64,000 bases of DNA from Tepidisphaeraceae bacterium (GTDB taxonomy: Bacteria; Planctomycetota; Phycisphaerae; Tepidisphaerales; Tepidisphaeraceae): assembly GCA_035998445.1 (NCBI GenBank), contig DASYHQ010000033.1, positions 62,001 through 126,000 of the forward strand, in the 5' to 3' direction. Within the stretch, counting starts at the first letter, position 1. Each line of letters starts with the position of its first letter. The notes beneath the pieces are model-generated. The model was not told the origin of the DNA. It worked only from the letters and a program-made list of their open reading frames with translations, and did not search any database. The position numbers and the translations under genes are program-made. Below, piece after piece: positions 1 to 64,000 of this stretch.

Positions 1-29
1 CTCGACTTACGGACATCGCTCGGCAGTGG

Positions 30-67
30 TAGATCCCTCAGGTCGCTACCGCTCCCATTCGGGATGA
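30..67. repeat. Partial copy of the GATCCCTCAGG/GGGATGA repeat (family C)
   Basis: The stretch carries AGATCCCTCAGGTCGCTA and GCTCCCATTCGGGATGA. This matches the right half of the full palindromic repeat at 37947-38050. The rest of positions 1-206 shows no gene that I can support; the first gene starts at 207. Confidence 0.5.
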
Positions 68-206
68 AACCCGCTTCGTCGCGCTCTCTTCTATTCCCTC
101 CCACCACGCCTGCTTTCATAATCTGTGAAGCGCTCACGATTCACTGTTAATCGCGGGGGCGTGCCGTACAATTCGTCGTCTCTTTCCAGAGGACGAACCC
201 CGGGCC

Positions 207-2300
207 ATGCAGATTCTGAAAACGCTTTTCAATAAGACGATCAACAACGTGATCTTCGGCATCACGCTGATGGTGTTGGTGGCCGGTTACATCGCGATCG
301 GTTCGGGGATTCCCGAGGTGCGCGAGCACTTCGAGATGAACGAGCTGCAGTTCTTCGCGGCGTGGCCGATCAAGGTGCTGATGGTGCTGCTGGTGATCAA
401 CCTGCTGACCGTCACCTGGACGCGCATCCCGCTCACGCCGCCGCGCTACGGCGTGTGGTGCATCCATCTCGGCATCATCACGTTGATCTTCGGTTTGGCC
501 GGCTACTACGCCAACAAGATCGAAGGCCAGGTCCGCATTCCGCTGGGCGCGAAGGTCGATCACTTTTACGACAACTTCGAGCGTGCGCTCTACGTGAAGC
601 TGAACGGCGAGTGGAGCGACACCTTGCCACTGCACAACCTGCCGCGCTTCAACGAGTATGGCGAGGAACACCGCAACGTCGCGTCGCTGAACAAGTCCGG
701 CCTGCGCGACATCGTGCTTGGATCCATGATGCGCGACGGTGACACCGGTGAAGTGAAGCGCGTGCCGTTCCACGAGGCGTACGGGTGGAAGAACGAGCTG
801 AAGGTCGACATCGTCGGCTATTGGCCGTACGCCAGCGTCGCGACGTCGTTTGCGACCGATCCGGAGTCGAAGGACGTCGGCCTGCGACTGGCCATGGTCG
901 AGCCGCACAGCAACCAGCCGCAGGAAACGTGGCTCATGGGCTCCGACGCCCGCCACCGCCAGCGCACGCTGGGCGACGGGGCGGTCGAGGTGGAGCATCG
1001 CCACCAGGAAGACGAGAACATCGTCGAGGGGCTGAAGAACGCCGCCAGTCAGGTGCTGCAGGTCACCTTCAACGTTGGCGACAAGAAGGGGGACACGTTC
1101 GTCGAGGTGGGCAAGACCTACCCGCTGGGCGACACGGGCTACGCCGTTCAGGTGGAAAGCTACAACCCGTCGTGGCCGATGTTCGGCACGAACGAGATGG
1201 TGCGGGCGATGACGTTCATGGTGATGTCGCCGACTGCCAAGTACCGCCGTATGGTGCTGGAGGGCAAGCCGGTTCAGACCGACTTCAAGCTCGACGAGCC
1301 CGGCGGCGGCCCGATGGGCAAGCGACAGACGGAACCGCTCGATAAGGCGCTCACGCTGGGCTTCGCCGTCACCGATCCGTTCCGCCTGATGCCGCGCGAG
1401 GCGACGAAGAAGCACACGTTCATCACCACCGGAGACGGCAAGATGTTCGACGTCGCCGTCGCGGCCGATGGACCGTCCAAGATCACCGAGATCCCCGGCG
1501 GCCGAGGCACGGTCGACGTCACGATCGACCACAGCGGTCGCGGGCCGTTCCAACCGCCACCGGAACCGGGCACTTCTGATAGCGGCCACATGCACACGCT
1601 GCCGCTGAGCGTGGCGCGGGTCGACCAGATCGTCAAGGATGACATGATCATCCCGGTGCCGAGCGCCCAGCGCCAGCGCGACCTCGGCGCCGCCGGCCTC
1701 GTGCAGGTGGTGCGGGCGAAGCTGTCGATGGGGCAGTGGTCGAAGACCGTGCTCGTCCCGTTCATGCCCGACGCCGGCGAGAACATGGACTGGAACGCGC
1801 CGATCATCAACCTGCCCGAAGGCGGCGCCACCGTGCAGCTGACGCTGTGCAACAGCCGCCTGCGCCTGCCGGCCGAGCTGACGCTGGAACACTTTGAACT
1901 GGTCCCCTATCCCGGTGGCGATGCGAACGCACCCAACGCGCTCATCCGCGACTTCCGCTCGACGCTGATCGTGAACGACCCGAACACGAAGGTGACGACG
2001 ACCGCGGTGGCGCACATGAACAACCCGGTCTACTTCGACAGTGGCCGATGGCTGTTCTTCCAGGCGGCGTACGACGGTGATGGCAAGCAGTGGACGATCC
2101 TCGGCGTCGGCAACCGGCCCGGCGTGTGGGTGATGACGATCGGCTGCGTGATGATCTTCGTCGGGCTGATGTACGCGTTCTACCTGAAGCCGATCATCAT
2201 CCGCCGAATGAAGGCCAACGCGATCGCTGAGGCCGCCGACCGAAAAGCCAAGGCCGCCAAGGCGCAGCAGGTCGCCGAGCCGGAGTTGGTCGCGACGTAA
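207..2300 (+). CDS. resB: ResB-like cytochrome c biogenesis protein
   Basis: This 697-residue membrane protein is the likely ResB/Ccs1 partner of the CcsA protein that follows at 2456. In System II, ResB and CcsA together carry heme across the membrane and attach it to apocytochrome c outside. Three hydrophobic segments lie near the N-terminus (about residues 13-33, 49-71 and 82-102). A long, probably extracytoplasmic, domain of more than 500 residues follows. One last membrane segment sits at about 640-662, with a basic cytoplasmic tail. This topology is the ResB pattern. The start is the ATG at 207, 17 bases after an AGAGGA-like site. The family is divergent, so the name rests on topology and on the neighbouring CcsA. 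A large antisense reading frame across the gene is a GC-rich shadow. Confidence 0.8.
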   Translation: MQILKTLFNKTINNVIFGITLMVLVAGYIAIGSGIPEVREHFEMNELQFFAAWPIKVLMVLLVINLLTVTWTRIPLTPPRYGVWCIHLGIITLIFGLAGYYANKIEGQVRIPLGAKVDHFYDNFERALYVKLNGEWSDTLPLHNLPRFNEYGEEHRNVASLNKSGLRDIVLGSMMRDGDTGEVKRVPFHEAYGWKNELKVDIVGYWPYASVATSFATDPESKDVGLRLAMVEPHSNQPQETWLMGSDARHRQRTLGDGAVEVEHRHQEDENIVEGLKNAASQVLQVTFNVGDKKGDTFVEVGKTYPLGDTGYAVQVESYNPSWPMFGTNEMVRAMTFMVMSPTAKYRRMVLEGKPVQTDFKLDEPGGGPMGKRQTEPLDKALTLGFAVTDPFRLMPREATKKHTFITTGDGKMFDVAVAADGPSKITEIPGGRGTVDVTIDHSGRGPFQPPPEPGTSDSGHMHTLPLSVARVDQIVKDDMIIPVPSAQRQRDLGAAGLVQVVRAKLSMGQWSKTVLVPFMPDAGENMDWNAPIINLPEGGATVQLTLCNSRLRLPAELTLEHFELVPYPGGDANAPNALIRDFRSTLIVNDPNTKVTTTAVAHMNNPVYFDSGRWLFFQAAYDGDGKQWTILGVGNRPGVWVMTIGCVMIFVGLMYAFYLKPIIIRRMKANAIAEAADRKAKAAKAQQVAEPELVAT

Positions 2301-2305
2301 CGTCT

Positions 2306-2430
2306 GGTTCCCTCTCCCGGTACGCCGGGAGAGGGTTAGGGTTAGGGTGAGGGTGATTTCGTGCTCCTGACGGCTCTCGAGAGAACAAATCACCCTCACC
2401 CAGCCTCTCCCGGAGTACCGGGAGAGGGGT
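2306..2430. repeat. Family A imperfect palindrome (CCCTCTCCC...GGGAGAGG)
   Basis: About 125 bases of imperfect inverted repeat. The outer arms are short hairpins (CTCTCCCGGTACGCCGGGAGAG on one side, CTCTCCCGGAGTACCGGGAGAG on the other). The inner arms are GGTGAGGGTGATTT and AAATCACCCTCACC. The copy fills the gap between resB and ccsA. Similar copies lie at 17194, 19378, 27771, 33801 and 59391, and partial ones at 35734 and 51850. Confidence 0.85.
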
Positions 2431-2455
2431 AAGCAGGAAAATCACCGAGTCCCCA

Positions 2456-4327
2456 ATGTGCATGTTCCGTTACATCGTTCCCACGCTCCTGGTCCTGCTC
2501 GCGATCGTTCGTCCCGCGCTGGCCGACGACTTTGCTAAGCAGTTGAAGCTCGACGAGATCCGCAAGATCACTGTCCAAGACCGCCAGACGCTGAAAACGC
2601 TCGACACGTTCGCGCGGCAAGCGCTGTCGACGATCACGGGCAAGTCGAAGCTGGACGGCCAGGACGCGGTCTACACGGTTCTGGACATGGCCAGCCGCCC
2701 CGAGCTGTACACGGGCCGCAACCTGATCAAGATCAAGAACGTCCCGCTGCGACAGGACTTCATGCGGCTGAAGAACCTGCCGGCGGACGAACGCCAGCGC
2801 ATCGTCGAAGAGGGCACGATCTCGCTCGAATTCTGGACCAGCGCCGAGGTGGGGCAGCTCATGCGGTCGCTTCAGTCAGAGGCGATCTTCAAAGCCAACG
2901 CGATCGGGCAGGTAAACCAGGCCGCCGGCACGCTGCAGAACCTCACGCAGAACATCGCGGTCATCGGGTTGATCCCACCACCGCCCGGCGCTGCGGGTGA
3001 TAAGAAGTGGCGCGGGTTCGGTGAGGTGTCGGGCAATGTCGCGGTGTGGAACGAGCTTGCCAAAGCCGATGGTCGCACGGCACCGCCGGCTGTGGCGGGG
3101 TACGACGATCAACTCGTCGGCGAGGCTGCGATGCGCCTCGTGCGCGTGCTGGTGATGTGGCAGAAGCAGGACGCAGCGGCCGTCAACGAAGAGTTCGGTC
3201 ACCTGGCCGAGGTGTTGCCTGCCATCAATCCAACTGCTTATCCGTCGCCGCTGAACCGCAAGGTCGAGATCGTCTACAACAAGCTGGCCAAGCTGACGAT
3301 TCCCGGCGCGTTCCTCTACTTCGGCGCGTTCGTCTGCTTCCTGGTGTCGGCCCGATCTGGGTTGAACGGCGTGCGCCTGTGGGGGCTGCGGTTGTTCCTG
3401 CTGGCGTTCGCCGTGCACACGGTCGGCATCGGCATCCGCTGGTGGCTGGTGGCGTCGCAGCATGGCAGCTGGTTCGACGGCATACCGATCAAGAACCAGT
3501 TCGAAAGCGTGCTGTTCAGCGCCTGGTTCGGTGCACTCATTGGCCTCTACTTCGAGATGCGCCGAAGCCGGGCGATCTTCGGCGCCGCTGCCAGCTTTGT
3601 CGGTTGGTTGTCGCTGGTCGCGATCTTCGCCACGCCGTACGTGACGGGCGTCGAGATCGGTGGCGAGATCGGCCACGTCGCCGGCGTGCTGATGAGCTAC
3701 TGGCTCTACCTGCACGTCACGCTCGTCGTCGCCAGCTACGCGCTGATCGCGATGGGCTTTGCGCTCAGCATCTGGTGGCTGGTCGGCTACTACCGCAACT
3801 ACGGCACGCTCAACCGCGAGCCCGCCCGTCGGCTGTCGGCCGACGTGGTGGACCTGGACGATCTGCCCGTCATGGGCGCAAGCGGTGGGGCGATGCAGCT
3901 CGGCTTCGCCCGCACGCTGGCGATGATGCTGTTCGTCCCCGGCGCTCGACCTGCCGCCACCCGATCGCAGGCAGCGGTGGTGACGACTGAAGATGTCGAA
4001 TCCCCCAGTGCCGGCGCCAAGTTCTTAGCGACGCTCGACGCGTGCAACCTCGTCATCCTTCAGCTGGCGTTCTGGGTGTTGGGCGTCGGCATCATTCTCG
4101 GTGCCGTGTGGGCTGACCAATCCTGGGGCCGGCCATGGGGCTGGGACCCGAAGGAGACGTTCGCGCTCGTCACTTGGATCGTCTACCTCGTCGTCGTCCA
4201 CGTACGCGTCGCGACCGTCCACAAGGCCTGGTGGACGGCCATCCTCAGCATCGTCGGGTTCTTCGTGATGCTGTTTAACTGGATCGGCGTGAACTTCTTC
4301 CTCGTCGGATTGCACAGCTACGCGTAA
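2456..4327 (+). CDS. ccsA: CcsA/ResC-type cytochrome c biogenesis protein
   Basis: A 623-residue protein with a signal peptide or first membrane helix at residues 5-24, ending ALADD. A non-membrane domain of about 250 residues follows, then about eight membrane helices from residue 281. Near residue 550 the sequence WGRPWGWDPKE is the tryptophan-rich WWD heme-handling signature of the CcsA/CcmC/CcmF family. Conserved-looking histidines flank it in the helices (for example in IGHVAGVL and VVVHVRVAT). Its role would be heme delivery and ligation for c-type cytochromes, together with the ResB-like protein upstream. The long N-terminal exported domain is more than a minimal CcsA has. ATG codons at 2456 and 2462 are both possible starts. 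Confidence 0.9.
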   Translation: MCMFRYIVPTLLVLLAIVRPALADDFAKQLKLDEIRKITVQDRQTLKTLDTFARQALSTITGKSKLDGQDAVYTVLDMASRPELYTGRNLIKIKNVPLRQDFMRLKNLPADERQRIVEEGTISLEFWTSAEVGQLMRSLQSEAIFKANAIGQVNQAAGTLQNLTQNIAVIGLIPPPPGAAGDKKWRGFGEVSGNVAVWNELAKADGRTAPPAVAGYDDQLVGEAAMRLVRVLVMWQKQDAAAVNEEFGHLAEVLPAINPTAYPSPLNRKVEIVYNKLAKLTIPGAFLYFGAFVCFLVSARSGLNGVRLWGLRLFLLAFAVHTVGIGIRWWLVASQHGSWFDGIPIKNQFESVLFSAWFGALIGLYFEMRRSRAIFGAAASFVGWLSLVAIFATPYVTGVEIGGEIGHVAGVLMSYWLYLHVTLVVASYALIAMGFALSIWWLVGYYRNYGTLNREPARRLSADVVDLDDLPVMGASGGAMQLGFARTLAMMLFVPGARPAATRSQAAVVTTEDVESPSAGAKFLATLDACNLVILQLAFWVLGVGIILGAVWADQSWGRPWGWDPKETFALVTWIVYLVVVHVRVATVHKAWWTAILSIVGFFVMLFNWIGVNFFLVGLHSYA

Positions 4328-4362
4328 GCTAGCACTGGTTCGAGGATGAGGAGGGCGCGCCA

Positions 4363-4563
4363 ATGATCCTGCTGGACACCATCGCACAACACGGGCGAGG
4401 CACTTCGTGGTTTGCGATCCTTTGCGTGGCGCTGATCGTCGTATTCCTCGTTCGCTTGGCGATCCCGCGTCGTTCCACCTATGCCGGCCAATGCGATATG
4501 TGCGGCGCTGAGAACCCCCACATTGCGAAGTTCTGCAGGCAATGCGGTCAGCGCGTGCGTTAA
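4363..4563 (+). CDS. Small membrane-anchored zinc-ribbon protein
   Basis: A 66-residue protein with one hydrophobic helix (about residues 16-34). A C-terminal zinc ribbon has Cys44, Cys47, Cys58 and Cys61 in a CX2C-X10-CX2C arrangement (CDMC and CRQC). A GAGGAGG Shine-Dalgarno site stands shortly before the ATG, which supports a real gene. It follows ccsA by 35 bases and may be co-transcribed. The function is unknown; zinc-ribbon domains of this kind bind zinc structurally and often mediate protein contacts. No link to cytochrome assembly can be shown. Confidence 0.75.
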   Translation: MILLDTIAQHGRGTSWFAILCVALIVVFLVRLAIPRRSTYAGQCDMCGAENPHIAKFCRQCGQRVR

Positions 4564-4573
4564 CACTGATCGT

Positions 4574-5161
4574 TCACTCCTTCAGGCAATCCAGGATCAA
4601 ATCGATCATCGCTTCCGGCTCGATCGACCCATACAGCCCGGGCAGGTTCAGCCAGATCATCGCGTACCCGATGCCGAGGTTGATGATCTCCCACGCGGGC
4701 AGGTTGGGGTCCAGGTCTTTGCGAACATGCCCGGCCTCTTGCCCGGTGCGGATGATCTTGGCGAAGAAGGCCTGCTTCACCTTGTAGTGTTCCCGAACGA
4801 CCGCCAGCACCTGCTCGTTGCTGCTGCTGGCCAGCGCGCCGTGCAGCACGTGGTAGGCGTCGCTGAGGTGTTCGATCTGCTCGGGAAACTGCCGCGCGAT
4901 CCTGCGAATCTGTTCCATCGGGTCGGACGTGCCCTCGATCAGCACCTCCCAATGACGGATCGTCTTCTCGCTCATCGCCTGCACGATCGAGACGAACAAC
5001 GCCTGCTTCCCCTGAAAGTGACGATACAGGATGGGCTCGGTTACACCAGCGGCCTCGGCAATCGCAGCGGTCGTGGCGCCGTCGTACCCATGTGAGGCAA
5101 ACAGCTTCGTCGCGACGGCCAAGATTTGATCGCGCCGTTGCGGCGCCTTAAGACGTGCCAT
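4574..5161 (-). CDS. TetR/AcrR family transcriptional regulator
   Basis: A 195-residue regulator. The N-terminal helix-turn-helix (about residues 9-52) reads RRDQILAVATKLFASHGYDG, then TTAAIAEAAGVTEPILYRHF, the typical TetR DNA-binding domain ending in YRHF. The C-terminal part is an all-helical ligand and dimerisation domain of normal length. The start is taken at the ATG on 5161 (MARLKAP); a second ATG four codons upstream at 5173 is equally possible. The long open frame upstream overlaps trpS in antisense and is not coding. It runs divergently from trpS. Its target and ligand cannot be read from the sequence. Confidence 0.88.
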   Translation of the reverse strand: MARLKAPQRRDQILAVATKLFASHGYDGATTAAIAEAAGVTEPILYRHFQGKQALFVSIVQAMSEKTIRHWEVLIEGTSDPMEQIRRIARQFPEQIEHLSDAYHVLHGALASSSNEQVLAVVREHYKVKQAFFAKIIRTGQEAGHVRKDLDPNLPAWEIINLGIGYAMIWLNLPGLYGSIEPEAMIDLILDCLKE

Positions 5162-5314
5162 AACCACTAACATAGACCATTCTCGATAGTCGGGCGACCC
5201 CAATTTTGCGATATCCCCTGTCGGGCTCGCGACTTCAGGCCTTAGATGATCGATCCCCACAGGCACCGCCTCCACCTCCTCGAACATCCGCGCCCGTTCA
5301 GCTATAAATCCCGC

Positions 5315-6406
5315 ATGAGCCAAAAGCAGCGCATCCTGACCGGCGACACGCCCACCGGGCGCCTCCATTTGGGCCACTACGTCGGCAGCGTCGAAAACCG
5401 CCTGGCGCTGCAGGATGCGTACGACTGCTACTTCATCATCGCCAACAAGCACGCCTTCACCACCCGCGCCGATCGACCGGCGGACATCCGCCAGAGCGTG
5501 CTCGATATCGCCACCGATTACCTGGCCGCCGGCATCGATCCCACCCGCTCGACGATGTTCATACAGAGCGAGGTGCCCGCGATCGATGAGCTGACGTTCT
5601 TCTTCTCCATGCTCATCCCGTTCAACCGCGTGATGCGCAACCCCACGCTCACGCAGGAGATCAAGGACAAAGACCTCGGCGACCACTACCCCTTCGGCTT
5701 CCCGCTGTACGCCGTCGGGCAGTGCGCCGACATCCTCGCCTTCCGGCCGGAACTGGTGCCGGTGGGGGAAGACCAGTTGCCGCACCTGGAACTCACGCGC
5801 GAGGTCGCCCGCCGGTTCGACCAGCTCTACTGCGGTGTGGATTCGCACACGTTAGATAAGGACTACGTCGCCGCCGGCGGCATCTTCCCGATCATCCAGC
5901 CGAAACTTGGCCGGGTGAAGCGCCTCGTCGGCCTCGGCGCGCCAAGTCCCGATGGCACGCTGCTGAAGATGAGCAAGTCGCTCAACAACGCCATCTTCCT
6001 CTCCGATGATTCCGACACCGTTCAGAAGAAGGTGATGGGGATGTACACCGACCCCAAGCGTCTCCGCGTCACCGACCCCGGCGAGACCGATCCCACGAAG
6101 AACCCCCTCTGGGCCTTTCACGAGACCTTCAACCCCGACACCGCCTGGGTCGACGAGCAACGCGACGCCTACCAGAACGGCAAGGTGGGCGACGTCGTCA
6201 TCAAGCGCAAGCTGGTCGAGATCCTGAACACGCTCATCGCCCCCATCCGCGACCGCCGAAAAGCCTTCGAAGCCCGCCCGGATGACGTGATCGACGCCCT
6301 CCGCGTCGGCACGCAACGGGCGAACGTCGTGGCGGAGGAAACGCTCGCGATGGCGAAAAAGGCGATGAAGCAGGACTTCTTCCCGCGCAAACTGACGGTG
6401 GGGTGA
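5315..6406 (+). CDS. trpS: Tryptophan--tRNA ligase
   Basis: A cytoplasmic class I aminoacyl-tRNA synthetase that charges tRNA-Trp with tryptophan using ATP. It has 363 residues from the ATG at 5315 (MSQKQRILTGD), close to the usual bacterial TrpS length. The HIGH motif is HLGH at residues 18-21, inside TPTGRLHLGHYVGSV. The KMSKS motif is present as KMSKS at 218-222. An in-frame upstream ATG at 5246 would add 23 residues without resemblance to the family, so it is not used. The neighbouring TetR gene is divergent. A repeat-filled gap of about 390 bases follows. Confidence 0.95.
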   Translation: MSQKQRILTGDTPTGRLHLGHYVGSVENRLALQDAYDCYFIIANKHAFTTRADRPADIRQSVLDIATDYLAAGIDPTRSTMFIQSEVPAIDELTFFFSMLIPFNRVMRNPTLTQEIKDKDLGDHYPFGFPLYAVGQCADILAFRPELVPVGEDQLPHLELTREVARRFDQLYCGVDSHTLDKDYVAAGGIFPIIQPKLGRVKRLVGLGAPSPDGTLLKMSKSLNNAIFLSDDSDTVQKKVMGMYTDPKRLRVTDPGETDPTKNPLWAFHETFNPDTAWVDEQRDAYQNGKVGDVVIKRKLVEILNTLIAPIRDRRKAFEARPDDVIDALRVGTQRANVVAEETLAMAKKAMKQDFFPRKLTVG

Positions 6407-6795
6407 GCGGTGGGGTGATGTTCTGTACACCTCTTCTGTAGGACAGGCATTCCTGCCTGTCTCTCCCCCCGTATTCCTCTCTCCCTGTCTTCTGTCTTTA
6501 TCTTCTGTGGCACAGACATTCTTGTCTGTGTCTCCCCCCGTCTTTGAAAACAAAATCTAGGCCCCAATGCGCAAATGACCAAATCCCAATCAGAGGATGC
6601 TTCTCTGTGCTCTCTGTGGTTCATGTCCCTTCTTCGCGTCCGTCTTCGCAACCTTCGCGCCTTCGCGTTCTCTTGGCTTCTGCCTGCCACAACATGCCAA
6701 GGTAATAGGAAAACAGGGGGGAGACAAAGACAAGAATGTCTGTGCCACAGAAGAGAGTGGAGAAGACACCAGACGGGGGGAGAGACAGGCAGGAA

Positions 6796-7788
6796 TGAGC
6801 ATTCTGCGCCTGCCGGTTAAAGGCTTGCGCCAAAAGCAGTTGGCCTCCATGATTGAACTTACTCTTGCGAAGGGTTCAATACGATGGAGGCCAAACTGTT
6901 CGCCCACGTGTACCAACTGATCTTCTCGCTCGCCCACCCGCCGAGGCGGCGTCACCAGTTTGCCGATCAGTGGATCGTGCTGATCTACCTGTGGGCCACG
7001 CTGCACGACCGTCCGGTCGTCTGGGCCTGCGACGCTCGGAACTGGCCCGGCACGATGGAGGCGTCGCTGCCGGTCGACAGCACGGTGTCGCGCCGGCTGC
7101 GCACGGTCGGCGTGCTGCAGCTGCTCGAGCGTGCCATGGCCCGTGCCGCCGACCTGTTCGGGCCGCCGCCGCTGGTCAAGCAGCTCGACTCCAAGCCGCT
7201 GTTCGTCGGCGCGTGCAGCGGCGACCGCGACGCCAAGCGCGGCCGCGTCGCCAACGGCATCATGGCCCGCGGGTACCGCCTGCACTCGCTGAACCACGGG
7301 CGGGTCGTGCGCGCCTGGACGCGCTGGACACGATGAGCGCGCACGACAGCCGGAGCGGCGCGACGCTGCTGGGCCGCAGCCTCGACGGCGGCGGCGGGTA
7401 CGTCGTGGCCGACAACGCCTACGACACCAACGACCTGCACGCCCTGGCGCAGGGCGGGCGGGCACCAGCTGATCGCGCCGCCCAAGGCGTCGGAGCGACA
7501 CGTGCGGGACGCCGGCTACAACAACGTCCACCGGCTGCGCGCGTTGGACGCGCTGGCCAGCCCGCTGGAGTTCGCCGGGCAACCGGGCCGGTTCGGCGTG
7601 AGCCTGTACGGCCAGCGCGGGGCGATCGAGTCGTGCTACGGGGAACTGACGACGATGGGCCTGCACTACTTGCCCGCCTGGTCGCGCGGCCCCCGCCGCG
7701 TCGCCCTATGGACCGCCGCCAAGGTCCTGCTTTACCAGTGCCGGTGTGCCATACGCAAAGGACTTATGGCGTAGATGCAGAATGCTCA
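6796..7788 (+). mobile_element. IS element, about 993 bp, DDE transposase type
   Basis: Terminal inverted repeats of 12 bases: TGAGCATTCTGC at 6796-6807 and GCAGAATGCTCA at 7777-7788. The flanks carry a GGAA direct repeat (6792-6795 and 7789-7792); the boundary could equally be read as an 11-base TIR with an AGGAAT duplication. Removing the element restores a perfect copy of the host palindrome GACAGGCAGGAATGCCTGTC, whose four-base loop is GGAA. The interior holds one transposase gene broken by two frameshifts. Size, ends and a DDE transposase fit the IS4/IS5 superfamily, but the family was not searched. Confidence 0.85.
6884..7774 (+). pseudogene. IS transposase with two compensating frameshifts
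   Basis: Read across two frame changes the product is about 297 residues. The first frame runs from ATG 6884 to near 7310 and contains a likely first catalytic Asp in VKQLDSKPLF. The middle part is one frame back (a lost base, about 7300-7340) and contains VVADNAYDTNDLH with the second Asp. The frame returns near 7460-7475, where a run of GGGCGGGCGGGC seems to hold one extra G. The last part has the catalytic Glu in GQRGAIESCYGELT. The parts together give the D-D-E order of IS4/IS5-type transposases. It could be a decayed gene or two sequencing errors in G-rich runs; a programmed frameshift is less likely because two events are needed. Confidence 0.8.
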
Positions 7789-7856
7789 GGAATGCCTGTC
7801 CTACAGAAGAGCCAGGTGCGCGCGGCGAGAAGTCACGCACCTGCCCCCCACAACGA

Positions 7857-7891
7857 AAACGGCCGGCACGCTCCTAGCGTGCCGGCCGTTT
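7857..7891. terminator. Strong hairpin, probable bidirectional terminator
   Basis: A perfect 16-base stem AAACGGCCGGCACGCT / AGCGTGCCGGCCGTTT with a CCT loop. A-tracts and T-tracts at the stem ends fit termination in either direction. It stands between the IS cassette and the convergent HAD gene that ends at 8038. Confidence 0.75.
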
Positions 7892-8037
7892 AGAGCCTGC
7901 GATTCCTTTCGCACCTTCCCTGAACCACTCTGGCCGCCCTTAGCAGGGGGAGCGGCACCATTCTCACGCGCGTCGCTTGTCCAACCCAACCTTGCGATTG
8001 GCCCGGTAGCCCACCGGCAAGCGTCGCGTGGCGTCTC

Positions 8038-8928
8038 TCAAACGTTCGTCTCGCCGCCGTCCACTTCGGACAGGGGCTGCACCGTGTGGTGCGTCACCAG
8101 TTCGTCCAGGAACGCGGCCAATCCTTCCTCGCGATTCGAGCCGATCACGCGCTTGGCGACGGCCTTCGCTTCGGGTCGGGCGTTGCCCATCGCCACGCCC
8201 AGGCCGGCCTCGCGCAGCATGGGCAAATCGTTCATGTCATCGCCGATCGCGATGATCTCGCTCGCTAGAATGTTGTGCCGTTCGGCGACCTTTAATATGC
8301 CTTGCCACTTGTTCACCGCGGGGTCGAAGACCTCGACGATGTTCACGTTGCCGCTCGCGACGTAAATGCTGTGCGTCACGATGCGTTGCCCGAAGTGCTC
8401 GACCATCTCGGCGGCCACGGTGTCGGTCACGTCCCGGTCGCCCACGATGCTCACGCGGGCCGTGTGCTCGTGACCGAACTCGCTCAGCCGCGGGAAGCGT
8501 TCCACCTTGATCTTCGCGTGGCTGATCCAGTATTCGGTCGACGGGTGGAGCGGCGCGTCACCGCTGATCACGTAGTCGATGCCGCCGCTGGTGGTGACGT
8601 CCTGCACCGCCATCACACCCTGCCCGCGATCCTCAAAAAACCCGCTCACCTCGCGGGCCAGGGCTGGGTCCATCAACATGCGATGCAGCGCGACCTCGTT
8701 CTTCGTGTCCACCACCATCGCGCCGCCCACGAACACGGCACAGTCGTAGTGGGCCACTGCGTCGAGGATCGGCTTGCTCTCGGTCCAGTTCCGACCCGTC
8801 GCAAAACAGATCAGGATGCCGGCATCCAGCGCCCGTCGCACGGCAACTCGCGACCGCTCCGACACGTTGCTCGACGGGTCGAGCAAGGTGCCATCGAGGT
8901 CGATTGCTACCATTTTGAACTGCCGCAT
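8038..8928 (-). CDS. Cof-type HAD-IIB family hydrolase
   Basis: A 296-residue cytoplasmic haloacid-dehalogenase-type phosphatase. Motif I is DLDGTLL with the nucleophile Asp10 and acid/base Asp12. Motif II is the Thr in FATGRN (about residue 44). Motif IV is GDDMND at 229-234. The space between motifs II and IV holds a large C2-type cap, as in Cof/YidA-like sugar-phosphate or nucleotide phosphatases. The length is slightly above the usual 270. A second Met at residue 6 is an alternative start. The substrate cannot be told from sequence alone. The gene stands alone between two hairpins. Confidence 0.9.
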   Translation of the reverse strand: MRQFKMVAIDLDGTLLDPSSNVSERSRVAVRRALDAGILICFATGRNWTESKPILDAVAHYDCAVFVGGAMVVDTKNEVALHRMLMDPALAREVSGFFEDRGQGVMAVQDVTTSGGIDYVISGDAPLHPSTEYWISHAKIKVERFPRLSEFGHEHTARVSIVGDRDVTDTVAAEMVEHFGQRIVTHSIYVASGNVNIVEVFDPAVNKWQGILKVAERHNILASEIIAIGDDMNDLPMLREAGLGVAMGNARPEAKAVAKRVIGSNREEGLAAFLDELVTHHTVQPLSEVDGGETNV

Positions 8929-9111
8929 GGGGTGTCACCAACCTCGTGTGTGAAAATAGCGAACCTATTCCTGTCGTGCAACAACAACATTCGCAAGTGA
9001 CGAGATATCCACACAACCTGTAGGTGCGGCTTGGTAGAAGGTAACTATCGGTGGATAGCGGCTGCTCCTCAGGATGACCGGCTATCCGAGTGGCTTATCG
9101 CCAGTCCAATG

Positions 9112-9145
9112 AAGAAAACCACCGGCGGCAAGCCGGTGGTCTTGT
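9112..9145. terminator. CCACCGGC/GCCGGTGG hairpin downstream of the PhyH gene
   Basis: ACCACCGGC at 9119-9127 pairs with GCCGGTGGT at 9132-9140, extended by an imperfect GAAAA/CTTGTT edge. On the minus strand the stem is followed by a T-rich run, so it can end the gene that stops at 9175. It is the same kind of stem as in the family D repeats at 12507 and 23599. Confidence 0.6.
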
Positions 9146-9174
9146 TAGGAGTAGAAGCGCATCGGAAGTCAGCG

Positions 9175-9993
9175 TCACACGCCGACCGCGTCGGGTTGGG
9201 GAGCTTTCCAAACGATGGGGAAGGCGTCGCCGGTCAGTTCTTCACCATCCCGTGCCGAGACGAACTGCTTCATCAGGTGCGTTCCACCGGCGAGGTAGCG
9301 GGTTTTTTCGGTCATGTAGTGCAGCGCGATTGCCCGCCGGGGGCGCTGGCTCAGGTTGCGGTTGCTGCCGTGCCACGTCAGCGAGTGGTGGTAGTGGACG
9401 TGGCCCTTCTTCACGGGGCAGGTGACGACATCGACTTTGTGCCCGTTGAAGTCCTTTACGGCCTCCATGTCCTCGAACGTCTTGAGCGTGTGGAGGAAGT
9501 CGATCGCGTTGCCCCACAGGTGCGATCGCGGCACCATGCGCATGCAGCCGTTGTCGGTGTCGACGTCGTCCAGTGCGACCCACGCCGTCACTTGCGCGTG
9601 CTTGGGCGTTAAAATGCCCCAGTAGGGCGAATCCTGATGCCACATGTTCACGCCACCCCCGGCCGCGGGCTTGAACTGGATCTGGTCGTGCCAGATGCGC
9701 AGGTGTTCGGCCCCCTCGTGTAGCTGCGCGACCTCTTCGCAGATCGTGGGACTGGCGATCAGATTGTAGAAGCCGTTGCTGGCCATCCACGTGTTCACGA
9801 TTTGCCAGATCGGCGCTTCGGCCGATCCCATGTTGTGGACCAGCACGGGCTGCTTCACGGCCCTGTTCTCGCGGTCGGCGATCACGCGCAGGACCTCGGC
9901 CCGCAGTTCGTCCACCTGAGCGTCCTCCAACACGCGCCCGCCAAGCACGTAGCCGTTCTCATTCCAAAACGCGATCTGTTGTTCGTTCAGCAT
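9175..9993 (-). CDS. Phytanoyl-CoA dioxygenase family protein
   Basis: A 272-residue member of the PhyH branch of non-heme iron, 2-oxoglutarate-dependent oxygenases. The iron-binding triad is visible: His119 and Asp121 in MWHQDSPYW, and the distal His208 in HSLTWHGSNRN. Arginines about ten residues later (SQRPRRAIALHY) fit 2-oxoglutarate binding. The double-stranded beta-helix core includes VTAWVALDDVDTDNGCMRMV, where the acidic strand and Gly-Cys turn are typical. The AraC-type regulator lies upstream on the same strand with 133 bases between, and the pair is probably functionally linked. Such proteins in planctomycetes hydroxylate various small molecules; the substrate is unknown. Confidence 0.88.
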   Translation of the reverse strand: MLNEQQIAFWNENGYVLGGRVLEDAQVDELRAEVLRVIADRENRAVKQPVLVHNMGSAEAPIWQIVNTWMASNGFYNLIASPTICEEVAQLHEGAEHLRIWHDQIQFKPAAGGGVNMWHQDSPYWGILTPKHAQVTAWVALDDVDTDNGCMRMVPRSHLWGNAIDFLHTLKTFEDMEAVKDFNGHKVDVVTCPVKKGHVHYHHSLTWHGSNRNLSQRPRRAIALHYMTEKTRYLAGGTHLMKQFVSARDGEELTGDAFPIVWKAPQPDAVGV

Positions 9994-10126
9994 TGCGCGA
10001 TCTCCTGTTCGTGTCTGTCGTACGTTCGACTTCGAAACAACAATGCCTCACGAATGGGCCGCCGCCCATGGCGGCGAGGCCGATGTCATGTCGAAAACAA
10101 CTGCCGACGGAGTTGAGGCGGTTCCT

Positions 10127-11080
10127 TTACGAACGCCGGCCGGCGAGCAGGGCCTCGCGGAAGTGCGTGGGAGGCAGGCCATCGACGGCCCGGAAAACCT
10201 TGCTGAAGTGGAAGGGATCGGCGAAGCCAAGCTGGTGGGCAATTTGCTTGATCGACAGGTTAACGTTTGCCAACAGCCGCCTGGCTTCGGCGACGCGGGC
10301 CCGGCGGACGTACTCCATCGGCGCCACACCGGTGCGCCCGCGAAACAGGACGTTGAACCGGCTGGTGCTGAGGCCCGCGACGCCCGCGAGCTGTTCGACC
10401 GACATTGCTCTGGCAAGGTCGGCCAGCACGAAGGCAATCGCGCGGTCGATCCGCGCATTTGCCACGGGGTCGTCCTGCGTTTCGGGCATGGGTCGCAGCA
10501 ATCGTGCGAGCAGGACGATGAGCTCGGCCGATGCCTCTACGGGACCGAGGATGGGGTCACCGGCGTAGGCCTTCACGATGCGAAGCAGGCGCGGTTCGGC
10601 CTCGTTCGCGGGGTTGGCGTACGCGACGCGCGGCACGGCGAGGCCGCCGGTCAATCGCACCGTGTAAGGGGTGCGGTCGCGCAATCCATGCTGGGGCGGC
10701 GGCACGTCGGGCGCGAGGTCGAAGTGAACGGCGACGTGTTCGACCACGTCGCTTCCAAGCTCGAACCGATGGGGGGCGAAGGGTGGGATGAACAGCAGCG
10801 TTCGTGCGGCACCGTCGTAGGAGATCGACTCGTCGCGAAAGACGAGCCGACCGCGGCCACGGAGGATGAGCACGAGTTCGTGATCGCGGATAATGCGTTC
10901 GTCGAGCGCCAGTCGCCCGATGACGCGATGGGCGATGCGAATGACGGGGCTCAGCCTGCCGGGCGACAGCGTCAGCAAGCGCGGGTGGCCCATCTTCGCA
11001 AATGGGGCCGACCGCTGTACGTCCACCGCGGCGGCGGCGGCGGTGTTGCGCAACCTTACTTGGGAAGAACTTCGCGGCAT
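10127..11080 (-). CDS. AraC family transcriptional regulator
   Basis: A 317-residue regulator. The N-terminal part (about residues 40-160) looks like a cupin-type sensing domain, with DHELVLILRGRGRLVFRD and LLFIPPFAPHRFE. The C-terminal 100 residues carry the double helix-turn-helix: MSVEQLAGVAGLSTSRFNVL followed by ANVNLSIKQIAHQLGFADPF and HFSKVFRAVDGLPPTHFRE. The second helix-turn-helix is the strongly conserved AraC signature. The ATG at 11080 gives an alanine-rich extra head; the ATG at 10993 (MGHPRLLTL) would give a 288-residue protein that starts nearer the domain. It is upstream of, and codirectional with, the PhyH oxygenase gene and may control it. Confidence 0.88.
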   Translation of the reverse strand: MPRSSSQVRLRNTAAAAAVDVQRSAPFAKMGHPRLLTLSPGRLSPVIRIAHRVIGRLALDERIIRDHELVLILRGRGRLVFRDESISYDGAARTLLFIPPFAPHRFELGSDVVEHVAVHFDLAPDVPPPQHGLRDRTPYTVRLTGGLAVPRVAYANPANEAEPRLLRIVKAYAGDPILGPVEASAELIVLLARLLRPMPETQDDPVANARIDRAIAFVLADLARAMSVEQLAGVAGLSTSRFNVLFRGRTGVAPMEYVRRARVAEARRLLANVNLSIKQIAHQLGFADPFHFSKVFRAVDGLPPTHFREALLAGRRS

Positions 11081-11108
11081 TCTCAGGCGTACCGCCAGTG
11101 CGAGCCCG

Positions 11109-11504
11109 TTACGCCGCCGGGGCGGCCAGCAGTTTCTCGGCGGTGGCGATCAGCTTGTCGAGCTTCACGGGCTTGTTGAAGTACTCGCTGACACCGAGGC
11201 TCTCGGCGTACATCTTGTGGCGGGCGCCCTGGTTGCCCGTGATCATGATGATGAACGGCTTGGCGTTCTTCGGCTTCTTGGCCTTGATCTTTTCGAGGAC
11301 GAGGAAGCCGCTTCGACCGGGGAGCATCATGTCGAGGATGACCAGGTCGGGCGTGTTGCGCTCGGCCAGCTCGACCGCCTTGTTGCCGTTGCTGGCGGTC
11401 TCGATGGAGGCGCCGGTCGGTTCGAAGGCAGCCTGGATGGAAGCGAGGATGTCGCTGTCGTCGTCGACGAGCAGCACGCGTTTGCCTTCTAAATTCGTGG
11501 CCAT
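11109..11504 (-). CDS. Single-domain response regulator (CheY-like receiver)
   Basis: A 131-residue stand-alone receiver domain. The acidic pocket is Asp14-Asp15-Asp16 in VLLVDDDSD. The phosphorylated residue should be Asp58 in LVILDMMLPG. The switch Thr89 is in IIMITGN and the conserved Lys111 is in YFNKPVKLD. There is no output domain, so it must act by protein contact or as a phosphorelay step. The start is the ATG at 11504 (MATNLEGKR); the open frame reaches further upstream but that part has no receiver likeness and overlaps murI. Its kinase is not identified. It ends close to the start of the AraC gene, which runs the same way. Confidence 0.92.
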   Translation of the reverse strand: MATNLEGKRVLLVDDDSDILASIQAAFEPTGASIETASNGNKAVELAERNTPDLVILDMMLPGRSGFLVLEKIKAKKPKNAKPFIIMITGNQGARHKMYAESLGVSEYFNKPVKLDKLIATAEKLLAAPAA

Positions 11505-11603
11505 GTTAGTGAGTGTCAGCCTGCTTGCGCGGATTGTCAAGGTAGACTCCCGCAACACCCGATAAAAGGCTCTGGAACCCCCGTACTTTTCACAGGGACA
11601 AGG

Positions 11604-12494
11604 ATGTCCGTTCACGCGTCTAGCCATTCACCCCTCGGTTCGCCGATCGTCGTGCTCGATAGCGGGCTCGGCGGTTTGACGGTCGTGCGCGCCTTGAGGG
11701 CGGCGCTGCCGTTGGAACAGATCGTCTACTTCGGCGACACCGCGCGCCTGCCCTATGGTTCGAAGACCGCCGGCACGGTGCAGACGTTCGTGAAGCAGAT
11801 CGTCGCCCACCTGCTGCCGTTGAACCCCAAGCACGTCGTCATCGCCTGCAACACCGCCACCGCTCTGGCCTTGCCGGCGGTTCGCGCGGAGTTTCCGACG
11901 TTGTCCATCAGTGGCGTGATCGACCCTGGCGCAAAGGCCGCGGTGATGGCAGCGGGGGCCAAGGCGGTGCCGGTGATCGGCGTGATGGCGACCGAAGCGA
12001 CGGTGAAGTCGAAGGCCTACGAGCGGGCGATCCATCGCAGGCGCAGTCACGCGAAGCTGTTGCTGCGTCCCGCGCCGTTGCTGGTGCCGATTATCGAGGA
12101 AGGCCGGTTGCGCGAGGACCCCTTGGTGCGGCTTGCACTACGGCAGTACCTGAAACCCCTGATGGACCGCGGGCTGGACGTGCTCGTGCTGGGGTGCACG
12201 CATTATCCGATCCTGAAAGATGAGATCACGGCGATCGTGGGGCCATCGGTGCGCGTGATCGATTCAGCCGAGCAGTGCGCTGCCGACGTTGCCCGGCGGT
12301 TGCAAGCGCGCGGCCTGCGCCGCGCGGAAGAACCCGCGGGCGTGCCGTTCAAATGCTTCGTGACGGATGACCCCGACCGGTTCGCACGGTTGGGATCGCG
12401 ATTCTTAGGCGTGCAGATCGAGCCGCCGACGCTCGTGAGTCCGGACGATCTGTACGCGACGCCGGGTTTGGCGCCGGTTCGGGTCGCGGGATAG
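11604..12494 (+). CDS. murI: Glutamate racemase
   Basis: A cytoplasmic cofactor-independent racemase that makes D-glutamate for peptidoglycan. It has 296 residues. The substrate-binding DSGLGGLTVV is at 19-28 (usually DSGIGG), and YFGDTARLPYG at 42-52. The two catalytic cysteines are Cys82 in ACNTATALAL and Cys198 in VLGCTHYPIL. An AGGGACAAGG ribosome site precedes the ATG. The N-terminal ten residues are a little longer than usual. The gene is divergent from the receiver gene, with about 100 bases between for both promoters. D-glutamate synthesis fits the presence of peptidoglycan, now accepted for planctomycetes. Confidence 0.95.
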   Translation: MSVHASSHSPLGSPIVVLDSGLGGLTVVRALRAALPLEQIVYFGDTARLPYGSKTAGTVQTFVKQIVAHLLPLNPKHVVIACNTATALALPAVRAEFPTLSISGVIDPGAKAAVMAAGAKAVPVIGVMATEATVKSKAYERAIHRRRSHAKLLLRPAPLLVPIIEEGRLREDPLVRLALRQYLKPLMDRGLDVLVLGCTHYPILKDEITAIVGPSVRVIDSAEQCAADVARRLQARGLRRAEEPAGVPFKCFVTDDPDRFARLGSRFLGVQIEPPTLVSPDDLYATPGLAPVRVAG

Positions 12495-12506
12495 TTGGAC
12501 GCGCCC

Positions 12507-12576
12507 ACATAGCCCCGGCTTGCCGGGGTTCTTCCTCCCAATCGAACGGAAAACCCCCAGCAAGCCGGGGGCTATA
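12507..12576. repeat. Family D palindrome (TAGCC-CCGGC-TTGCCGG)
   Basis: CATAGCCCCGGCTTGCCGGG on the left and CCAGCAAGCCGGGGGCTAT on the right form outer arms around TTCTTCCTCCCAATCGAACG. A close relative is at 23599-23670, with the same spacer theme (TTTCAATCCAACAGAAGACC). Each arm is itself a hairpin and could terminate murI transcription. Confidence 0.75.
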
Positions 12577-12667
12577 TGGAGAGGTACCCACACACGAACC
12601 CATCCCGACGGAAATCACCTCGTCGGACGCTTGCGATTTGATCGCGTTCCGCCGACAACAAGGCTTG

Positions 12668-13444
12668 ATGCGACGGACGAAACTACGACTGATCCTCCTT
12701 CCCACGCTACTGGCGGTTGGTTGCGCAACGCGATCACCCGACCAGTTGGACCCCATCGTCTACTACACGCAAAAGGACGCCGCCGAAGCGAAGGTGCAGG
12801 AGCGTCGCGCCACCGACGCGGCGGAGGACGACAGCAACCTGTTCGGCGCGATCGGCAGGCAGTTTTCACTGCTAAGCGAGCGGATGAACTCGCGCACGCC
12901 GATCGAGCTGGTGCGCAAGATGGAGAACGCCGAGTCGCCGCAACAGCGGTGGCAAGCGATCGACGAGCTGGTGGAGCGGGAGTTCGCCAAACGCGCGCCC
13001 TACACCGACCGGTATGCCGAGATCGCGATGGACGATCCGGACTATCTGGTGCGGGCCGTCGCGATTCGCGCGCTGAACCGATCCCGACAGGCCGGCAAGA
13101 CGGACGTCTTCATCCGTGGCTTAAACGAACGCAGCGACGTGGTGCGCCTGGAGGCCGCAAAAGCGTTGAACAACCTGCCCGACCCAGCAGCGGCGCCGCC
13201 GTTGGTGGCACTGCTGACGAGCGACACGGAGATCGCGGACGTCCGCATCGCGGCAGCCGAGGCGTTGCGACATTACAAGCGCATCGAAGTGGCCCGCGCG
13301 CTGATCGCCGCGCTGACCGACCGCGACTTCGGTGTCGCCTGGCAGGCCCGCCGAAGCCTGCACCGGCTGATGGAGACGGACCTTGGGTACGATCAAGGCA
13401 AATGGCTGGCGTACATCACCGGCCCGGCGAAACCGTTCGGATGA
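12668..13444 (+). CDS. HEAT-repeat lipoprotein
   Basis: A 258-residue exported protein. The N-terminus has a positive head, a hydrophobic stretch and a lipobox LAVGC with Cys19, so it is probably lipidated and membrane-anchored. From about residue 120 there are several helical HEAT-type repeats, for example DPDYLVRAVAIRALNRS, ERSDVVRLEAAKALNNLPDP and IADVRIAAAEALRHY. HEAT arrays bind proteins or act as scaffolds. The ATG at 12668 is chosen because it puts the signal peptide at the very start; an in-frame ATG at 12638 would add ten residues before it. No enzyme motif is visible and the role is unknown. Confidence 0.8.
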   Translation: MRRTKLRLILLPTLLAVGCATRSPDQLDPIVYYTQKDAAEAKVQERRATDAAEDDSNLFGAIGRQFSLLSERMNSRTPIELVRKMENAESPQQRWQAIDELVEREFAKRAPYTDRYAEIAMDDPDYLVRAVAIRALNRSRQAGKTDVFIRGLNERSDVVRLEAAKALNNLPDPAAAPPLVALLTSDTEIADVRIAAAEALRHYKRIEVARALIAALTDRDFGVAWQARRSLHRLMETDLGYDQGKWLAYITGPAKPFG

Positions 13445-13471
13445 TCGGGTAGACGTCGATAGTTAGACCCC

Positions 13472-13552
13472 GTCATTCTGAGGTACGCCGAAGGATCTCC
13501 CCCCGTATTCGCTTTGGGAAGAAGAGATCCACCGGCGTCCCTCCGGATGACG
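13472..13552. repeat. Family C palindrome (GTCATTCTGAGG...GGATGAC)
   Basis: Outer arms GTCATTCTGAGG and CTCCGGATGAC, inner arms GAAGGATCTC and GAGATCC. Relatives lie at 17085-17161 and 37947-38050, with a part at 30-67. It fills the gap before the dehydrogenase gene. Confidence 0.7.
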
Positions 13553-13568
13553 ATGAACCGATAACGCC

Positions 13569-14525
13569 ATGCGCGCCCTCGTCTTCAACAACACCCTCGC
13601 CTACCAACCGCGTCACCCGGAACCGGCAGCAACGCTCGGCGATACCCTCGTGCGCGTGCGTCAGGCGGGCATCTGCGCGACGGATCTGGAGATCACCCGC
13701 GGCTACATGAACTTCACCGGCGTGCTCGGTCACGAGTTCGTCGGCGAGGTGGTGTCGTCGCCGCAGAAGGAACTGGTGGGCCAGCGCGTGGTCGGCGAGA
13801 TCAACGTCGTCTGCGGACGGTGTGACCTGTGCCAGTCGGGATTATCGAGCCATTGTCGCAATCGATCAGTGCTGGGGATCGCTAAGCATGATGGTGCGTT
13901 CGCCGAACTGGTGCGTTTGCCCGCGATGAACCTGCATGTGGTGCCGAAGGGCGTCGATGATGACGCCGCGGTGTTCGTCGAACCCTTGGCAGCGGCGTTT
14001 CAGGTGTTGAAGCAGGTGAAACTGGATGGCCGCAAGTGGGTGACGGTGCTCGGCGACGGGCGTTTGGGACTACTGGTGGCCCAGGTGCTGCGGAACGCGG
14101 GTTGTCCGGTGCGCGTGATCGGCAAACATGCTGACAAACTGGCGATCTGCGAGAAGTGGGGCATCCGCAGTCGACCACTCGCTGACATCGTCGGTCGGCA
14201 CGACCAGGACGTGGTCGTCGACTGCACCGGTAGCGCCAGCGGCTTTGAGATGGCGATGCAGATGGTTCGCCCGCGCGGCACGATCGTGCTGAAGAGCACC
14301 GTGGCGCAGGGCAAACCGTTGAACCTGGCGCCGCTGGTGATCGACGAGATCAACGTCGTCGGCAGTCGCTGTGGCCCGTTCCGCGAAGCACTGGCGGCAT
14401 TGGCGGAAAAGAGCGTCGACGTGACGGGTTTGATCAGCCGGCGCATGCGGCTGGAGAACGGTGTCGAAGCGATGGACTACGCTGGGCGACCGGGCGTGCT
14501 GAAGGTGCTGTTGACGGTCGACTAG
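13569..14525 (+). CDS. Zinc-dependent medium-chain dehydrogenase
   Basis: A 318-residue member of the MDR (alcohol dehydrogenase-like) superfamily. The catalytic zinc ligands are Cys36 in AGICATDLE and the His55-Glu56 pair in LGHEFVGEV. The structural zinc site has four cysteines at 82, 85, 88 and 96 (VCGRCDLCQSGLSSHC). The nucleotide-binding Rossmann turn is seen in VTVLGDGRLGLLVAQVL. The C-terminal part, with RPRGTIVLKSTVAQG, is typical of polyol or threonine dehydrogenase-like members. The protein is somewhat shorter than the usual 340-350 residues. The substrate is unknown. It lies 59 bases before the QueC-like gene and may share its transcript. Confidence 0.88.
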   Translation: MRALVFNNTLAYQPRHPEPAATLGDTLVRVRQAGICATDLEITRGYMNFTGVLGHEFVGEVVSSPQKELVGQRVVGEINVVCGRCDLCQSGLSSHCRNRSVLGIAKHDGAFAELVRLPAMNLHVVPKGVDDDAAVFVEPLAAAFQVLKQVKLDGRKWVTVLGDGRLGLLVAQVLRNAGCPVRVIGKHADKLAICEKWGIRSRPLADIVGRHDQDVVVDCTGSASGFEMAMQMVRPRGTIVLKSTVAQGKPLNLAPLVIDEINVVGSRCGPFREALAALAEKSVDVTGLISRRMRLENGVEAMDYAGRPGVLKVLLTVD

Positions 14526-14584
14526 ATCGATGAATCTGAACGGGACCATCAACGGCAGGTGAGGCTGATCTCACGGTTACCATT

Positions 14585-15241
14585 ATGGCCAAAGAACTCG
14601 CGATCATCCTCAACAGTGGCAGTTTGAACAGCGCGGTCGTCACGGCGCTGGCGGTGCAGAAGTATCGGCCGATCATGCTGCACTGCGACGCGCTGGGGCG
14701 CAACGGCCCGCGGTTGCGGGTGGCGTACGACCAGCAGGTGGCGCACTTCAAGCCGTACCGTGAACATGCGCTGGCGATGCCGTTCCTGTCGACCTTCGAG
14801 CCCACCAGTAAGACGCCCACCGGTGTCGCCGACCCGCGCCAGCAGGCCGCGGTGGCGCCCACGGTGCTGCAAATGCTCCCCCTGATGGCGGCCGCGGTGC
14901 GGTTCGCGGCGCATTACCAGGCGGCGGCGATCTTCGTCGGGCTGCGCGTGGGCAGTGAATCGGACGGTCTGGCGCAAGCCAGCGAGTACATCCAGATCTG
15001 GAACGAGATGATCAACCAGCCGCTGGCCAACCCGGATCTGGAGGTCCAGGCTCCGCTGTTGGAACTGGAACCCTGGCAGGTGATCGACATCGGCGTGAAC
15101 GTCAGCGCCCCCTTGGAGCGCGGCTGGAGCTGTCTGGAAGATGCCGACCAACCGTGCGGCGCCTGCCGTGGCTGCCGCGTTCGCGAACTGGCCTTCCAAC
15201 AGTCCGGTAAAGCCGATCCCGCGATCGCGGTGCGCAAGTAG
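14585..15241 (+). CDS. QueC-like protein with altered PP-loop
   Basis: A 218-residue paralogue of 7-cyano-7-deazaguanine synthase, the ATP-using enzyme that makes preQ0. The C-terminal part is QueC-like: PLLELEPWQVIDIG, then Cys183 in WSCLED and a zinc-type cluster Cys191-Cys194-Cys197 (PCGACRGCRVRE). The N-terminal pyrophosphatase loop, normally SGGxDS, reads SGSLNS at residues 11-16, so a glycine and the key aspartate are both replaced. ATP pyrophosphatase activity may therefore be lost or changed. No other preQ0 or queuosine gene is near. It may have been recruited to another nucleotide-related job; this is inference. Confidence 0.75.
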   Translation: MAKELAIILNSGSLNSAVVTALAVQKYRPIMLHCDALGRNGPRLRVAYDQQVAHFKPYREHALAMPFLSTFEPTSKTPTGVADPRQQAAVAPTVLQMLPLMAAAVRFAAHYQAAAIFVGLRVGSESDGLAQASEYIQIWNEMINQPLANPDLEVQAPLLELEPWQVIDIGVNVSAPLERGWSCLEDADQPCGACRGCRVRELAFQQSGKADPAIAVRK

Positions 15242-15508
15242 TGCGAGCGACCGTCTCGTCACGTCCGGTAAGCTCGTGCGTCCACGTCTACCAGAACCAA
15301 TATCGCTCCATCCGTCACCCGCTTCACTCCATTGGCAGCCGTCTTCCAGTTGCTTCCCGCACGAATCGCACGCCTCTCGAACGGCCGCAAATTTTACGTG
15401 AGGAACGTTGCTGAGGCGTAAGTGGTCGGCCCAAATAGTCGATACATCTTCTGAGCGAGACCACCTCCAGCGATGGTGCTGCGGCAGGTCCGGACGGGCA
15501 CAATCCTG

Positions 15509-17008
15509 ATGAACGCAGCACTAATCGAGAAGATCCGCCAGTGTCCCAACCTGCCGTCGTTGCCGACGATCGCGATGCAGGTGCTGAACCTCGCGCAGCG
15601 GGCCGACGTCGACATCGCCGAGATCGCGCGCATCATCTCCAAGGATCCCGCGCTCAGCGGCAAGATCCTCCGCACGGTCAACAGCAGTTTCTACGGGCGC
15701 AGCCAGCACGTCAGCACGATCAGCCAATCGCTTGTGATCCTGGGCCTGCAGAGCGTGAAGACGCTGGTGCTGGGCTTCTCGCTGGTCACGAACCTTGCCA
15801 AGAGCAAGAGCAAGGGCTTTAAGCATTTAACCTACTGGAAGCGCAGCGTGTACGCGGCGACGGCGTCGCGCACGATCGCGGCGAAGATCAACCTGGTGCA
15901 GCAGGAAGAGGTCTTCCTGATCGCGCTGTTGATGGACATCGGCATGCTCGTGCTGGACCAGGTGATCGGCGAGGAGTACGGCGAGATCCACGCGGGCCTC
16001 ACGTCGCACGGTGGCCTGTCTGCCGCCGAGCATGCGGCCCTGGGCCTCACGCACGCCGACGTCAGCGGCATGATCGCCGAGCAGTGGAAGCTGCCACCGA
16101 TCCTGACCGAACCGATGGCCAAGCACCACACGCCCGAGCGGGTCGAGGACCCGGCGTTGCGTAAGCTGACCGAGGTGGTGGAGGCCGCCAGCCGCTGCGC
16201 CGACGTCTTCGTCGACGACTCCGCCGCCGGCGCCATCGCCGACGTGCGGGCGCGCTGCATGTCGCAGTGGTCGATGACCGAGGCCGATGCCGACGCGCTG
16301 CTGAACGAGATCGGCACGCGCACGAAGGAGGTCGCGTCGCTGTTCGACATCAACATCGGCACCGCCGCGTCGTACGAGGCCATTTTGAAGCGCGCCAACG
16401 AGGCGCTGGTCGAGATCACGCTGGCCAGCCAGCAGCAGGTCAGCACGCTGGCCGAGCAGAACGTGAAGCTGAAGAAGGCCGCTACGACCGACGCCCTGAC
16501 CGGGCTGGCCAACCGCGCGACGTTCGACGAGTTCCTCGCGACGCGCTTCCAGGAAGCGATGGCGGGCGGCGCGCCGATCTCGCTGTTGATGCTGGACATC
16601 GACAAGTTCAAATCGGTGAACGATCGCTTTGGCCACCCGACCGGTGACGCCGTCATTCGCCACGTCAGCAAGCTGCTGCAGAGCGCGGCTCGGGCGACGG
16701 ACCTTGCGGCCCGGTACGGCGGCGAGGAGATGACGCTCGTGTTGCCCGGCACGCCGCGCGGCGTGGCGACCGGCATCGCCGAGAGCATTCGCCGTGCGAT
16801 CGCGGCCAACCCGTCGAACGTGGACTCGGGCAAACTACCGGTGACCGCCAGCATTGGCGTCGCGACGTTCGAACCCAGCGGACCGCTAAAGTCACCCGCG
16901 CACCTCATCAAGGCCGCCGATCTTGCCGTGTATGCCGCCAAGAAGGGCGGGCGCAACTGCGTGAAGGTCTTCTCGGTGCCCGCCCCCGCCGCCAAGCCGG
17001 CGGCGTAG
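15509..17008 (+). CDS. HDOD-GGDEF signalling protein
   Basis: A 499-residue protein of two parts. Residues about 8-205 form an HDOD domain (PNLPSLPTIAMQVLNLAQ, IISKDPALSGKILRTVNSSF, LGLQSVKTLVLGFSLV), a phosphatase-related fold used in signalling. After a helical linker, residues about 330-490 form a GGDEF domain: DALTGLANRATFDEFL, LDIDKFKSVNDRFGH, and the signature RYGGEEM at 402-408. The active-site motif is GGEEM where GGEEF is usual. The metal Asp and the rest of the site are intact, so diguanylate cyclase activity is possible but unsure. The ATG at 15509 is used; the frame opens 12 codons earlier without domain likeness. Confidence 0.88.
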   Translation: MNAALIEKIRQCPNLPSLPTIAMQVLNLAQRADVDIAEIARIISKDPALSGKILRTVNSSFYGRSQHVSTISQSLVILGLQSVKTLVLGFSLVTNLAKSKSKGFKHLTYWKRSVYAATASRTIAAKINLVQQEEVFLIALLMDIGMLVLDQVIGEEYGEIHAGLTSHGGLSAAEHAALGLTHADVSGMIAEQWKLPPILTEPMAKHHTPERVEDPALRKLTEVVEAASRCADVFVDDSAAGAIADVRARCMSQWSMTEADADALLNEIGTRTKEVASLFDINIGTAASYEAILKRANEALVEITLASQQQVSTLAEQNVKLKKAATTDALTGLANRATFDEFLATRFQEAMAGGAPISLLMLDIDKFKSVNDRFGHPTGDAVIRHVSKLLQSAARATDLAARYGGEEMTLVLPGTPRGVATGIAESIRRAIAANPSNVDSGKLPVTASIGVATFEPSGPLKSPAHLIKAADLAVYAAKKGGRNCVKVFSVPAPAAKPAA

Positions 17009-17084
17009 TTTGGGGCTGACAAGTCAGGGAATCGACGCCAAATGACCTCACGGGTTGTTTAGAGCTTCTCAATTAACCTGACAC

Positions 17085-17161
17085 GTCATCCTGAGGTACT
17101 CCGAAGGACCTCATTGATTCCGCGGGTACCAAGAGATCCTTCGGAGTACCTCCGTATGACG
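17085..17161. repeat. Family C palindrome
   Basis: GTCATCCTGAGGTACTCCG and CGGAGTACCTCCGTATGAC form the outer arms; GAAGGACCTC and GAGATCCTTC the inner ones. It sits in the 560-base non-coding stretch between the HDOD-GGDEF gene and sulP. That stretch otherwise holds a family A copy and nothing else I can identify. Confidence 0.75.
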
Positions 17162-17193
17162 GTCCGGCGGTATTTTAGAAGTTCCTATTAGGG

Positions 17194-17316
17194 CCGGTCC
17201 CTCTCCCATGTACTCATGGGAGAGGTTAGGTGAGGGTGATTGGTTCTTTCGAGAGTCGGCAGCAGTTCGAAATCACCCCCACCCAACCTACCCCGGAGTA
17301 CCGGGAGAGGGGCCGG
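17194..17316. repeat. Family A imperfect palindrome
   Basis: Starts CCGGTCCCTCTCCCATGTAC and ends TACCGGGAGAGGGGCCGG. The inner arms are GGTGAGGGTGATT and AATCACCCCCACC. It lies head to tail with the family C copy upstream. Confidence 0.85.
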
Positions 17317-17570
17317 AGTGAGCCTGTTATGACTACGGGCACGACTCTGTACGCTCAATCATCCGTTCGTTTGCGGTCGCCCGCCTCTTCGCGTACCCTC
17401 CCTGGCCCATGAACTCCGCGATCGTTTTCATCACACCACCGTGATAGGCTATACAGCCGTTTTGCCCGTGCGCCAGTGTCCGCTGCTGCGCATCTCCCGT
17501 TATTCCAGTGCTCACCATCGTCCCCGGCCCAACGGTCGCGGGATTGCTTTTCCCCATCGGATGCTCACCC

Positions 17571-19361
17571 ATGCTCAATTTTTTCCGTTTCCGGCAGGGC
17601 AATGTTAAAGACGATGTCCTCTCCGGCCTCACCGTAGCGTTGGCCCTGGTGCCCGAGGCGGTCGCGTTCGCGTTTGTCGCAGGGGTGTCGCCGATCATCG
17701 GGTTGTACTCGGCGTTCTTCCTTGGGTTCATCACCGCGATCGTGGGTGGCCGTCCAGGCATGATCAGTGGGGCGACCGGCGCGATGGCGGTGGTGATCGT
17801 CGGGCTCGTGGCGACGCACGGGATCGAATACATGTTCCCGGCCGTCCTCCTCTGCGGATTGTTTCAGTTGGGCGCCGGCATCGCGCGGCTTGGGAAGTTC
17901 ATCCGCATGGTGCCTTACCCGGTCGTCCTTGGTTTCGTGAACGGCTTGGCGATCGTGATCGGCATGGCGCAGCTGGGCAGCTTTAAGACCGTTAACCCGA
18001 TCGGCGAGTTAACGTACCTGAACGGCCCCCCACTCTGGATCATGCTGGCGCTGATGGCGCTAACGATGGCCATCATCTGGCGGCTGCCGAAGCTCACGCG
18101 CGCCGTGCCCGCGTCGTTGGCGGCCATCCTGATCGTCTCGGGCATCGCGGTGGCAATCAATAAGACGGCCGGGCCATCGCTGAAGCCGCAGGGGAGCGAT
18201 AATGCGGTGCTTACCGTCGGCGACATGCTGGTGAGCAACGCCAAGGCCAAGGCCGTTGCCGACCTGAAGGGCACGACGCTGCTGGCCGAGGGGCAAACGC
18301 CTGCCGGCCCGGGCGGCGCGATGACGCGCAACAAGCCGGTCGCCGCGATTACCGGCACGAATCAACCGGTCGATGAAGCGCCCGTTCCCAGCGAGGCGGT
18401 CGTGGCGGCGATGAACAGCGTAACGAAGGAGTCGGCCGGCATCGCGGCAGGCCTGCCACGCCCGTTCTTCATGCAGTACGCGTTGCCGCCGATCACGCTG
18501 GAGACGCTCTGGATCATCCTGCCGTTCGCGCTCGTGCTGGCGGGGGTGGGGCTGATCGAGTCGCTGATGACGCTCACGCTGATCGACGAGATCACCGAAA
18601 CGCGCGGCCAGGGCAACCGCGAGTGCATTGGCCAAGGCACCGCCAACCTCGTCTGCGGTTTGTTCGGTGGCATGGGTGGCTGCGCGATGATCGGCCAATC
18701 GCTGATCAACGTGAACTCCGGTGGCCGGGGGCGCCTGTCGGGCATCACGGCGGCGGTCTGTTTGCTGGCGTTCGTGCTCTTCCTGTCGCCGTGGATCGAG
18801 ATGATCCCGATGGCGGCGCTGGTGGGCGTGATGTTCATGGTCGTCATCGGCACGTTCGAATGGGCGTCGCTGCGCATGTTCGGCAAGGTGCCGGCGAGCG
18901 ATCTGCTCGTCATCTGGCTGGTCGCCGGCTACACCGTCGTCATGCACGATCTGGCGACGGCGGTCATCCTCGGCGTGGTGGTGTCGGCGCTGGTCTTCGC
19001 GTGGCAGCACGCGACCCACATCGGCGCGGAAGTGAAGATCGACCCCGCGACGGGCCGCAAGACGTACCAACTGCATGGGCCGTTGTTCTTCGCGTCGACG
19101 CAGTCGTTCAAGGAGATCTTCGACCCCAAGAGCGACCCGGACGACGTCGTGATCGACTTCTACTACACGCGCGTCTACGACCAGTCTGGCATCGAAGCGA
19201 TCAACTTCCTTACCGAGAAGTACACGCAGGCGGGCAAGCGCCTTCACCTGACGCACCTCAGCTCCGAGTGCCGCCAACTGCTGACCCGGGCGGGTGATCT
19301 GGTCGAGGTGAATTATTCGGAAGACCCGCAGTACCACGTGGCGACGGACAGGCTGGGGTGA
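17571..19361 (+). CDS. SulP family anion transporter with STAS domain
   Basis: A 596-residue inner-membrane protein of the SulP/SLC26 type, which carry sulfate, bicarbonate or other anions, often with Na+ or H+. The start [20 protein letters not shown] is followed by [16 protein letters not shown], the conserved first-helix signature (PQA/S-like) of SulP. About ten to twelve hydrophobic helices follow. In the middle is a long hydrophilic loop (about residues 215-290) that is unusual for the family. The C-terminal 90 residues form a STAS domain ([20 protein letters not shown]). ATG 17571 is chosen because the signature begins there; the frame opens at 17508. The carried ion cannot be read from sequence. 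Confidence 0.9.
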
Positions 19362-19377
19362 AAGGCGAGTCGCGCTC

Positions 19378-19642
19378 CGGTCCCTCTCTCATGTACTCAT
19401 GGGAGAGGGTAGATGAGGGTGAATTTCGAGATGCGAATGACCAATGCCCAAACCAGAATGACCAATGAAATCCCAATCACCAATGTCCAAACGGCACCGG
19501 CGCAAGTAATAGTCTTCGTTGGACATTGGTGCTTGGACATTCATTGGTCATTCGGATTTGGTCATTGTTTTTTCTCACCCGTTCGTCATTCGAAATCACC
19601 CCTTCCCTAACCTCTCCCAGAGCATGCGGGAGAGGGACCGGA
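19378..19642. repeat. Family A palindrome with a family B palindrome inside it
   Basis: The outer left part CGGTCCCTCTCTCATGTAC through GATGAGGGTGAATTTCG lies at 19378-19429. The outer right part GAAATCACCCCTTCC through GGGAGAGGGACCGG lies at about 19591-19642. Between them is a different palindrome of about 160 bases, with arms GAATGACCAATG and CATTGGTCATTC and inner arms CCAATGTCCAA and TTGGACATTGG. This reads as one repeat type inserted into the loop of another. Confidence 0.75.
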
Positions 19643-19656
19643 GGGACGCCGGGCCG

Positions 19657-20994
19657 TTACGCCTTCCAGAACAGCAACTTTCGACCGGCGCGGAGGACGT
19701 TCGAGCGGATCTTCAGGACGCGCACGCGAAGCTCGAGCTTTTGCAGCGCGAGGTCTTCGGGGACGATTTGCAGCGCGGTGTGGACGGCCGAAAGCGCGTC
19801 ATCGTGGCGGCCGAGGCGTTCGAGGGCGATGGCGAGGTTGTAGTGCGAGCTGATGTTCGACGGCTCCAGTTCGATCGCCTTCTGGCAGCTCTCGATGCCG
19901 TCGGTGAACTGGCGGCGCATGAATTGCGCGATCGCCAGGTTCTGCCAGCCGCTGACGCGGTTCGGTTCCTGCTGCACCAACCGGCGCAGGCAGGCGACGG
20001 CGGCGCGGGGTTGGCCGGCGTCCATCAGCAGGTTGCCCAGCTCAAGCAGCGTGGTGGGATCGGTCGGCCGAAGCAGGATCTCGGCCCGCAGGTGCTTGCG
20101 GGCGGTTCGGCGGTTGCCCCAGGCGTGGTACACCTCCGCCAGCCGTAGGTGGGCGGCGGGATAGGTGGGGTCCAAACGCAACGTCTGTTCGAACGCGGCC
20201 GCGGCATCGTCGTGCCAGCCTTTGCGCGCCAACCAGCGGCCAAGGCAGTAGTGGGCCGATGGATCTTCCGGTGACAGCTCGATCGCCCGGCGAAACTTCT
20301 CACCGGCCTCGTCCAGCCGATCCATGTCGATCAGCAGTTCGCCGAGGTCCAGCAGCGTCTCGGTGTCGCCGGGGTTCCGCCGCAGGCTTTGCAGGTAGAA
20401 CTGGCGGGCCTGCTCGAACTCGCCCTTGTTCCAAAGCGCTTCAGCGATGCAGACGCGCACGTGCGGGTGGTTGTCGTCCAGCTCCAGCGCGCGGCGCCAG
20501 CACCAGATGGCCTTGTCGAACAAATTGCGGTCGGACAGCGAGCAACCGATGTTGTAGAAGCAGTGCGGGCACTCGTCCTTGATCTGCCGCGCGAGGTAGA
20601 ACATCTCCTCGGCCTTCTCGTGGTCGCCGAGCTCGGTGTAGGTGATGATGCGGTTGCAGTAGCTCAGTTCAAAGTTCGGGTCGACCTGCTCGATCTTCTC
20701 GAACGACGCGAGCGCGTCCTGATGCTTGCCGACACGTGTGAGGTCGACGCCGAGATGATTGAGCGATTGCAGGTCGTTGGCGTCGATCTCGATCGCCTCA
20801 CGGTAGGCCTCGATCGCCTCGTCGTACCGCTGCATCTCGTCGAGCGTGAGGCCGACATTGAACAGCCAGGACCCGTTGTAGGGGTTGATCGCGATGGCCG
20901 CGCGTAGGTGGTCCAACGCCTCCTGCCAGCGCTGTTGTTCAAACAGCTCCTGGGCCTTCTCCACCCGGCGCTCGGCGTCATCCCAATCGTTCAT
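19657..20994 (-). CDS. TPR-repeat protein
   Basis: A 445-residue soluble-looking protein made almost wholly of tetratricopeptide repeats, about eleven of them. Clear units include ALDHLRAAIAINPYNGSWLF, YDEAIEAYREAIEIDANDL, DAALAFEQ-like DAAAAFEQTLRLDPTYPAAH and GIESCQKAIELEPSNISSHY. There is no signal peptide or membrane helix. TPR arrays mediate protein contacts; the partner is unknown. The ATG at 20994 (MNDWDDAERRVEKA) is taken; a GTG two codons upstream at 21000 is also open. It lies on the same strand as the SPOR-like gene upstream, with a family B repeat in the gap. Confidence 0.88.
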   Translation of the reverse strand: MNDWDDAERRVEKAQELFEQQRWQEALDHLRAAIAINPYNGSWLFNVGLTLDEMQRYDEAIEAYREAIEIDANDLQSLNHLGVDLTRVGKHQDALASFEKIEQVDPNFELSYCNRIITYTELGDHEKAEEMFYLARQIKDECPHCFYNIGCSLSDRNLFDKAIWCWRRALELDDNHPHVRVCIAEALWNKGEFEQARQFYLQSLRRNPGDTETLLDLGELLIDMDRLDEAGEKFRRAIELSPEDPSAHYCLGRWLARKGWHDDAAAAFEQTLRLDPTYPAAHLRLAEVYHAWGNRRTARKHLRAEILLRPTDPTTLLELGNLLMDAGQPRAAVACLRRLVQQEPNRVSGWQNLAIAQFMRRQFTDGIESCQKAIELEPSNISSHYNLAIALERLGRHDDALSAVHTALQIVPEDLALQKLELRVRVLKIRSNVLRAGRKLLFWKA

Positions 20995-21145
20995 AGGCAC
21001 GTCATCAGATGGGCATTAATCTCTGCCTGATGTCCGATAATGTAACGGGCGATGCGCCGGAATGGCAAGCGCTATGGGCAAGGCATTTCCGGCCCCTCGT
21101 TGGGTGTGCCGGGAGCAGAGTTCGTCAGGGTTCCGTCGAACTGGC

Positions 21146-21303
21146 GACAATGACCAATGACCAATGACCAATGACCAATGACCAAACCCGGATGACCCAT
21201 CAAAACTCAATGACCAACAACCAATGACCAGGAAGAAGCCTCTTCATTGGACATGGGGACTTGGTCGTTCATTGGTCATTCGGGTTTGGTCATTAGTCAT
21301 TTC
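21146..21303. repeat. Family B palindrome with ATGACCA tandem units
   Basis: The left side carries four to five direct copies of ATGACCA (about 21148-21182). The right side carries CATTGGTCATTCGGGTTTGG and CATTAGTCATTTC. The arms pair as in the copy nested at 19430-19590. The 21001-21363 gap between the TPR and SPOR-like genes holds only this. Confidence 0.7.
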
Positions 21304-21363
21304 AAAATCTCCCGCTCCAAGCGTCACGAGGAGAACGGTCGAACGCGGATTGAAATTCCACGC

Positions 21364-22281
21364 CTACCGTGCCGGTTCGGCGCCGCGCCACTTGTAGGCG
21401 CCGGGCGCGAACTGTTTGAACTTGCTCTTGCCGGCGAACTTGGCGCTGACGAGATCGATCGACTTGATGTAGCGGTCGAACTCGGGGTTGTTGCGGATGC
21501 GGTCGAAGCCCTTCGTGCCGACCACGCTGAACCACGTCTTGGTGCCAGCCCAGTTGGGCAGCCCACGGATGACGGTGGCCTCGATGTTGTTGTCGGCGAG
21601 CTTCTCGACGGCGGCCATGGCGTCGTCGGCGTTGGGGTAGCTTTGGATGACGACGTAGTTGTAGCCAATGACGCGGGCCTTATCCTGCACGATCGAGGTC
21701 GCTGGCGTCCGACCGTTCAGCGCCGCCGTCGCGTCGACCTTCGGCGCCGTGAACGCCGATGCGTTGGCCGCGACGTTGGCGACGGCGGGTGACGATCCGT
21801 CGTCCTCGTTGCCGTGCGCGGGGGTCAGGGGGCTGGCGCTGGCCAGGTCCAGCACGTCGGGCCGGGCCTGGCTGGAGAGCAGGTCGGCCGACGATTCCTC
21901 AGCGATCACCGGTGACGGGTGCAGCTGAAACCGCTGGCCGGTGACGAACCCCACCCCGAACACCGCCATGAACATCAAGCCGAACGCGACCGTGTGCGAT
22001 GAGGGCAGCACGAGCTTGAACGCGCTCAGGCCGCCGGACGGCGACCCGCCGCCATCGTCGCGCGGGCTGGGCGCGACCGAGACGGGCGCGTCGGAAAAGC
22101 GTGGCGTGGGGGCAGCCATCGCGCGGGGCGCGGAGGCCTCCATCAGCGACGACAGGCCGCCGTCGCGCTTCTTCGACTTGAACCACCATCGGGGGGTATC
22201 AAGCTTAGATTCCTTGGATTTTTCACGGTTTTTACCGTGAATTACCTCAAACAGCGCCGCTGCCTGCTTGCCTCTGGCCAT
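21364..22281 (-). CDS. Membrane protein with SPOR-like C-terminal domain
   Basis: A 305-residue protein that begins MARGKQAAALFEVIHGKN. A hydrophilic region and one membrane helix at about residues 97-118 (TVAFGLMFMAVFGVGFVTG) follow, then a probably periplasmic tail. The last 100 residues (YNYVVIQSYPNADDAMAAVE, then a variable stretch and WFSVVGTKGFDRI) resemble a SPOR fold, a domain that binds denuded septal peptidoglycan in other bacteria. The likeness is moderate and the function is inferred only from fold. The ATG at 22281 is taken because the charged N-terminus is complete there. It runs divergently from the hydrolase-like gene. Confidence 0.75.
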   Translation of the reverse strand: MARGKQAAALFEVIHGKNREKSKESKLDTPRWWFKSKKRDGGLSSLMEASAPRAMAAPTPRFSDAPVSVAPSPRDDGGGSPSGGLSAFKLVLPSSHTVAFGLMFMAVFGVGFVTGQRFQLHPSPVIAEESSADLLSSQARPDVLDLASASPLTPAHGNEDDGSSPAVANVAANASAFTAPKVDATAALNGRTPATSIVQDKARVIGYNYVVIQSYPNADDAMAAVEKLADNNIEATVIRGLPNWAGTKTWFSVVGTKGFDRIRNNPEFDRYIKSIDLVSAKFAGKSKFKQFAPGAYKWRGAEPAR

Positions 22282-22540
22282 CCTTGACCTCGCAGAAGTA
22301 TCGGCAGCGCTCCGCGCTACCGGGTGAAGCGGAACTTCACCTTTGCCCCAAGTTACTCGTCAATCGACCTCAAGCCCCACAGCATCGTTACGACCGCACC
22401 GCCTTGCCCGTTCGTTGCAATCGTTATCGAGTGACAAAGCGAGGGTACGGTGCGCGCGAATCTGGGTCAAGGGAACGGGCTCGGCTGGCAAAACAATCGT
22501 ACGGTTGGCGCAGCGGTTCGCGAAAACGGAAAGAGGAGCC

Positions 22541-23566
22541 ATGCAACGACCCGTGATGAACCCCAACTATCTGGACGACGCCGCCCAGATTGCGCCACCG
22601 AAGCGAAACCGCGCACTGGGCCTGTTATGGCGCGGCGTGCGGTTGGCGTGGCGGTTCCTGATGAGCCGTCCGTTGGCCAGGCGGTCGCGCGGGATGAACC
22701 CGGACGACGCCCAGCGACCGATCTGGCGGCTGGCGTGGGGGCTGATGTACCGCGTCGCGTTCCTGCCGTTCGCCGCCGCGGTCGTCGCGGCGCTGACGGT
22801 GTACGCCGGCACGCACCCGACGGTCCCCCCGATCGAGCGCGACCCGATCACGGTCGGCGTCTACTACGACCCGGTGGTCTTCGTCACGCGCGACGACCAC
22901 CGGCTGGAAGGATGGCTGGCGCCTGTGCTCGATGCCCGCACGGTCCTCGAACAGAAGGAAAAGGTCTTCGGCTCGAAGTACCCGGCCGTCGTGCTGGTGC
23001 ACGATCATGGCAACTCGCGCGAGCAGATGTTGCCGCTCGTGCGCCCGCTGCACGAGGCGGGCTACGTGGTGCTGACGATCGGTCTGCGCGGTGACGGCGC
23101 GCTAAGCGATAGCGGCAGCACGTTCGGCCTGAACGAGTCGCTGGACGTCGCCGCGGCGGTCGAACTGTTGCGCCGCCGACCGTTCGTCGACCCGTCGCGC
23201 ATCGGGGTGATCGGCGTCGGCACCGGCGCGCTCGCCGCGACCTTGGCGACCACACAGGACCCGAACGTGCGAACGTTGATCGCGCTGCGGCCGCCGGCAA
23301 GCCTGGACGACCTGCTGTACGACCACGTGGTGCCCGAGCGGCTGCCGTGGATTGGCTCGCTGTGCCGCTGGACGTTCGAGATCGCCTACGGCGTCAACAC
23401 CGGCGACGCCGCCAGCGACCGCCTGGCCGCTACGCTCGACCGTCCGAGCACGCTCGTGCTGCGCAAGGTGGGTGGCATGGATGATACGACGCTGAACGAG
23501 AAGATCATCGACCACCTGTTCCACCACCTGCACAAGCCGCAGACCGCCATGGTGAGTGAGAAATGA
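22541..23566 (+). CDS. Alpha/beta-hydrolase-fold membrane protein, nucleophile missing
   Basis: A 341-residue protein. The start is the ATG at 22541, fixed by an AAGAGGAG ribosome site just before it. A basic N-terminus and a membrane helix (about residues 70-90) lead into an alpha/beta hydrolase fold. The oxyanion-side motif VLVHDHGNSRE and the strand-turn IGVIGVGTGALAA are visible. The nucleophile elbow, normally GxSxG, reads GVGTG at 225-229, with Gly227 where Ser should be. It is therefore probably not a classical hydrolase, unless Thr228 or another residue serves. A terminal His in DHLFHHLHK is present. It could be a structural or binding protein. Confidence 0.75.
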   Translation: MQRPVMNPNYLDDAAQIAPPKRNRALGLLWRGVRLAWRFLMSRPLARRSRGMNPDDAQRPIWRLAWGLMYRVAFLPFAAAVVAALTVYAGTHPTVPPIERDPITVGVYYDPVVFVTRDDHRLEGWLAPVLDARTVLEQKEKVFGSKYPAVVLVHDHGNSREQMLPLVRPLHEAGYVVLTIGLRGDGALSDSGSTFGLNESLDVAAAVELLRRRPFVDPSRIGVIGVGTGALAATLATTQDPNVRTLIALRPPASLDDLLYDHVVPERLPWIGSLCRWTFEIAYGVNTGDAASDRLAATLDRPSTLVLRKVGGMDDTTLNEKIIDHLFHHLHKPQTAMVSEK

Positions 23567-23598
23567 ATTGATGTCGGGAAACTGGGCCCCCTTCCAAC

Positions 23599-23670
23599 AT
23601 ATAGCCACCGGCTTGCCGGTGGTCTTTCTTTCAATCCAACAGAAGACCACCGGCAAGCCGGCGGCTATGT
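23599..23670. repeat. Family D palindrome
   Basis: ATAGCCACCGGCTTGCCGGT and ACCGGCAAGCCGGCGGCTAT form the arms, with CTTTCTTTCAATCCAACAG between. It lies between convergent genes and may act as a two-way terminator. Compare 12507-12576 and the smaller stem at 9112. Confidence 0.8.
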
Positions 23671-23692
23671 GAGGGGGAGGCCAGATTCCGCA

Positions 23693-25210
23693 TCACCCGA
23701 AGGCCATGCCCGCAACGCGATGCCCGGCTTGCGCCGCGACGTTGATCTCGGCGATCGGCGCGCTGCCAGCGGCGGCGTGCCAGAGGACGAGGCGCTGGCG
23801 GTCGGCGGTAATGGCGGCGACGTGCGTGGCACTGGCAGCCACGGCGCGCAGGCCGACGTGCCGGCTGACGTATCGCGTGACGAGCGTGTCGTCGAGGCCC
23901 AGGCAATCGATGCCGCCGTCGCGCCGCGCCAGCAACAGCCGCGAGCCACCCAGCCAGGGCAGCGTCGCCGCGGCCGCGATGGGGCCACCGGTGGGGCGGG
24001 TGTCGGTCGCGCGGAACGTGCCGACGGCCAGCAGGATCAACAGGCCACCATCGGTCAGCACGAGCAACCGGTCACCGTCCGGCAAAAGGTCGGCGATCGC
24101 GTCGCCGGCGTCGTACGCCTCGCGCAACCCAGCGGGGCTGGCAACGTAAACGCGCGAGCCGGCGAAGAAGGCGTGCGTGCCGTCGCTTAGTCGCGATAGT
24201 CCCCCGGCACCGGCGTACTCACCGTGCCGCACCACCGGTGCCGTAAGTTCACTGTTGCGCCAGCAGACGAGGCCGGCCTGCGAATGCGTGGCCCACAGTT
24301 CCTGCGTCTCGGGAAACTGCGCGATCGCGTTGAAACCCAGCGGCGACGTGGACTGCGGGTCGCTATAGATATCGACCGTTGAATCAGCGGATATGTCGGA
24401 GAAGCATTCAACACCGCGCTGGCCACCCAGCGCAAAGCGGTCGCCATCGATGCGTTGCACGCATCGCAGCGCGCCGATCGCCTCGTCTGCTTCCCGAACG
24501 AGCTTGACGGCGTTCGCCGCGTCGTTGGTAAGGTCGACCTGAAGCAGTTTTCGACCCGCCACAATGTGCAACGGCGTTCTGGCGCGCCCTTGTCCCCCAG
24601 CCCCGAGGGCGGCGGCCAACGCCGTCGGGCGGTCATGCGGCGCGATGGACTGCAGAAACGCCGGTGGCAGGGCGGTCGCGCTCGCCATCACGCTGGCCAA
24701 CTCGGTCGCGCGGCGGAGGTGCTCGGCCCGCTCGGTGGCGTCGGTCTCGGCACGCGATCGCTCGGCGGCCCGTTGATTGGCCAGCTCCAGCGTGGTGCTG
24801 CGCAGTCGCAGGTCGAACGGTGGCAGTACCTCTAAGCCGCTGGCGAACGCCATTTTCTCGCACGCCTTTGCCAAAGCCGCCGCCGCGTGGTCGGCGGCGG
24901 GTTCCGTGAGCGCGTCGGTCACCGTCTGCGTCGCGAAATGCGCCGTCGCGGCTCGCGTTAGCACATCCGAAAAGTGCCGCACGACGTCGGCAACGGTCAC
25001 CGCATCGCGGTCGTGCATCAGCACCTCGACCACCATCCGCCGATCGTGCACGTCCTGCGGCACCGCGACGCTGAAGCTCCAGGCGCCCTGGAGCGTGTGG
25101 CCATCCTGTGTCGTCACCCCGTCAAACTCCCAAACCGCCCGCCGGGCTTCGGTGGCGAACGTGACGCCCGTTTCATCGCGCCGACTGAGTTCGTTGTTGC
25201 GCAGGTCCAT
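23693..25210 (-). CDS. Hypothetical protein: SPFH-like N-terminal part and beta-propeller-like C-terminal part
   Basis: A 505-residue protein without signal peptide. Residues about 40-175 have the strand and helix pattern of an SPFH/band-7 domain: SFSVAVPQDVHDRRMVVEVL, then TVADVVRHFSDVLTRAA, and FASGLEVLPPFDLRLRSTTL before a charged helix. The C-terminal part from about residue 215 is a series of beta-rich units (GRKLLQVDL, GDRFALGGQRGVE, QELWATHSQAGLVCWRN, DGDRLLVLTDGGLLILLAVG) like a WD or Kelch-type propeller. I do not recognise this combination and no enzymatic motif is seen. It might report or scaffold at a membrane; this is a guess. It ends near the family D repeat. Confidence 0.65.
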   Translation of the reverse strand: MDLRNNELSRRDETGVTFATEARRAVWEFDGVTTQDGHTLQGAWSFSVAVPQDVHDRRMVVEVLMHDRDAVTVADVVRHFSDVLTRAATAHFATQTVTDALTEPAADHAAAALAKACEKMAFASGLEVLPPFDLRLRSTTLELANQRAAERSRAETDATERAEHLRRATELASVMASATALPPAFLQSIAPHDRPTALAAALGAGGQGRARTPLHIVAGRKLLQVDLTNDAANAVKLVREADEAIGALRCVQRIDGDRFALGGQRGVECFSDISADSTVDIYSDPQSTSPLGFNAIAQFPETQELWATHSQAGLVCWRNSELTAPVVRHGEYAGAGGLSRLSDGTHAFFAGSRVYVASPAGLREAYDAGDAIADLLPDGDRLLVLTDGGLLILLAVGTFRATDTRPTGGPIAAAATLPWLGGSRLLLARRDGGIDCLGLDDTLVTRYVSRHVGLRAVAASATHVAAITADRQRLVLWHAAAGSAPIAEINVAAQAGHRVAGMAFG

Positions 25211-25371
25211 CGTCGTTTCAGCTTAACAGACGTCGGTGGGAAATCGCGTTACGGACCGACGTCGCCTTTCGAATCACCCGGCGAGGTTCGAGTCATCGAA
25301 AAAAACGAAACGTCACCTATTGACGAAAGTAACAGCGATTGTAGAGTGAGACTCAATCTCAAGGAGTTTGC

Positions 25372-26133
25372 TTGATCCGTTCTTTTAGTCTCGTCCTCAC
25401 CTTAACCTGCATCTCCGCCGCATCCGTTCGGGCGGATTTCATCGACGTGAACCTTTCCGGAAACACGAGTTACGACGGTTGGGACACGTTCAACAGCACG
25501 GCGTACCCCAACTACGGCGGTTACCCGGGTACGACCGTTTGGCCGGCGCCTATCGGTTCGTCGATGGCCGGCTCGGGTGACGCGGCGTTGAGCAAGATCG
25601 GTGGCAGTGGCTATCCGTCGACCTCAACCGGCCAGAACTACATCTACTCGACCCGCTCCGGCGCCGCGGCGGCGAGCACGGACCCGTCGGTCGTCGTCGG
25701 CACGTTTGGCCTTGGCGATGCGTCGCCCGTCGCCGACCTGGAAACCGTGGTCTTCCAACTCCGCATCTCCTACTGGACCTCGCTCGGCCAGCCCTTCCCG
25801 ACCGGTGTGATGCCGACGATCAGCTACAACAACGGTACGCAGGCGCTGCCGGCGACCCTGTCGACGCTGGTGGACTCTGGCCCGTTCTCATCGACGTACG
25901 GTGACGGCATCGCCGACGACTGGGCGTTCCAGTGGGACCTGAGCGGCATTCAAGAGCCGATCACGTCGTTCCAGGTGAACTACTCGGTCACCAATCACGC
26001 CCAGCAGTACGAGATGCGGCTCGACCAAAGCGACGCGTTCGCGGCGGTCGTGCCGGAACCGGGTTCGATCGGTTTGGTGGCGATGGCAACCTTCGCGCTC
26101 GCTGTGTGCCGTCGACGGGCTGGGGCACGCTAA
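25372..26133 (+). CDS. PEP-CTERM sorting domain protein
   Basis: A 253-residue secreted protein. It begins with TTG at 25372, supported by an AAGGAG site at 25361-25366 and a signal peptide cleaved after VRADF-like residues (about 22). The mature part is rich in Gly, Ser, Thr, Tyr and Asn. The C-terminus has the PEP-CTERM signature VPEPGSIGLVAMATFALA, a membrane helix and a short basic tail CRRRAGAR. Such tails are processed by exosortase, which anchors or releases the protein at the surface; no exosortase gene is in this window. The role of the mature part is unknown. It lies just before a prepilin-like gene. Confidence 0.88.
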   Translation: MIRSFSLVLTLTCISAASVRADFIDVNLSGNTSYDGWDTFNSTAYPNYGGYPGTTVWPAPIGSSMAGSGDAALSKIGGSGYPSTSTGQNYIYSTRSGAAAASTDPSVVVGTFGLGDASPVADLETVVFQLRISYWTSLGQPFPTGVMPTISYNNGTQALPATLSTLVDSGPFSSTYGDGIADDWAFQWDLSGIQEPITSFQVNYSVTNHAQQYEMRLDQSDAFAAVVPEPGSIGLVAMATFALAVCRRRAGAR

Positions 26134-26221
26134 GCGTTGATCGGGATGCGGGTCTGCATCGGGAGGGTGCCACGGTGCCGCGCGCCGGTGGCAATGGTCG
26201 ACAGTAAAGCGGGAACACAGG

Positions 26222-27145
26222 ATGGTCATCCATCAGTACATCCCATCGTCGCCGGTCGGCTTCGATCGGCCTGCCCGTACGGCACGGCGGACGAAGCGCC
26301 GCAACTGGCGAGCGTTCACGCTCGTTGAGCTGCTGGTGGTCATCGGCATCATCGCCGTCCTGATCTCGCTGTTGCTGCCGGCGATGTCGAAGGCGCGGGC
26401 CAGTTCCCAGCAGCTGCGCAGCGCCAGCAACCTACGCCAGATGCTTCTGGGTTACACGATGTATCACCAGGAGAACAAGGGCTGGTTGTTGTGGGGCTAT
26501 CCGCCCAACACCGTCAGCGGCGTGCCGGTGACGGTGTACCACCCGCAGTCGGAGCAGACCCTTGGGGCGCTGGTCGCCGACCGGTATCCTTGGCGGTTGC
26601 TGCCGTACGTGTCGGAGGTGTGGCAGATCATCCATGCGCACGACGAGTGCCCGCCGATCCCGCAGAAGACGGACCCGGACAAGTGGGACAAGGCCTACAT
26701 GCTCAGCCTTAGCCCCACCTTCGGCATCAACGCGACCTACCTCGGTGGGCACAAGTACTTCGGTGGGTTCGATGGGGCCAACGACAATCGGCCGATCACG
26801 CGAAAGCATGTGGCGTTCAAGTCGTCGGACGTTCGACGGACGTCGGAGATCATCGTCTTCGCCGACGCCCGCTCGTTCACCGAGGGCCAGTGGGACGGCA
26901 TGGGCCTGAGCTACCTGACGCCCCCGCGGTCCAACGGACTGAACTGGGTCGTTGCGAACAACAAGTTTCAGGTGCTGAACGTGGCTCCCGGAATCCCGCT
27001 GGGCATTCCGCAGGGTTGGTTCACCAATCGCACCGTTACCGGGTTTTTCGATGGGCACGTCGAGGCGTTGCTTCCATCGGAACTGACCGACATGCGTCGC
27101 TGGGCCGTGCGGGCCGAGACGCCGGATTACGATTACGTACCATAA
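26222..27145 (+). CDS. Prepilin-type secreted protein (planctomycete pseudopilin-like)
   Basis: A 307-residue protein with a type IV prepilin N-terminus. A basic leader of 31 residues is followed by the cleavage site RA/FTLVELLVVIGIIAVL (between Ala31 and Phe32), with Glu at position 5 of the mature chain and a long membrane helix. The large C-terminal domain holds the FFDGHVEAL motif near the end, which is typical of the many planctomycete proteins of this group. It follows the PEP-CTERM gene by 88 bases and may be part of the same surface-protein group. The exact role of these proteins is not settled. Confidence 0.88.
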   Translation: MVIHQYIPSSPVGFDRPARTARRTKRRNWRAFTLVELLVVIGIIAVLISLLLPAMSKARASSQQLRSASNLRQMLLGYTMYHQENKGWLLWGYPPNTVSGVPVTVYHPQSEQTLGALVADRYPWRLLPYVSEVWQIIHAHDECPPIPQKTDPDKWDKAYMLSLSPTFGINATYLGGHKYFGGFDGANDNRPITRKHVAFKSSDVRRTSEIIVFADARSFTEGQWDGMGLSYLTPPRSNGLNWVVANNKFQVLNVAPGIPLGIPQGWFTNRTVTGFFDGHVEALLPSELTDMRRWAVRAETPDYDYVP

Positions 27146-27216
27146 GATGGAGCTGCCGCGACCGGCGTTGCACCGGGCTCAGTGGTTCGCTTCTTTTCAA
27201 AAACTGGAAGGACGCT

Positions 27217-27738
27217 ATGTCTTCGACTGCTACATTGACCGATCAGGGCGCCCGCATTCGCGAGGCTTACCTTGCCAACCCGAACCAGATGACCGTCCTG
27301 CTGGCGCGCCAACTCGGCGTGCCGGAACTGGAGGTCATCCGCGCCATTCCAGCCGAGAGCTGCACCGAACTGGATGCCAGCAAGTGGGAAGACCTGATCC
27401 GTTCCTTCGACGTGCTGGGGAACGTGCACGTGATCGCGACCAACTCGGTCGTCACGCTGGAGGCCTTCGGCACGTTCGGCAACTTCAGCCTGACCGGGCC
27501 GTTCTTCAACGTGCAGACGAAGTCGCTGGACATGCACATCCGCCACGCGTCGCTGCGGCACGTCTTTGCGATCCAGAAGCCGGGCCATATGGACGGCGTA
27601 AACACGCTGAGCTTCCAGTTTTTCGACGAGCGCGGCGCCGCTGGTTTCAAGGTCTTTCTCACCTTCGGTGGCAAAGCGCCACCGGCGGAGAAGGTGGCGC
27701 AGTTCGAGGCGATCCGGGAGCGGTTTAAGCTGAGGTGA
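27217..27738 (+). CDS. HutX/ChuX-like heme-utilisation family protein
   Basis: A 173-residue cytoplasmic protein. The N-terminal segment (LTDQGARIREAYLANPNQMT) and the following strands GNVHVIATNSVVTLEAFGTFG and the segment LDMHIRHASLRHVFAIQK match the HutX/ChuX fold, whose members carry or degrade heme in the cytoplasm. His and Tyr/Phe residues near the end of the strands could face a ligand. Length fits the family (about 165-175). ATG 27217 is chosen because a GGAAGGA site precedes it and the family begins near there. There are no TonB or heme-permease genes beside it. Heme binding is inferred from family only. Confidence 0.72.
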   Translation: MSSTATLTDQGARIREAYLANPNQMTVLLARQLGVPELEVIRAIPAESCTELDASKWEDLIRSFDVLGNVHVIATNSVVTLEAFGTFGNFSLTGPFFNVQTKSLDMHIRHASLRHVFAIQKPGHMDGVNTLSFQFFDERGAAGFKVFLTFGGKAPPAEKVAQFEAIRERFKLR

Positions 27739-27770
27739 ACCGCCGGCGGAGATTCGGGTGAATACGCAGT

Positions 27771-27894
27771 CCGGTCCCTCTCCCATGTACTCATGGGAGA
27801 GGTTAGGTGACGGTGATTTGTTCTTCCGAATGTCATCAGCAGATCAAAATCACCCTCACCTAACCTCTCCCGGATTACCAGGAGAGGGACCGGA
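27771..27894. repeat. Family A imperfect palindrome
   Basis: Starts CCGGTCCCTCTCCCATGTAC and ends ACCAGGAGAGGGACCGG. The inner arms are GGTGACGGTGATTT and AAATCACCCTCACC. It fills the gap between the HutX-like gene and the ECF-like gene. Confidence 0.85.
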
Positions 27895-27907
27895 GAGACC
27901 GCGACAG

Positions 27908-29131
27908 ATGAATCCGTCGTTGCCGCCATCTTCTGCACCTCGCGACGCGTCGGCCGTTGTCGACTCCTCGCGCTTCACCCGCGATGAAATGCGGCGGGTT
28001 GGCACCGCCACCCTCATGCTCGTGGTGGGGGGATACGCGATCATCCTCGGCATCACCATTATGATGGGCTTCTACAGCTCGCTGGCCCACAGCGGGCCCA
28101 AGGCGGTGCTGGACGGGGCCGTTATCGCGCTGCTGTTGCACCGCGGGCGATGGCGTTGCTGGACATTGGCAGGGGTGGTGTACGCGTTCACGCTGTTGCT
28201 GCTGCTGGGCAATCCGTACGTGTTCGGTGTCATCGTGATGGCGGGGCTATTCAGCGCCGCGATCGGTCGCGCGACCGACCCCCTGGGCCGCACGACTGCG
28301 ATCGCGGTGGCGGCGGTGGCGTACGAGATTCTGGCCGGATTCGGCATGCCGATCCGCATCCTGCTATCCACCACTGGCGACGAGCCGATCCTCTGGGGCC
28401 TGTGGTTCGCCGAGTGGCCACTGCGGGCGATCGGCGCGCTGCTCGGCGTCTGGCTGGCACTGCGGTTCCTGCGCCGGCGGACTTCGGAATCTCCCGGAGC
28501 GATTTCCGAATCAACCACTTCAACCGTTCCGATCGATGCTGCGCGTGCGTTGAAGACCCAGCCGATTGCAACCGCATACGTTAAGGGTGCGCCAGCCGCG
28601 GGCCTGCGGCTGGCGATGTCGATAGTGGCGTGCTTCCTGCCGGTGATGATCGAGTCGTGGGCCGTGCTCGGCGCGATTGCCGGCGCGTACGTCATTTATG
28701 CGTTGTGGGCCGGCCTGCGGTGGCGGGTGCTGCACACGCTGGCGGGGCTGGCGTACGGCTGGCTGGTCTTCGCGATCGCCAGTTACGCCTGGCATCGGGA
28801 TCTGGATCGTTCGATCGACATGCTGCGCACGTTCGCGCTGCGATTCGCGCCGTTGGCGCTGTCGTCGGCCGTGCTGGTGACGACGGTTCGCCCGGTGGAC
28901 ATGGTGCGCCTGTTGCGGGCGTGCTTCGTGCCAGCGGTGGTCATCTTCCCGCTGTCGCACGTCTTCCGCGGCATCCCACAGAGCCGGCGCGAGTTTGGCC
29001 ACAGCATCGCGCAGATGCGCCGCGACGGCACCTGGCGCGGCCCGCTCTCCTTGTTCCGCCGCCCCCGCGCCATTGCCCGCGGGTTGCTCGGTCCGCAGTT
29101 CCGCAGGTGGGCAGACCAACTTGCGGAGTGA
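27908..29131 (+). CDS. Polytopic membrane protein, possibly ECF-type transporter component
   Basis: A 407-residue protein with about ten membrane helices in two halves. The first half (about 35-190) has five to six helices, like a small-molecule-binding S-type unit. After a hydrophilic linker, the second half (about 225-345) has further helices and ends with an arginine-rich cytoplasmic tail, including HVFRGIPQSRREFGHSIAQM. Such coupling helices with paired Arg motifs resemble the EcfT unit of energy-coupling-factor transporters. An S-T fusion would explain the layout. No ATPase gene is near. The assignment is tentative; it could be another membrane family. Start ATG 27908 lies just after the repeat. 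Confidence 0.5.
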   Translation: MNPSLPPSSAPRDASAVVDSSRFTRDEMRRVGTATLMLVVGGYAIILGITIMMGFYSSLAHSGPKAVLDGAVIALLLHRGRWRCWTLAGVVYAFTLLLLLGNPYVFGVIVMAGLFSAAIGRATDPLGRTTAIAVAAVAYEILAGFGMPIRILLSTTGDEPILWGLWFAEWPLRAIGALLGVWLALRFLRRRTSESPGAISESTTSTVPIDAARALKTQPIATAYVKGAPAAGLRLAMSIVACFLPVMIESWAVLGAIAGAYVIYALWAGLRWRVLHTLAGLAYGWLVFAIASYAWHRDLDRSIDMLRTFALRFAPLALSSAVLVTTVRPVDMVRLLRACFVPAVVIFPLSHVFRGIPQSRREFGHSIAQMRRDGTWRGPLSLFRRPRAIARGLLGPQFRRWADQLAE

Positions 29132-29226
29132 ATCTCAGACAGTCGGAACCCGATTGGCGTCATCCTAAAAGTACGTGGACGGATTTCTTCATCTCGCGCG
29201 AGACTGGTGTGCTGTACTGGCGATAC

Positions 29227-29246
29227 GCCTTGCCACTGAAGTGGCA
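29227..29246. repeat. Short perfect hairpin (GCCTTGCCAC-TGAA-GTGGCAAGGC)
   Basis: A ten-base stem with a TGAA loop between the ECF-like gene and the next gene. A similar stem with a different sequence (CCTTCCCACT / AGTGGGGAGG) lies at 46734-46759. No clear T-run follows, so a terminator role is unsure. The rest of 29132-29406 shows nothing I can identify. Confidence 0.55.
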
Positions 29247-29406
29247 AGGCCGCGTGGGCGTGTGCGGTAACTGAATCTGAACCACGCACCCGAAGCACAC
29301 CGTGTCATTGAATCGCCCCAGCCTTCTACCTTCTCCCCGAGTTCTCCCTTGCCGCCCTCCGCCGTGCAACATACGATGCGGGCTCACCTTGGCGAAGGAG
29401 CCCTTG

Positions 29407-30636
29407 ATGTTGCGACGCGTCATTCTCAGTGGAACAGCGATGATGTTGGCGGCGTCGGTCCTCGTGGCCAAGCCGGGCGTCGTGAAGACGCCCGACGGCG
29501 CGACCTTTCAAGGCGACGTGACGACCGACGAGCGCTCGGTCACCATTACCAACAAGAGCGGCATCGAGACGAAGCTCGATCGGCGGAACGTCGCGTCGAT
29601 CGAGTACCTCGCCAGCCCGGCCGAGGAATTTCAGCAGCGCATGTCGCAGCTGAAGCCCGACGACGTCGAGGGCCGCATCCAGCTGGCCCGCTGGGCCTAC
29701 GACAATCGGCAGTACGCGCAAGCGCGCGACGCGCTCGACGCGGCGTTGAAGATCGACCCCAACAACCGCGACGCGACCGACCTGCTTGAAACCGTGCAAC
29801 GGCAGGTGCGCCTCGAACGCAGCACCGGCAACAATGGCAATGCTGGCAACCCGGCGCCTGGCGCTGGCCAACCTGCGGCGGCGCCCGCTGGTGGGGCTGG
29901 CGGTGGCAACGCTGAACCGGCGGCCGAGGCGCCCCCGGAGCCGCCGCAGCGGGAGGGGGAAAAGTTCCTCTCGCCAGAGCAGGTCAACGCCATCCGGCAG
30001 TTCGAGTGGAACCGAAACGATACGCGCGTGCGCGCTCGCCTGAAGGGTGACGTGAAGAAGCGCTACGTCGACTACACCGCCGGCAACCTGCGCGACTTCA
30101 ACGCGATGAACGTGATCGACCAGGCGTGGGAGATCTTGACCAAGGGCACGCCCGAGATGCGGAAGGACGTGGAGATTCTGACCGATCCGGCGTCGATGAT
30201 GGAGTTCCGCAGGCCCAACGTGCAGGGCAAAATCCTCGCCGGCTGCGCGACCGCCGGTTGCCACGGCACCGCGGGCGCGGGTGGGTTCCAGCTTTACACC
30301 GCCGGTGACAACGAGGCGGTGGCCTACACGAACTTTTACATTCTGCAGAAGTACCGCCAGAGCGTGGACGGGGTCGAGCGGAAGATGATCGACCGCGCCA
30401 ATCCCGAGAGCTCGCTGTTGATCCAGTACGGCCTGCCCGCCGATCTGGCCGAGACCGATCATCCTGCGGTCGGCACGTACAACGGCATCTTCCGCAATCG
30501 CTCGGATGCGACGTACAACGCCATCAAGAGCTGGATGGGCCAGTCGCTGGCGTTGATTCAGCCGAGCTACGGCATCGACTTCACACCCCCCAGCACGCAA
30601 CCCGCCACCACGGCGCCGGCCGACGCGGGGCAGTAA
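29407..30636 (+). CDS. Exported TPR/cytochrome-like protein with CX4CH motif
   Basis: A 409-residue protein with an N-terminal signal sequence (MLRRVILSGTAMMLAAS, end VAKPG). After a small SHD1/PRC-like beta region (residues 25-70), one TPR-like unit (YDNRQYAQARDALDAALKID) and a Pro-Gly-Ala linker follow. The C-terminal part has Cys280-Ala-Thr-Ala-Gly-Cys285-His286, a CX4CH arrangement in place of the CX2CH heme site. The sequence after it (GTAGAGGFQLY) resembles c-type cytochrome-like domains of planctomycetes. Thr/Gln/Pro-rich tail. A GAAGGAG site precedes ATG 29407. Heme attachment, if any, would rely on the ResB/CcsA system at the start of the window. Confidence 0.7.
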   Translation: MLRRVILSGTAMMLAASVLVAKPGVVKTPDGATFQGDVTTDERSVTITNKSGIETKLDRRNVASIEYLASPAEEFQQRMSQLKPDDVEGRIQLARWAYDNRQYAQARDALDAALKIDPNNRDATDLLETVQRQVRLERSTGNNGNAGNPAPGAGQPAAAPAGGAGGGNAEPAAEAPPEPPQREGEKFLSPEQVNAIRQFEWNRNDTRVRARLKGDVKKRYVDYTAGNLRDFNAMNVIDQAWEILTKGTPEMRKDVEILTDPASMMEFRRPNVQGKILAGCATAGCHGTAGAGGFQLYTAGDNEAVAYTNFYILQKYRQSVDGVERKMIDRANPESSLLIQYGLPADLAETDHPAVGTYNGIFRNRSDATYNAIKSWMGQSLALIQPSYGIDFTPPSTQPATTAPADAGQ

Positions 30637-31121
30637 TGTCACCGCTGGTTCACCTGTACCTGATCGTCGCGGTGACGGTAGCCGCGTACCTGATCAGCCG
30701 GTTCGACCGTCGCCGCCACGGCCGCGTGCTGCAGCGCGTCGCCGCCGAGTTGGACATGAACTATTCGGCCGCCGATCCGTTCGGCCTGGCCATCCGCATC
30801 GCCGACCGCTTTCCGGTGCCCGGCGCGGCGCGGCTGTCGATCGGAGACCTCGTCTACGGCATCCAGGGCAACCGCTATCGCTACATCTTCACGGCCCATT
30901 ACACCGTTGGCGCCGTGCGGATGAAGAAACGCGCTAGCCGGGTCGTGCTGTACTCCGAACCCGCCAACCAAGGCCCCCGCGGCACCACCGAAGGCGACAT
31001 CCGCACCGCGTCGCAGGCGCTATCCTGGGCCGACCAGTACCGCGCCTTGGGCCGCTTACAGGCAGTTGATGCCCCTGGCGCATCGGTCGCCTCTGCCCCC
31101 GCTTCGCACTTACAGCTTTGA
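30636..31121 (+). CDS. Hypothetical membrane-anchored protein
   Basis: A 161-residue protein whose ATG overlaps the TAA stop of the cytochrome-like gene by one base, so the two are surely translated from one message. It has one N-terminal membrane helix (about residues 4-21, LVHLYLIVAVTVAAYLIS) and a basic stretch after it. The rest is a small alpha/beta domain with GDLVYGIQGNRYRYIFTAHY. No family is recognised. Being translationally coupled, it may help or anchor its neighbour. Confidence 0.7.
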   Translation: MSPLVHLYLIVAVTVAAYLISRFDRRRHGRVLQRVAAELDMNYSAADPFGLAIRIADRFPVPGAARLSIGDLVYGIQGNRYRYIFTAHYTVGAVRMKKRASRVVLYSEPANQGPRGTTEGDIRTASQALSWADQYRALGRLQAVDAPGASVASAPASHLQL

Positions 31122-31148
31122 CGGCACCCGCACCCGCCTGCCGAGCAT

Positions 31149-32192
31149 TTAAGGTTTCGGCGTCACCCGTTGCGCCGTCGCGGCGTCGATATGACGGCGG
31201 AGGCCGTCGGGGTCGCACCATTGTTGGCGGGCGACGATCACGCCGTCGCGGCCGATGACGAACGCGCTGTGCGCGCCGGCCCGGAACTTCACCGCCACCG
31301 GATCGTCCAGTGAATCGACCGCGACCGCGCGCAGAGGCTTGAGGATCGCCCGCATGTTCTCGGCGGCGCTCATGCGGGCCGCCTCGTCGGGGTGGCGGGG
31401 GATCGAGACCTTATCGTCGCGATTGCGCGCCACGTCCCACTCGCCGGCCGGGTAGGCCTCTGCGGTGTAGATCGTGATGAACTCCGCTCGCCCTGAGTAT
31501 TCCTTCGCCAGCGCGTCCATCGCGATCGTCCGATACCGGAACGGCGGCGCTGAATAGCTGCCGAACTCGATCACCACCACGCGATTGGCAAATGCTGCAG
31601 ACTTCACTAGTCCCGATGGCAGACGCTTCAGCGTGAAATCGGGGATCGCGGCGCCCACGGCGCCGGTGAACGGGCCATCCGCGTTATCGATCGGCTTGTC
31701 GCTCGCGGCCGGTGTTGCGGCGGGGGCCGGTGTTTTATTCGCGATGGCGTCGGTGGCGACCGGTGGGGTCGCGGGCGGGGCGGTTGGCCGTACTTTCGGG
31801 GGTGGCGTTGGCGCCTGGGCCGCTGGTCGCGCCTGAACCTGCTGATGGTCGCGCAGGACTTTCTGTTGGTCGGGCGTCAGGATCTCCGCGAGCTTTCGGC
31901 GACCATCGCCCATCACCTGCCGATAGGTGTCGCGGCGATCCTCCGGCGCCAGGTTGGGCAGATCGCGCAACTGCGTGCGAAGCTCGGCCAACAGGGCGTC
32001 GGCCTTACTCTTCTGATCAGCCGACAGCCCCACGTGCGACAGGGCCGCCTCAAGCCGGTCGATGACCGGTTGTACGCTCACGCCGCGTTCGCTTGCGGGC
32101 ACGGTCGCCGGTGCCGTGGTCGGCATCGGTTGCGCAGTCGCCACTGCGTTCAATAGCAACAGCATCGCGATGGCAACGGGAGTGGATCGCAT
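31149..32192 (-). CDS. Deiodinase-like thioredoxin-fold protein with CpxP/Spy-like head
   Basis: A 347-residue exported protein. A signal peptide (residues 1-20) is followed by a helical region (about 40-118) ending KLAEILTPDQQKVL, like the LTxxQ motif of Spy/CpxP-type chaperones. An Ala-Pro-Thr linker comes next. From about residue 180 a thioredoxin-like domain follows, with VVVIEFGSYSAPPF (205-218) and FITIYTAEAYPAGEW (238-252). These match the core of iodothyronine deiodinases (GSCTUPPF and IYIEEAHxSDGW). In this protein Ala215 stands where deiodinases have selenocysteine or cysteine, so redox activity at that site is unlikely. It is convergent to the gene at 30636. Confidence 0.75.
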   Translation of the reverse strand: MRSTPVAIAMLLLLNAVATAQPMPTTAPATVPASERGVSVQPVIDRLEAALSHVGLSADQKSKADALLAELRTQLRDLPNLAPEDRRDTYRQVMGDGRRKLAEILTPDQQKVLRDHQQVQARPAAQAPTPPPKVRPTAPPATPPVATDAIANKTPAPAATPAASDKPIDNADGPFTGAVGAAIPDFTLKRLPSGLVKSAAFANRVVVIEFGSYSAPPFRYRTIAMDALAKEYSGRAEFITIYTAEAYPAGEWDVARNRDDKVSIPRHPDEAARMSAAENMRAILKPLRAVAVDSLDDPVAVKFRAGAHSAFVIGRDGVIVARQQWCDPDGLRRHIDAATAQRVTPKP

Positions 32193-32522
32193 TTGAATCC
32201 GGATTATACGCCACCGCGACCATGGCGGGCCAGCTCAAACGAAACGGGTCGGAAGAACGCGCAGGGTGGTTTCAAAGCCGACTTTTCCTTGTCCTCAAAT
32301 GACGGTCTTCGAACCGCTTCTTGTCACGTCCCGACAGCTTCCGATCGGCAAACGAACCGCGATGCGCCCGTTATCGGTCGCAATTGTTCCTGTCCCTTAC
32401 GCCACAGCAGTTTGACGCTTTCGCCCGACTGCGGCTATGCTGCCCAACCACCCAGCGTCTGACCGGTTCCATCGTCTTGGCGGAAGCGAAACCGGGGTCC
32501 GACCACAGCAGGAGCGCACCTG
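32193..32522. other. Non-coding region between divergent genes
   Basis: About 330 bases between the deiodinase-like gene and the PQQ-propeller gene, which point away from each other. Promoters for both must lie here, but no convincing box was seen. No repeat of the families described here and no RNA structure stands out. Confidence 0.5.
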
Positions 32523-33719
32523 GTGAACAAGCATCTTTCGACGGTCGTCTCGGGCATCGTTCTGTTGGCACTTGGCGCAGCGGGGTGCGCCAACCGGCCC
32601 GAACCACAGGCCGCCCCTGAACGGCCCGTCGTCCCCGTGAATCCGCCCGCCCTCATCCGCGAGTGGCGCGCACCGCTGGACCTGGGCGACAACCGCGTCA
32701 CCCAGTTGCACCTGAGCGACGATTACCTCTTCGTCTACACGAACAGCAACACCACCTACACGTTCGACCGCAAGTCGGGCACGCGCGTGTTCGTCACGCG
32801 GCTGAACGGTCGCCCGCAGCACGCGCCGGTCGTGTTAACCGACCTCATCGTCTACCCGACCGCCAGCACGCTTGAGGTGTACAACCGCCGGGGCCGGTTC
32901 GTGCGGTCGGTGGCGCTGGGTCACACGATTCGCACGGGCGCCGTGGTGGCCGCCAACCGCGTGGTGGTGGGCGTGGACGTCAACCGGCGCGGGCGCGTGC
33001 TGTTCGTCGACGTCACCCAGCCGTACCCGGACGTCACGCCGATCCTCACCATGGGCGGCCTGACCGCCCAGCCGGCAACCCGGCAAGGGCTGACGTTCAT
33101 CGGTTCCGAAGACGGCAGCGTCTACGCGATCTCACCGGAACTGGACGGCGCTTGGGCGCTGCCCGGCGGCGCGTTCGAGACCGCCGGCTCGATCGTTGGC
33201 GATCTCGCCGCCGACACCGGCACCACGGGCAACGTGTACGTCGCCAGCACCGACACCAAGCTGTACGCGCTGGCCGCCACCAGTGGGCAACTGCGCTGGC
33301 AGTACTACGCCGGCGCGGCGCTCACCACCGGCCCGACGGTGACGGCCGAGATGCTCTACCAGTTCGTGCCGGGCACGGGGCTGGTCGCGATCGACAAGAA
33401 CAACGGCGACGCGATCCGCGCAGCACGCTGGGCGATCATCGACGCCACCAAGCTGGTGGCCGAGGACGCGCAGCTCGCCTACGTGCTGGGCACGGGCAAC
33501 AAGGTATACGGCGTCGACAAGAAAACCGGCAAGGTCCGCTTCGTCTCGACGCGCGACGACCTGAGCGTCTTCGCCGAGAACACGACCGACGGCACCGTCT
33601 ACGCCGCCACCCCCGGTGGCGAGATCATCGCCGCCACGCCCGTGCTAACGCAGGGCAAGATGGGCGAACTGGTCCTGACGCCATCGCTGGATGGCACAGT
33701 GGTTTCGCGGGCGGAGTGA
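32523..33719 (+). CDS. PQQ-like beta-propeller lipoprotein
   Basis: A 398-residue protein starting with GTG at 32523, supported by an AGGAG site at about 32509-32513. The signal peptide ends in a lipobox-like GAAGC with Cys22, so it should be lipidated. The rest is a run of PQQ/quinoprotein-type propeller blades: YLFVYTNSNTTYTFDRKSG, TLEVYNRRGRFVRSVAL, LTFIGSEDGSVYAISPE, VYVASTDTKLYALAATSGQL and VYGVDKKTGKVRFVSTRD. The shape is like BamB, the outer-membrane assembly scaffold. There is no catalytic quinone-ligand pattern, so a binding or scaffold role is most likely. Confidence 0.85.
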   Translation: MNKHLSTVVSGIVLLALGAAGCANRPEPQAAPERPVVPVNPPALIREWRAPLDLGDNRVTQLHLSDDYLFVYTNSNTTYTFDRKSGTRVFVTRLNGRPQHAPVVLTDLIVYPTASTLEVYNRRGRFVRSVALGHTIRTGAVVAANRVVVGVDVNRRGRVLFVDVTQPYPDVTPILTMGGLTAQPATRQGLTFIGSEDGSVYAISPELDGAWALPGGAFETAGSIVGDLAADTGTTGNVYVASTDTKLYALAATSGQLRWQYYAGAALTTGPTVTAEMLYQFVPGTGLVAIDKNNGDAIRAARWAIIDATKLVAEDAQLAYVLGTGNKVYGVDKKTGKVRFVSTRDDLSVFAENTTDGTVYAATPGGEIIAATPVLTQGKMGELVLTPSLDGTVVSRAE

Positions 33720-33749
33720 TTGCCTTCGCGACATTAATTTGAACACACG

Positions 33750-33780
33750 AGCCGTGGATGAAAGTCCGCGGCTTTCTCAT
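33750..33780 (+). terminator. Probable terminator after the propeller gene
   Basis: AGCCGTGGA and TCCGCGGCT pair around TGAAAG, followed by TTCTCATTT. It is 30 bases after the stop codon. The T-run is imperfect. Confidence 0.5.
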
Positions 33781-33800
33781 TTCGTGGCACGGGCGCGCCA

Positions 33801-33920
33801 GTTTCTCTCCCGGTACTCCGGGAGAGGTTAGGTGAGGGTGATTTCGAACTACTGACAGCTCTCGTTATTCGAAATCACCCTCACCTAACCTCTCCCATGA
33901 GTACATGGGAGAGGGACCGG
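33801..33920. repeat. Family A imperfect palindrome
   Basis: Left hairpin CTCTCCCGGTACTCCGGGAG, inner arms GGTGAGGGTGATTTCGAA and CGAAATCACCCTCACC, right hairpin CTCTCCCATGAGTACATGGG, end AGGGACCGG. It occupies part of the 370-base gap before purH; the rest (33921-34095) shows no feature that I can support. Confidence 0.85.
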
Positions 33921-34095
33921 AACACCCTTTCAGGATGACGAAGCACGCCGTTATTCTGTCATGTGCACAGGTTCGGACGGGATCGCTTCGATTTCTTGGC
34001 GATCTTGGCGGTTCAACTCCACTGCATTGAATGGCGCAGCGCCTTCTGCCGGTGCCCGTTGCGATCCACGGCACGCCGCTTATCATCCTCGACCT

Positions 34096-35703
34096 ATGTC
34101 AGACCTCGTACCCGTCCGCCGTGCGTTGATTTCCGTCTCCGACAAGTCCGGTTTGGCCGAGTTCGCGACGGCGCTCGTGCGCGAGTTCAACGTTGAACTG
34201 ATCAGCACCGGCGGCACGGCCAAGTTCCTGCGCGAGCAGGGGTTGGCCGTGGTGGACGTCTCCGAGGTCACCGGCTTCCCAGAAATGATGGACGGTCGGG
34301 TGAAGACCCTGCACCCCAAAATCCACGGCGGCCTGCTGGCGCTACGCGACAACGCCGAGCACGCCGCCGCGATGAAGGCGCACGACATCAAGCCGATCGA
34401 CCTCGTCGTCATCAACCTCTATCCCTTCGAACAGACGATCGCCAAGCCCGGCGTGTCGTTCGAAGAGGCGATCGAGAACATCGACATCGGTGGGCCCAGC
34501 ATGGTGCGCTCGGCGGCCAAGAACCACGGGTTCGTGCTCGTGGTCACCTCGCCCGATCGCTATGAGAAGGTGCTCGGCGACCTGCGCGAGCACAAGGGCA
34601 GCAGTTGCGGCAAACATCGCTTGAAGCAGGCGCAACGCGCGTTCGCCCATACCGCCGAGTACGACGCGAAAATCGCCGGCTACCTTGCGACGCAGGTGCC
34701 CGGGGCCGCCGAGTCACCCTTGGCATGGGCGGGCACCACGTTGCCCGGCGCGCTGTGCGGCAACTACGCGCGGCAGCAGTCGCTGCGCTACGGTGAGAAC
34801 CCGCACCAGCCGGCGGCGCTGTACGTGAACGCGACGCACCCGGCCCGAGAGGCGTCAGTGGCGCGGGCGACGCAGCATCACGGGAAGGAACTGAGCTACA
34901 TCAACCTGCTGGACGCCGATGCGGCCTTGTCGGTGGTGAAGGAATTTGCCCAGCCCGCCGCCTGCGTGGTGAAGCACGCCACCCCGTGCGGCGTGGGGGC
35001 GGCTGACGATCTGGCAACCGCGTTCGAGCGAGCCTACACGTCCGACCCGCTGGCTGCGTTTGGGGGCATCGTCGCGCTGAACCGACCCGTGGACGAGGCG
35101 ACCGCGGCCCGCATTGTGGACGGGAATAAGTTCCTGGAGGTTGTGGTCGCCCCCGGGTACACGCCGGCGGCGCTGGAGACGCTGAAGGCCCGCTGGAAGA
35201 ACGTGCGCCTGCTGGAGGTCGCCGGCTCGTTCACGCCCGACGCTGCGGAACTGTCGATGCACAACATCGTCGGTGGCATCCTCATTCAGGCGCGCGATCT
35301 GACGGGTCTGAACGAGTCCGATTGGAAGGTTGTTTCCAATCGCCAGCCCACCGCGGCCGAGCTGGACGACCTGCGGTTTGCCTGGCTGGCCTGCAAGCAC
35401 GTGAAGAGCAACGCGATCGTCGTTGCCCGTGGCGGGGCGACCGTGGGCATTGGTGGCGGCCAGGTCGACCGCGTGAACGCCGCCCGCATTGCCATTACCA
35501 AGGCCGCCGACCGCGCTAAGGGCGCCGCCGCCGCCAGCGACGCGTTCTTCCCGTTCCCCGACGGTCCGGCCCTGCTGCTGGATGCCGGCGTAACCGCGAT
35601 CATTCAGCCCGGCGGATCGGTGAAGGACAGCGAGACGATCGACCTCGTCAACGCCCGCGGGGCCACGCTGGTGCTGACCGGCCAGCGGCACTTCAGACAC
35701 TAA
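34096..35703 (+). CDS. purH: Bifunctional AICAR transformylase / IMP cyclohydrolase
   Basis: A 535-residue cytoplasmic enzyme for the last two steps of purine synthesis: formyl transfer to AICAR from 10-formyl-THF, then ring closure to IMP. The N-terminal cyclohydrolase (MGS-like) domain has RRALISVSDKSGL at the start and the ISTGGTAKFLRE phosphate loop. INLYPFEQTI and IENIDIGGPSMVRSAAKNH follow. The transformylase domain carries the catalytic Lys-His of VVKHATPCGVG. The C-terminus TLVLTGQRHFRH is the usual PurH ending. ATG 34096 is chosen because the frame upstream, from 33961, has no family likeness. The length is normal. No other pur gene is next to it. Confidence 0.96.
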   Translation: MSDLVPVRRALISVSDKSGLAEFATALVREFNVELISTGGTAKFLREQGLAVVDVSEVTGFPEMMDGRVKTLHPKIHGGLLALRDNAEHAAAMKAHDIKPIDLVVINLYPFEQTIAKPGVSFEEAIENIDIGGPSMVRSAAKNHGFVLVVTSPDRYEKVLGDLREHKGSSCGKHRLKQAQRAFAHTAEYDAKIAGYLATQVPGAAESPLAWAGTTLPGALCGNYARQQSLRYGENPHQPAALYVNATHPAREASVARATQHHGKELSYINLLDADAALSVVKEFAQPAACVVKHATPCGVGAADDLATAFERAYTSDPLAAFGGIVALNRPVDEATAARIVDGNKFLEVVVAPGYTPAALETLKARWKNVRLLEVAGSFTPDAAELSMHNIVGGILIQARDLTGLNESDWKVVSNRQPTAAELDDLRFAWLACKHVKSNAIVVARGGATVGIGGGQVDRVNAARIAITKAADRAKGAAAASDAFFPFPDGPALLLDAGVTAIIQPGGSVKDSETIDLVNARGATLVLTGQRHFRH

Positions 35704-35733
35704 TAATTTGCAGTCGAGCGTCAGCATGAAGTT

Positions 35734-35764
35734 CGGTCCCTCTCCCACGTACTCACGGGAGCGG
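35734..35764. repeat. Partial family A repeat
   Basis: CGGTCCCTCTCCCACGTACTCACGGGAG, the left hairpin of family A only, directly followed by the long palindromic cassette at 35788. Confidence 0.65.
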
Positions 35765-35787
35765 CCAGCCGACGCTGCCCGGTTGCT

Positions 35788-36390
35788 TCTTCTGTAGGAC
35801 AGGCATTCCTGCCTGTCTCTCCCCCCGTGTTCTCTCTTCTGTGGCACAGGCATTCTTGCCTGTGTTTCTTCTGTCTTCCCTTTGCTGGTGGGACGGACAT
35901 TCTTGTCTGTCTCTCTTTACGTGTTGCGCTTCCATAAATGCAAAAGAGACGCGAAGTCGCGAAGGCGCGAAGCAGGACGCGAAGAAATGCGGAGGGCGTT
36001 GCGCCGGTTCCACCTCAATCGCGCAGCGCGTCCGTAGAGATGGATAGCGTGCTCTTTGACAACCGAATAGCTGAGGTGTGAGCTGTCGTGGATCCTCGTC
36101 GCCATCACCCGATAGTGCAAAATGGTGCATAATGGTGCACGGATTCGCGTTTTGACTTACCCAGACCGCCGCCGTGAGACGAGTTCGCGCTACTCTCTCC
36201 GTCTTCCTTCGCGTCCTGCTTCGCGCCTTCGCGACTTCGCGTCTCTTTTGCATTTGTGGAAGCGCAACGCATAGAGAAAGCCAGACCACCTAGAAAGGCA
36301 AAGACAGGAAGAGACACAGGCAAGAATGCCTGTGCCACAGAAGAGAGGATACGGGGGGAGAGACAGGCAGGAATGCCTGTCCTACAGAAG
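35788..36390. repeat. Long composite inverted-repeat cassette, about 600 bp
   Basis: Left arm in order: GACAGGCATTCCTGCCTGTC, CACAGGCATTCTTGCCTGTG, GACGGACATTCTTGTCTGTC, then CGCTTCCATAAATGCAAAAG and CGCGAAGTCGCGAAGGCGCG. The right arm repeats these in reverse order and reverse complement, from CGCGCCTTCGCGACTTCGCG (about 36218) to GACAGGCAGGAATGCCTGTC at 36361-36380. The centre (about 36010-36170) holds short sequences including TGGTGCATAATGGTGCA. No gene is inside. It fills most of the 700-base gap between purH and the CNNM-type gene. The same architecture, interrupted by the IS, is at 6432-7811. Confidence 0.85.
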
Positions 36391-36409
36391 ACTTGGCGCC
36401 GAAGTCACG

Positions 36410-37849
36410 CTACGCCACGCCCGGCCCATCGGCTTTAGCAGTGGCTTGGGTGCGGGGGCTGAGCATGACTTGGCCGACGCGTTTCTGTTGCACGCTGACC
36501 ACGCGGGCGGTGTAGTTGCCGATGGGGACGCTGTCGCCGGCCCGGGGCAGGCGGCCGAGTTCCTGCACGACATAGCCACCGACCGTGTCGACCCCGTCGG
36601 CGTCCAGTTCTTCCAGGCGCAGCCGCTCGCGAAGGGTGTGAAGTGGGAAGAGGCCGCTCACGCGGAAGTTCTCGCCTTCCATCACGAATTGGTCGGGCGC
36701 GACGGAATCGAACTCGTCCTCGATCTCGCCGACAATCTCCTCCAGCACGTCCTCCAGCGTCACGATGCCCTGCGTGGCGCCGTACTCGTCGACCACGATC
36801 GCCATGTGCACATGACCCGTCTGGAACTGCCGCAACAGCTTCGGCACGGCCAGCAGTTCGGGCACGAACAGCACGTCGCGCTTGATCTTTTGCAGATCGA
36901 TATCACCGGCGCCGATGACGTGCACCGCCGAGCCCGGCAGGCCACCGGCGATGGCGATGGCCTCCCCGGTGGGGGTGTGTTCGTCGCTGAAGCGCAGCTT
37001 GCCGGGCACGAGCTTTAAGTGCGTGAACAGGTCCTTCATGTGGACCAGTCCGATGACGTGATCGATGTCGCCGTCGCACAACGGCAAGCGGGTGAAGGCC
37101 GATTTCTGGACGGTGCGGAGGATGTCGCCCAGCGGTTGGTTCAGCAGCAGGTAGTCGACCTGCGTGCGCGGCTGCATGATCTGGCGGGCCTTCAGGTCGT
37201 TGAACTCGAACGCGCGCGTGAGCACGCTCACGTTGCCCTCGGCAATGGCCCCGTGCGAGACCGCCTGTGCCAGCAGGCCGCGCAGCTCTTCCTCGGTGTG
37301 CGGCAGCACGCCGTGCCCTCCGTGGTCGATCTTGATGCCCGAGACGCGCAGCAACTGGTTGCTGGCGGCGTTCAGCAGCCAGATCAACGGGTAGAAGAGG
37401 TACGTGAAGACGACCAACGGCAGGGCAAGCACGGGGAGCAGTTTGTCCGGGTAGTAGATCGCCCAGTTCTTCGGCGCCACTTCGCCCACCACGACGTGCA
37501 ATGCCGTGCTGATCGTAAGCGCGATGCCGATCGCCAATGCCGTGTGGGCACCGGGGCCGGGATCCGGAACGCCCATCTGATACAGAAGCGGATCGATCAG
37601 CGCCGCCAATGCTCGTTCGGTCACGGCGCCCAAGCCCAGGCTGGCGATCGTGATACCCAGCTGGCAGGTAGAGAGGTAGAGATCGAGGCGCTTCTTGATG
37701 TTCAGCGCCATGCGCGACAGTAGGCTGGTCTTGGCCGTCGCTTCCAGCCGCGACGCCCTGGCCCCCACCGCGGCAAACTCGGCGGCGACGAAATATCCGT
37801 TCAACCCCACCAACGCGAACGTGATGAGGATATTCCATGCAATGTCCAC
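36410..37849 (-). CDS. CNNM/CorC-HlyC-type membrane protein
   Basis: A 479-residue protein with the layout of the CNNM (hemolysin-like) family, which are thought to move or sense Mg2+ and other cations. The N-terminal DUF21 domain (about 1-190) has four membrane segments with FVAAEFAAVGARASRLE and TALHVVVGEVAPKN. Two CBS repeats follow, at about 215-280 and 320-380 (IGLVHMKDLFTHLK, and MAIVVDEYGATQGIVTLEDV). The CorC/HlyC C-terminal domain (about 395-470) includes VSGLFPLHTLRERL. Between the two CBS parts is an extra stretch (TPTGEAIAIAGGLPGSAVHV) that is longer than usual. The ATG at 37849 is the natural start. Confidence 0.9.
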   Translation of the reverse strand: MDIAWNILITFALVGLNGYFVAAEFAAVGARASRLEATAKTSLLSRMALNIKKRLDLYLSTCQLGITIASLGLGAVTERALAALIDPLLYQMGVPDPGPGAHTALAIGIALTISTALHVVVGEVAPKNWAIYYPDKLLPVLALPLVVFTYLFYPLIWLLNAASNQLLRVSGIKIDHGGHGVLPHTEEELRGLLAQAVSHGAIAEGNVSVLTRAFEFNDLKARQIMQPRTQVDYLLLNQPLGDILRTVQKSAFTRLPLCDGDIDHVIGLVHMKDLFTHLKLVPGKLRFSDEHTPTGEAIAIAGGLPGSAVHVIGAGDIDLQKIKRDVLFVPELLAVPKLLRQFQTGHVHMAIVVDEYGATQGIVTLEDVLEEIVGEIEDEFDSVAPDQFVMEGENFRVSGLFPLHTLRERLRLEELDADGVDTVGGYVVQELGRLPRAGDSVPIGNYTARVVSVQQKRVGQVMLSPRTQATAKADGPGVA

Positions 37850-37946
37850 CGCGGCACGTTACCGGAGGCAGGCGGGTGGGGGAAGGGGAGAGGAGGTGAG
37901 GCGGGTTGAGAGGTGGCCGTTTCAAGGGCGACCCAGAACGTGAACT

Positions 37947-38050
37947 GTCATCCCGAGCGGAGCCTAAGGCGACGGGAGGGATCTCGAACGGCCGAGAATC
38001 GCTTGTCGAGTCGAGATCCCTCAGGTCGCCAAGGCTCCCATCGGGATGAC
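37947..38050. repeat. Family C palindrome, long form
   Basis: Outer arms GTCATCCCGAGCGGAGCC and GGCTCCCATCGGGATGAC. Middle arms AGGGATCTCGA and TCGAGATCCCT, with CGGCCGAGAATCGC in the loop. It lies between two genes on the minus strand and is the best-preserved copy. Confidence 0.8.
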
Positions 38051-38095
38051 TACTCACGCAACAAGCCGCCGGGAACGGTAGGGCCGGTCGTCACC

Positions 38096-39796
38096 TCACC
38101 GCGTCGGCCCGTGCGTATGCGAGGGATCGGTCAAACTCTCGTGGAACGCCGGGAGCTTCACCGTAAACGTCGTGCCCTCGCTCGGCGTGCTGGTGACGGC
38201 GATCGTGCCCTCGTGTTCCTCGACGATCTTCTTCGTCACCGCAAGGCCCAAACCCGTGCCGCGGTTGCCCTTGGTGCTGTGGAACAGCTCGAACATGTGG
38301 TTCATCATGCTCGGCGGAATTCCGGAGCCGTTGTCGATCACCTCGAGCGTGGTCGCCTTTTCCACCGGGTCGTACTTGCAGACGACGCGGATCAGCCCCT
38401 CCTGTGGGGTGACGGCGTCCATCGCGTTGCTCAGTAGGTTCATCACCACCTGGTGCATGCCGTCGGCGTCCAACGGCACCGCGGGCAGGGAAGGGTCGAT
38501 GTCGGCGACGACCATCACGCCTTTTTCGTTGGCGGTGCCGGCGATCAGCTCGACGCATTCCTCGATCACCGTACGCGGGTTGATCGGCGACAGCTTCGGC
38601 TCGCGCTCGCGGCTGTAGGCGAGCAGGTTCATCGTTAAGTTGTAGATGCGCTCCAGGTTACGGTCGACGATGCGCCACCCCTTGGTGGCCTGAACGAGGT
38701 TGGATGCTTTGAAGCCCATCTCGACCACGTCGGCGCCGCCGCGCAACGCTTGCAGGATGTTCTTGATGCTGTGCGACAGCGCCGCGGTCGTCTCACCGAT
38801 GGCGGCCAAGCGTTCGGCTTCCAAGCCTTGGCGGTAAAGCTTTGCGTTCTGGATCGCCAGGCCGGCCTGCAAACCGATGGTGGTCAGCAGGCGAAGCTGG
38901 TCGGGGGCGTAGGTGTAGTTCTTGACCGAGCTGTCGATGTAGATGACGCCGATGATCTCGTCGCCCGGTTCCTTTTCGGTCAGCTTGCGCGCCTTGATCG
39001 GCACGCAGAGCGCGCTGCGGATGCCTAAGTCGTGGACGCTCTTGCCCTTGCTGAACCGCCGATCGGCCATCGCGTTGCTCGACAGCACGCCTTCACCGTT
39101 GGCGATGACGTGGTTGATGATGGTCCGGCTGGCGTTGATCTTCTCGGGCACGGCCGGCTTACCGTCGGCGTCTTTTTTTGGACCGCCTTCATCGCGCACC
39201 CGCACCACGTGGGGCACGAGCTCGTTCTTCTTCGGGTCGATCAGCAGGATAATGCCGCGGTCGGCCTTCAGGTTCTCGAAGACCAGGTCCATGACCACTT
39301 CGAGCACCCGGTCGACGTTGAAGCTGCTGCCCAGGGCCGCGCCGAGTTGATACAGCACCTTCAGATTGGTGACGGCGGCGGCGGCGGGCTCGGGGACGGC
39401 CAAGACCAGGCTGTCGTCGCTGCTGGCGACGGCGTGCATGATCGCGCTCTCCATGCCCGCCTCTTCACCGGCCAGCGTCACGTTGCGCCCGCTGGCCTTG
39501 TTGATGCCCGGCGTGCCACCGAGCACCAGCAGCGTCCGGCCGACGCGGACTTGGTCGCCGATCTTCAGCGTGGCCTGACCGGTCACGCGGGCGCCGTTCA
39601 CGTACGTGCCGTTCGCACTGCCGAGGTCCTTCAGCAGCCAATCGCCGCCCTGCGGGTGAATCTCGCAATGGCGGCGCGAGGCGGTGTTGTCCGTTAAAGG
39701 CAATTGCTTGCTGTCGCGACCGATGGGCGTCGGCGCGTCGGGCAGTTCGAATCGGCGGCCCTTGTCGGGACCCTGTAGGACGAGGAGCGTGAGCAC
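38096..39796 (-). CDS. FHA-GAF sensor histidine kinase
   Basis: A 566-residue soluble sensor kinase. An FHA domain lies at about 1-95 (PIGRDSKQLPL, TASRRHCEIHP, DLGSANGTYVNG), a phospho-threonine binding fold. A GAF domain is at about 150-320 (VLEVVMDLVFENLKADRGII, GIRSALCVPIK). The dimerisation helix has the phosphorylated His in AALSHSIKNILQALRGG (about residue 350). The ATPase part shows VVMNLLSNAMDAV, DNGSGIPP and GTGLGLAV. It lacks a membrane segment, so it should be cytoplasmic. FHA fused with a kinase suggests crosstalk with Ser/Thr kinases, common in planctomycetes. No response regulator gene is adjacent. Confidence 0.92.
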   Translation of the reverse strand: MLTLLVLQGPDKGRRFELPDAPTPIGRDSKQLPLTDNTASRRHCEIHPQGGDWLLKDLGSANGTYVNGARVTGQATLKIGDQVRVGRTLLVLGGTPGINKASGRNVTLAGEEAGMESAIMHAVASSDDSLVLAVPEPAAAAVTNLKVLYQLGAALGSSFNVDRVLEVVMDLVFENLKADRGIILLIDPKKNELVPHVVRVRDEGGPKKDADGKPAVPEKINASRTIINHVIANGEGVLSSNAMADRRFSKGKSVHDLGIRSALCVPIKARKLTEKEPGDEIIGVIYIDSSVKNYTYAPDQLRLLTTIGLQAGLAIQNAKLYRQGLEAERLAAIGETTAALSHSIKNILQALRGGADVVEMGFKASNLVQATKGWRIVDRNLERIYNLTMNLLAYSREREPKLSPINPRTVIEECVELIAGTANEKGVMVVADIDPSLPAVPLDADGMHQVVMNLLSNAMDAVTPQEGLIRVVCKYDPVEKATTLEVIDNGSGIPPSMMNHMFELFHSTKGNRGTGLGLAVTKKIVEEHEGTIAVTSTPSEGTTFTVKLPAFHESLTDPSHTHGPTR

Positions 39797-40119
39797 AGTA
39801 GGTGAGTTGTACCCGCCGTCGGTAGGTCAGGGAAGTGGCGCGGGTAGCGTTGGCGCGTCGCGAATCGCGTTGCATTCACTGTTGTTTAGCCAGCAATGCG
39901 TACCGTGCCGACGAAAAAGTAAACCTTGCATCCGTCATCGGCGTAGTTATGATCGACGCCAAGTCGTGGCGCGTTCATGGGCTGAGCGCGTCGCACTGGT
40001 GATTCAAATATGAATGGGCACCCGTTTCGGATGGCGATGGATCGCCGGCGAACGGGCGTGATGACGGGTTGTGAAGGCCTGCCGTCGCGTAACGAATTCG
40101 GGGAAAGGCACGGAAGCCA
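39797..40119. other. Non-coding region between divergent genes
   Basis: About 320 bases between the histidine kinase (minus) and the TPR gene that opens the flagellar block (plus). It must hold both promoters. No repeat family member, hairpin or sigma-54 box was found here. Confidence 0.45.
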
Positions 40120-42468
40120 ATGGCCACTCGGCACTCGAGCGGGCGGATTTCGCAACTCTGGCAGGTCCCTCTTCTATTGTCATCGCTGGGCTTGTTCGGG
40201 TACGCCGCGTACCTGTTTATCGACCCGAAGACCGGTCCGACGGTAGCGGAAAAAATCGTCGATGCGCGCAATTTCGTGAAGGTCGGTCGCGCCGAGGCCG
40301 GCATCGAACATCTCAACAAACTGCTGGACAGTGGCAAGCTCGATCGCGAGCAGGAGAGCCAGGTCCACCTCGCGCTCGCCGCCGCCCTCGATGCGGCCCA
40401 AAAAGAAAACCGCATCAGCATCGCGGCCAACCACCTGCGCATCATCGAGCAGATCCGCATCGGCCTCGCCCAGGGTGCCAAGCCCGACGCCGACGTCTAC
40501 AAGCGGCTCGGTGAAAGCTACGACGCGATCGATCGGCCGGCCGAGGCGCTCGATAGCTTCCGCAAGGCCATGACGCTCGACCCCGAGCGCTCGATCGCGC
40601 TACAGCGGAAGGTAATCGACCTCCAACTGTCGCGCAACGACGTCGGCCCAGCCGAGGCAGGATTGGATGAGTACCTGCGCGATGCGCGCCTCAGCGACGC
40701 CGAGCGCGCCTGGGCGATTGGTGAGAAGGCGCAGCTGCTGATCGACCGGCAGAACTACGCCGAAGCCAAGGCGCTGCTGGCGCAGAGCCTGAAGCTCGAT
40801 TCGAATCCACTGAATCAGGGTCAGGTGAACTACCGCCTTGGCTACTGCGCCTGGCGCATGGGCGACAACGCCGAGGCCGAGCGCCTGATGCGCGTGGCGC
40901 GCGAGCAGTTCAAGAACCGCCACCCGTTGGACGCCGACGCCGCCTACGCACTGGGCAAGATCTACGAGAGCCGTGGCGATGCGAAGACCTCGGGCTCGTT
41001 CTTCCAGGACGTGCTGACGACGCACCCGGACGCGAAGATCGCGACGCTGGCACGGCTGGGCCGCGCCACCAGCCGCGTGCAGATCGGCTCGGACGACGCT
41101 GCCATGGTCGACCTGAAGGAACTGGTCGCCGAGGTGTCGACGAAGGAATCGCGCAAGCAGTACAGCGCCGCGGTCGTCGGCGGACTGAAGGACGCGTCGC
41201 TACTCCTGACGACGCGCGGCAAGCTGGAACTGGCGCTCGAGTCGCTCGCGTACGAGCAGGAACTGACGCCTGACCCGGCCCCGAGCTTCTTCTCGCGGCT
41301 GGCGGTCGTTTACGAGCGCCGGGCCGACCAGTTGGAACAGAGCGGCGCCCCCGGCAACGCGGCCGACCGCATCAAGAAGGCCCAGCAGGTGCGCGAGATG
41401 CGCACGAAGGCCGGCGACGCGTACGTCGCGTTCAGTCGGTCGCTGACGATCACCGATGACGGTGGCTACGGCGACGCGCTCTGGAAGGGCATCGAGCTGT
41501 ACGACCGTGCCGCCAACCTGCAGAGCGTGATGTCGGCGCTGGACCTGTTCGTCGCAGAACGTCCGGAAGATGCGCTGGCGCCCGAGGCGCTGCGGCGGCT
41601 CGGCTTGGCATATCAGGCTGCGGGCATGTTCGACAAGGCGGTGGCAGCGTTCCAGCGCAACCAGTTCCGTTATCCGCAGTCGCTTGCGGCCAGCAAGAGC
41701 GCGGTGCCGCTGGCGCAAGCGTACGTGTCGAAGGGGCCTGATTCGTACAGCAAGGCCGAGAGCGTCCTTCGCAGTGTGATCGAGAACAACCCGCTGCTGA
41801 CGCCGGAAGCCGAGGAGTTCAAGCAGGCGCTATTCGAGTTGGCGCAGCTGTACTACCGCACGAACCGCTTCGAAGAGGCCGTGTCGCGGCTCGAAGAATT
41901 GGTCGAGCGTTACCCAAACGAAAGCCGCATGGGCCAACTGCTGTTCCTGATGGGCGACAGCTATCGCAAGAGCGCCGCGTTGCTCGATGTGCGCCTGGCG
42001 CTCGCATCCACCGAAGCCCAACCCGCCGGCGGCACCGATGGCGCCGAGGCGGCCGCTGCGAAGCGCGATCGCCTGAGCAAGGCACGGCAGCTGTACGATC
42101 GCGTCGTCGACCTCTATCGCGCCAGCACTGCTCAGCAGGACGAGACCGACAAGCTCTACCTGAAGCTGGCCCACTTCTACCGCGCCGATTGCCTGTACGA
42201 CCTCGGCAGCTACGACGAGGCCATTCGCGCTTACGACGCGGCCGCATTCCGGTATCAGGAAGACCCGTCGGCACTGGCGGCGTACGTGCAGATCGTCAAC
42301 AGCTACTGTGCGCTGGGCAAGCTGGACGAAGCCAAGACCGCCAACGAACGAGCCAAGTGGCTGCTTCGCCGCATGCCGCAGGAATCGTTCACCGACGGCT
42401 CGTTCGCCATGCCCAAGGCCTACTGGGAACAGTGGCTGAAGTGGACCAGTACGGCTGGCATGTGGTGA
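40120..42468 (+). CDS. Large membrane-anchored TPR protein
   Basis: A 782-residue protein. One membrane helix at about residues 14-33 (WQVPLLLSSLGLFGYAAYLF) is followed by about fifteen TPR-like helical pairs, so most of it should be periplasmic. Clear units: AEAGIEHLNKLLDSGKLD, AEALDSFRKAMTLDPERSI, AEAKALLAQSLKLDSNPL, AVAAFQRNQFRYPQSLA and FEEAVSRLEELVERYPNES. It has the pattern of YbgF/Tol-type or BamD-type TPR proteins but is much longer. It stands 52 bases before flgN, so it may belong to the flagellar block. The function is not known. Confidence 0.82.
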   Translation: MATRHSSGRISQLWQVPLLLSSLGLFGYAAYLFIDPKTGPTVAEKIVDARNFVKVGRAEAGIEHLNKLLDSGKLDREQESQVHLALAAALDAAQKENRISIAANHLRIIEQIRIGLAQGAKPDADVYKRLGESYDAIDRPAEALDSFRKAMTLDPERSIALQRKVIDLQLSRNDVGPAEAGLDEYLRDARLSDAERAWAIGEKAQLLIDRQNYAEAKALLAQSLKLDSNPLNQGQVNYRLGYCAWRMGDNAEAERLMRVAREQFKNRHPLDADAAYALGKIYESRGDAKTSGSFFQDVLTTHPDAKIATLARLGRATSRVQIGSDDAAMVDLKELVAEVSTKESRKQYSAAVVGGLKDASLLLTTRGKLELALESLAYEQELTPDPAPSFFSRLAVVYERRADQLEQSGAPGNAADRIKKAQQVREMRTKAGDAYVAFSRSLTITDDGGYGDALWKGIELYDRAANLQSVMSALDLFVAERPEDALAPEALRRLGLAYQAAGMFDKAVAAFQRNQFRYPQSLAASKSAVPLAQAYVSKGPDSYSKAESVLRSVIENNPLLTPEAEEFKQALFELAQLYYRTNRFEEAVSRLEELVERYPNESRMGQLLFLMGDSYRKSAALLDVRLALASTEAQPAGGTDGAEAAAAKRDRLSKARQLYDRVVDLYRASTAQQDETDKLYLKLAHFYRADCLYDLGSYDEAIRAYDAAAFRYQEDPSALAAYVQIVNSYCALGKLDEAKTANERAKWLLRRMPQESFTDGSFAMPKAYWEQWLKWTSTAGMW

Positions 42469-42520
42469 TTAGAAGAAGTGCGGAGTTCGGAGCGTGGATT
42501 GAAAGTCAGGAGCTGACCCT

Positions 42521-43021
42521 ATGAGCGCGTTCGCCTCTTCAATCCGGAATCCGCAAGCCGACATCCGCACTAGTCCCGATTCTCCCGCCGCCGTTCTGGC
42601 GGCGTTGGACGGGCAGGTCGAGTGCTATCGCAAACTGTCGAAGCTGGCGGAACAGCAGCACGAACACGTGCAGATGAGTCGTGTGGAGGAGCTGTTGACT
42701 GTGCTGCAAAGGCGGCAGGACGTGCTCGACGAAGTGGCGACGCTCGAGAAGACCGTCGGCCCGGCCAAGCGGCAGTGGAGCGCGTTCATCGCAGGGCTGG
42801 ACGCCGTCAACCGCAAGCGGGCCGAGTCGCAACTGGCCGAGACCCGAAAGCTGCTGGAAGCGATCACGCTCGCTGACCGGAACGATGCGCTGGTCCTGCA
42901 GCAACGCAAGCTAAACATCGGCCGGCAGTTGACGCAGGCCAGCGGTGCCAAGCAGGTCAACCGAAACATCGCCGCCGCCGCCTATGGCGCACGGCCAGCG
43001 CGCATGGACGTCACCAGATAG
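42521..43021 (+). CDS. flgN: FlgN-like flagellar chaperone
   Basis: A 166-residue mainly helical, coiled-coil protein. Residues about 25-110 (LAALDGQVECYRKLSKLAEQ, QMSRVEELLTVLQRRQDVLD) match the FlgN pattern of a helical hairpin with an N-terminal Leu/Gln-rich repeat. FlgN binds hook-associated proteins FlgK and FlgL before export. The genes flgK and flgL are not in this window. An AGGAG site at about 42508-42512 sets the ATG at 42521. It is 16 bases before the histidine kinase gene. FlgN is poorly conserved, so the call rests on helical pattern, size and position. Confidence 0.65.
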   Translation: MSAFASSIRNPQADIRTSPDSPAAVLAALDGQVECYRKLSKLAEQQHEHVQMSRVEELLTVLQRRQDVLDEVATLEKTVGPAKRQWSAFIAGLDAVNRKRAESQLAETRKLLEAITLADRNDALVLQQRKLNIGRQLTQASGAKQVNRNIAAAAYGARPARMDVTR

Positions 43022-43037
43022 CAGGGACCGGACAAGC

Positions 43038-43901
43038 ATGACGTTGACGGCCGACCATGATCTCTCCACCACCGCTCCCACCGCCGCCGACAATGCGCGC
43101 CGGATCGAGGAACTCGGGCGCATCATCATGGCCTACAGCGACGTCACCGAACGCCTGCAGGCGTCGCACGACCAACTGCTGCAAACGGTCGGCCTGCTAC
43201 AGCAGGAACTGAGCGAGAAGAACCGCCTGCTAGAACGCAAGCAGCGACTGGCAGCGTTGGGCGAGATGGCCGCTGGGCTGGCACACGAGATTCGCAACCC
43301 GCTCGGCGGCATTCAGCTGTACGCGTCGCTGCTGGCGCGCGATGTGGAGGATCGGCCGGCGAGCCTGACGACGGTTCAGAAGATCTCGAAAGGCGTGAAG
43401 CACCTTGAGTCGCTCGTCGGCCAGGTGCTTCACTTCACGCGCGAGATGAACGCAAGCCCGGCGGCGATGGATCTGGCCGACGTGTTGCGAAACACAGTTG
43501 ACCTCGCGTCGCCATCGGCCGAAGCGAAGTCGGCCCAAGTCACGTTGATCGGCCCCGACGCGCTACCGGTCATCGCCGACGCCACGCTAATTGGGCAGGC
43601 CGTGTTGAACCTGGTGCTGAACGCGGTGGATGCGATTGCCGACGGTGGGCGTGTGACGATCGAGTATTTCGCACCGCCGGCCGGTTCGACGGCACAGCAG
43701 TTTCACCTGATCGTGACCGATGATGGGCCGGGTATCCCCAGCGGCGCGATCGACAGCATCTTCAACCCGTTCTTCACCACGAAGGACACCGGGACGGGCC
43801 TTGGCCTGTCGATCGTGCATCGCGTCGTCGAAGCGCACGATGGGACGATCGTCGTAACGAATCTCGACAGCGTCGGAGCGCGGTTCGAGATCAGAATTTA
43901 G
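43038..43901 (+). CDS. Flagellar two-component sensor kinase (NtrB/FlrB-like)
   Basis: A 287-residue cytoplasmic kinase without membrane helices. A helical N-terminal region (about 20-70) is followed by the His-containing helix: LAALGEMAAGLAHEIRNPLG with His83 as the phosphorylation site. The ATPase domain shows VLNLVLNAVDAI, DDGPGIPSG and GTGLGLSIV. Such short kinases lie next to NtrC-type regulators and control flagellar genes (FlrB, FleS). It is followed directly by such a regulator. An ATG at 43038 is taken; an upstream in-frame ATG at 42945 overlaps flgN and is not used. The stimulus is unknown. Confidence 0.9.
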   Translation: MTLTADHDLSTTAPTAADNARRIEELGRIIMAYSDVTERLQASHDQLLQTVGLLQQELSEKNRLLERKQRLAALGEMAAGLAHEIRNPLGGIQLYASLLARDVEDRPASLTTVQKISKGVKHLESLVGQVLHFTREMNASPAAMDLADVLRNTVDLASPSAEAKSAQVTLIGPDALPVIADATLIGQAVLNLVLNAVDAIADGGRVTIEYFAPPAGSTAQQFHLIVTDDGPGIPSGAIDSIFNPFFTTKDTGTGLGLSIVHRVVEAHDGTIVVTNLDSVGARFEIRI

Positions 43902-43913
43902 TTGGGAGAGAAT

Positions 43914-45284
43914 GTGGCACGGATCTTAGTCGTCGACGATACCGAAATGATGCGGGACTCGCTCGCGAGCATCCTCGTGCGCGACGGTCACGAGGTGATC
44001 GCCGCAGCCGACGGGGCCGCCGCCATGTCGCGGCTGACCGGGCCGGCTCGGTTTGACCTCGTCATTACCGATCTGAAGATGCCCAAGCTGACCGGCACCG
44101 AACTGCTGGCCGAGGTGAAGAAGCTACGGCCGGACCTGCCCGTCGTCCTCATGACCGCCTTTGCCACCGTTCAGACGGCGGTAGAGGCGATGAAGCTGGG
44201 CGCGTACGACTACATCCAGAAGCCCTTCGACGGCGAGGAGATCCGCCTGCTGGTCGATCGCACGCTGGAGCACAGCCGGCTGATCCGCGAGAACCAGGCG
44301 CTGCGCACCATGACCGAGTCGCTGACGCCAAAGGCCCTGATCGGCGACAGCGTGGTGATGCAGCACGTGAAGTCGACCATCGAACAGGTCGCCAAGAGCA
44401 ACGCCACTGTGCTGGTGCGCGGCGAGAGCGGCACGGGCAAGGAAGTCGTCGCCCGTGCCATTCACGCGGCGTCACCCCGCAAAGATCGGCCGTTCCTGGC
44501 CGTCAACTGTGCGGCGCTTAGCGAAAACCTGTTGGAATCGGAACTGTTCGGTCATGAAAAGGGCGCCTTCACCGGCGCCGATCGCCTGCGTCGCGGCCGA
44601 TTTGAACTGGCCGACGGGGGCACGCTGCTGTTGGACGAGGTGAGCGAGATCGCGCCGGCGCTGCAGGCGAAATTGCTGCGCGTGCTGCAGGAAAGCACGT
44701 TCGAGCGCGTCGGCAGCAGCATGACGATCGGCGTCGACGTGCGCGTGATCGCGACTAGCAACCGCGACCTGGAGAAGGAAGTCGAAGAAGGGCGGTTTCG
44801 GCAGGATCTGTTCTTCCGCCTGAACGTCGTGCCGATCGAACTGCCACCCCTGCGCAATCGGCCGGACGACGTGCCCGACCTGGCCCGGCACTTTCTGTCG
44901 CTGGTGGCCAAGAAGGACCGCACGGCATTCCGGCACATCGAATCGGAAGCCGTACGACTGCTGCAAAAGTACCTGTGGCCCGGCAACGTGCGCGAGCTGC
45001 AGAACATCATGGAGCGCGCCAGCGTGTTGGAGACGGCCGTCGGGGTGATTCGGGCGGACACGATCGAGCCTTGGCTGAAGACGCGCCTCGCCCCGGTGGA
45101 AAGCGCCGCGGCGTCGCTCGCAGGCAAGCCGCTGGCGGATATCGAGAAAGAAATCATCCTCTCGACACTGCAGCAGTTTAAGGGTCACCGAATCAAGACG
45201 GCGAGCGCCCTGGGCATCGGCGTGCGTACGCTGGGCATGAAGCTGAAGAAGTGGAAGGACGACGGCGAACTGGTGGAGGCGTAG
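43914..45284 (+). CDS. Sigma-54-dependent flagellar response regulator (NtrC/FlrC-like)
   Basis: A 456-residue regulator. The receiver domain (1-120) has Asp8-Asp9 and the phosphorylated Asp53 in LVITDLKMPK. The AAA+ domain holds the Walker A GESGTGKE, then ELFGHEKGAFTGADRLRRG with GAFTGA, the loop that touches sigma-54. The arginine finger region follows at FRQDLFFRLNVVPIELPPLR. The C-terminal Fis-type helix-turn-helix (KGHRIKTASALGIGVRTLGM) binds DNA. Start: GTG at 43914, with GGGAGAG upstream; a TTG at 43902 is also open. A sigma-54-like promoter and palindromes stand just after it, before flgB, so it probably controls those genes. Confidence 0.93.
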   Translation: MARILVVDDTEMMRDSLASILVRDGHEVIAAADGAAAMSRLTGPARFDLVITDLKMPKLTGTELLAEVKKLRPDLPVVLMTAFATVQTAVEAMKLGAYDYIQKPFDGEEIRLLVDRTLEHSRLIRENQALRTMTESLTPKALIGDSVVMQHVKSTIEQVAKSNATVLVRGESGTGKEVVARAIHAASPRKDRPFLAVNCAALSENLLESELFGHEKGAFTGADRLRRGRFELADGGTLLLDEVSEIAPALQAKLLRVLQESTFERVGSSMTIGVDVRVIATSNRDLEKEVEEGRFRQDLFFRLNVVPIELPPLRNRPDDVPDLARHFLSLVAKKDRTAFRHIESEAVRLLQKYLWPGNVRELQNIMERASVLETAVGVIRADTIEPWLKTRLAPVESAAASLAGKPLADIEKEIILSTLQQFKGHRIKTASALGIGVRTLGMKLKKWKDDGELVEA

Positions 45285-45311
45285 CGCGTCCAACGCGCAA
45301 TAGCTGCCCGT

Positions 45312-45332
45312 GTTGCGCAGATGCTGCGCAAC
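45312..45332. promoter_or_regulatory. Perfect inverted repeat, candidate activator site
   Basis: GTTGCGCAG-ATG-CTGCGCAAC, a nine-base perfect palindrome with a three-base gap, part of GCCC...GGGC-flanked sequence. It lies 50-70 bases before the sigma-54-like -24 box, a usual spacing for an NtrC-type enhancer. It could also be a hairpin that ends the regulator gene. Confidence 0.45.
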
Positions 45333-45352
45333 GGGCGCAACAACAGGACGTT

Positions 45353-45375
45353 TTTCCGCGGAAATCGGGCGATTT
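45353..45375. promoter_or_regulatory. Two abutting palindromes upstream of the flgB promoter
   Basis: TTTCCGCGGAAA (45353-45364) is a perfect palindrome and overlaps AAATCG-GG-CGATTT (45362-45375), a second one. Both are close to the putative -24 box at 45381. They look like operator or activator half-sites. Confidence 0.4.
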
Positions 45376-45380
45376 CGGAC

Positions 45381-45396
45381 TGGCACGGTGTTTGAA
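45381..45396 (+). promoter_or_regulatory. Sigma-54-like promoter for flgB
   Basis: TGGCACGGTGTTTGAA matches the -24/-12 consensus TGGCACG-N4-TTGC in all but one key base (A in place of C at -12). The GG and GA steps have the correct ten-base spacing. The predicted start of transcription is only a few bases before the flgB ATG, which would leave almost no leader; a transcription-start map would settle this. Confidence 0.5.
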
Positions 45397-45410
45397 CTGA
45401 GGACCGAGTG

Positions 45411-45812
45411 ATGTTCATAGATCGACTGCTCAACCAGGGTAACGCTCCGCTCCTCGAGCGCGTGCTGAATTTCACCTCGGCGCGGCAACGTTTGATCGGT
45501 GAGAACATCGCCAACCTCAGCACGCCGAACTACCGACAGAAGGATTTGTCGGTTCAAAAGTTCCAAGCCCTGCTGCGGGATCGGGTGGACGTGAAGAAGG
45601 CATCGGCCCCGGGCACCGTCGTCTTCCGCGACATCGACGCTGCGATCGAAGAACCCGACCGCGGCCTGCTGTTCCATGACGGCAACAACCGATCGGTCGA
45701 AGGGTTGATGACCGAGAACGCGAAGAACGCGCTTATGCATAACTTGGTGGTCGAACTGCTTCGCAAGCAGTACGGCGCGCTGGAGAGCGCGTTGAAAGAA
45801 CGGGTCGGCTAG
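45411..45812 (+). CDS. flgB: Flagellar proximal rod protein FlgB
   Basis: A 133-residue rod protein, exported by the flagellar type III system and part of the proximal rod. The N-terminal segment has the typical rod pattern RQRLIGENIANLSTPNYRQKDL. The C-terminal helix NALMHNLVVELLRKQYGALE is the hydrophobic heptad end shared by axial proteins. An upstream GTG at 45408 is in frame, but the ATG at 45411 with TGAGGA upstream is preferred. First gene after the sigma-54-like promoter; flgC follows after 32 bases. Confidence 0.93.
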   Translation: MFIDRLLNQGNAPLLERVLNFTSARQRLIGENIANLSTPNYRQKDLSVQKFQALLRDRVDVKKASAPGTVVFRDIDAAIEEPDRGLLFHDGNNRSVEGLMTENAKNALMHNLVVELLRKQYGALESALKERVG

Positions 45813-45844
45813 CGGCGGAGAGCTGATCTTCTGAAGGAGCCTTT

Positions 45845-46249
45845 ATGTTCGACATGCTAGACATGGGTGCCAGCGGCCTGACGGCTCAGCGGACGCGCAT
45901 GGACACGATTGCGGGGAACATCCTCAACGTGAACACGACGCGCAACGCCGCCGGTCAACCGATTCCGTACCGCCGCCGGTTCGTCATGTTCGCGCCCGGG
46001 CAGGCCGGCGACACGTCGAAGCCTGGCGTGCACGTGCAGGACATCAAGCTCGACGAGGCCCCCTTCGCCCGCCGGTTCAACCCCGGCCATCCCGATGCGA
46101 ACAAGGAGGGTTACGTGCTCTACCCCAACATCGATCTGGCCACGGAACACGTGAACGCCTTGGAAGCCTCCCGCGCCTACGATGCCAACATCACCATGAT
46201 TGAAACTGCCAAATCCATGTTCAACGCATCGCTGCGGTTGTTGGCTTGA
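45845..46249 (+). CDS. flgC: Flagellar proximal rod protein FlgC
   Basis: A 134-residue proximal rod protein. It has the N-terminal axial motif GASGLTAQRTRMDTIAGNIL, then NVNTTRNAAGQPIPYRRRFV. The C-terminal segment VNALEASRAYDANITMIETA is the canonical end of FlgC/FlgG-type rod proteins. An AAGGAG site precedes the ATG. The genes flgB, flgC and fliE form the usual rod trio. Length is close to the norm (about 135-145). Confidence 0.95.
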   Translation: MFDMLDMGASGLTAQRTRMDTIAGNILNVNTTRNAAGQPIPYRRRFVMFAPGQAGDTSKPGVHVQDIKLDEAPFARRFNPGHPDANKEGYVLYPNIDLATEHVNALEASRAYDANITMIETAKSMFNASLRLLA

Positions 46250-46314
46250 TTTGTCCGGAGTGAGTCGTGACAACGGCTAATCTTGACATCGAAGGCGAAG
46301 CGACAGTATTCAAC

Positions 46315-46349
46315 AACTGACAACTGACAACTGACAACTGACAACTGAC
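46315..46349 (+). repeat. Tandem repeat, five copies of AACTGAC
   Basis: Five head-to-tail copies of the 7-base unit AACTGAC end nine bases before the fliE ATG. They lie in the short leader between flgC and fliE, where a ribosome site would be expected; the gap has no clear AGGAG. It is a simple-sequence tract of unknown effect. Confidence 0.85.
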
Positions 46350-46358
46350 ACCGTCCCC

Positions 46359-46667
46359 ATGATCACCGGTCCAGACAGCAACCTCGCCCGCATTGCCACC
46401 TCGGGTGGCCCCCGTTCGATCGGAGCGCCACCGGCGCAGCCGGAGGGCGCCAGCTTTTCGGACGTGCTGAAGAACAGCATCGACGAGGTCTCGCGCCTGC
46501 AGCAGGATGCAAGTCAGGCAGTTCAGGATCTGGCCACCGGCAAGACCGAGAACCTGAACGGCGTGATGACCGCGATGGAAAAGTCCGAGATGGCGTTCAA
46601 GACGCTGCTGGCGATCCGCGCCAAGCTGATGGACGCCTACGACGAAGTTAAGAACATCAGCGTCTAA
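46359..46667 (+). CDS. fliE: Flagellar hook-basal body complex protein FliE
   Basis: A 102-residue protein that joins the MS ring to the rod. The C-terminal half (NLNGVMTAMEKSEMAFKTLL, then AIRAKLMDAYDEVKNISV) is the conserved FliE helix. The N-terminal half is Pro/Ala/Gly-rich and variable. The usual order flgB-flgC-fliE-fliF is kept. The ATG at 46359 is directly after the AACTGAC tract. Confidence 0.93.
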   Translation: MITGPDSNLARIATSGGPRSIGAPPAQPEGASFSDVLKNSIDEVSRLQQDASQAVQDLATGKTENLNGVMTAMEKSEMAFKTLLAIRAKLMDAYDEVKNISV

Positions 46668-46733
46668 TGCGACGTACTCAACCGTAGGATGACGGTTGCC
46701 CGCGCGCAACGTGCCGATTCGATCCGCACCGTT

Positions 46734-46759
46734 GGCCTTCCCACTTCAGTGGGGAGGGC
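46734..46759. repeat. Hairpin between fliE and fliF
   Basis: CCTTCCCACT and AGTGGGGAGG pair with one mismatch around TC. A related element, CCTTGCCACTGAAGTGGCAAGG, is at 29227. The other bases of the 230-base gap fliE-fliF show nothing I can identify. Confidence 0.5.
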
Positions 46760-46898
46760 ACTTGGATCGAGTTGAACATGATCGACTCGGATGCGACACG
46801 ATTTCGCGTCTTGCAATTGAACGGTTGAACTCGACAATCAGCGTTCAACAAACGTCCGGCGGAGCCGGGCGTACATCCAGAAGCCAGGGACGGCGGAC

Positions 46899-48548
46899 AT
46901 GGAATTTCTCAAATCCCAAGTTGCGCGCATCGGGCAGCAGTTGAATGGCCTCAACGCCAGTCAGAAGATGCTCGCCGGCGCGCTCGTGGTCATCATGGTC
47001 ATGACGCTGCTCTACAGCGCCCGCTTTGCGGGCGTTGCCGAGTTGACGCCGTTGCTCGACCAGCCCCTCACCCAGGAAGAAATCGTTCGCATCACCAGCA
47101 CGCTCGACGGTGGCGCGATCAACTACCAGGTCGCCGGCGATAAGATCCTGATCCCCACCGATCGCAAGTACCAGGTCATCGCGCTGCTCGGCTTCGAACA
47201 GAAGCTGCCCTCCAACACGGTCGCCGGCTTCGACCAGATGGTGAAGCAGATGAGCCCGTGGGACTCGCAGTCGATGACCGAGACGAAGTTCAACGAGTAC
47301 CGCGCGACGACGCTCGGTCAGATCATCCGTGAGTTCCCCGGCGTGCGCAGCGCGATGGTGCTGGTCGACGTCAACAAGAAGCGGATCATCGGCCAGTCGT
47401 CACCGTCGTCGGCCACCGTGCAGATCACCACCAACAACCCGGGCCAGCAGGCGAACAAGAAGATGGTCGAGGCCGCCGCCGCGGTCGTCGCCGGCGCGCA
47501 CGCGGGCATGCAGCGGGCGAACATCGTGGTCGTCGTCGACGGCGTCTCGCAACGCGTGGGCGACGCCAGCGATGAGGCCGGCCTGTCGGGCAGCGACATC
47601 CTCGACGCCATCGCCGCCAGCGAACGGTTCTACACACGAAAGATCATGGGCCAGATCGACTTCATGGACCCCAAGGTCTCAGTGACGGTCGAGCTCGAGA
47701 CGAACTTCTCGCGCGAGCGCACGCAGGAGTACGACGCCAAGAAGACGTTCACGAAGCCGCTGGAAGAGAAGACGCGCACCGACGAGAGCGAGACGACCAC
47801 GCCCACCATCGCCGAGCCAGGCGCCGTGCCCAACACCAGCATGTCGCTGGCCGGGCCAGCCAGCGGCGGTGGCACGTCGACCAGCACGAACGAGGAGAAC
47901 ACGAAGCATGCGCAGTACCCCACGCTGCGCGAGGCCAACACCGTGAAACCCGCCGGCAAGGCGACCGTGGTGGCGGCCAGCGTGCGCGTGCCGCGCAGCT
48001 ACTTCGCCAAGATCTGGATGGCCGCCAACCCCGGCGGCAAGGAGCCCACGGACGCCGTCATCGAGGCCATGGCCAATGCGGAATTTCCTAAGATCCGCGC
48101 CGACGTCATGATGTGCACGAACCTGAAGGACCCGGAGTCGGTCAGCGTTGAGATCTACACCGACGCGCTTCCCATCCTGACCAACGGCGGCGCCCAGCTG
48201 GCCGCCACCGGCACCGGTAGCCTGGCCGCGGGCGTCGGCAGTTATGCGAAGGAGATCGCGATCGGCGTGTTGGCGCTGGTCAGCCTGTTCATGGTCACCA
48301 GCCTCGTGAAGAAGAGCACGCCCACGACCGTTACGCTGGGCCCGATCGAGGCCGATCTGCCCACGCAGTTCCCCCCTGGCGAACTGATGGCCGGCGAGGC
48401 CAGCGAGAGCGAGCAGCTGCTCGACGGCATGGAGCTGGACGACGACGCCGTCCGCGCCCAGCAGATGCTCGACCAGGTCAGCAACATGGTGAAGGAAAAC
48501 CCCGAAGGTGCCGCGTCGCTCGTGAAGCGCTGGATGAACAGAACGTAA
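46899..48548 (+). CDS. fliF: Flagellar MS-ring protein FliF
   Basis: A 549-residue protein that builds the MS ring in the inner membrane. The first membrane helix is at about residues 25-44. A periplasmic part follows with the ring-building motifs (ELTPLLDQPLTQEEIVRITS, then FDQMVKQMSPWDSQSMTETK). The second helix is at about 448-468 (KEIAIGVLALVSLFMVTSLV). The C-terminal cytoplasmic tail ends in a FliG-binding helix, with NMVKENPEGAASLVKRWM. The middle has a low-complexity stretch (TMSLAGPASGGGTSTSTNEE-like). Length matches FliF. The fliG gene follows. Confidence 0.95.
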   Translation: MEFLKSQVARIGQQLNGLNASQKMLAGALVVIMVMTLLYSARFAGVAELTPLLDQPLTQEEIVRITSTLDGGAINYQVAGDKILIPTDRKYQVIALLGFEQKLPSNTVAGFDQMVKQMSPWDSQSMTETKFNEYRATTLGQIIREFPGVRSAMVLVDVNKKRIIGQSSPSSATVQITTNNPGQQANKKMVEAAAAVVAGAHAGMQRANIVVVVDGVSQRVGDASDEAGLSGSDILDAIAASERFYTRKIMGQIDFMDPKVSVTVELETNFSRERTQEYDAKKTFTKPLEEKTRTDESETTTPTIAEPGAVPNTSMSLAGPASGGGTSTSTNEENTKHAQYPTLREANTVKPAGKATVVAASVRVPRSYFAKIWMAANPGGKEPTDAVIEAMANAEFPKIRADVMMCTNLKDPESVSVEIYTDALPILTNGGAQLAATGTGSLAAGVGSYAKEIAIGVLALVSLFMVTSLVKKSTPTTVTLGPIEADLPTQFPPGELMAGEASESEQLLDGMELDDDAVRAQQMLDQVSNMVKENPEGAASLVKRWMNRT

Positions 48549-48635
48549 GGAAATCCGCGCTGCCGGCCCCATGTTGCCCAGCTGCGGGCAACTGGTCATT
48601 CAGCATTCATTATCTGGCATTTGGCATTCGTACTC

Positions 48636-49649
48636 ATGGCCTCCTCATCTGACATCAACGGCGTTCGCAAGTCCGCCATTCTTTTGCTCTCGTTACCGCA
48701 GGACGAGGCCGCGGAGATCCTCAAACGCCTGCCGCCCGATGCGGTGGAAGAGGTCAGCCGCGAGATCGCGTCGATGGGCGAGATCGGTATGAACACGCGC
48801 AAGGATGTGTTCAACGAGTTCTACACCGTCGCGCTGGCCAACACGTACGTTGCCGAGGGCGGCTTGGAGTACGCCAAGGCGCTGCTGCGCAAGTCGCTTG
48901 CGCCGGAGGATGCCGAGAAGGCGATCAAGCAGGTCACGCAGCAGGTCGCGACGACGCCCTTCAGCTTTCTGCAGAAGGCCGAGAGTGAGAACCTGCTGAC
49001 GTTCATTCAGGACGAGCACCCGCAGACGATCGCGCTCATCCTCGCGCACCTGCCGAGCCAGAAGGCATCGGAAATCCTGGTGGGCTTGGCCAGCCAGAAG
49101 CAGGTGGAGGTGGTAAAGCGCATCGCCAACATGGAGCAGACCAACCCCGAGGTGATCAAGGAGGTCGAGCGCGGCCTGGAGCATCGCCTGAGCGACATCG
49201 TCAGCCAGACCTTCGAAAAGGCCGGCGGCGTCGACACGGTCGCCGAGATCCTGAACCTTGCCGACCGCAGCACTGAGAAGGGCATCATGGAAGGCCTGGA
49301 GGCCGAGGACCCGGACCTGGTCGAGCAGATCCGCCGGCTGATGTTCGTGTTCGAGGACATCCTGCTCGTGAACGACAAGGGCATCCAGAGCGTGCTGAAA
49401 GAGGTCGACAACGAGGAACTGTCGCTGGCGCTGAAGACGGCGAGCCAGGAGCTGAAGGACAAGATCTTCAAGAACATGTCCGAGCGCGCGGCCCAACTGA
49501 TTCAAGAGGACATGCAGTACATGGGCCCCGTGCGCGTGAGCGACGTGGAGACCGCGCAGCAGAAGATCGTCGACATCGTTCGCCGCCTCGAAGACAGCGG
49601 CGAGATCATCATCGCCGGCCGCGGTGGCGAGTCGTCGATGGTGGTTTGA
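48636..49649 (+). CDS. fliG: Flagellar motor switch protein FliG
   Basis: A 337-residue switch-ring protein that links FliF to the stator. It has three helical domains: LPQDEAAEILKRLPPDAVEE at the N-terminus, the EHPQTIALILAHLPSQKASE middle motif, and the C-terminal charged helix region with LVNDKGIQSVLKEVDNEELSL, which faces the stator. The start ATG 48636 is preferred (MASSSDINGVRKSAIL); a TTG at 48621 is also open. A short non-coding stretch with CATTTGGCATTCG-type bases precedes it. Confidence 0.95.
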   Translation: MASSSDINGVRKSAILLLSLPQDEAAEILKRLPPDAVEEVSREIASMGEIGMNTRKDVFNEFYTVALANTYVAEGGLEYAKALLRKSLAPEDAEKAIKQVTQQVATTPFSFLQKAESENLLTFIQDEHPQTIALILAHLPSQKASEILVGLASQKQVEVVKRIANMEQTNPEVIKEVERGLEHRLSDIVSQTFEKAGGVDTVAEILNLADRSTEKGIMEGLEAEDPDLVEQIRRLMFVFEDILLVNDKGIQSVLKEVDNEELSLALKTASQELKDKIFKNMSERAAQLIQEDMQYMGPVRVSDVETAQQKIVDIVRRLEDSGEIIIAGRGGESSMVV

Positions 49650-49652
49650 TGG

Positions 49653-49741
49653 ACATTGCCGAATGCCAATTGCCGACCGCCGAATGCTAGCAGTCGCAAT
49701 TGTCTTGGATTCGGCAATCGGCATTTGGCAATCGGCATTCT
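49653..49741. repeat. Family G palindrome (GCCGAATGCCAATTGCCGA)
   Basis: GCCGAATGCCAATTGCCGAC on the left and GCAATCGGCATTTGGCAATC on the right form imperfect arms with CAATTGTCTTGG between. It lies between fliG and fliH, reaching the fliH start. A related palindrome sits before fliR at 60864-60951. Confidence 0.7.
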
Positions 49742-49744
49742 CCA

Positions 49745-50473
49745 ATGGGCCTGATCAAATCCACACACGCGCCGCCGACCATGTCGACGTTCTCGATGCG
49801 CGACGTGGAGGCCCATGCCAAGTCGATCCTGATCCGCGCGCAGCAGCAGGCCGACGCGCTGCTGGCGAGCGCGCAGGGTGAGGCGGCGTCGATGCGCGAC
49901 ACGGCGTGCCACGAGGGGTTCGTCGCCGGTCATGAAGCCGGCACGGCCGAGGGGCTTGCGCAGGGGACGAAACAGGGGCTGGAACAGGGTGCCGCTGCGG
50001 CGCTGGCGGAACATCGAGCGGCGCTGACGGCGGCGCTGAACGCACTGACGACCGCGATGGCCGAGATTGACGCATCGCAACGCGCGATGGAGACGGAGGC
50101 GCTGCGCGACGTGATCGAATTGGCCACCGCCATCGCCCGCCGGGTAACGAAACGGCAAGCGATGCTTGATCCTGAGGTGCTGCTGGCCAACCTGAACGAG
50201 GCAATGAAGCTCGTGGTGCAGGCGTCCGACCTGCGCGTCGCGATCAATCCCGCCCAACGGGCGACGCTGGACGCCGCCATTCCGCAACTGGGCATCGAGT
50301 GGCCATCGCTTGCCCACGCCACCATCGTCGACGATCCCTCGCTATCGCCCGGCGGCGTCCGCGTCTTCACACGGCAGGGGCGCGTAGAGGCGGACATCGA
50401 CGGCCAACTTGAACGCGTCATCAACGAACTGCTGCCCGAGCCGAAACCAGACGCGGCCACGGGGGCAGCATGA
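49745..50473 (+). CDS. fliH: Flagellar assembly protein FliH
   Basis: A 242-residue protein with the FliH layout: a hydrophilic helical head with Gly/Ala/Gln-rich GxxxG-type repeats (EGLAQGTKQGLEQGAAAALA) and a C-terminal globular part (DVIELATAIARRVTKRQAML, then RVAINPAQRATLD). FliH is a dimeric regulator of the export ATPase FliI. Its stop overlaps the fliI start (ATGA), so the two are coupled. The ATG at 49745 is preferred; the frame is open from 49700. FliH is poorly conserved, but position and repeats agree. Confidence 0.88.
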   Translation: MGLIKSTHAPPTMSTFSMRDVEAHAKSILIRAQQQADALLASAQGEAASMRDTACHEGFVAGHEAGTAEGLAQGTKQGLEQGAAAALAEHRAALTAALNALTTAMAEIDASQRAMETEALRDVIELATAIARRVTKRQAMLDPEVLLANLNEAMKLVVQASDLRVAINPAQRATLDAAIPQLGIEWPSLAHATIVDDPSLSPGGVRVFTRQGRVEADIDGQLERVINELLPEPKPDAATGAA

Positions 50474-51843
50474 GCCTATTGGCCGCCCAGATCGACGCGG
50501 TGGAAAACGCCATGCCGTTCCGCGTGGTTGGGCGCGTGCAGGCGATCTCCGGTCTTACCATCGAAGCGTGCGACCTCGCGCTGCCGCTCGGCAGCCTGTG
50601 CCGTATTCATAGCCTTGGTGGCAAGTCGAGCGTCGCGGAGGTGATCGGCTTCCAATCCGACCGCACGCTGCTGCTGCCACTCAGCACGATGGCCGGTGTC
50701 GCGCGCGGCGACACGATCGAGAACATCGCTGCAGCCCCGCGCATCTGGTGTTCGGAGGAACTGCTGGGGCGCGTGATCAATGGCCTTGGCGAGCCGATCG
50801 ACGGCAAGGGACCGTTGCCGCTCAGCGAGTCGCGGCGCATCGATCAACCCTCCGTCGCCGCGCTCGATCGAGACAACATTCGCTCTGCCATCACCACTAG
50901 CGTCCGCTGCATCGATGGCCTGCACACCTGCGGTCTGGGCCAGCGCATGGGCATCTTCAGCGGGCCGGGCGTGGGCAAATCGACCCTGATGAGCCAGATC
51001 GCCAAGAACACGTCCGCCGACGTGTCGGTGGTGGCGCTGATCGGCGAACGTGGCCGTGAAGTGCAGGAGTTTCTGGAGAACAGCCTTGGGCCCGATGGGC
51101 TGCAGCGCTGCGTCGTCATCGTCTCCACGAGCGACGATGCGCCGATGTTGCGCGTGCGTGCCGCCAAGGTCGCCTGCACGGTCAGCGAGTTTTTCCGCGA
51201 TCGCGGCCGGCACGTGCTGCTGCTAATGGATTCGCTGACGCGCATGTGTCAGGCCCAGCGCCAGATTGGACTGGCTGCCAAGGAACCACCTGCGACAAAG
51301 GGCTTTCCGCCGAGCGTGTTCGCGCTGTTGCCGCAGATCCTGGAGCGGGCCGGCAAGACGCACGTCGGCAGCGTCACGGGGTTCTATACGGTGCTGGTGG
51401 AAGGTGACGACTTCAATGAACCGATCCCGGACGCCGTGAAGGGCATTACCGACGGCCACCTGTGGCTCAGCCGTTCGCTGGCCAACAAGGGGCACTTCCC
51501 CGCCATCGACGTGCTCCAGAGCATCAGCCGTGTGCGAAGCGACGTGGCCGAGAAGGATCACGTGCGTGCCGCGCGTAGGGTGCTCTCGCTGACGGCCGTC
51601 TATCAGGAGATCGAGGACCTCGTGAACATCGGCGCGTACGTGCCGGGGGTGAACCCGGAGTTCGACCTGGCGGTGCAGAGCCGCCAGAAGATCGTCTCGT
51701 TCCTTCAGCAGGAGTCGGCCTCGCCGACCACGCTGGAGCAAGCGAAGAAGAACACGATTGACCTTTCGGCGTGGATCGACCAGATGGAGAAGGCGTTGCG
51801 CGCGGCGACGGCGAGCAAAGGAAAGGCGGCCGTGGTGCGGTGA
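50470..51843 (+). CDS. fliI: Flagellum-specific ATPase FliI
   Basis: A 457-residue ATPase that drives flagellar export. Walker A is GIFSGPGVGKSTLMSQI, the B strand is VLLLMDSLTRM, and VALIGERGREVQEF and the C-terminal dimer region are typical of the FliI/HrcN group (relatives of F-type beta subunits). Its ATG overlaps the fliH stop by four bases. Next comes fliJ, after a partial family A repeat. Length matches FliI (about 440-460). Confidence 0.96.
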   Translation: MSLLAAQIDAVENAMPFRVVGRVQAISGLTIEACDLALPLGSLCRIHSLGGKSSVAEVIGFQSDRTLLLPLSTMAGVARGDTIENIAAAPRIWCSEELLGRVINGLGEPIDGKGPLPLSESRRIDQPSVAALDRDNIRSAITTSVRCIDGLHTCGLGQRMGIFSGPGVGKSTLMSQIAKNTSADVSVVALIGERGREVQEFLENSLGPDGLQRCVVIVSTSDDAPMLRVRAAKVACTVSEFFRDRGRHVLLLMDSLTRMCQAQRQIGLAAKEPPATKGFPPSVFALLPQILERAGKTHVGSVTGFYTVLVEGDDFNEPIPDAVKGITDGHLWLSRSLANKGHFPAIDVLQSISRVRSDVAEKDHVRAARRVLSLTAVYQEIEDLVNIGAYVPGVNPEFDLAVQSRQKIVSFLQQESASPTTLEQAKKNTIDLSAWIDQMEKALRAATASKGKAAVVR

Positions 51844-51849
51844 TGCTCT

Positions 51850-51881
51850 CCGGTCCCTTTTCCGGTACGCCGGGAGGGGGG
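51850..51881. repeat. Partial family A repeat
   Basis: CCGGTCCCTTTTCCGGTACG through CCGGGAGGGGGG, a single left hairpin of family A in the 69-base gap between fliI and fliJ. Confidence 0.6.
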
Positions 51882-51912
51882 ACAAATGCGGCTCCCGAAG
51901 CCGTGAAATGTT

Positions 51913-52383
51913 ATGGCCAAGTTCACCTTCAACCTCGACGGCGTCCTGCGGCAGCGCGAGCATGTCGAGAAGGAACGGCAACGCGACTTCGCGGTCGTGC
52001 AGCAGGAGCTGACGCAGCTTCAGGCCGACCTGCGCGAACTGGACGGCGTGCAACAGTCGGCCACCGATGACCTGCGTAATAACCGGCTCGTGGGGCACGT
52101 CGACCTGGCGTTCCTGGCAGCACATCGGCGGTTCATGTTTGCCATGCAGCGCAAGGGCATGGGCATCGTGCAACGCATCGCGCTGGCCCAGCGGAAGGTC
52201 GACGACGCCCGCGCCGCGCTCGCCGAGGCCGCCAAGGCGCGCAAGGCTATCGAGAAGCTGCGCGATAACCGCTACGAACAATGGCGGCGCGCCGAGGCGA
52301 AGAAGGAGGCCGATGCGCTCGACGAGGCCGGCATGCAGCTCAGCTACTACCACAACGATGAACCGCAGGTGACGACGCCATGA
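51913..52383 (+). CDS. fliJ: Flagellar export protein FliJ
   Basis: A 156-residue protein predicted to be almost one long helical coiled coil (FTFNLDGVLRQREHVEKERQ, then IEKLRDNRYEQWRRAEAKKE). FliJ is the central stalk of the export ATPase and works with FliI and FliH. The start MAKFTFNLDGVLRQRE has the FliJ signature KFxFxLxxVLxxRE. Its stop overlaps the ATG of the next gene by four bases. Length is normal. Confidence 0.9.
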   Translation: MAKFTFNLDGVLRQREHVEKERQRDFAVVQQELTQLQADLRELDGVQQSATDDLRNNRLVGHVDLAFLAAHRRFMFAMQRKGMGIVQRIALAQRKVDDARAALAEAAKARKAIEKLRDNRYEQWRRAEAKKEADALDEAGMQLSYYHNDEPQVTTP

Positions 52384-53045
52384 AGAAACTGCTCAACGCC
52401 ATCCTGTTCGTCCTGGCGATCAACCTCCTCGTGCTGCTGGGCGGCGTCGGTTACCTCGTGCAGACCGGCAAGCTGGACAAGGAAAAGGCGTTGGCGATCA
52501 AGGAACTGATCTTTCCTGAGCCGCAACCGGAAACCGCCACCACACAGCCGGTCGAACAGCCCACCTCGCGACCGACGGCTCGGCTCGACGAACTGCTGGC
52601 CAAGCGCACCGGCATGACCACCGGCGAGCAGGTCGACTACCTCCAGCAGACGTTCGACGCCCAAACCACACAGCTGGAACGTCGCCGGCGTGAGCTGGAC
52701 GATTTGCAACGGCAGGTGGAGCTGGCCAAGGCGCAGGTCGCGCGCGATCGAGTAACGCTCGACGCCGATCGTGCCGCGCTCGCCACTGAGCGAGAGGAAG
52801 CGCAACGGCTCGAGTCCGACCAGGGCTTTCAGGACAGCCTCGCGATGTACCAGACCATGCCGGGCAAGCAGGTCAAAACGATCTTCATGACGTTGGAGGA
52901 TGAGATCGTCATTCGTTACCTGCAGGCAATGGGGCCGGCCGGCGCGAAGAAGATTCTGAAGGAATTCAAAACGCCAGAAGAAGTTGGCCGCGTTCAGTCG
53001 ATTATGGAAAAGATGCGATTGGCTGAAGCATCGGTGAAGGAATAG
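52380..53045 (+). CDS. MotE-like flagellar protein (MgtE_N-type)
   Basis: A 221-residue protein with an N-terminal membrane helix (about 5-26), a Thr/Gln/Pro linker (about 50-67), a long coiled coil (about 85-150) and a C-terminal small helical domain: LAMYQTMPGKQVKTIFMTLE, then IRYLQAMGPAGAKKILKEFK. That last domain is like the N-terminal domain of MgtE and of the MotE chaperone of the MotC stator-associated protein. In many flagellar loci such a gene sits between fliJ and fliK, as here. The role as a motor or stator helper is inferred from that. Confidence 0.75.
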   Translation: MKKLLNAILFVLAINLLVLLGGVGYLVQTGKLDKEKALAIKELIFPEPQPETATTQPVEQPTSRPTARLDELLAKRTGMTTGEQVDYLQQTFDAQTTQLERRRRELDDLQRQVELAKAQVARDRVTLDADRAALATEREEAQRLESDQGFQDSLAMYQTMPGKQVKTIFMTLEDEIVIRYLQAMGPAGAKKILKEFKTPEEVGRVQSIMEKMRLAEASVKE

Positions 53046-53051
53046 GCAGCG

Positions 53052-54455
53052 ATGACACACGCGGGTTTGAAGGTCGAGCTACGTCCGGTCCAATCACCAG
53101 CGGCCCGCCTTGGCGCCCGCCAGCCCGCGGGCAAGTCCGATTTCTTCAGCGAGCTGTCGCAGGCACGCCGAGAGGCCCCGCAGGAGCCCGCGAAGACTTC
53201 ACCGAAGAAGGCGGAGCGCGAATCGCAGTCCGCCGACTCGGCCGCGTCGCGAGCGGACGTGAAAGCGGATCGCGCTCGTTCATCGCGACGCGAAGAATCC
53301 GAGGCGGCAGCCGAATCCATCGAACCCACCGCGGATAATGCCGAACTTGATGCGCCTGACGAGGTCGCCGTCCAATCGGAGGACGATCTGACCAAGGACG
53401 AACAAGCCCCGGGCGAAGAGGCCGCGGAAGAGGAAAGCGACGAACCCTCCGATGCAGCATTGAACGCCGCCGCCGCACTGCAAGCCGCGCCCGTGGTGAT
53501 GGACGAACAGTCGGCGGAACTCGGCGATTCGGCCGAGCCAGAAGGCGGCGCGGCGCAGCGTCCCGTAATCGCGGCTGCGGTTGTAAGTACGGCGGGCCAG
53601 GCGGAGGATGACCAAGCGACAACGCAGGATGCCGTCGCGCCCGACGACGCTGTCGGGGTGCCGGCCGACGTGCTGGCGGGCTTGGAATTGGGAGACGAAG
53701 CGGTGCTGGAAGTGGCGCCCGAACGAGCTCCGCTGCACCGGGGGACGCGTCAGTCGCACGCCGGAGGCGCAGAAGTTGCCGACGCCACCGAGCAGCCTGC
53801 GATCGCTGGCAAGCCGTTGAATGCGGAGATGCAAGCGATTGTCGATCCCACAGCCATGGCCGTTGATGGTCAAGCTTCACCGACTGGCACAGCCGCTCAA
53901 CTGCCGTCGACATTCGACCTTCCCGACGGCATCAACACGCTGCTGAACAGCTCGCCGACGCCGCGCGCGGCCCAGGTCGATGCGACCGTCATACCGGCCG
54001 CCGCGCAGCGATCCGCGGAAGCGCAGTTTGCCGAGGCGAATCACGCGAAGATCGTGAGCGGCGTCAACGGCCAACTGACGAGCAACGGTGGATCAATGCA
54101 ACTCCGGCTGGACCCGCCGCACCTTGGTCCGCTGGCGGTGTCCGTCCACATGCGGGACGGCGTGGTCACCGCATCGTTCGAAACGCAGAACGACGACGCG
54201 ACCAAGCTGCTCAGCCACAGCCTTGGCCAACTGAAGTCTGCCCTCGAAGCGCAGGGCATTTCGGTCGATAAGCTGCAGGTGCAACAGGCTCCGAAGGATC
54301 AGCAGGCCAGCGATAAGCAGAACGATTCGCGCCAGAACCAGCAGGGCCTTCGCGATGGCCCCGCCGAGGATCAACAGCAACAGAAGCAACGCCAGGAAAT
54401 GCTCCGCCGGATGTGGCAACGCGTGAATGGCGATCCGATCGATCTCGTGGCTTGA
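53052..54455 (+). CDS. fliK: Flagellar hook-length control protein FliK
   Basis: A 467-residue protein. The N-terminal three-quarters are low complexity, rich in Ala, Glu and Asp, as usual for the ruler part of FliK. The C-terminal domain (about 335-420) is the conserved Flg_hook fold: NGGSMQLRLDPPHLGPLAVS, then VTASFETQNDDATKLLSHSL and LEAQGISVDKLQVQQ. FliK sets hook length and switches export specificity. The terminator at 54489 follows, so a transcript may end here. Confidence 0.9.
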   Translation: MTHAGLKVELRPVQSPAARLGARQPAGKSDFFSELSQARREAPQEPAKTSPKKAERESQSADSAASRADVKADRARSSRREESEAAAESIEPTADNAELDAPDEVAVQSEDDLTKDEQAPGEEAAEEESDEPSDAALNAAAALQAAPVVMDEQSAELGDSAEPEGGAAQRPVIAAAVVSTAGQAEDDQATTQDAVAPDDAVGVPADVLAGLELGDEAVLEVAPERAPLHRGTRQSHAGGAEVADATEQPAIAGKPLNAEMQAIVDPTAMAVDGQASPTGTAAQLPSTFDLPDGINTLLNSSPTPRAAQVDATVIPAAAQRSAEAQFAEANHAKIVSGVNGQLTSNGGSMQLRLDPPHLGPLAVSVHMRDGVVTASFETQNDDATKLLSHSLGQLKSALEAQGISVDKLQVQQAPKDQQASDKQNDSRQNQQGLRDGPAEDQQQQKQRQEMLRRMWQRVNGDPIDLVA

Positions 54456-54488
54456 TCTGACCACTGATACTCAACTGTGATAGATGAC

Positions 54489-54520
54489 GAGGCCGGCGCG
54501 ATGCGCCGGCCTCTTTGTTG
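54489..54520 (+). terminator. Intrinsic terminator after fliK
   Basis: GAGGCCGGCGC and GCGCCGGCCTC pair perfectly over eleven bases with a GAT loop, followed by TTTGTTG. It stands 30 bases after the fliK stop, before the 130-base gap to flgD. Confidence 0.8.
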
Positions 54521-54646
54521 CGCGAGCGCCCGTGATGGCGCGCAATGCGCAGCTTCGGCGCTTCGACAGCGCAACATCGCGCGTCCCCAATCTTACCCAT
54601 CTTCCATGTTGTACGGCGGACTATTTGTGGGTCGAACTTTAAATGT

Positions 54647-55072
54647 ATGAGCACCCCGATCTCTGGCATCGCTTCGTCCCAGACTGCGGATGGGAACTCG
54701 GTCAAGAAGGGCTACGGCCTGAAGACCGAGGACTTCATCAAGATGATGATCACCCAGCTTCAGAACCAGGACCCGATGGAGCCGGCCAAGAACGGTGAGC
54801 TGCTGCAGCAGATGTCGCAGATCGGCCAGCTCGAGTCGTCGACCGCGTTGCAGGAAAACCTGAAGACGATGGTCGTGCAGAACCAGATCGGCTCGGCCGC
54901 GGGGTTGATCGGCAAGAAGGTCGGTGGCCTTGGCAGCGACGACAAGCCACTCGAGGGCACCGTGAGCTCCGTCAAGGTCACCAGCGACGGCGTCTCGCTC
55001 GAGCTGGACAACGGTTACACGCTGCCCTTGGCTCGCGTCACCGACATTGCCACCGACGGCGCGTCGAACTAG
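54647..55072 (+). CDS. flgD: Flagellar hook assembly protein FlgD
   Basis: A 141-residue hook-cap protein, needed to polymerise FlgE. The N-terminal part KTEDFIKMMITQLQNQDPME is the conserved FlgD signature; then GELLQQMSQIGQLESSTALQ follows. The C-terminal part is a short beta domain (GLIGKKVGGLGSDDKPL), less than the two-domain form of enterics. The ATG at 54647 starts MSTPISGIASSQ; the longer frame from 54545 has no likeness. flgE follows after 73 bases. Confidence 0.92.
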   Translation: MSTPISGIASSQTADGNSVKKGYGLKTEDFIKMMITQLQNQDPMEPAKNGELLQQMSQIGQLESSTALQENLKTMVVQNQIGSAAGLIGKKVGGLGSDDKPLEGTVSSVKVTSDGVSLELDNGYTLPLARVTDIATDGASN

Positions 55073-55145
55073 CGCCAACAGACTGGCACGCTTGATCAAG
55101 CGCACGCGGACGCATTAGCGACTCGAAGACGAAGGAACACATCAG

Positions 55146-56906
55146 ATGGCATTGACCAGCACGCTTTTCACTGGCCTTTCGGGGCTCGACGTCAACCAGA
55201 CGCGCCTGAACGTGGTCGGAAACAACATCGCCAACGTGAACACGGTTGCGTTCAAGGGCAGCCGGGCGATCTTCAAGCCGCAGTTCTACGTTACCGATGG
55301 CGCCGGCACGCCGCCCGACGCGCAGTTCGGTGGTGTGAACCCCAGCCAGCGCGGCCTGGGCGCCGTGGTCGCGTCGATCGAGAAGAACTGGACGCCCGGC
55401 TCGCTCGAGCCCACCGGTAAGAACACCGACATGGGCATCGACGGTGAGGGCTTCTTCATCGTGCAGGGCAAGGAACAGATGTTTACGCGCGACGGCTCGT
55501 TCAAGCTGAACGCCGACAACCAGCTCGTCACCAGCGCCGGTGATTACGTGCAGGGCTTCGGCGTGGACGCCGACGAGAACATCATCCCCGGCCAGCTGCA
55601 GCGCCTTGAGATTCCCGTCGGTGGCCTGACCAAGGCGCGGGCGACGGAGAACGTGAACCTGATCGGCAACCTGAAGGCCGACGGCCCGGTCGCGGCCGGC
55701 GCAAGCATTCTGAATAGCCCGCCATTGACGATTCGTGCCGGTGCGGTTGGCGCGGGCACTGCGCCGACCGCAACCACACCGTTAACGGATCTGGCGCTGG
55801 CGTCCGATCCTGCGACGGCGTTGTTCGCGGGCACGGAGATGCTGACGCTGAGCGCGAAGAAGGGCGGCCGCAGCCTGCAGACCGGGTCGCTCGACACCGC
55901 CGGCATGACGGTCGCCGACCTGCAGAACTACATGCGTTCCAGCTTCCAGATCGACACGACCGTGCCCACCGTGGCCGGCACGCCGGCGGCGGGCGGGTCG
56001 CTGTTGACGCTCGGCACTGACCCGGCGGGCAGCGCGCGGTTGTCGTTCGTCGGCAACACCGGAAAGGAGAACGCGCTGGCGATCACCGGCGCTGGCCTTG
56101 GCACGAATGCCGGCACCGCGCCGATCTCGTTCACCGACGGCACCGACGGCACCTACACCAGCGACCCCACCGGTGAAAGCGTCCACACCAGCTTCATCGT
56201 CTACGACTCGCTCGGCACGGCGCTGAACGTCGACGTGACGGCCGTGCTGGAATCGAAGTCGGACGCGGGCAACACGTGGCGCATCTTCGCCAGCAGCCGC
56301 GACGACACCGACACCGCCGCCCCCGTCAGCGCCACCAACAATGGCGCGCTGCTGGGCAACGGCACGCTCACGTTCGACAAGGACGGTAAGCTGATCGAAA
56401 GTACCGGCACCACGCTCACGGTCGACCGCACCGCCACCGGCGCGGGCTCGCCGGTGACCTTCGCGCTCGGGCTCGAGGGCGTCTCGCAGCTATCGGACAC
56501 AACCGGCCAATCGGATCTGAAGGCCAGCGACCAGGACGGCCGCGAGATCGGCAGCTTGAGCGGCTATTCGGTGGGCGCCAACGGCACGATCACCGGCACG
56601 TTCACCAACGGCCTGACGCAGGCGCTGGGCCAGGTCGCCGTCGCCACGTTCAACAACCCCTTGGGCCTCGAGGACAAGGGCGGCAACATGTACATCACCG
56701 GCGCCAACAGCGGCGTGCCGATCATCGGCAGCCCGTTGACCTTGGGCGCGGGCGCCGTGCGATCGGGATCGCTGGAACTAAGCAACGTCGATCTGTCGGA
56801 GGAGTTCATCAACATGATCATCTCCAGCACGGGCTTCTCGGCGTCCAGCCGGGTCATTACGACGAGCGACCAATTGATTCAGGAATTGTTGAACGCCGCC
56901 CGATAA
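55146..56906 (+). CDS. flgE: Flagellar hook protein FlgE
   Basis: A 586-residue hook protein, longer than the 400-residue enteric form because of extra surface domains. The N-terminus ALTSTLFTGLSGLDVNQTRL then NVVGNNIANVNTVAFKGSRA is the axial-protein signature. The mid region has MGIDGEGFFIVQGKEQMFTR, DGSFKLNADNQLVTSAGDYV and SGYSVGANGTITGTFTNGL. The C-terminal heptad helix is LELSNVDLSEEFINMIISST. A CGCTTGATCAAGCG palindrome lies in the leader at 55089-55102. The variable middle (about 190-400) is Thr/Ala/Gly-rich. Confidence 0.95.
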   Translation: MALTSTLFTGLSGLDVNQTRLNVVGNNIANVNTVAFKGSRAIFKPQFYVTDGAGTPPDAQFGGVNPSQRGLGAVVASIEKNWTPGSLEPTGKNTDMGIDGEGFFIVQGKEQMFTRDGSFKLNADNQLVTSAGDYVQGFGVDADENIIPGQLQRLEIPVGGLTKARATENVNLIGNLKADGPVAAGASILNSPPLTIRAGAVGAGTAPTATTPLTDLALASDPATALFAGTEMLTLSAKKGGRSLQTGSLDTAGMTVADLQNYMRSSFQIDTTVPTVAGTPAAGGSLLTLGTDPAGSARLSFVGNTGKENALAITGAGLGTNAGTAPISFTDGTDGTYTSDPTGESVHTSFIVYDSLGTALNVDVTAVLESKSDAGNTWRIFASSRDDTDTAAPVSATNNGALLGNGTLTFDKDGKLIESTGTTLTVDRTATGAGSPVTFALGLEGVSQLSDTTGQSDLKASDQDGREIGSLSGYSVGANGTITGTFTNGLTQALGQVAVATFNNPLGLEDKGGNMYITGANSGVPIIGSPLTLGAGAVRSGSLELSNVDLSEEFINMIISSTGFSASSRVITTSDQLIQELLNAAR

Positions 56907-56910
56907 CCTA

Positions 56911-56982
56911 TTTAGCAGTAGGCTTGCCCATCGTCTTCTCCGCGTTTCGGGGAGAGAGACGATGGGCAAGCCCATCGCTAAA
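56911..56982. repeat. Long hairpin element between flgE and flbD
   Basis: TTTAGCAGTAGGCTTGCCCATC and GATGGGCAAGCCCATCGCTAAA pair almost completely. GTCTTCTCC and GGGGAGAGAGAC extend the stem inward to a loop near CGCGTTTC. It begins four bases after the flgE stop and may act as terminator or processing site. It resembles the GCCC-rich palindromes near 61721 and 62927. Confidence 0.75.
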
Positions 56983-57046
56983 CCAAAGAGGCCGGGTCGA
57001 GGATCGACCCGCGCGAGACAGGGACACTGAAAGGCAGGATGCCGCA

Positions 57047-57241
57047 ATGATCACCCTCACCCGTCTGAACGGCCAGCAATTCATCATGAACGCCGAGAAG
57101 ATCCGCTACGTCGAGGCGACGCCCGACACGGTGATCTGTGCCGATACCGGCGAAAAGCTGATGGTGAAGGAAACGCTAAAGGAAGTCATGCAGCGCGCGA
57201 TCGACTACGCGCGGGTCATCCGTCGACCCATCACGGACTAG
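57047..57241 (+). CDS. flbD: FlbD family flagellar protein
   Basis: A 64-residue protein of the FlbD (swarming motility) family: MITLTRLNGQQFIMNAEKIR at the start, then VEATPDTVICADTGEKLMVK and KEVMQRAIDYARVIR. These small proteins lie after flgE in many bacterial flagellar operons and affect hook or motor gene output; the mechanism is not settled. An AAGGCAGGA site precedes the ATG at 57047. Confidence 0.9.
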   Translation: MITLTRLNGQQFIMNAEKIRYVEATPDTVICADTGEKLMVKETLKEVMQRAIDYARVIRRPITD

Positions 57242-57401
57242 CGCAATAACTGCCGAACTAAAACGGAAAGCGCTACTAGATAGATCATCGTCCGATCATC
57301 CACTGCACTAACCGGCACAGATTGCCGATACATCCATAGATGATGTGTCGGCTCGCGCCATTTCTGGCGCGGGTCTGCGCCCAACGAAGGGTTGATCCAA
57401 G

Positions 57402-58031
57402 ATGGCCGAAGAAGCAAAGAAAAAGCCCGACGCCGCTCCCGCAGGTGACAAAGGGGGCGAGAAGGACGGTCACGGCGCCAAGAAGGCCGGTGGCATCGCT
57501 GCGCTGCTCGGGAAGACCCCGGTCATGCTCGGCGGCATCATGCTGCTGGAAGCAGTCGTGCTCTTCGCGGGGTTCAAATTCATTGGAGGCGGGGCCCCTC
57601 GGTCGGCGGCCGGAGCGGAACTGGTCGCGGTTGAAGGTGAACACGGCGCGGCGGCCGGTGACGGTCACGGTGGTGGCACCGGGGCGGCGATCGACAAGCG
57701 CAAGGCGGCGGAGGTTCAGGTACTGGACATCAAGGCGCCCAACAAACTGTCGGGCCGCACGTTCCTGTACGACGTCAGCATCTTCGTCTCCACGCGCGCC
57801 GAGCATCAGGAAGCCGTGCAGGCGACGATCAAGGAGCGAGAGGCCTTGATAAAAGACCGCGTCCGCACCATTATTGCTCAGAGCGATCCGGAAAAACTAG
57901 GTGGCGGCTCCGAACCCGGGCTCGAGACGCTGCGTAGACAGGTTAAGTACCAGCTGGACGAGATCGTCGGTGAAGGATTGATCGACGAAGTGCTCGTTCC
58001 ACGCTGCATCCCGTATCGCACCGACTACTGA
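57402..58031 (+). CDS. fliL: Flagellar basal body-associated protein FliL
   Basis: A 209-residue protein. A charged N-terminal cytoplasmic tail and one membrane helix (about 38-60, LLGKTPVMLGGIMLLEAVVL) lead to a Gly/His-rich linker. The periplasmic domain (about 105-205) shows GRTFLYDVSIFVSTRAEHQE and RVRTIIAQSDPEKLGG, and a C-terminal strand ending RCIPYRTDY. FliL surrounds the stator in the motor. The likeness is to the FliL stomatin-like fold; the protein is a little longer than usual. In most loci motAB precede it and fliM follows; here neither does. Confidence 0.82.
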   Translation: MAEEAKKKPDAAPAGDKGGEKDGHGAKKAGGIAALLGKTPVMLGGIMLLEAVVLFAGFKFIGGGAPRSAAGAELVAVEGEHGAAAGDGHGGGTGAAIDKRKAAEVQVLDIKAPNKLSGRTFLYDVSIFVSTRAEHQEAVQATIKEREALIKDRVRTIIAQSDPEKLGGGSEPGLETLRRQVKYQLDEIVGEGLIDEVLVPRCIPYRTDY

Positions 58032-58127
58032 TTCACCGCCTGGCAGGACGCCGGCGGGTGAATCGCCTCTGAGGCAGGATGCCGACGAGGGCGCGACCCG
58101 CACCGGGACTGCCAAGGATGGTGACGA

Positions 58128-58622
58128 ATGGCTGAGACCGATCCCACCTCGCCGGGCGCTGCGCCCGAACCCACCAACGCCGTCGATGCCGACCTTGCCG
58201 CCGCACTTGCGGGCGCCGTCGATCCGTCGGCCGACCAGCAGTCCATCGACGACCTCCTTCAGTCTGCCAGCTTCGAGGACCCCAGCGCGGTTGAGGGCGC
58301 GTCCGTCCCTGCCGACGTCAACGAGTACAAGCTGCCGAACTTCTCGCAAGTGGTGACCGATGCGCAGGTCTCCAGCATCGATCTGCTGCGCGACGTCGAG
58401 CTGAACGTGAAGATCGAGCTCGGCCGGTCGCAGATGCTGGTCGAGGACGTGCTGAAGCTGGCCGAGGGATCGGTGGTTGAACTGGACAAGCTGGCCGGCG
58501 ACCCGGTCGACGTCTTCGTGAACGACCGGTTGATCGCCCGCGGCGAAGTGCTGGTGCTGAACGACAACTTCTGCGTGCGCGTCAACGAGATCGTCGCCGG
58601 CGCCAAGGAAGAGGGGCTGTGA
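58128..58622 (+). CDS. fliN: Flagellar motor switch protein FliN
   Basis: A 164-residue protein. The N-terminal 75 residues are Ala/Asp/Pro-rich and probably disordered. The SpoA domain (about 78-160) has SIDLLRDVELNVKIELGRSQ, EDVLKLAEGSVVELDKLAGD and NDNFCVRVNEIV, all strongly FliN. FliN forms the C-ring with FliM and FliG. It overlaps fliO by four bases. No fliM gene precedes it, although this is the usual place. Confidence 0.94.
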   Translation: MAETDPTSPGAAPEPTNAVDADLAAALAGAVDPSADQQSIDDLLQSASFEDPSAVEGASVPADVNEYKLPNFSQVVTDAQVSSIDLLRDVELNVKIELGRSQMLVEDVLKLAEGSVVELDKLAGDPVDVFVNDRLIARGEVLVLNDNFCVRVNEIVAGAKEEGL

Positions 58623-59383
58623 TCGGTTCGTGCCGACATCTGCGACATCGCGGGCGCATCGCGCTGCTTCTGCTGGCGATGGCCGCCGCTGAAGGTTCGT
58701 TCGCAGCCCACCTGCTGGCCCAGCCAGTTCCCGCCAATTCGCCTGCCGACGTCACCCAACCCCTCGTCCTCGCGCCGGCCGAGGAAAGCGCCTACTCGGG
58801 CACGATGCTGCGCCGGTCACGCGCGCCCGGTGAGAAAGACGCGGCCTCCACTGACGACACAACGGCGGTGGCGGCCGCGCCTGATACAGGCTTTGGCACC
58901 GCACGGCTGATCATGTCGCTGGGGCTCGTGCTGGCGATCATCTTTGTGCTGAAGCACTTCGGGCAGCGCTGGTTCGTGCCGGGTGCGGTGAAGGGTGGAT
59001 CGAAGACGGTCGAAACGCTATCGCGTTCCATCATCGGCCCCCGGCAGCACGTGCTGCTGATCCGCGTCGGTCGCCGGCGGGTCTTGGTCGTCGCCGACAG
59101 TGGCGGGAAGCTGTCGCAGTTGGATCAGATCACCGACGCCGACGAGATCGCGGAGCTAACTGCCCAGGTCCGCACCGACAAGCTCGGCCCCGCCAGCACG
59201 GCTTTCGCCGGCCTGTTCGGCAAGAGCGCCGAGAAGTTTGAGAACATCGGCCCAGATAAGCGCGAGGACAAGGAAGACTTGGTCGACCCGGAAATGGTCG
59301 ACACATCGGTTGCGGTCACGCAGAGCGAACTTCAGGGTTTGTTAGAGAAGGTTCGCGGCGTGTCGAGCCGGATGGGCAGATAG
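58619..59383 (+). CDS. fliO: Flagellar biosynthesis protein FliO
   Basis: A 254-residue protein starting with GTG at 58619, overlapping the fliN stop. An N-terminal signal-like helix (about 14-35) and a linker come before the main membrane helix (about 97-117, IMSLGLVLAIIFVLKHFGQR). The cytoplasmic beta domain follows: VKGGSKTVETLSRSIIGPRQ, HVLLIRVGRRRVLVVADSGG. FliO helps FliP fold and assemble the export gate. The long C-terminal tail (about 180-254) is acidic. Position between fliN and fliP is standard. Confidence 0.85.
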   Translation: MIGSCRHLRHRGRIALLLLAMAAAEGSFAAHLLAQPVPANSPADVTQPLVLAPAEESAYSGTMLRRSRAPGEKDAASTDDTTAVAAAPDTGFGTARLIMSLGLVLAIIFVLKHFGQRWFVPGAVKGGSKTVETLSRSIIGPRQHVLLIRVGRRRVLVVADSGGKLSQLDQITDADEIAELTAQVRTDKLGPASTAFAGLFGKSAEKFENIGPDKREDKEDLVDPEMVDTSVAVTQSELQGLLEKVRGVSSRMGR

Positions 59384-59390
59384 ATACTTC

Positions 59391-59513
59391 CGGTCCCTCT
59401 CCCATGTACTCAAGGGAGAGGTTAGGTCAGGGTAATTTCGAACTGCTGAAAGTCTCTCGGCAGTACGAATCACCATCACCTAGCCTCTCCCGGAGTACCG
59501 GGAGAGGGACCGG
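59391..59513. repeat. Family A imperfect palindrome
   Basis: Begins CGGTCCCTCTCCCATGTACT and ends CCGGGAGAGGGACCGG. It lies eight bases after the fliO stop and 59 bases before the fliP start, so a full family A copy occurs inside the flagellar locus. Confidence 0.85.
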
Positions 59514-59572
59514 ACGCGACTGAATGATGCGTGAGCAGGATGCTCGCGTTGGAACGACCGGGGAAGAACGTC

Positions 59573-60451
59573 ATGAGCACGGATGCTCTATCGATCGTCT
59601 CGCGCTGGCGCGCCTGGCTGTGGTGCGCCGTCATCGTACTCTCGTCGGTCACGCCCGCGTTTGCCCAGCAGATCCCGCCGAATCCCACGCCCGGCGAACC
59701 GTTCATCGCGCCAACGTCGGTGGATGGGGGCCCGAATGCCGCGGTCGATCTTCCTGCCAATTCGCCGTTCAACCTGAACGGCAAGCTGCCGGACATCAGC
59801 TCGCCCGAGAACTTCTCGGCGGCGATGCAGATGATCATCCTGCTCACGGTGCTGTCGTTGGCGCCGGCGATCCTGATCATGATGACCAGCTTCACGCGCA
59901 TGATCATCGTGCTGTCGCTCTTGCGGCAGGCGCTGGGCACGCAGTCGTTGCCGCCGAACCAGATCCTGATCGGGCTGGCGATGTTCATGACGTTCCTGGT
60001 GATGGGCCCCACGATGCAGAAGATCAACGAGACGGCGCTGCAGCCCTACATGGACGGGCAGATGGATCAGAAGACCGCGCTCAGCCGCGCGGTGGTGCCG
60101 ATGCGCGACTTCATGATCAAGCAGATCGTCGCAGCGGATAACGATGCCGACGTCGATCTGTTCGCCGACTTCGCCGGTAAGCCGCGCGCGGAAAGCTGGG
60201 ACGACGTCGGCACGATGACGCTCATCCCTGCCTTCGTCTTAAGCGAACTGAAGACGGCGTTCATCCTCGGCTTCAAGGTGTACCTGCCGTTCCTGATCAT
60301 CGACATGGTCATCTCTACGGTCCTCATCAGCATGGGCATGATGATGCTGCCGCCGGCCATGATCTCGTTGCCATTTAAGCTGTTGCTGTTCGTTTTGGTC
60401 GACGGTTGGCACTTGATTACGCAACGGCTAATGGGTAGTTTCGTCGCATAA
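59573..60451 (+). CDS. fliP: Flagellar export gate protein FliP
   Basis: A 292-residue integral membrane protein of the export gate (with FliQ and FliR). It has an N-terminal signal peptide (about 1-37, ending PAFAQ), as FliP usually does, followed by a Pro/Asn-rich stretch. Four membrane helices follow. The signature MIILLTVLSLAPAILIMMTSFTRM is split across two lines of helices, then LRQALGTQSLPPNQILIGLA and the loop LSRAVVPMRDFMIKQI. The C-terminal ALRP-like SFKLLLFVLVDGWHL is also present. ATG 59573 is preferred over 59531 because of a GGGAAG-type site and the signal peptide. Confidence 0.95.
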   Translation: MSTDALSIVSRWRAWLWCAVIVLSSVTPAFAQQIPPNPTPGEPFIAPTSVDGGPNAAVDLPANSPFNLNGKLPDISSPENFSAAMQMIILLTVLSLAPAILIMMTSFTRMIIVLSLLRQALGTQSLPPNQILIGLAMFMTFLVMGPTMQKINETALQPYMDGQMDQKTALSRAVVPMRDFMIKQIVAADNDADVDLFADFAGKPRAESWDDVGTMTLIPAFVLSELKTAFILGFKVYLPFLIIDMVISTVLISMGMMMLPPAMISLPFKLLLFVLVDGWHLITQRLMGSFVA

Positions 60452-60583
60452 GTTTTCAGCAGCCTGACGAGCGGCCATGGATGGCCCAATAAGCAGGCAA
60501 CGGGACAGGGCAGTCCCGTGATTCAGCTGACACTCTTCGAGCAATTCGAGGGTGCCGGCGACACTCAGGGAAGGGTGTGACAG

Positions 60584-60859
60584 ATGGGCGTCAACCTCGA
60601 TCTCGGACAGGCGGTCGACCTGGTCCGCCACGCGTTAATCCTCATGCTGCTGGTGTCTGCGCCCATGCTGGTGATCGGCATGGTGGTCGGCATCGTCGTG
60701 TCGCTGTTTCAAGCGGTCACGCAGATCCAGGAGCAGACCCTCACCTTCATCCCCAAGATCGTCTCCATGGTCGCCGCCGCGATCATCCTCATGCCCTGGA
60801 TGACCAATCGGCTGCTGGAGTACACCGCCAGCATGTTCCTGACGGGCGAGGTGCCGTAG
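60584..60859 (+). CDS. fliQ: Flagellar export gate protein FliQ
   Basis: A 91-residue membrane protein with two helices, the usual FliQ size. The patterns VDLVRHALILMLLVSAPMLV and the loop GIVVSLFQAVTQIQEQTLTF match the FliQ signature (SLFQAxTQIxExTLxFxPK), and KIVSMVAAAIILMPWM follows. It is 132 bases after fliP; the gap holds a CGGGAC / GTCCCG stem at about 60499 and no other feature. Confidence 0.96.
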   Translation: MGVNLDLGQAVDLVRHALILMLLVSAPMLVIGMVVGIVVSLFQAVTQIQEQTLTFIPKIVSMVAAAIILMPWMTNRLLEYTASMFLTGEVP

Positions 60860-60863
60860 GGAA

Positions 60864-60951
60864 ATTTGCGGTTTGCGATTGCCGATTTGCGATTGAAGAA
60901 GCAGCCGTTCAATCCCAAATTCCAATCGCAAATCGGCAATCGCAAATCGCA
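60864..60951. repeat. Family G palindrome before fliR
   Basis: TTTGCGATTGCCGATTTGCG at about 60873-60892 and CGCAAATCGGCAATCGCAAA at about 60927-60946 form long arms around AAGAAGCAGCCGTTC and CCCAAATTCC. It fills the whole fliQ-fliR gap, two bases before the fliR ATG, so the ribosome site for fliR must be inside the repeat. A longer fliR frame from 60866 is open only because it reads through it. Confidence 0.8.
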
Positions 60952-60952
60952 G

Positions 60953-61723
60953 ATGATTCAAGACCTGCTCAACTTCGTCCCCGTTTACGTGCTCGTGCTC
61001 GTGCGCGTGGCGGCGATGATGTTGTTCGCGCCCATCCTCGGCAGCAGCCGGATTCCCAAGCGCGTGAAGGGATTGCTGGCGATCATGCTGGCGATGGGGT
61101 TGGCGTCGGGCGTCACGGTGCCGCCGGTCATTCCCGAATCGCTGGGGGCGCTCACGGTCGGCATTGCCGGCGAGATCGTCTTCGGGCTGTCGATGGGCAT
61201 CGTCATGTCGATGTCGTTCATCGCGGCGCAGTGGGCGGGCGAGATCATCGGCCAGCAGATGGGCCTGCAGATGGCCGAGGTGTTCGATCCGCAGTACGGC
61301 TCGCAGGGATCGCTCGTGGGCGACATGTACTACATGCTCGCGACCGTCACGTTCCTGTCGATCGGCGGGCACCAGATCATGATTCGCGCCGTCGGCGAGA
61401 GCTTCCGCCATTTGCCGCTGCTCAGCGTCGGCATGAACGCGCAGCTGTTCGAGTTGCTCATCGGCCTCGTGCAGGCGTCGGCGGTCATCGCGTTTCGGTT
61501 GGCCGCCCCGGTGCTGGTGACGATGCTCGTGGTCGATCTGGCCTTGGGACTCATCGGCAAGGCCATGCCGCAGTTCAACGTGATGGCCGCCGGCATGACG
61601 CTGCGGTCGGCGGTCGGCATCTTCATCGTCATCGTGGGCCTCGGGCTCACGAGCGAGGTGATCCGGGATTCAACGCTCGACAACCTCGACACCGTCGTCG
61701 CGGCGTTCCGTGGAACGGTGTAG
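60953..61723 (+). CDS. fliR: Flagellar export gate protein FliR
   Basis: A 256-residue membrane protein, the third gate subunit. MIQDLLNFVPVYVLVLVRVA and the following MLFAPILGSSRIPKRVKGLL match the FliR beginning; the loop with GEIVFGLSMGIVMSMSFIAA and GLQMAEVFDPQYGSQG follows. Five to six membrane helices are predicted. The ATG at 60953 is preferred over 60866 because the family starts there. A GCCC-rich palindrome begins at its stop codon. Confidence 0.95.
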   Translation: MIQDLLNFVPVYVLVLVRVAAMMLFAPILGSSRIPKRVKGLLAIMLAMGLASGVTVPPVIPESLGALTVGIAGEIVFGLSMGIVMSMSFIAAQWAGEIIGQQMGLQMAEVFDPQYGSQGSLVGDMYYMLATVTFLSIGGHQIMIRAVGESFRHLPLLSVGMNAQLFELLIGLVQASAVIAFRLAAPVLVTMLVVDLALGLIGKAMPQFNVMAAGMTLRSAVGIFIVIVGLGLTSEVIRDSTLDNLDTVVAAFRGTV

Positions 61724-61810
61724 GGGCGGGCCTCCGTGCCCGCCCGTTTTGGCTGGATAGCGAACCGCGTGTGCGAGATGAAGGAGGGCAGGCACGGAGG
61801 CCTGCCCCTA
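61721..61810. repeat. Family F palindrome at the fliR stop
   Basis: TAGGGGCGGGCCTCCGTGCC and GGCACGGAGGCCTGCCCCTA form arms with CGCCCGTTTTGGCTGG and following bases between. The fliR stop codon is the first three bases of the repeat, so the end of the gene overlaps it. flhB begins 31 bases later. Confidence 0.8.
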
Positions 61811-61840
61811 CGAAGACGTGTTCGTCACGGATAACGACCC

Positions 61841-62923
61841 ATGGCAGCAGACGACGCTGGTGACAAGACCGAGGCCCCGACCCCCAAGCGCCGCCAGGAG
61901 GCGCGCGATCAGGGGAACGTCGCGCGCAGCGCCGACATCGGGCCGGCGGTCCTCATCATCATGTCGATGATCCTGCTGAAGGCCTACGGCGAGGGCGTCG
62001 TCACCGCGCTGAAGATGCTGCTGCTCGACACGTTCGGCGAGGGGGCGTTCACCGACTTCACCGGCTTGAACATCGGCGGGCGCATCGTGAAGAACCTCGT
62101 GGCCGTCGCGCTGGCGGCGGCGCCGATCTGCATTGGCATGATGATCACGGGCATCTTCGTCAACGTGCTGCAGGTCGGCTTCCGCTTCAACACGAAGAAG
62201 CTTCAGCCGAACATGAAGGCGCTCAACCCGATCAAAGGGCTGGGCAACCTGTTCGGCAAGAAGCGCGGCCTCGTGCCGGTGCTGATGAACTTCGTGAAGT
62301 TCACGGTGATCGCCGTCCTCGCCTATCAGGCCGTCGCCGATCGCGTGCTGATGATCGTGTCGTCGCAGACCCTCGAGTTCCAGCAGATCTTCCACCTGGC
62401 CTCGGGCATCATCTACTCCATCGCCATCCGCATCGGCATCGTGCTGCTGGTACTGGCCATTCTCGATTACGCCTACCAGTGGTGGAAGATCGAGAAGGAT
62501 TTGAAGATGACCAAGCAGCAGGTGAAGGACGAGATGCGCTCGATGGACGGCGACCCGCAGATGAAGGCCCGCCGCAAGCAGATGGCAATGGACCGGCTGC
62601 GCAAGCAGGTGAAGGCCAACGTGCCGACCGCCGACGTCATCGTCACCAACCCCACGCACTACGCGATCGCGCTGAAGTACGACGCCGGCACCATGCACGC
62701 CCCGCGCGTCGTCGCCAAGGGCAAGGGGCCGTTGGCCTTGCACATCCGCGAGATCGCGATCGCGCACGGCATCCCGATCCTCGAGCGCAAGCCGTTGGCG
62801 CGGGCGTTGTACAAGATGGTGGAGGTGGGGCAGGAGATTCCGGAACAGTTTTACTCGACCGTCGCCGAGATCCTGGCGTACGTATGGGAGTTGAGCGGAA
62901 AGTTGAAGAGGCAGAGCGCCTAG
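61841..62923 (+). CDS. flhB: Flagellar export switch protein FlhB
   Basis: A 360-residue membrane protein that switches export from rod/hook to filament substrates. It begins with the typical KTEAPTPKRRQEARDQGNVA. Four membrane helices follow (about residues 25-210). The cytoplasmic autocleavage site NPTH is intact at 270-273 within VTNPTHYAIALKYD. The rest, PRVVAKGKGPLALHIREIA and PILERKPLARALYKMVEVGQ, matches the family. Length is normal (about 350-380). Confidence 0.96.
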   Translation: MAADDAGDKTEAPTPKRRQEARDQGNVARSADIGPAVLIIMSMILLKAYGEGVVTALKMLLLDTFGEGAFTDFTGLNIGGRIVKNLVAVALAAAPICIGMMITGIFVNVLQVGFRFNTKKLQPNMKALNPIKGLGNLFGKKRGLVPVLMNFVKFTVIAVLAYQAVADRVLMIVSSQTLEFQQIFHLASGIIYSIAIRIGIVLLVLAILDYAYQWWKIEKDLKMTKQQVKDEMRSMDGDPQMKARRKQMAMDRLRKQVKANVPTADVIVTNPTHYAIALKYDAGTMHAPRVVAKGKGPLALHIREIAIAHGIPILERKPLARALYKMVEVGQEIPEQFYSTVAEILAYVWELSGKLKRQSA

Positions 62924-62926
62924 TCG

Positions 62927-62991
62927 TACCACGGGCGGCCCGCCCGTGTTTTGGATGAGTAAGAAGGACACGGGCGGGCCGCCCGTGGTAC
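62927..62991. repeat. Family F palindrome (TACCACGGGCGGCCCGCC)
   Basis: TACCACGGGCGGCCCGCCCG and CGGGCGGGCCGCCCGTGGTA pair completely around TGTTTTGGATGAGTAAGAAG. It begins three bases after the flhB stop. Confidence 0.85.
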
Positions 62992-63013
62992 GGAGGAGGC
63001 GGAAGCGCGCTCC

Positions 63014-63157
63014 GGCCGTGGCATGGGCGTCTCGCCCATGCGTGTGGACTGGAACGGAAAGCGTGATTTATGGCCGACCGCGCCGGCCATGCAGGCCGGC
63101 ACAAATGAGATCACTTGGCCCTATGACAAGCATGGGCGAGACGCCCATGCCACGGTC
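63014..63157. repeat. Palindrome with arms CCGTGGCATGGGCG / CGCCCATGCCACGG
   Basis: CCGTGGCATGGGCGTCTCGC at about 63015 pairs with GCGAGACGCCCATGCCACGG at about 63136. The interior holds GCGCCGGCCATGCAGGCCGG, itself a small hairpin. It is the second of three palindromes in a row after flhB. Confidence 0.8.
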
Positions 63158-63163
63158 GGACGG

Positions 63164-63247
63164 GTGCCACAGGTCGCGGTACGCCGAGACTTGTGTCTTC
63201 GTCCAGTAAGTCAGACACAGGTCTACGAGTACGCCGACCTGTGGCAC
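63164..63247. repeat. Palindrome with 35-base arms (GTGCCACAGGTCG)
   Basis: Arms 63164-63198 and 63213-63247 match at most positions; they begin GTGCCACAGGTCGCGGTACG and end GTACGCCGACCTGTGGCAC. The loop is about 14 bases. It is the third palindrome in a row and ends 27 bases before the heptad-repeat ORF. Confidence 0.75.
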
Positions 63248-63274
63248 CGGGACCCGGCAATCAGCGAGAAGCAT

Positions 63275-63559
63275 ATGGGCAACGAAATCTATTCTTCGGG
63301 TGACGAAATCCACTCTTCGCCTCGCGAACTCCACTCTTCGCGCGACGAAATCCACTCTTTGCGGAACGAAATCCACTCTTCGCGCGACGAAATCCAGTCT
63401 TCGCGCCGCGAAATCCACTCTTTGCGCGACGAAATCTATTCTTCTCGCCGCGAAATCCATTCTTCGCGCGACGAAATCCATTCTTTGCGCCCCGAGATCC
63501 ACTCTTCTCGCCGCGAAATCCAGCGCCCAGCGAATGAAATCATGCTATTGGGCGCATAG
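63275..63559 (+). CDS. Heptad-repeat small protein (candidate coiled coil), unknown function
   Basis: A 94-residue ORF between flhB and flhA. After MG, it is made of thirteen seven-residue units of the type D/R/N-E-I-H-S-S/L-R, the last ones degenerate, ending NEIMLLGA. If Ile is position a, then Ser or Leu is d, Arg is e and Glu is g: the a/d core is Ile-Ser/Leu and the g-e pairs are Glu-Arg, as in a parallel coiled coil. Leu takes the d place in units 4, 7 and 10. A weak GAGAAG site precedes the ATG. The opposite strand also has an open frame (starting near 63502) of a VDFVARR type, because a 21-base repeat keeps all frames open. Coding is unproven. Confidence 0.45.
   Translation: MGNEIYSSGDEIHSSPRELHSSRDEIHSLRNEIHSSRDEIQSSRREIHSLRDEIYSSRREIHSSRDEIHSLRPEIHSSRREIQRPANEIMLLGA
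63281..63559. repeat. 21-bp tandem repeat array, twelve full units plus one degenerate
   Basis: Twelve units of 21 bases run from 63281 to 63532, followed by a degenerate end to 63559. The common core is GAAATCCACTCTTCGCG; the variants differ at one to five bases. There are no spacers, so it is not a CRISPR array. It ends 45 bases before the flhA start. Confidence 0.95.
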
Positions 63560-63604
63560 ATCGTAATAGCGGACCATCGACCACGAACCGCCGACCGATA
63601 AACC

Positions 63605-64000
63605 ATGGCAACCGCAGTCGCACCCAACCCCTTCTTCGCCAAGCTGCACGAGCATCGCGGGATGATCTTCCCGATCTCGTTCATCGCGTTGCTCGCGGTG
63701 CTGTTGGTGCCGTTGCCGCCGTTTATATTGGACCTGTTGTTGGTCCTGAACATCACGATCGCCATCATCGTGCTGGTCACGACGATCTACATCAAGAGCC
63801 CGCTGGAGTTCGCGGTCTTTCCGTCGTTGTTGTTGGCCGTCACGCTGTTTCGGCTGGTGCTGAACGTGGCGACGACGCGTCTGATCCTTAACGCCAGCGG
63901 CACGCCCGAGGAAGCGTTGCACGCCGCCGGTGAGGTCGTGATGCGGTTCAGCGAGTTCGTGACGGGCGGCAAGATGATCGTCGGCGTGATCATCTTCGTG
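63605..64000 (+). CDS. flhA: Flagellar export protein FlhA (N-terminal part; cut by window end)
   Basis: The first 132 residues of FlhA, the large export-gate and substrate-docking protein; the window ends inside the gene. After a short cytoplasmic head, the sequence has the first membrane helices (MIFPISFIALLAVLLVPLPP, then FILDLLLVLNITIAIIVLVT) and the strongly conserved FPSLLLAVTLFRLVLNVATT and RLILNASGTPEEALHAAGEV. This pattern is typical of FlhA/SctV proteins. The ATG at 63605 follows the 21-base repeat array. A full gene would be about 690 codons. Confidence 0.95.
   Translation, partial: MATAVAPNPFFAKLHEHRGMIFPISFIALLAVLLVPLPPFILDLLLVLNITIAIIVLVTTIYIKSPLEFAVFPSLLLAVTLFRLVLNVATTRLILNASGTPEEALHAAGEVVMRFSEFVTGGKMIVGVIIFV

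Follow-up and report, generated by a model that had tools for sequence, protein, structure and literature searches.

Bacterial deiodinase-like proteins containing selenocysteine (Sec) or Cys were described in 2005, and a redox role was proposed for them as a possibility (PMC1088965). According to a 2026 review, the deiodinase-like family belongs to the selenoproteins whose biological functions are largely unclear (PMC13188914). DIO3 possesses a described loop anchor, in which simulations assign a structural anchoring role to Glu200 (PMC7506546). In the planctomycete phylum sampled here, bacterial deiodinase-like proteins are common, with matches to PF00837 (deiodinase) in 73 of 199 genomes, mostly with one in-frame TGA. 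In the titles and abstract openings of open-licence texts, we found no report of a deiodinase-fold protein lacking both Sec and Cys, of a fusion between Spy and a deiodinase, or of a deiodinase-like protein in which Ser, Ala or Glu takes the place of selenocysteine.

The locus considered here lies in a 64,000-nucleotide stretch of DNA from a Tepidisphaeraceae bacterium (hereafter the window, meaning the whole of the stretch analysed), which is part of a 5.84-Mb genome in 64 contigs with an estimated completeness of 95.5%. It encodes a protein in which a Spy/LTXXQ-like helical head is fused to a deiodinase-like tail, and a gene for a PQQ-propeller protein is located beside it (Table 1). A search of the 26 available genomes from the window's family revealed this head-tail fusion in 11 of them. 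Relatives of the fusion protein have similar N-terminal starts by eye, and the export signal is putative. An AlphaFold2 model of the fusion protein, generated from alignment A2 (52 of 72 prepared rows), has a mean pLDDT of 82, with four helices at residues 41-121 (block means 88-97); most of the thioredoxin-like tail scores 94-98.

Table 1. Features of the fusion gene and its divergent neighbour, in coordinates of the window.
Feature	Position	Strand	Details
Spy/LTXXQ-head plus deiodinase-like-tail gene	31149..32192	-	Exact ORF, ATG start, 347 aa; Pfam, PDB chains, model
Signal-peptide-like start, residues 1-20	32133..32192	-	Hydrophobic stretch, then ATA-QP; recognised visually in the translated sequence
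Four-helix Spy/LTXXQ-like head, residues 41-121	31830..32072	-	LSADQ (56-60), LTPDQ (105-109)
Pro/Ala-rich linker, residues 122-174	31671..31829	-	Low model confidence; disordered
Deiodinase-like thioredoxin-fold tail, residues 175-344	31161..31670	-	Pfam, PDB chains, model
Ala215 (GCG)	31548..31550	-	Selenocysteine position
Tyr247	31452..31454	-	DIO3 has His202 here
Cys326	31215..31217	-	Sole cysteine of the protein (WCDP)
Promoter-like box	32412..32441		TTTGACG-(17-18)-TATxxT, upstream of the propeller gene
PQQ-propeller protein	32523..33719	+	Lipobox-like N-terminus (by eye); divergent from the fusion gene

Both sequence and structure comparisons place the tail next to the deiodinases. The fusion protein, which is the sole PF00837 match of its own genome, scores 49.3 bits against this Pfam family (cut-off 27, E 5.3e-13), well outside what chance would give, and AhpC-TSA and Redoxin stay below their curated cut-offs (16.8 and 16.1 bits vs 26 and 26.6). 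A phmmer search against PDB chains recovered DIO2 (E 1.1e-9) and DIO3 (E 3.2e-8), with Ala215 aligned to the Sec position. The same two enzymes are the top structural matches of the tail in the PDB, DIO3 at Z 20.3 (rmsd 3.0, 170 residues aligned) and DIO2 at rank 2 with Z 20.2 (rmsd 2.8, 167 aligned), trailed by DsbE/ResA-type chains at Z 19.0 and below. NF038285 (deiodinase_rel) gives 76.2 bits on the window protein, under its cut-off of 250, and is matched by all 52 rows of A2 at E<=0.001. The tail has in common with DIO3 (4tr3) and DIO2 (9h48) a PF00837 match over the cut-off, the thioredoxin fold and the Glu200/Tyr197/Ser167 anchor; in contrast to them, it lacks Sec or Cys at the site, carries Tyr for His202, has a changed residue at the Arg275 position, and forms part of a bacterial protein in which it is fused to a helical head. 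It also differs from the bacterial deiodinase-like proteins (PMC1088965, NF038285), since the proteins of that paper have Sec or Cys.

What is missing from the tail is a set of reactive and clamping residues of the active site. Within the motif GSYSAPPF, residue 215 is Ala, with no Cys in its vicinity, exactly as the first-pass annotation of this DNA had read it, and that annotation's idea of a thioredoxin-like fold retained without its redox residue agrees with the predicted fold and its DIO3 and DIO2 matches. Its broader claim of a match to the core of the iodothyronine deiodinases holds for the PF00837 score and the DIO2/DIO3 similarity, but not for the second motif, EAYPAGEW, which departs from the consensus in that Tyr247 replaces the functionally important His of EAHP. 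The tree described below includes 69 Sec-type rows, all of them with Sec and with the His of the His202 column, and 67 of them with the Glu of the Glu200 column. In the ten aligned family rows, the site is occupied by Ser (5), Cys (3) or Ala (2), and the His202 column by His (6), Tyr (3) or Phe (1). The Arg in column 309, which was equated with DIO3 Arg275 from the PDB-chain alignment in an assignment that is not firm, occurs in 51 of the 69 Sec rows vs none of the ten family rows. Pro of the 307 column (the cis-Pro position) is found in 66/69 Sec rows and 5/10 family rows, and is absent in the window protein. Five residues, namely Ser212, Tyr242, Glu245, Asn257 and Arg273, are invariant across the ten family rows, and Glu245, Tyr242 and Ser212 are the counterparts of Glu200, Tyr197 and Ser167 in the DIO3 loop anchor. 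The frame of the pocket is thus preserved, and its reactive and clamping residues are lost; with alanine at the position of the nucleophile, the protein probably binds something instead of performing redox chemistry. Sequencing error was considered as a source of Ala215 and rejected as a simple explanation, given that GCG is three changes away from TGA, TGC or TGT and that the site is also Ala in one other family member (L040, codon GCA) and Ser in six.

The possibility of concealed selenocysteine use was examined from two directions. In the window's genome, no match to selA (TIGR00474) was detected; the gene exceeds the cut-off in 5 of the 26 family genomes, and the only selA-positive genome among the 11 fusion carriers (G200) has Ser at the site. 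A candidate tRNA-Sec in the window's own genome was discarded, as its best RF01852 match, at 47 bits, is just at the gathering score and ARAGORN identifies it as tRNA-Ser (tga); RF01852 yielded 13 matches, and the four loci checked (L061, L062, L063 and L066) are all serine tRNAs. As a separate observation, L063 (G000:C52, about 99.7-102.8 kb) is a dense tRNA array with 22 tRNA genes in 3.1 kb. Hidden Sec in family relatives was likewise rejected: the TGA codons counted inside the matches of L034, L039, L041 and L042 are terminal stops, save one in the linker of L039, and the site codons encode Ser or Cys. The exceptional in-frame TGA of L039 (G209) lies between its LTXXQ heads and the tail; the gene may be split, the codon may be an error, or it may be read through.

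Across the 11 fusions of the family, the site is occupied by Ser in six (L034, L035, L036, L038, L039 and L041), by Cys in three (L033, L037 and L042) and by Ala in two (the window protein and L040), and never by Sec. A catalytic Cys in most close relatives would have spoken against the first-pass annotation, and the ten other fusions, with three Cys, six Ser and one Ala, show the opposite. The nearest relative (L033, 44% identical to the window protein) keeps both Cys and His, so the chemistry has not been lost throughout the family. An initial scan of genome contigs with the window protein as query had returned no relative; beyond the search table, matches with a locus and 20 further stretches were examined. 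The site table omits the repeat loci L001, L053-L056, L059, L060, L103-L112, L126 and L127. Left outside the tree were L069-L073, whose identical ORFs show them to duplicate L034, L035, L036, L038 and L039, together with L041 (interrupted by a run of N), L051 (a conventional redoxin), L079, L102, L150 and any second row that lacks the site column.

The resulting tree of 107 rows, which is unrooted and was built with the site column removed, unites the ten family rows in one clade (97/87). In two proteins from another family of the class, L113 and L077, a deiodinase-like tail likewise follows an LTXXQ head (31.1 and 28.8 bits, cut-off 24.3), but they differ from the window protein in keeping the active-site Cys and His. 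Constraining all 14 LTXXQ-headed rows to one group gave a result 6.4 log-likelihood units better than the free tree (p-AU 0.615), which is compatible with a single origin of the LTXXQ-deiodinase fusion. Grouping the seven Ser/Ala family rows costs 21 log-likelihood units at a p-AU of 0.117, a value that neither shows nor rejects one loss of the nucleophile as opposed to several in the window's family. Considering that Sec is the commonest residue in the wider sample and that Cys occurs in the LTXXQ-headed fusions of another family, Ala at the site is very probably, if not provably, derived on this unrooted tree; one reading would be a fused ancestor with Cys, followed by Cys loss in the window's family.

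A different replacement was found elsewhere in the same class (family code f84), where eight loci (L123, L125, L129 and L133-L137) form a clade with support of 100/99 and carry Glu at the selenocysteine position in 8/8 rows. Their motifs are GSLTEPAF and similar, His is kept, no LTXXQ head is present, and the Glu245, Asn257 and Arg273 columns contain the same residues in all eight. The dN/dS values of this clade (0.12-0.21; six pairs of five loci) mean that selection has preserved one form, at least, that lacks both Sec and Cys. Two further observations concern the wider set: L151 (G068) has Ser at the site within an otherwise Sec-bearing clade, another likely Sec loss, and L140-L145 of the same class, whose site reads GCLTC or GCLTU, constitute a divergent clade of deiodinase-like proteins, L140 having EF-hand domains in front of its deiodinase-like part.

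The head was analysed as part of a set of 33 modules, comprising the window's own and 32 others from family genomes. At E<=0.01, LTXXQ (PF07813) matches 29/33 and Metal_resist 7/33; the window's own module has no Pfam family match, including LTXXQ. A profile of the head alignment searched against the PDB identified E. coli Spy as best (4.9e-9), with CpxP further down (2.5e-4). Folded alone, the window head forms four helices with a pLDDT of 88, and its VIA-align Z scores for STV (9.9), Spy (8.3), CnrX (8.3) and CpxP (7.9) are modest, lying in a range (8-10) where the layout of the helices can by itself produce matches between bundles, although Spy, CpxP and CnrX rank among the top structural matches; Foldseek with the head alone produced no match at E<=0.001. 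The resemblance to periplasmic stress chaperones that had been suggested for the helical part is upheld for Spy/CpxP at the profile level, and the predicted four-helix fold is compatible with it. Relative to Spy and CpxP of the LTXXQ family (PF07813), the two LTXXQ-like motifs, the four helices and the profile match to Spy are common features, whereas the window head is a shorter single module, scores below the Pfam cut-off and is fused to a thioredoxin-fold tail. A small module HMM detected heads in all 11 family fusions and, among 119 deiodinase-like rows, in no other ORF except the duplicate loci L069-L073; the LTXXQ heads of L113 and L077, which are more distant, escape this HMM but are visible to Pfam. 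Seven of the 11 family fusions contain two head modules, and the window protein, L034, L036 and L040 contain one. As side observations, a further LTXXQ ORF lies just upstream of L036, and the only PF07813 match in the window's own genome (L183, G000:C55:28843-29127; 22.4 bits, cut-off 24.3) belongs to a different protein.

The divergent propeller gene has strong matches in 25 of the 26 family genomes and is essentially single-copy. Its product has PQQ repeats and a lipobox-like N-terminus in the manner of BamB, but scores only 53.2 bits against TIGR03300 (cut-off 285.2), too low for an assignment to BamB. A head protein lies divergently beside the propeller gene, within the fetched flank, in 10 of the 25 genomes, with a tail in six (G000, G218, G219, G204, G203 and G210) and without one in four (G208, G222, G214 and G201); an eleventh, tail-less pair occurs in G211, where the head match lies on the opposite strand, some 1.4 kb upstream. 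Strong head matches (E<=2e-16) were found in 20 family genomes, and 11 of these 20 are paired, including 6/11 with a tail and 5/9 without. For the unpaired tail carriers, head and propeller are on different contigs in G207, G209 and G215 and about 13 kb apart on one contig in G213, and G200 is fragmentary. Beside L076, L077, L113 and L114, no propeller neighbour was present within the DNA examined. The recurring unit is head plus propeller, and the deiodinase-like tail is optional; with five of 11 paired loci lacking a tail, the pairing says little about the tail itself, and adjacency of the two genes denotes linkage, not interaction. The promoter-like box was considered as a sign of co-regulation and set aside, because a similar box lies near propeller ORFs where no adjacent head gene was seen (L156, L157, L159, L166, L167 and L168); it belongs to the propeller gene and is uninformative on the fusion gene.

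From the domain make-up, the folds, the missing residues and the recurrence of the gene pair, all established computationally, we infer export, a binding activity, a partnership with the propeller protein and a shared process. In this reading, to which we assign a probability of roughly 0.55, the fusion is a chaperone or binding protein of the envelope, as the first-pass annotation had suggested, and has no redox function; its Spy-like head and pseudoenzyme tail would act with the propeller lipoprotein. The protein would be exported to the periplasm through its putative signal-peptide-like start, recognised by eye. There, the single Spy/LTXXQ-type head may bind envelope proteins at exposed or unfolded segments, independently of ATP, by analogy with Spy, and perhaps as a dimer, as suggested by the tandem heads in seven of the 11 family fusions. 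The tail has retained its fold and the Glu200-type loop anchor but has lost the nucleophile, catalytic His, clamp Arg and cis-proline; instead of catalysing redox or dehalogenation reactions, it would provide a module for docking or for binding a ligand. The fusion probably participates in the same process as the divergent PQQ-propeller lipoprotein, namely envelope protein handling.

Several other explanations have to be weighed against this one. If only the head matters, the tail could be an evolutionary remnant drifting under weak constraint after the loss of Sec/Cys, which would account for the free variation of the site and His columns and for the tail-less head genes at the same locus in relatives. 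Such drift is unlikely in view of twelve columns that are invariant among ten rows (26-41% identity to the window), the confident tail model, and the dN/dS range of the related Glu-site clade, which is also without Sec/Cys; the window's family itself contains no close pair. Alternatively, the tail may still be an enzyme of another chemistry that operates through Glu245 and its neighbours, and in relatives also through the Glu or Ser of the site, in place of a thiol or selenol. The constancy of Glu245, Asn257 and Arg273 in both groups and the fixed Glu of one clade fit this view, yet it appears improbable when set against the anchoring role of Glu200 in the DIO3 simulations, the chemical inertness of Ala at the site and the interchange of Ser, Cys and Ala within the family.

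Redox activity of the tail through Cys326 or the thiol of a partner is very improbable: Cys326 is common to the window protein, L033 and L038, but Cys occupies this column in just those 3 of the 10 aligned family rows, no second Cys exists, and cis-Pro and His are lost. Equally slight odds are given to a metal-binding or metal-sensing head of the CnrX/Metal_resist type in place of a chaperone. Metal_resist does match seven of the 33 modules, and the CnrX structures (Z 8.3 and 8.0) rival those of Spy (8.3 and 8.1); LTXXQ, however, matches 29, Spy leads the sequence profile search, and the window head contains two His, one Met and no Cys.

A protein that keeps the deiodinase fold and loop anchor and discards the nucleophile separates binding from chemistry, and raises the question of what an unreactive pocket holds. 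Both the Spy-like head and the propeller lipoprotein that recurs beside it suggest a role in the handling of envelope proteins, a process about which, to our knowledge, little is known in planctomycetes. More speculatively, and with considerable doubt, the deiodinase fold may have been freed from selenium/sulfur chemistry more than once in the Phycisphaerae, by Ser/Ala in the Spy-headed envelope proteins of one family and by an invariant Glu in the form found in another, much of the pocket being retained. If true, this would reveal new non-redox functions (binding or Glu-based catalysis) for a fold that works by selenol/thiol chemistry in its studied members.
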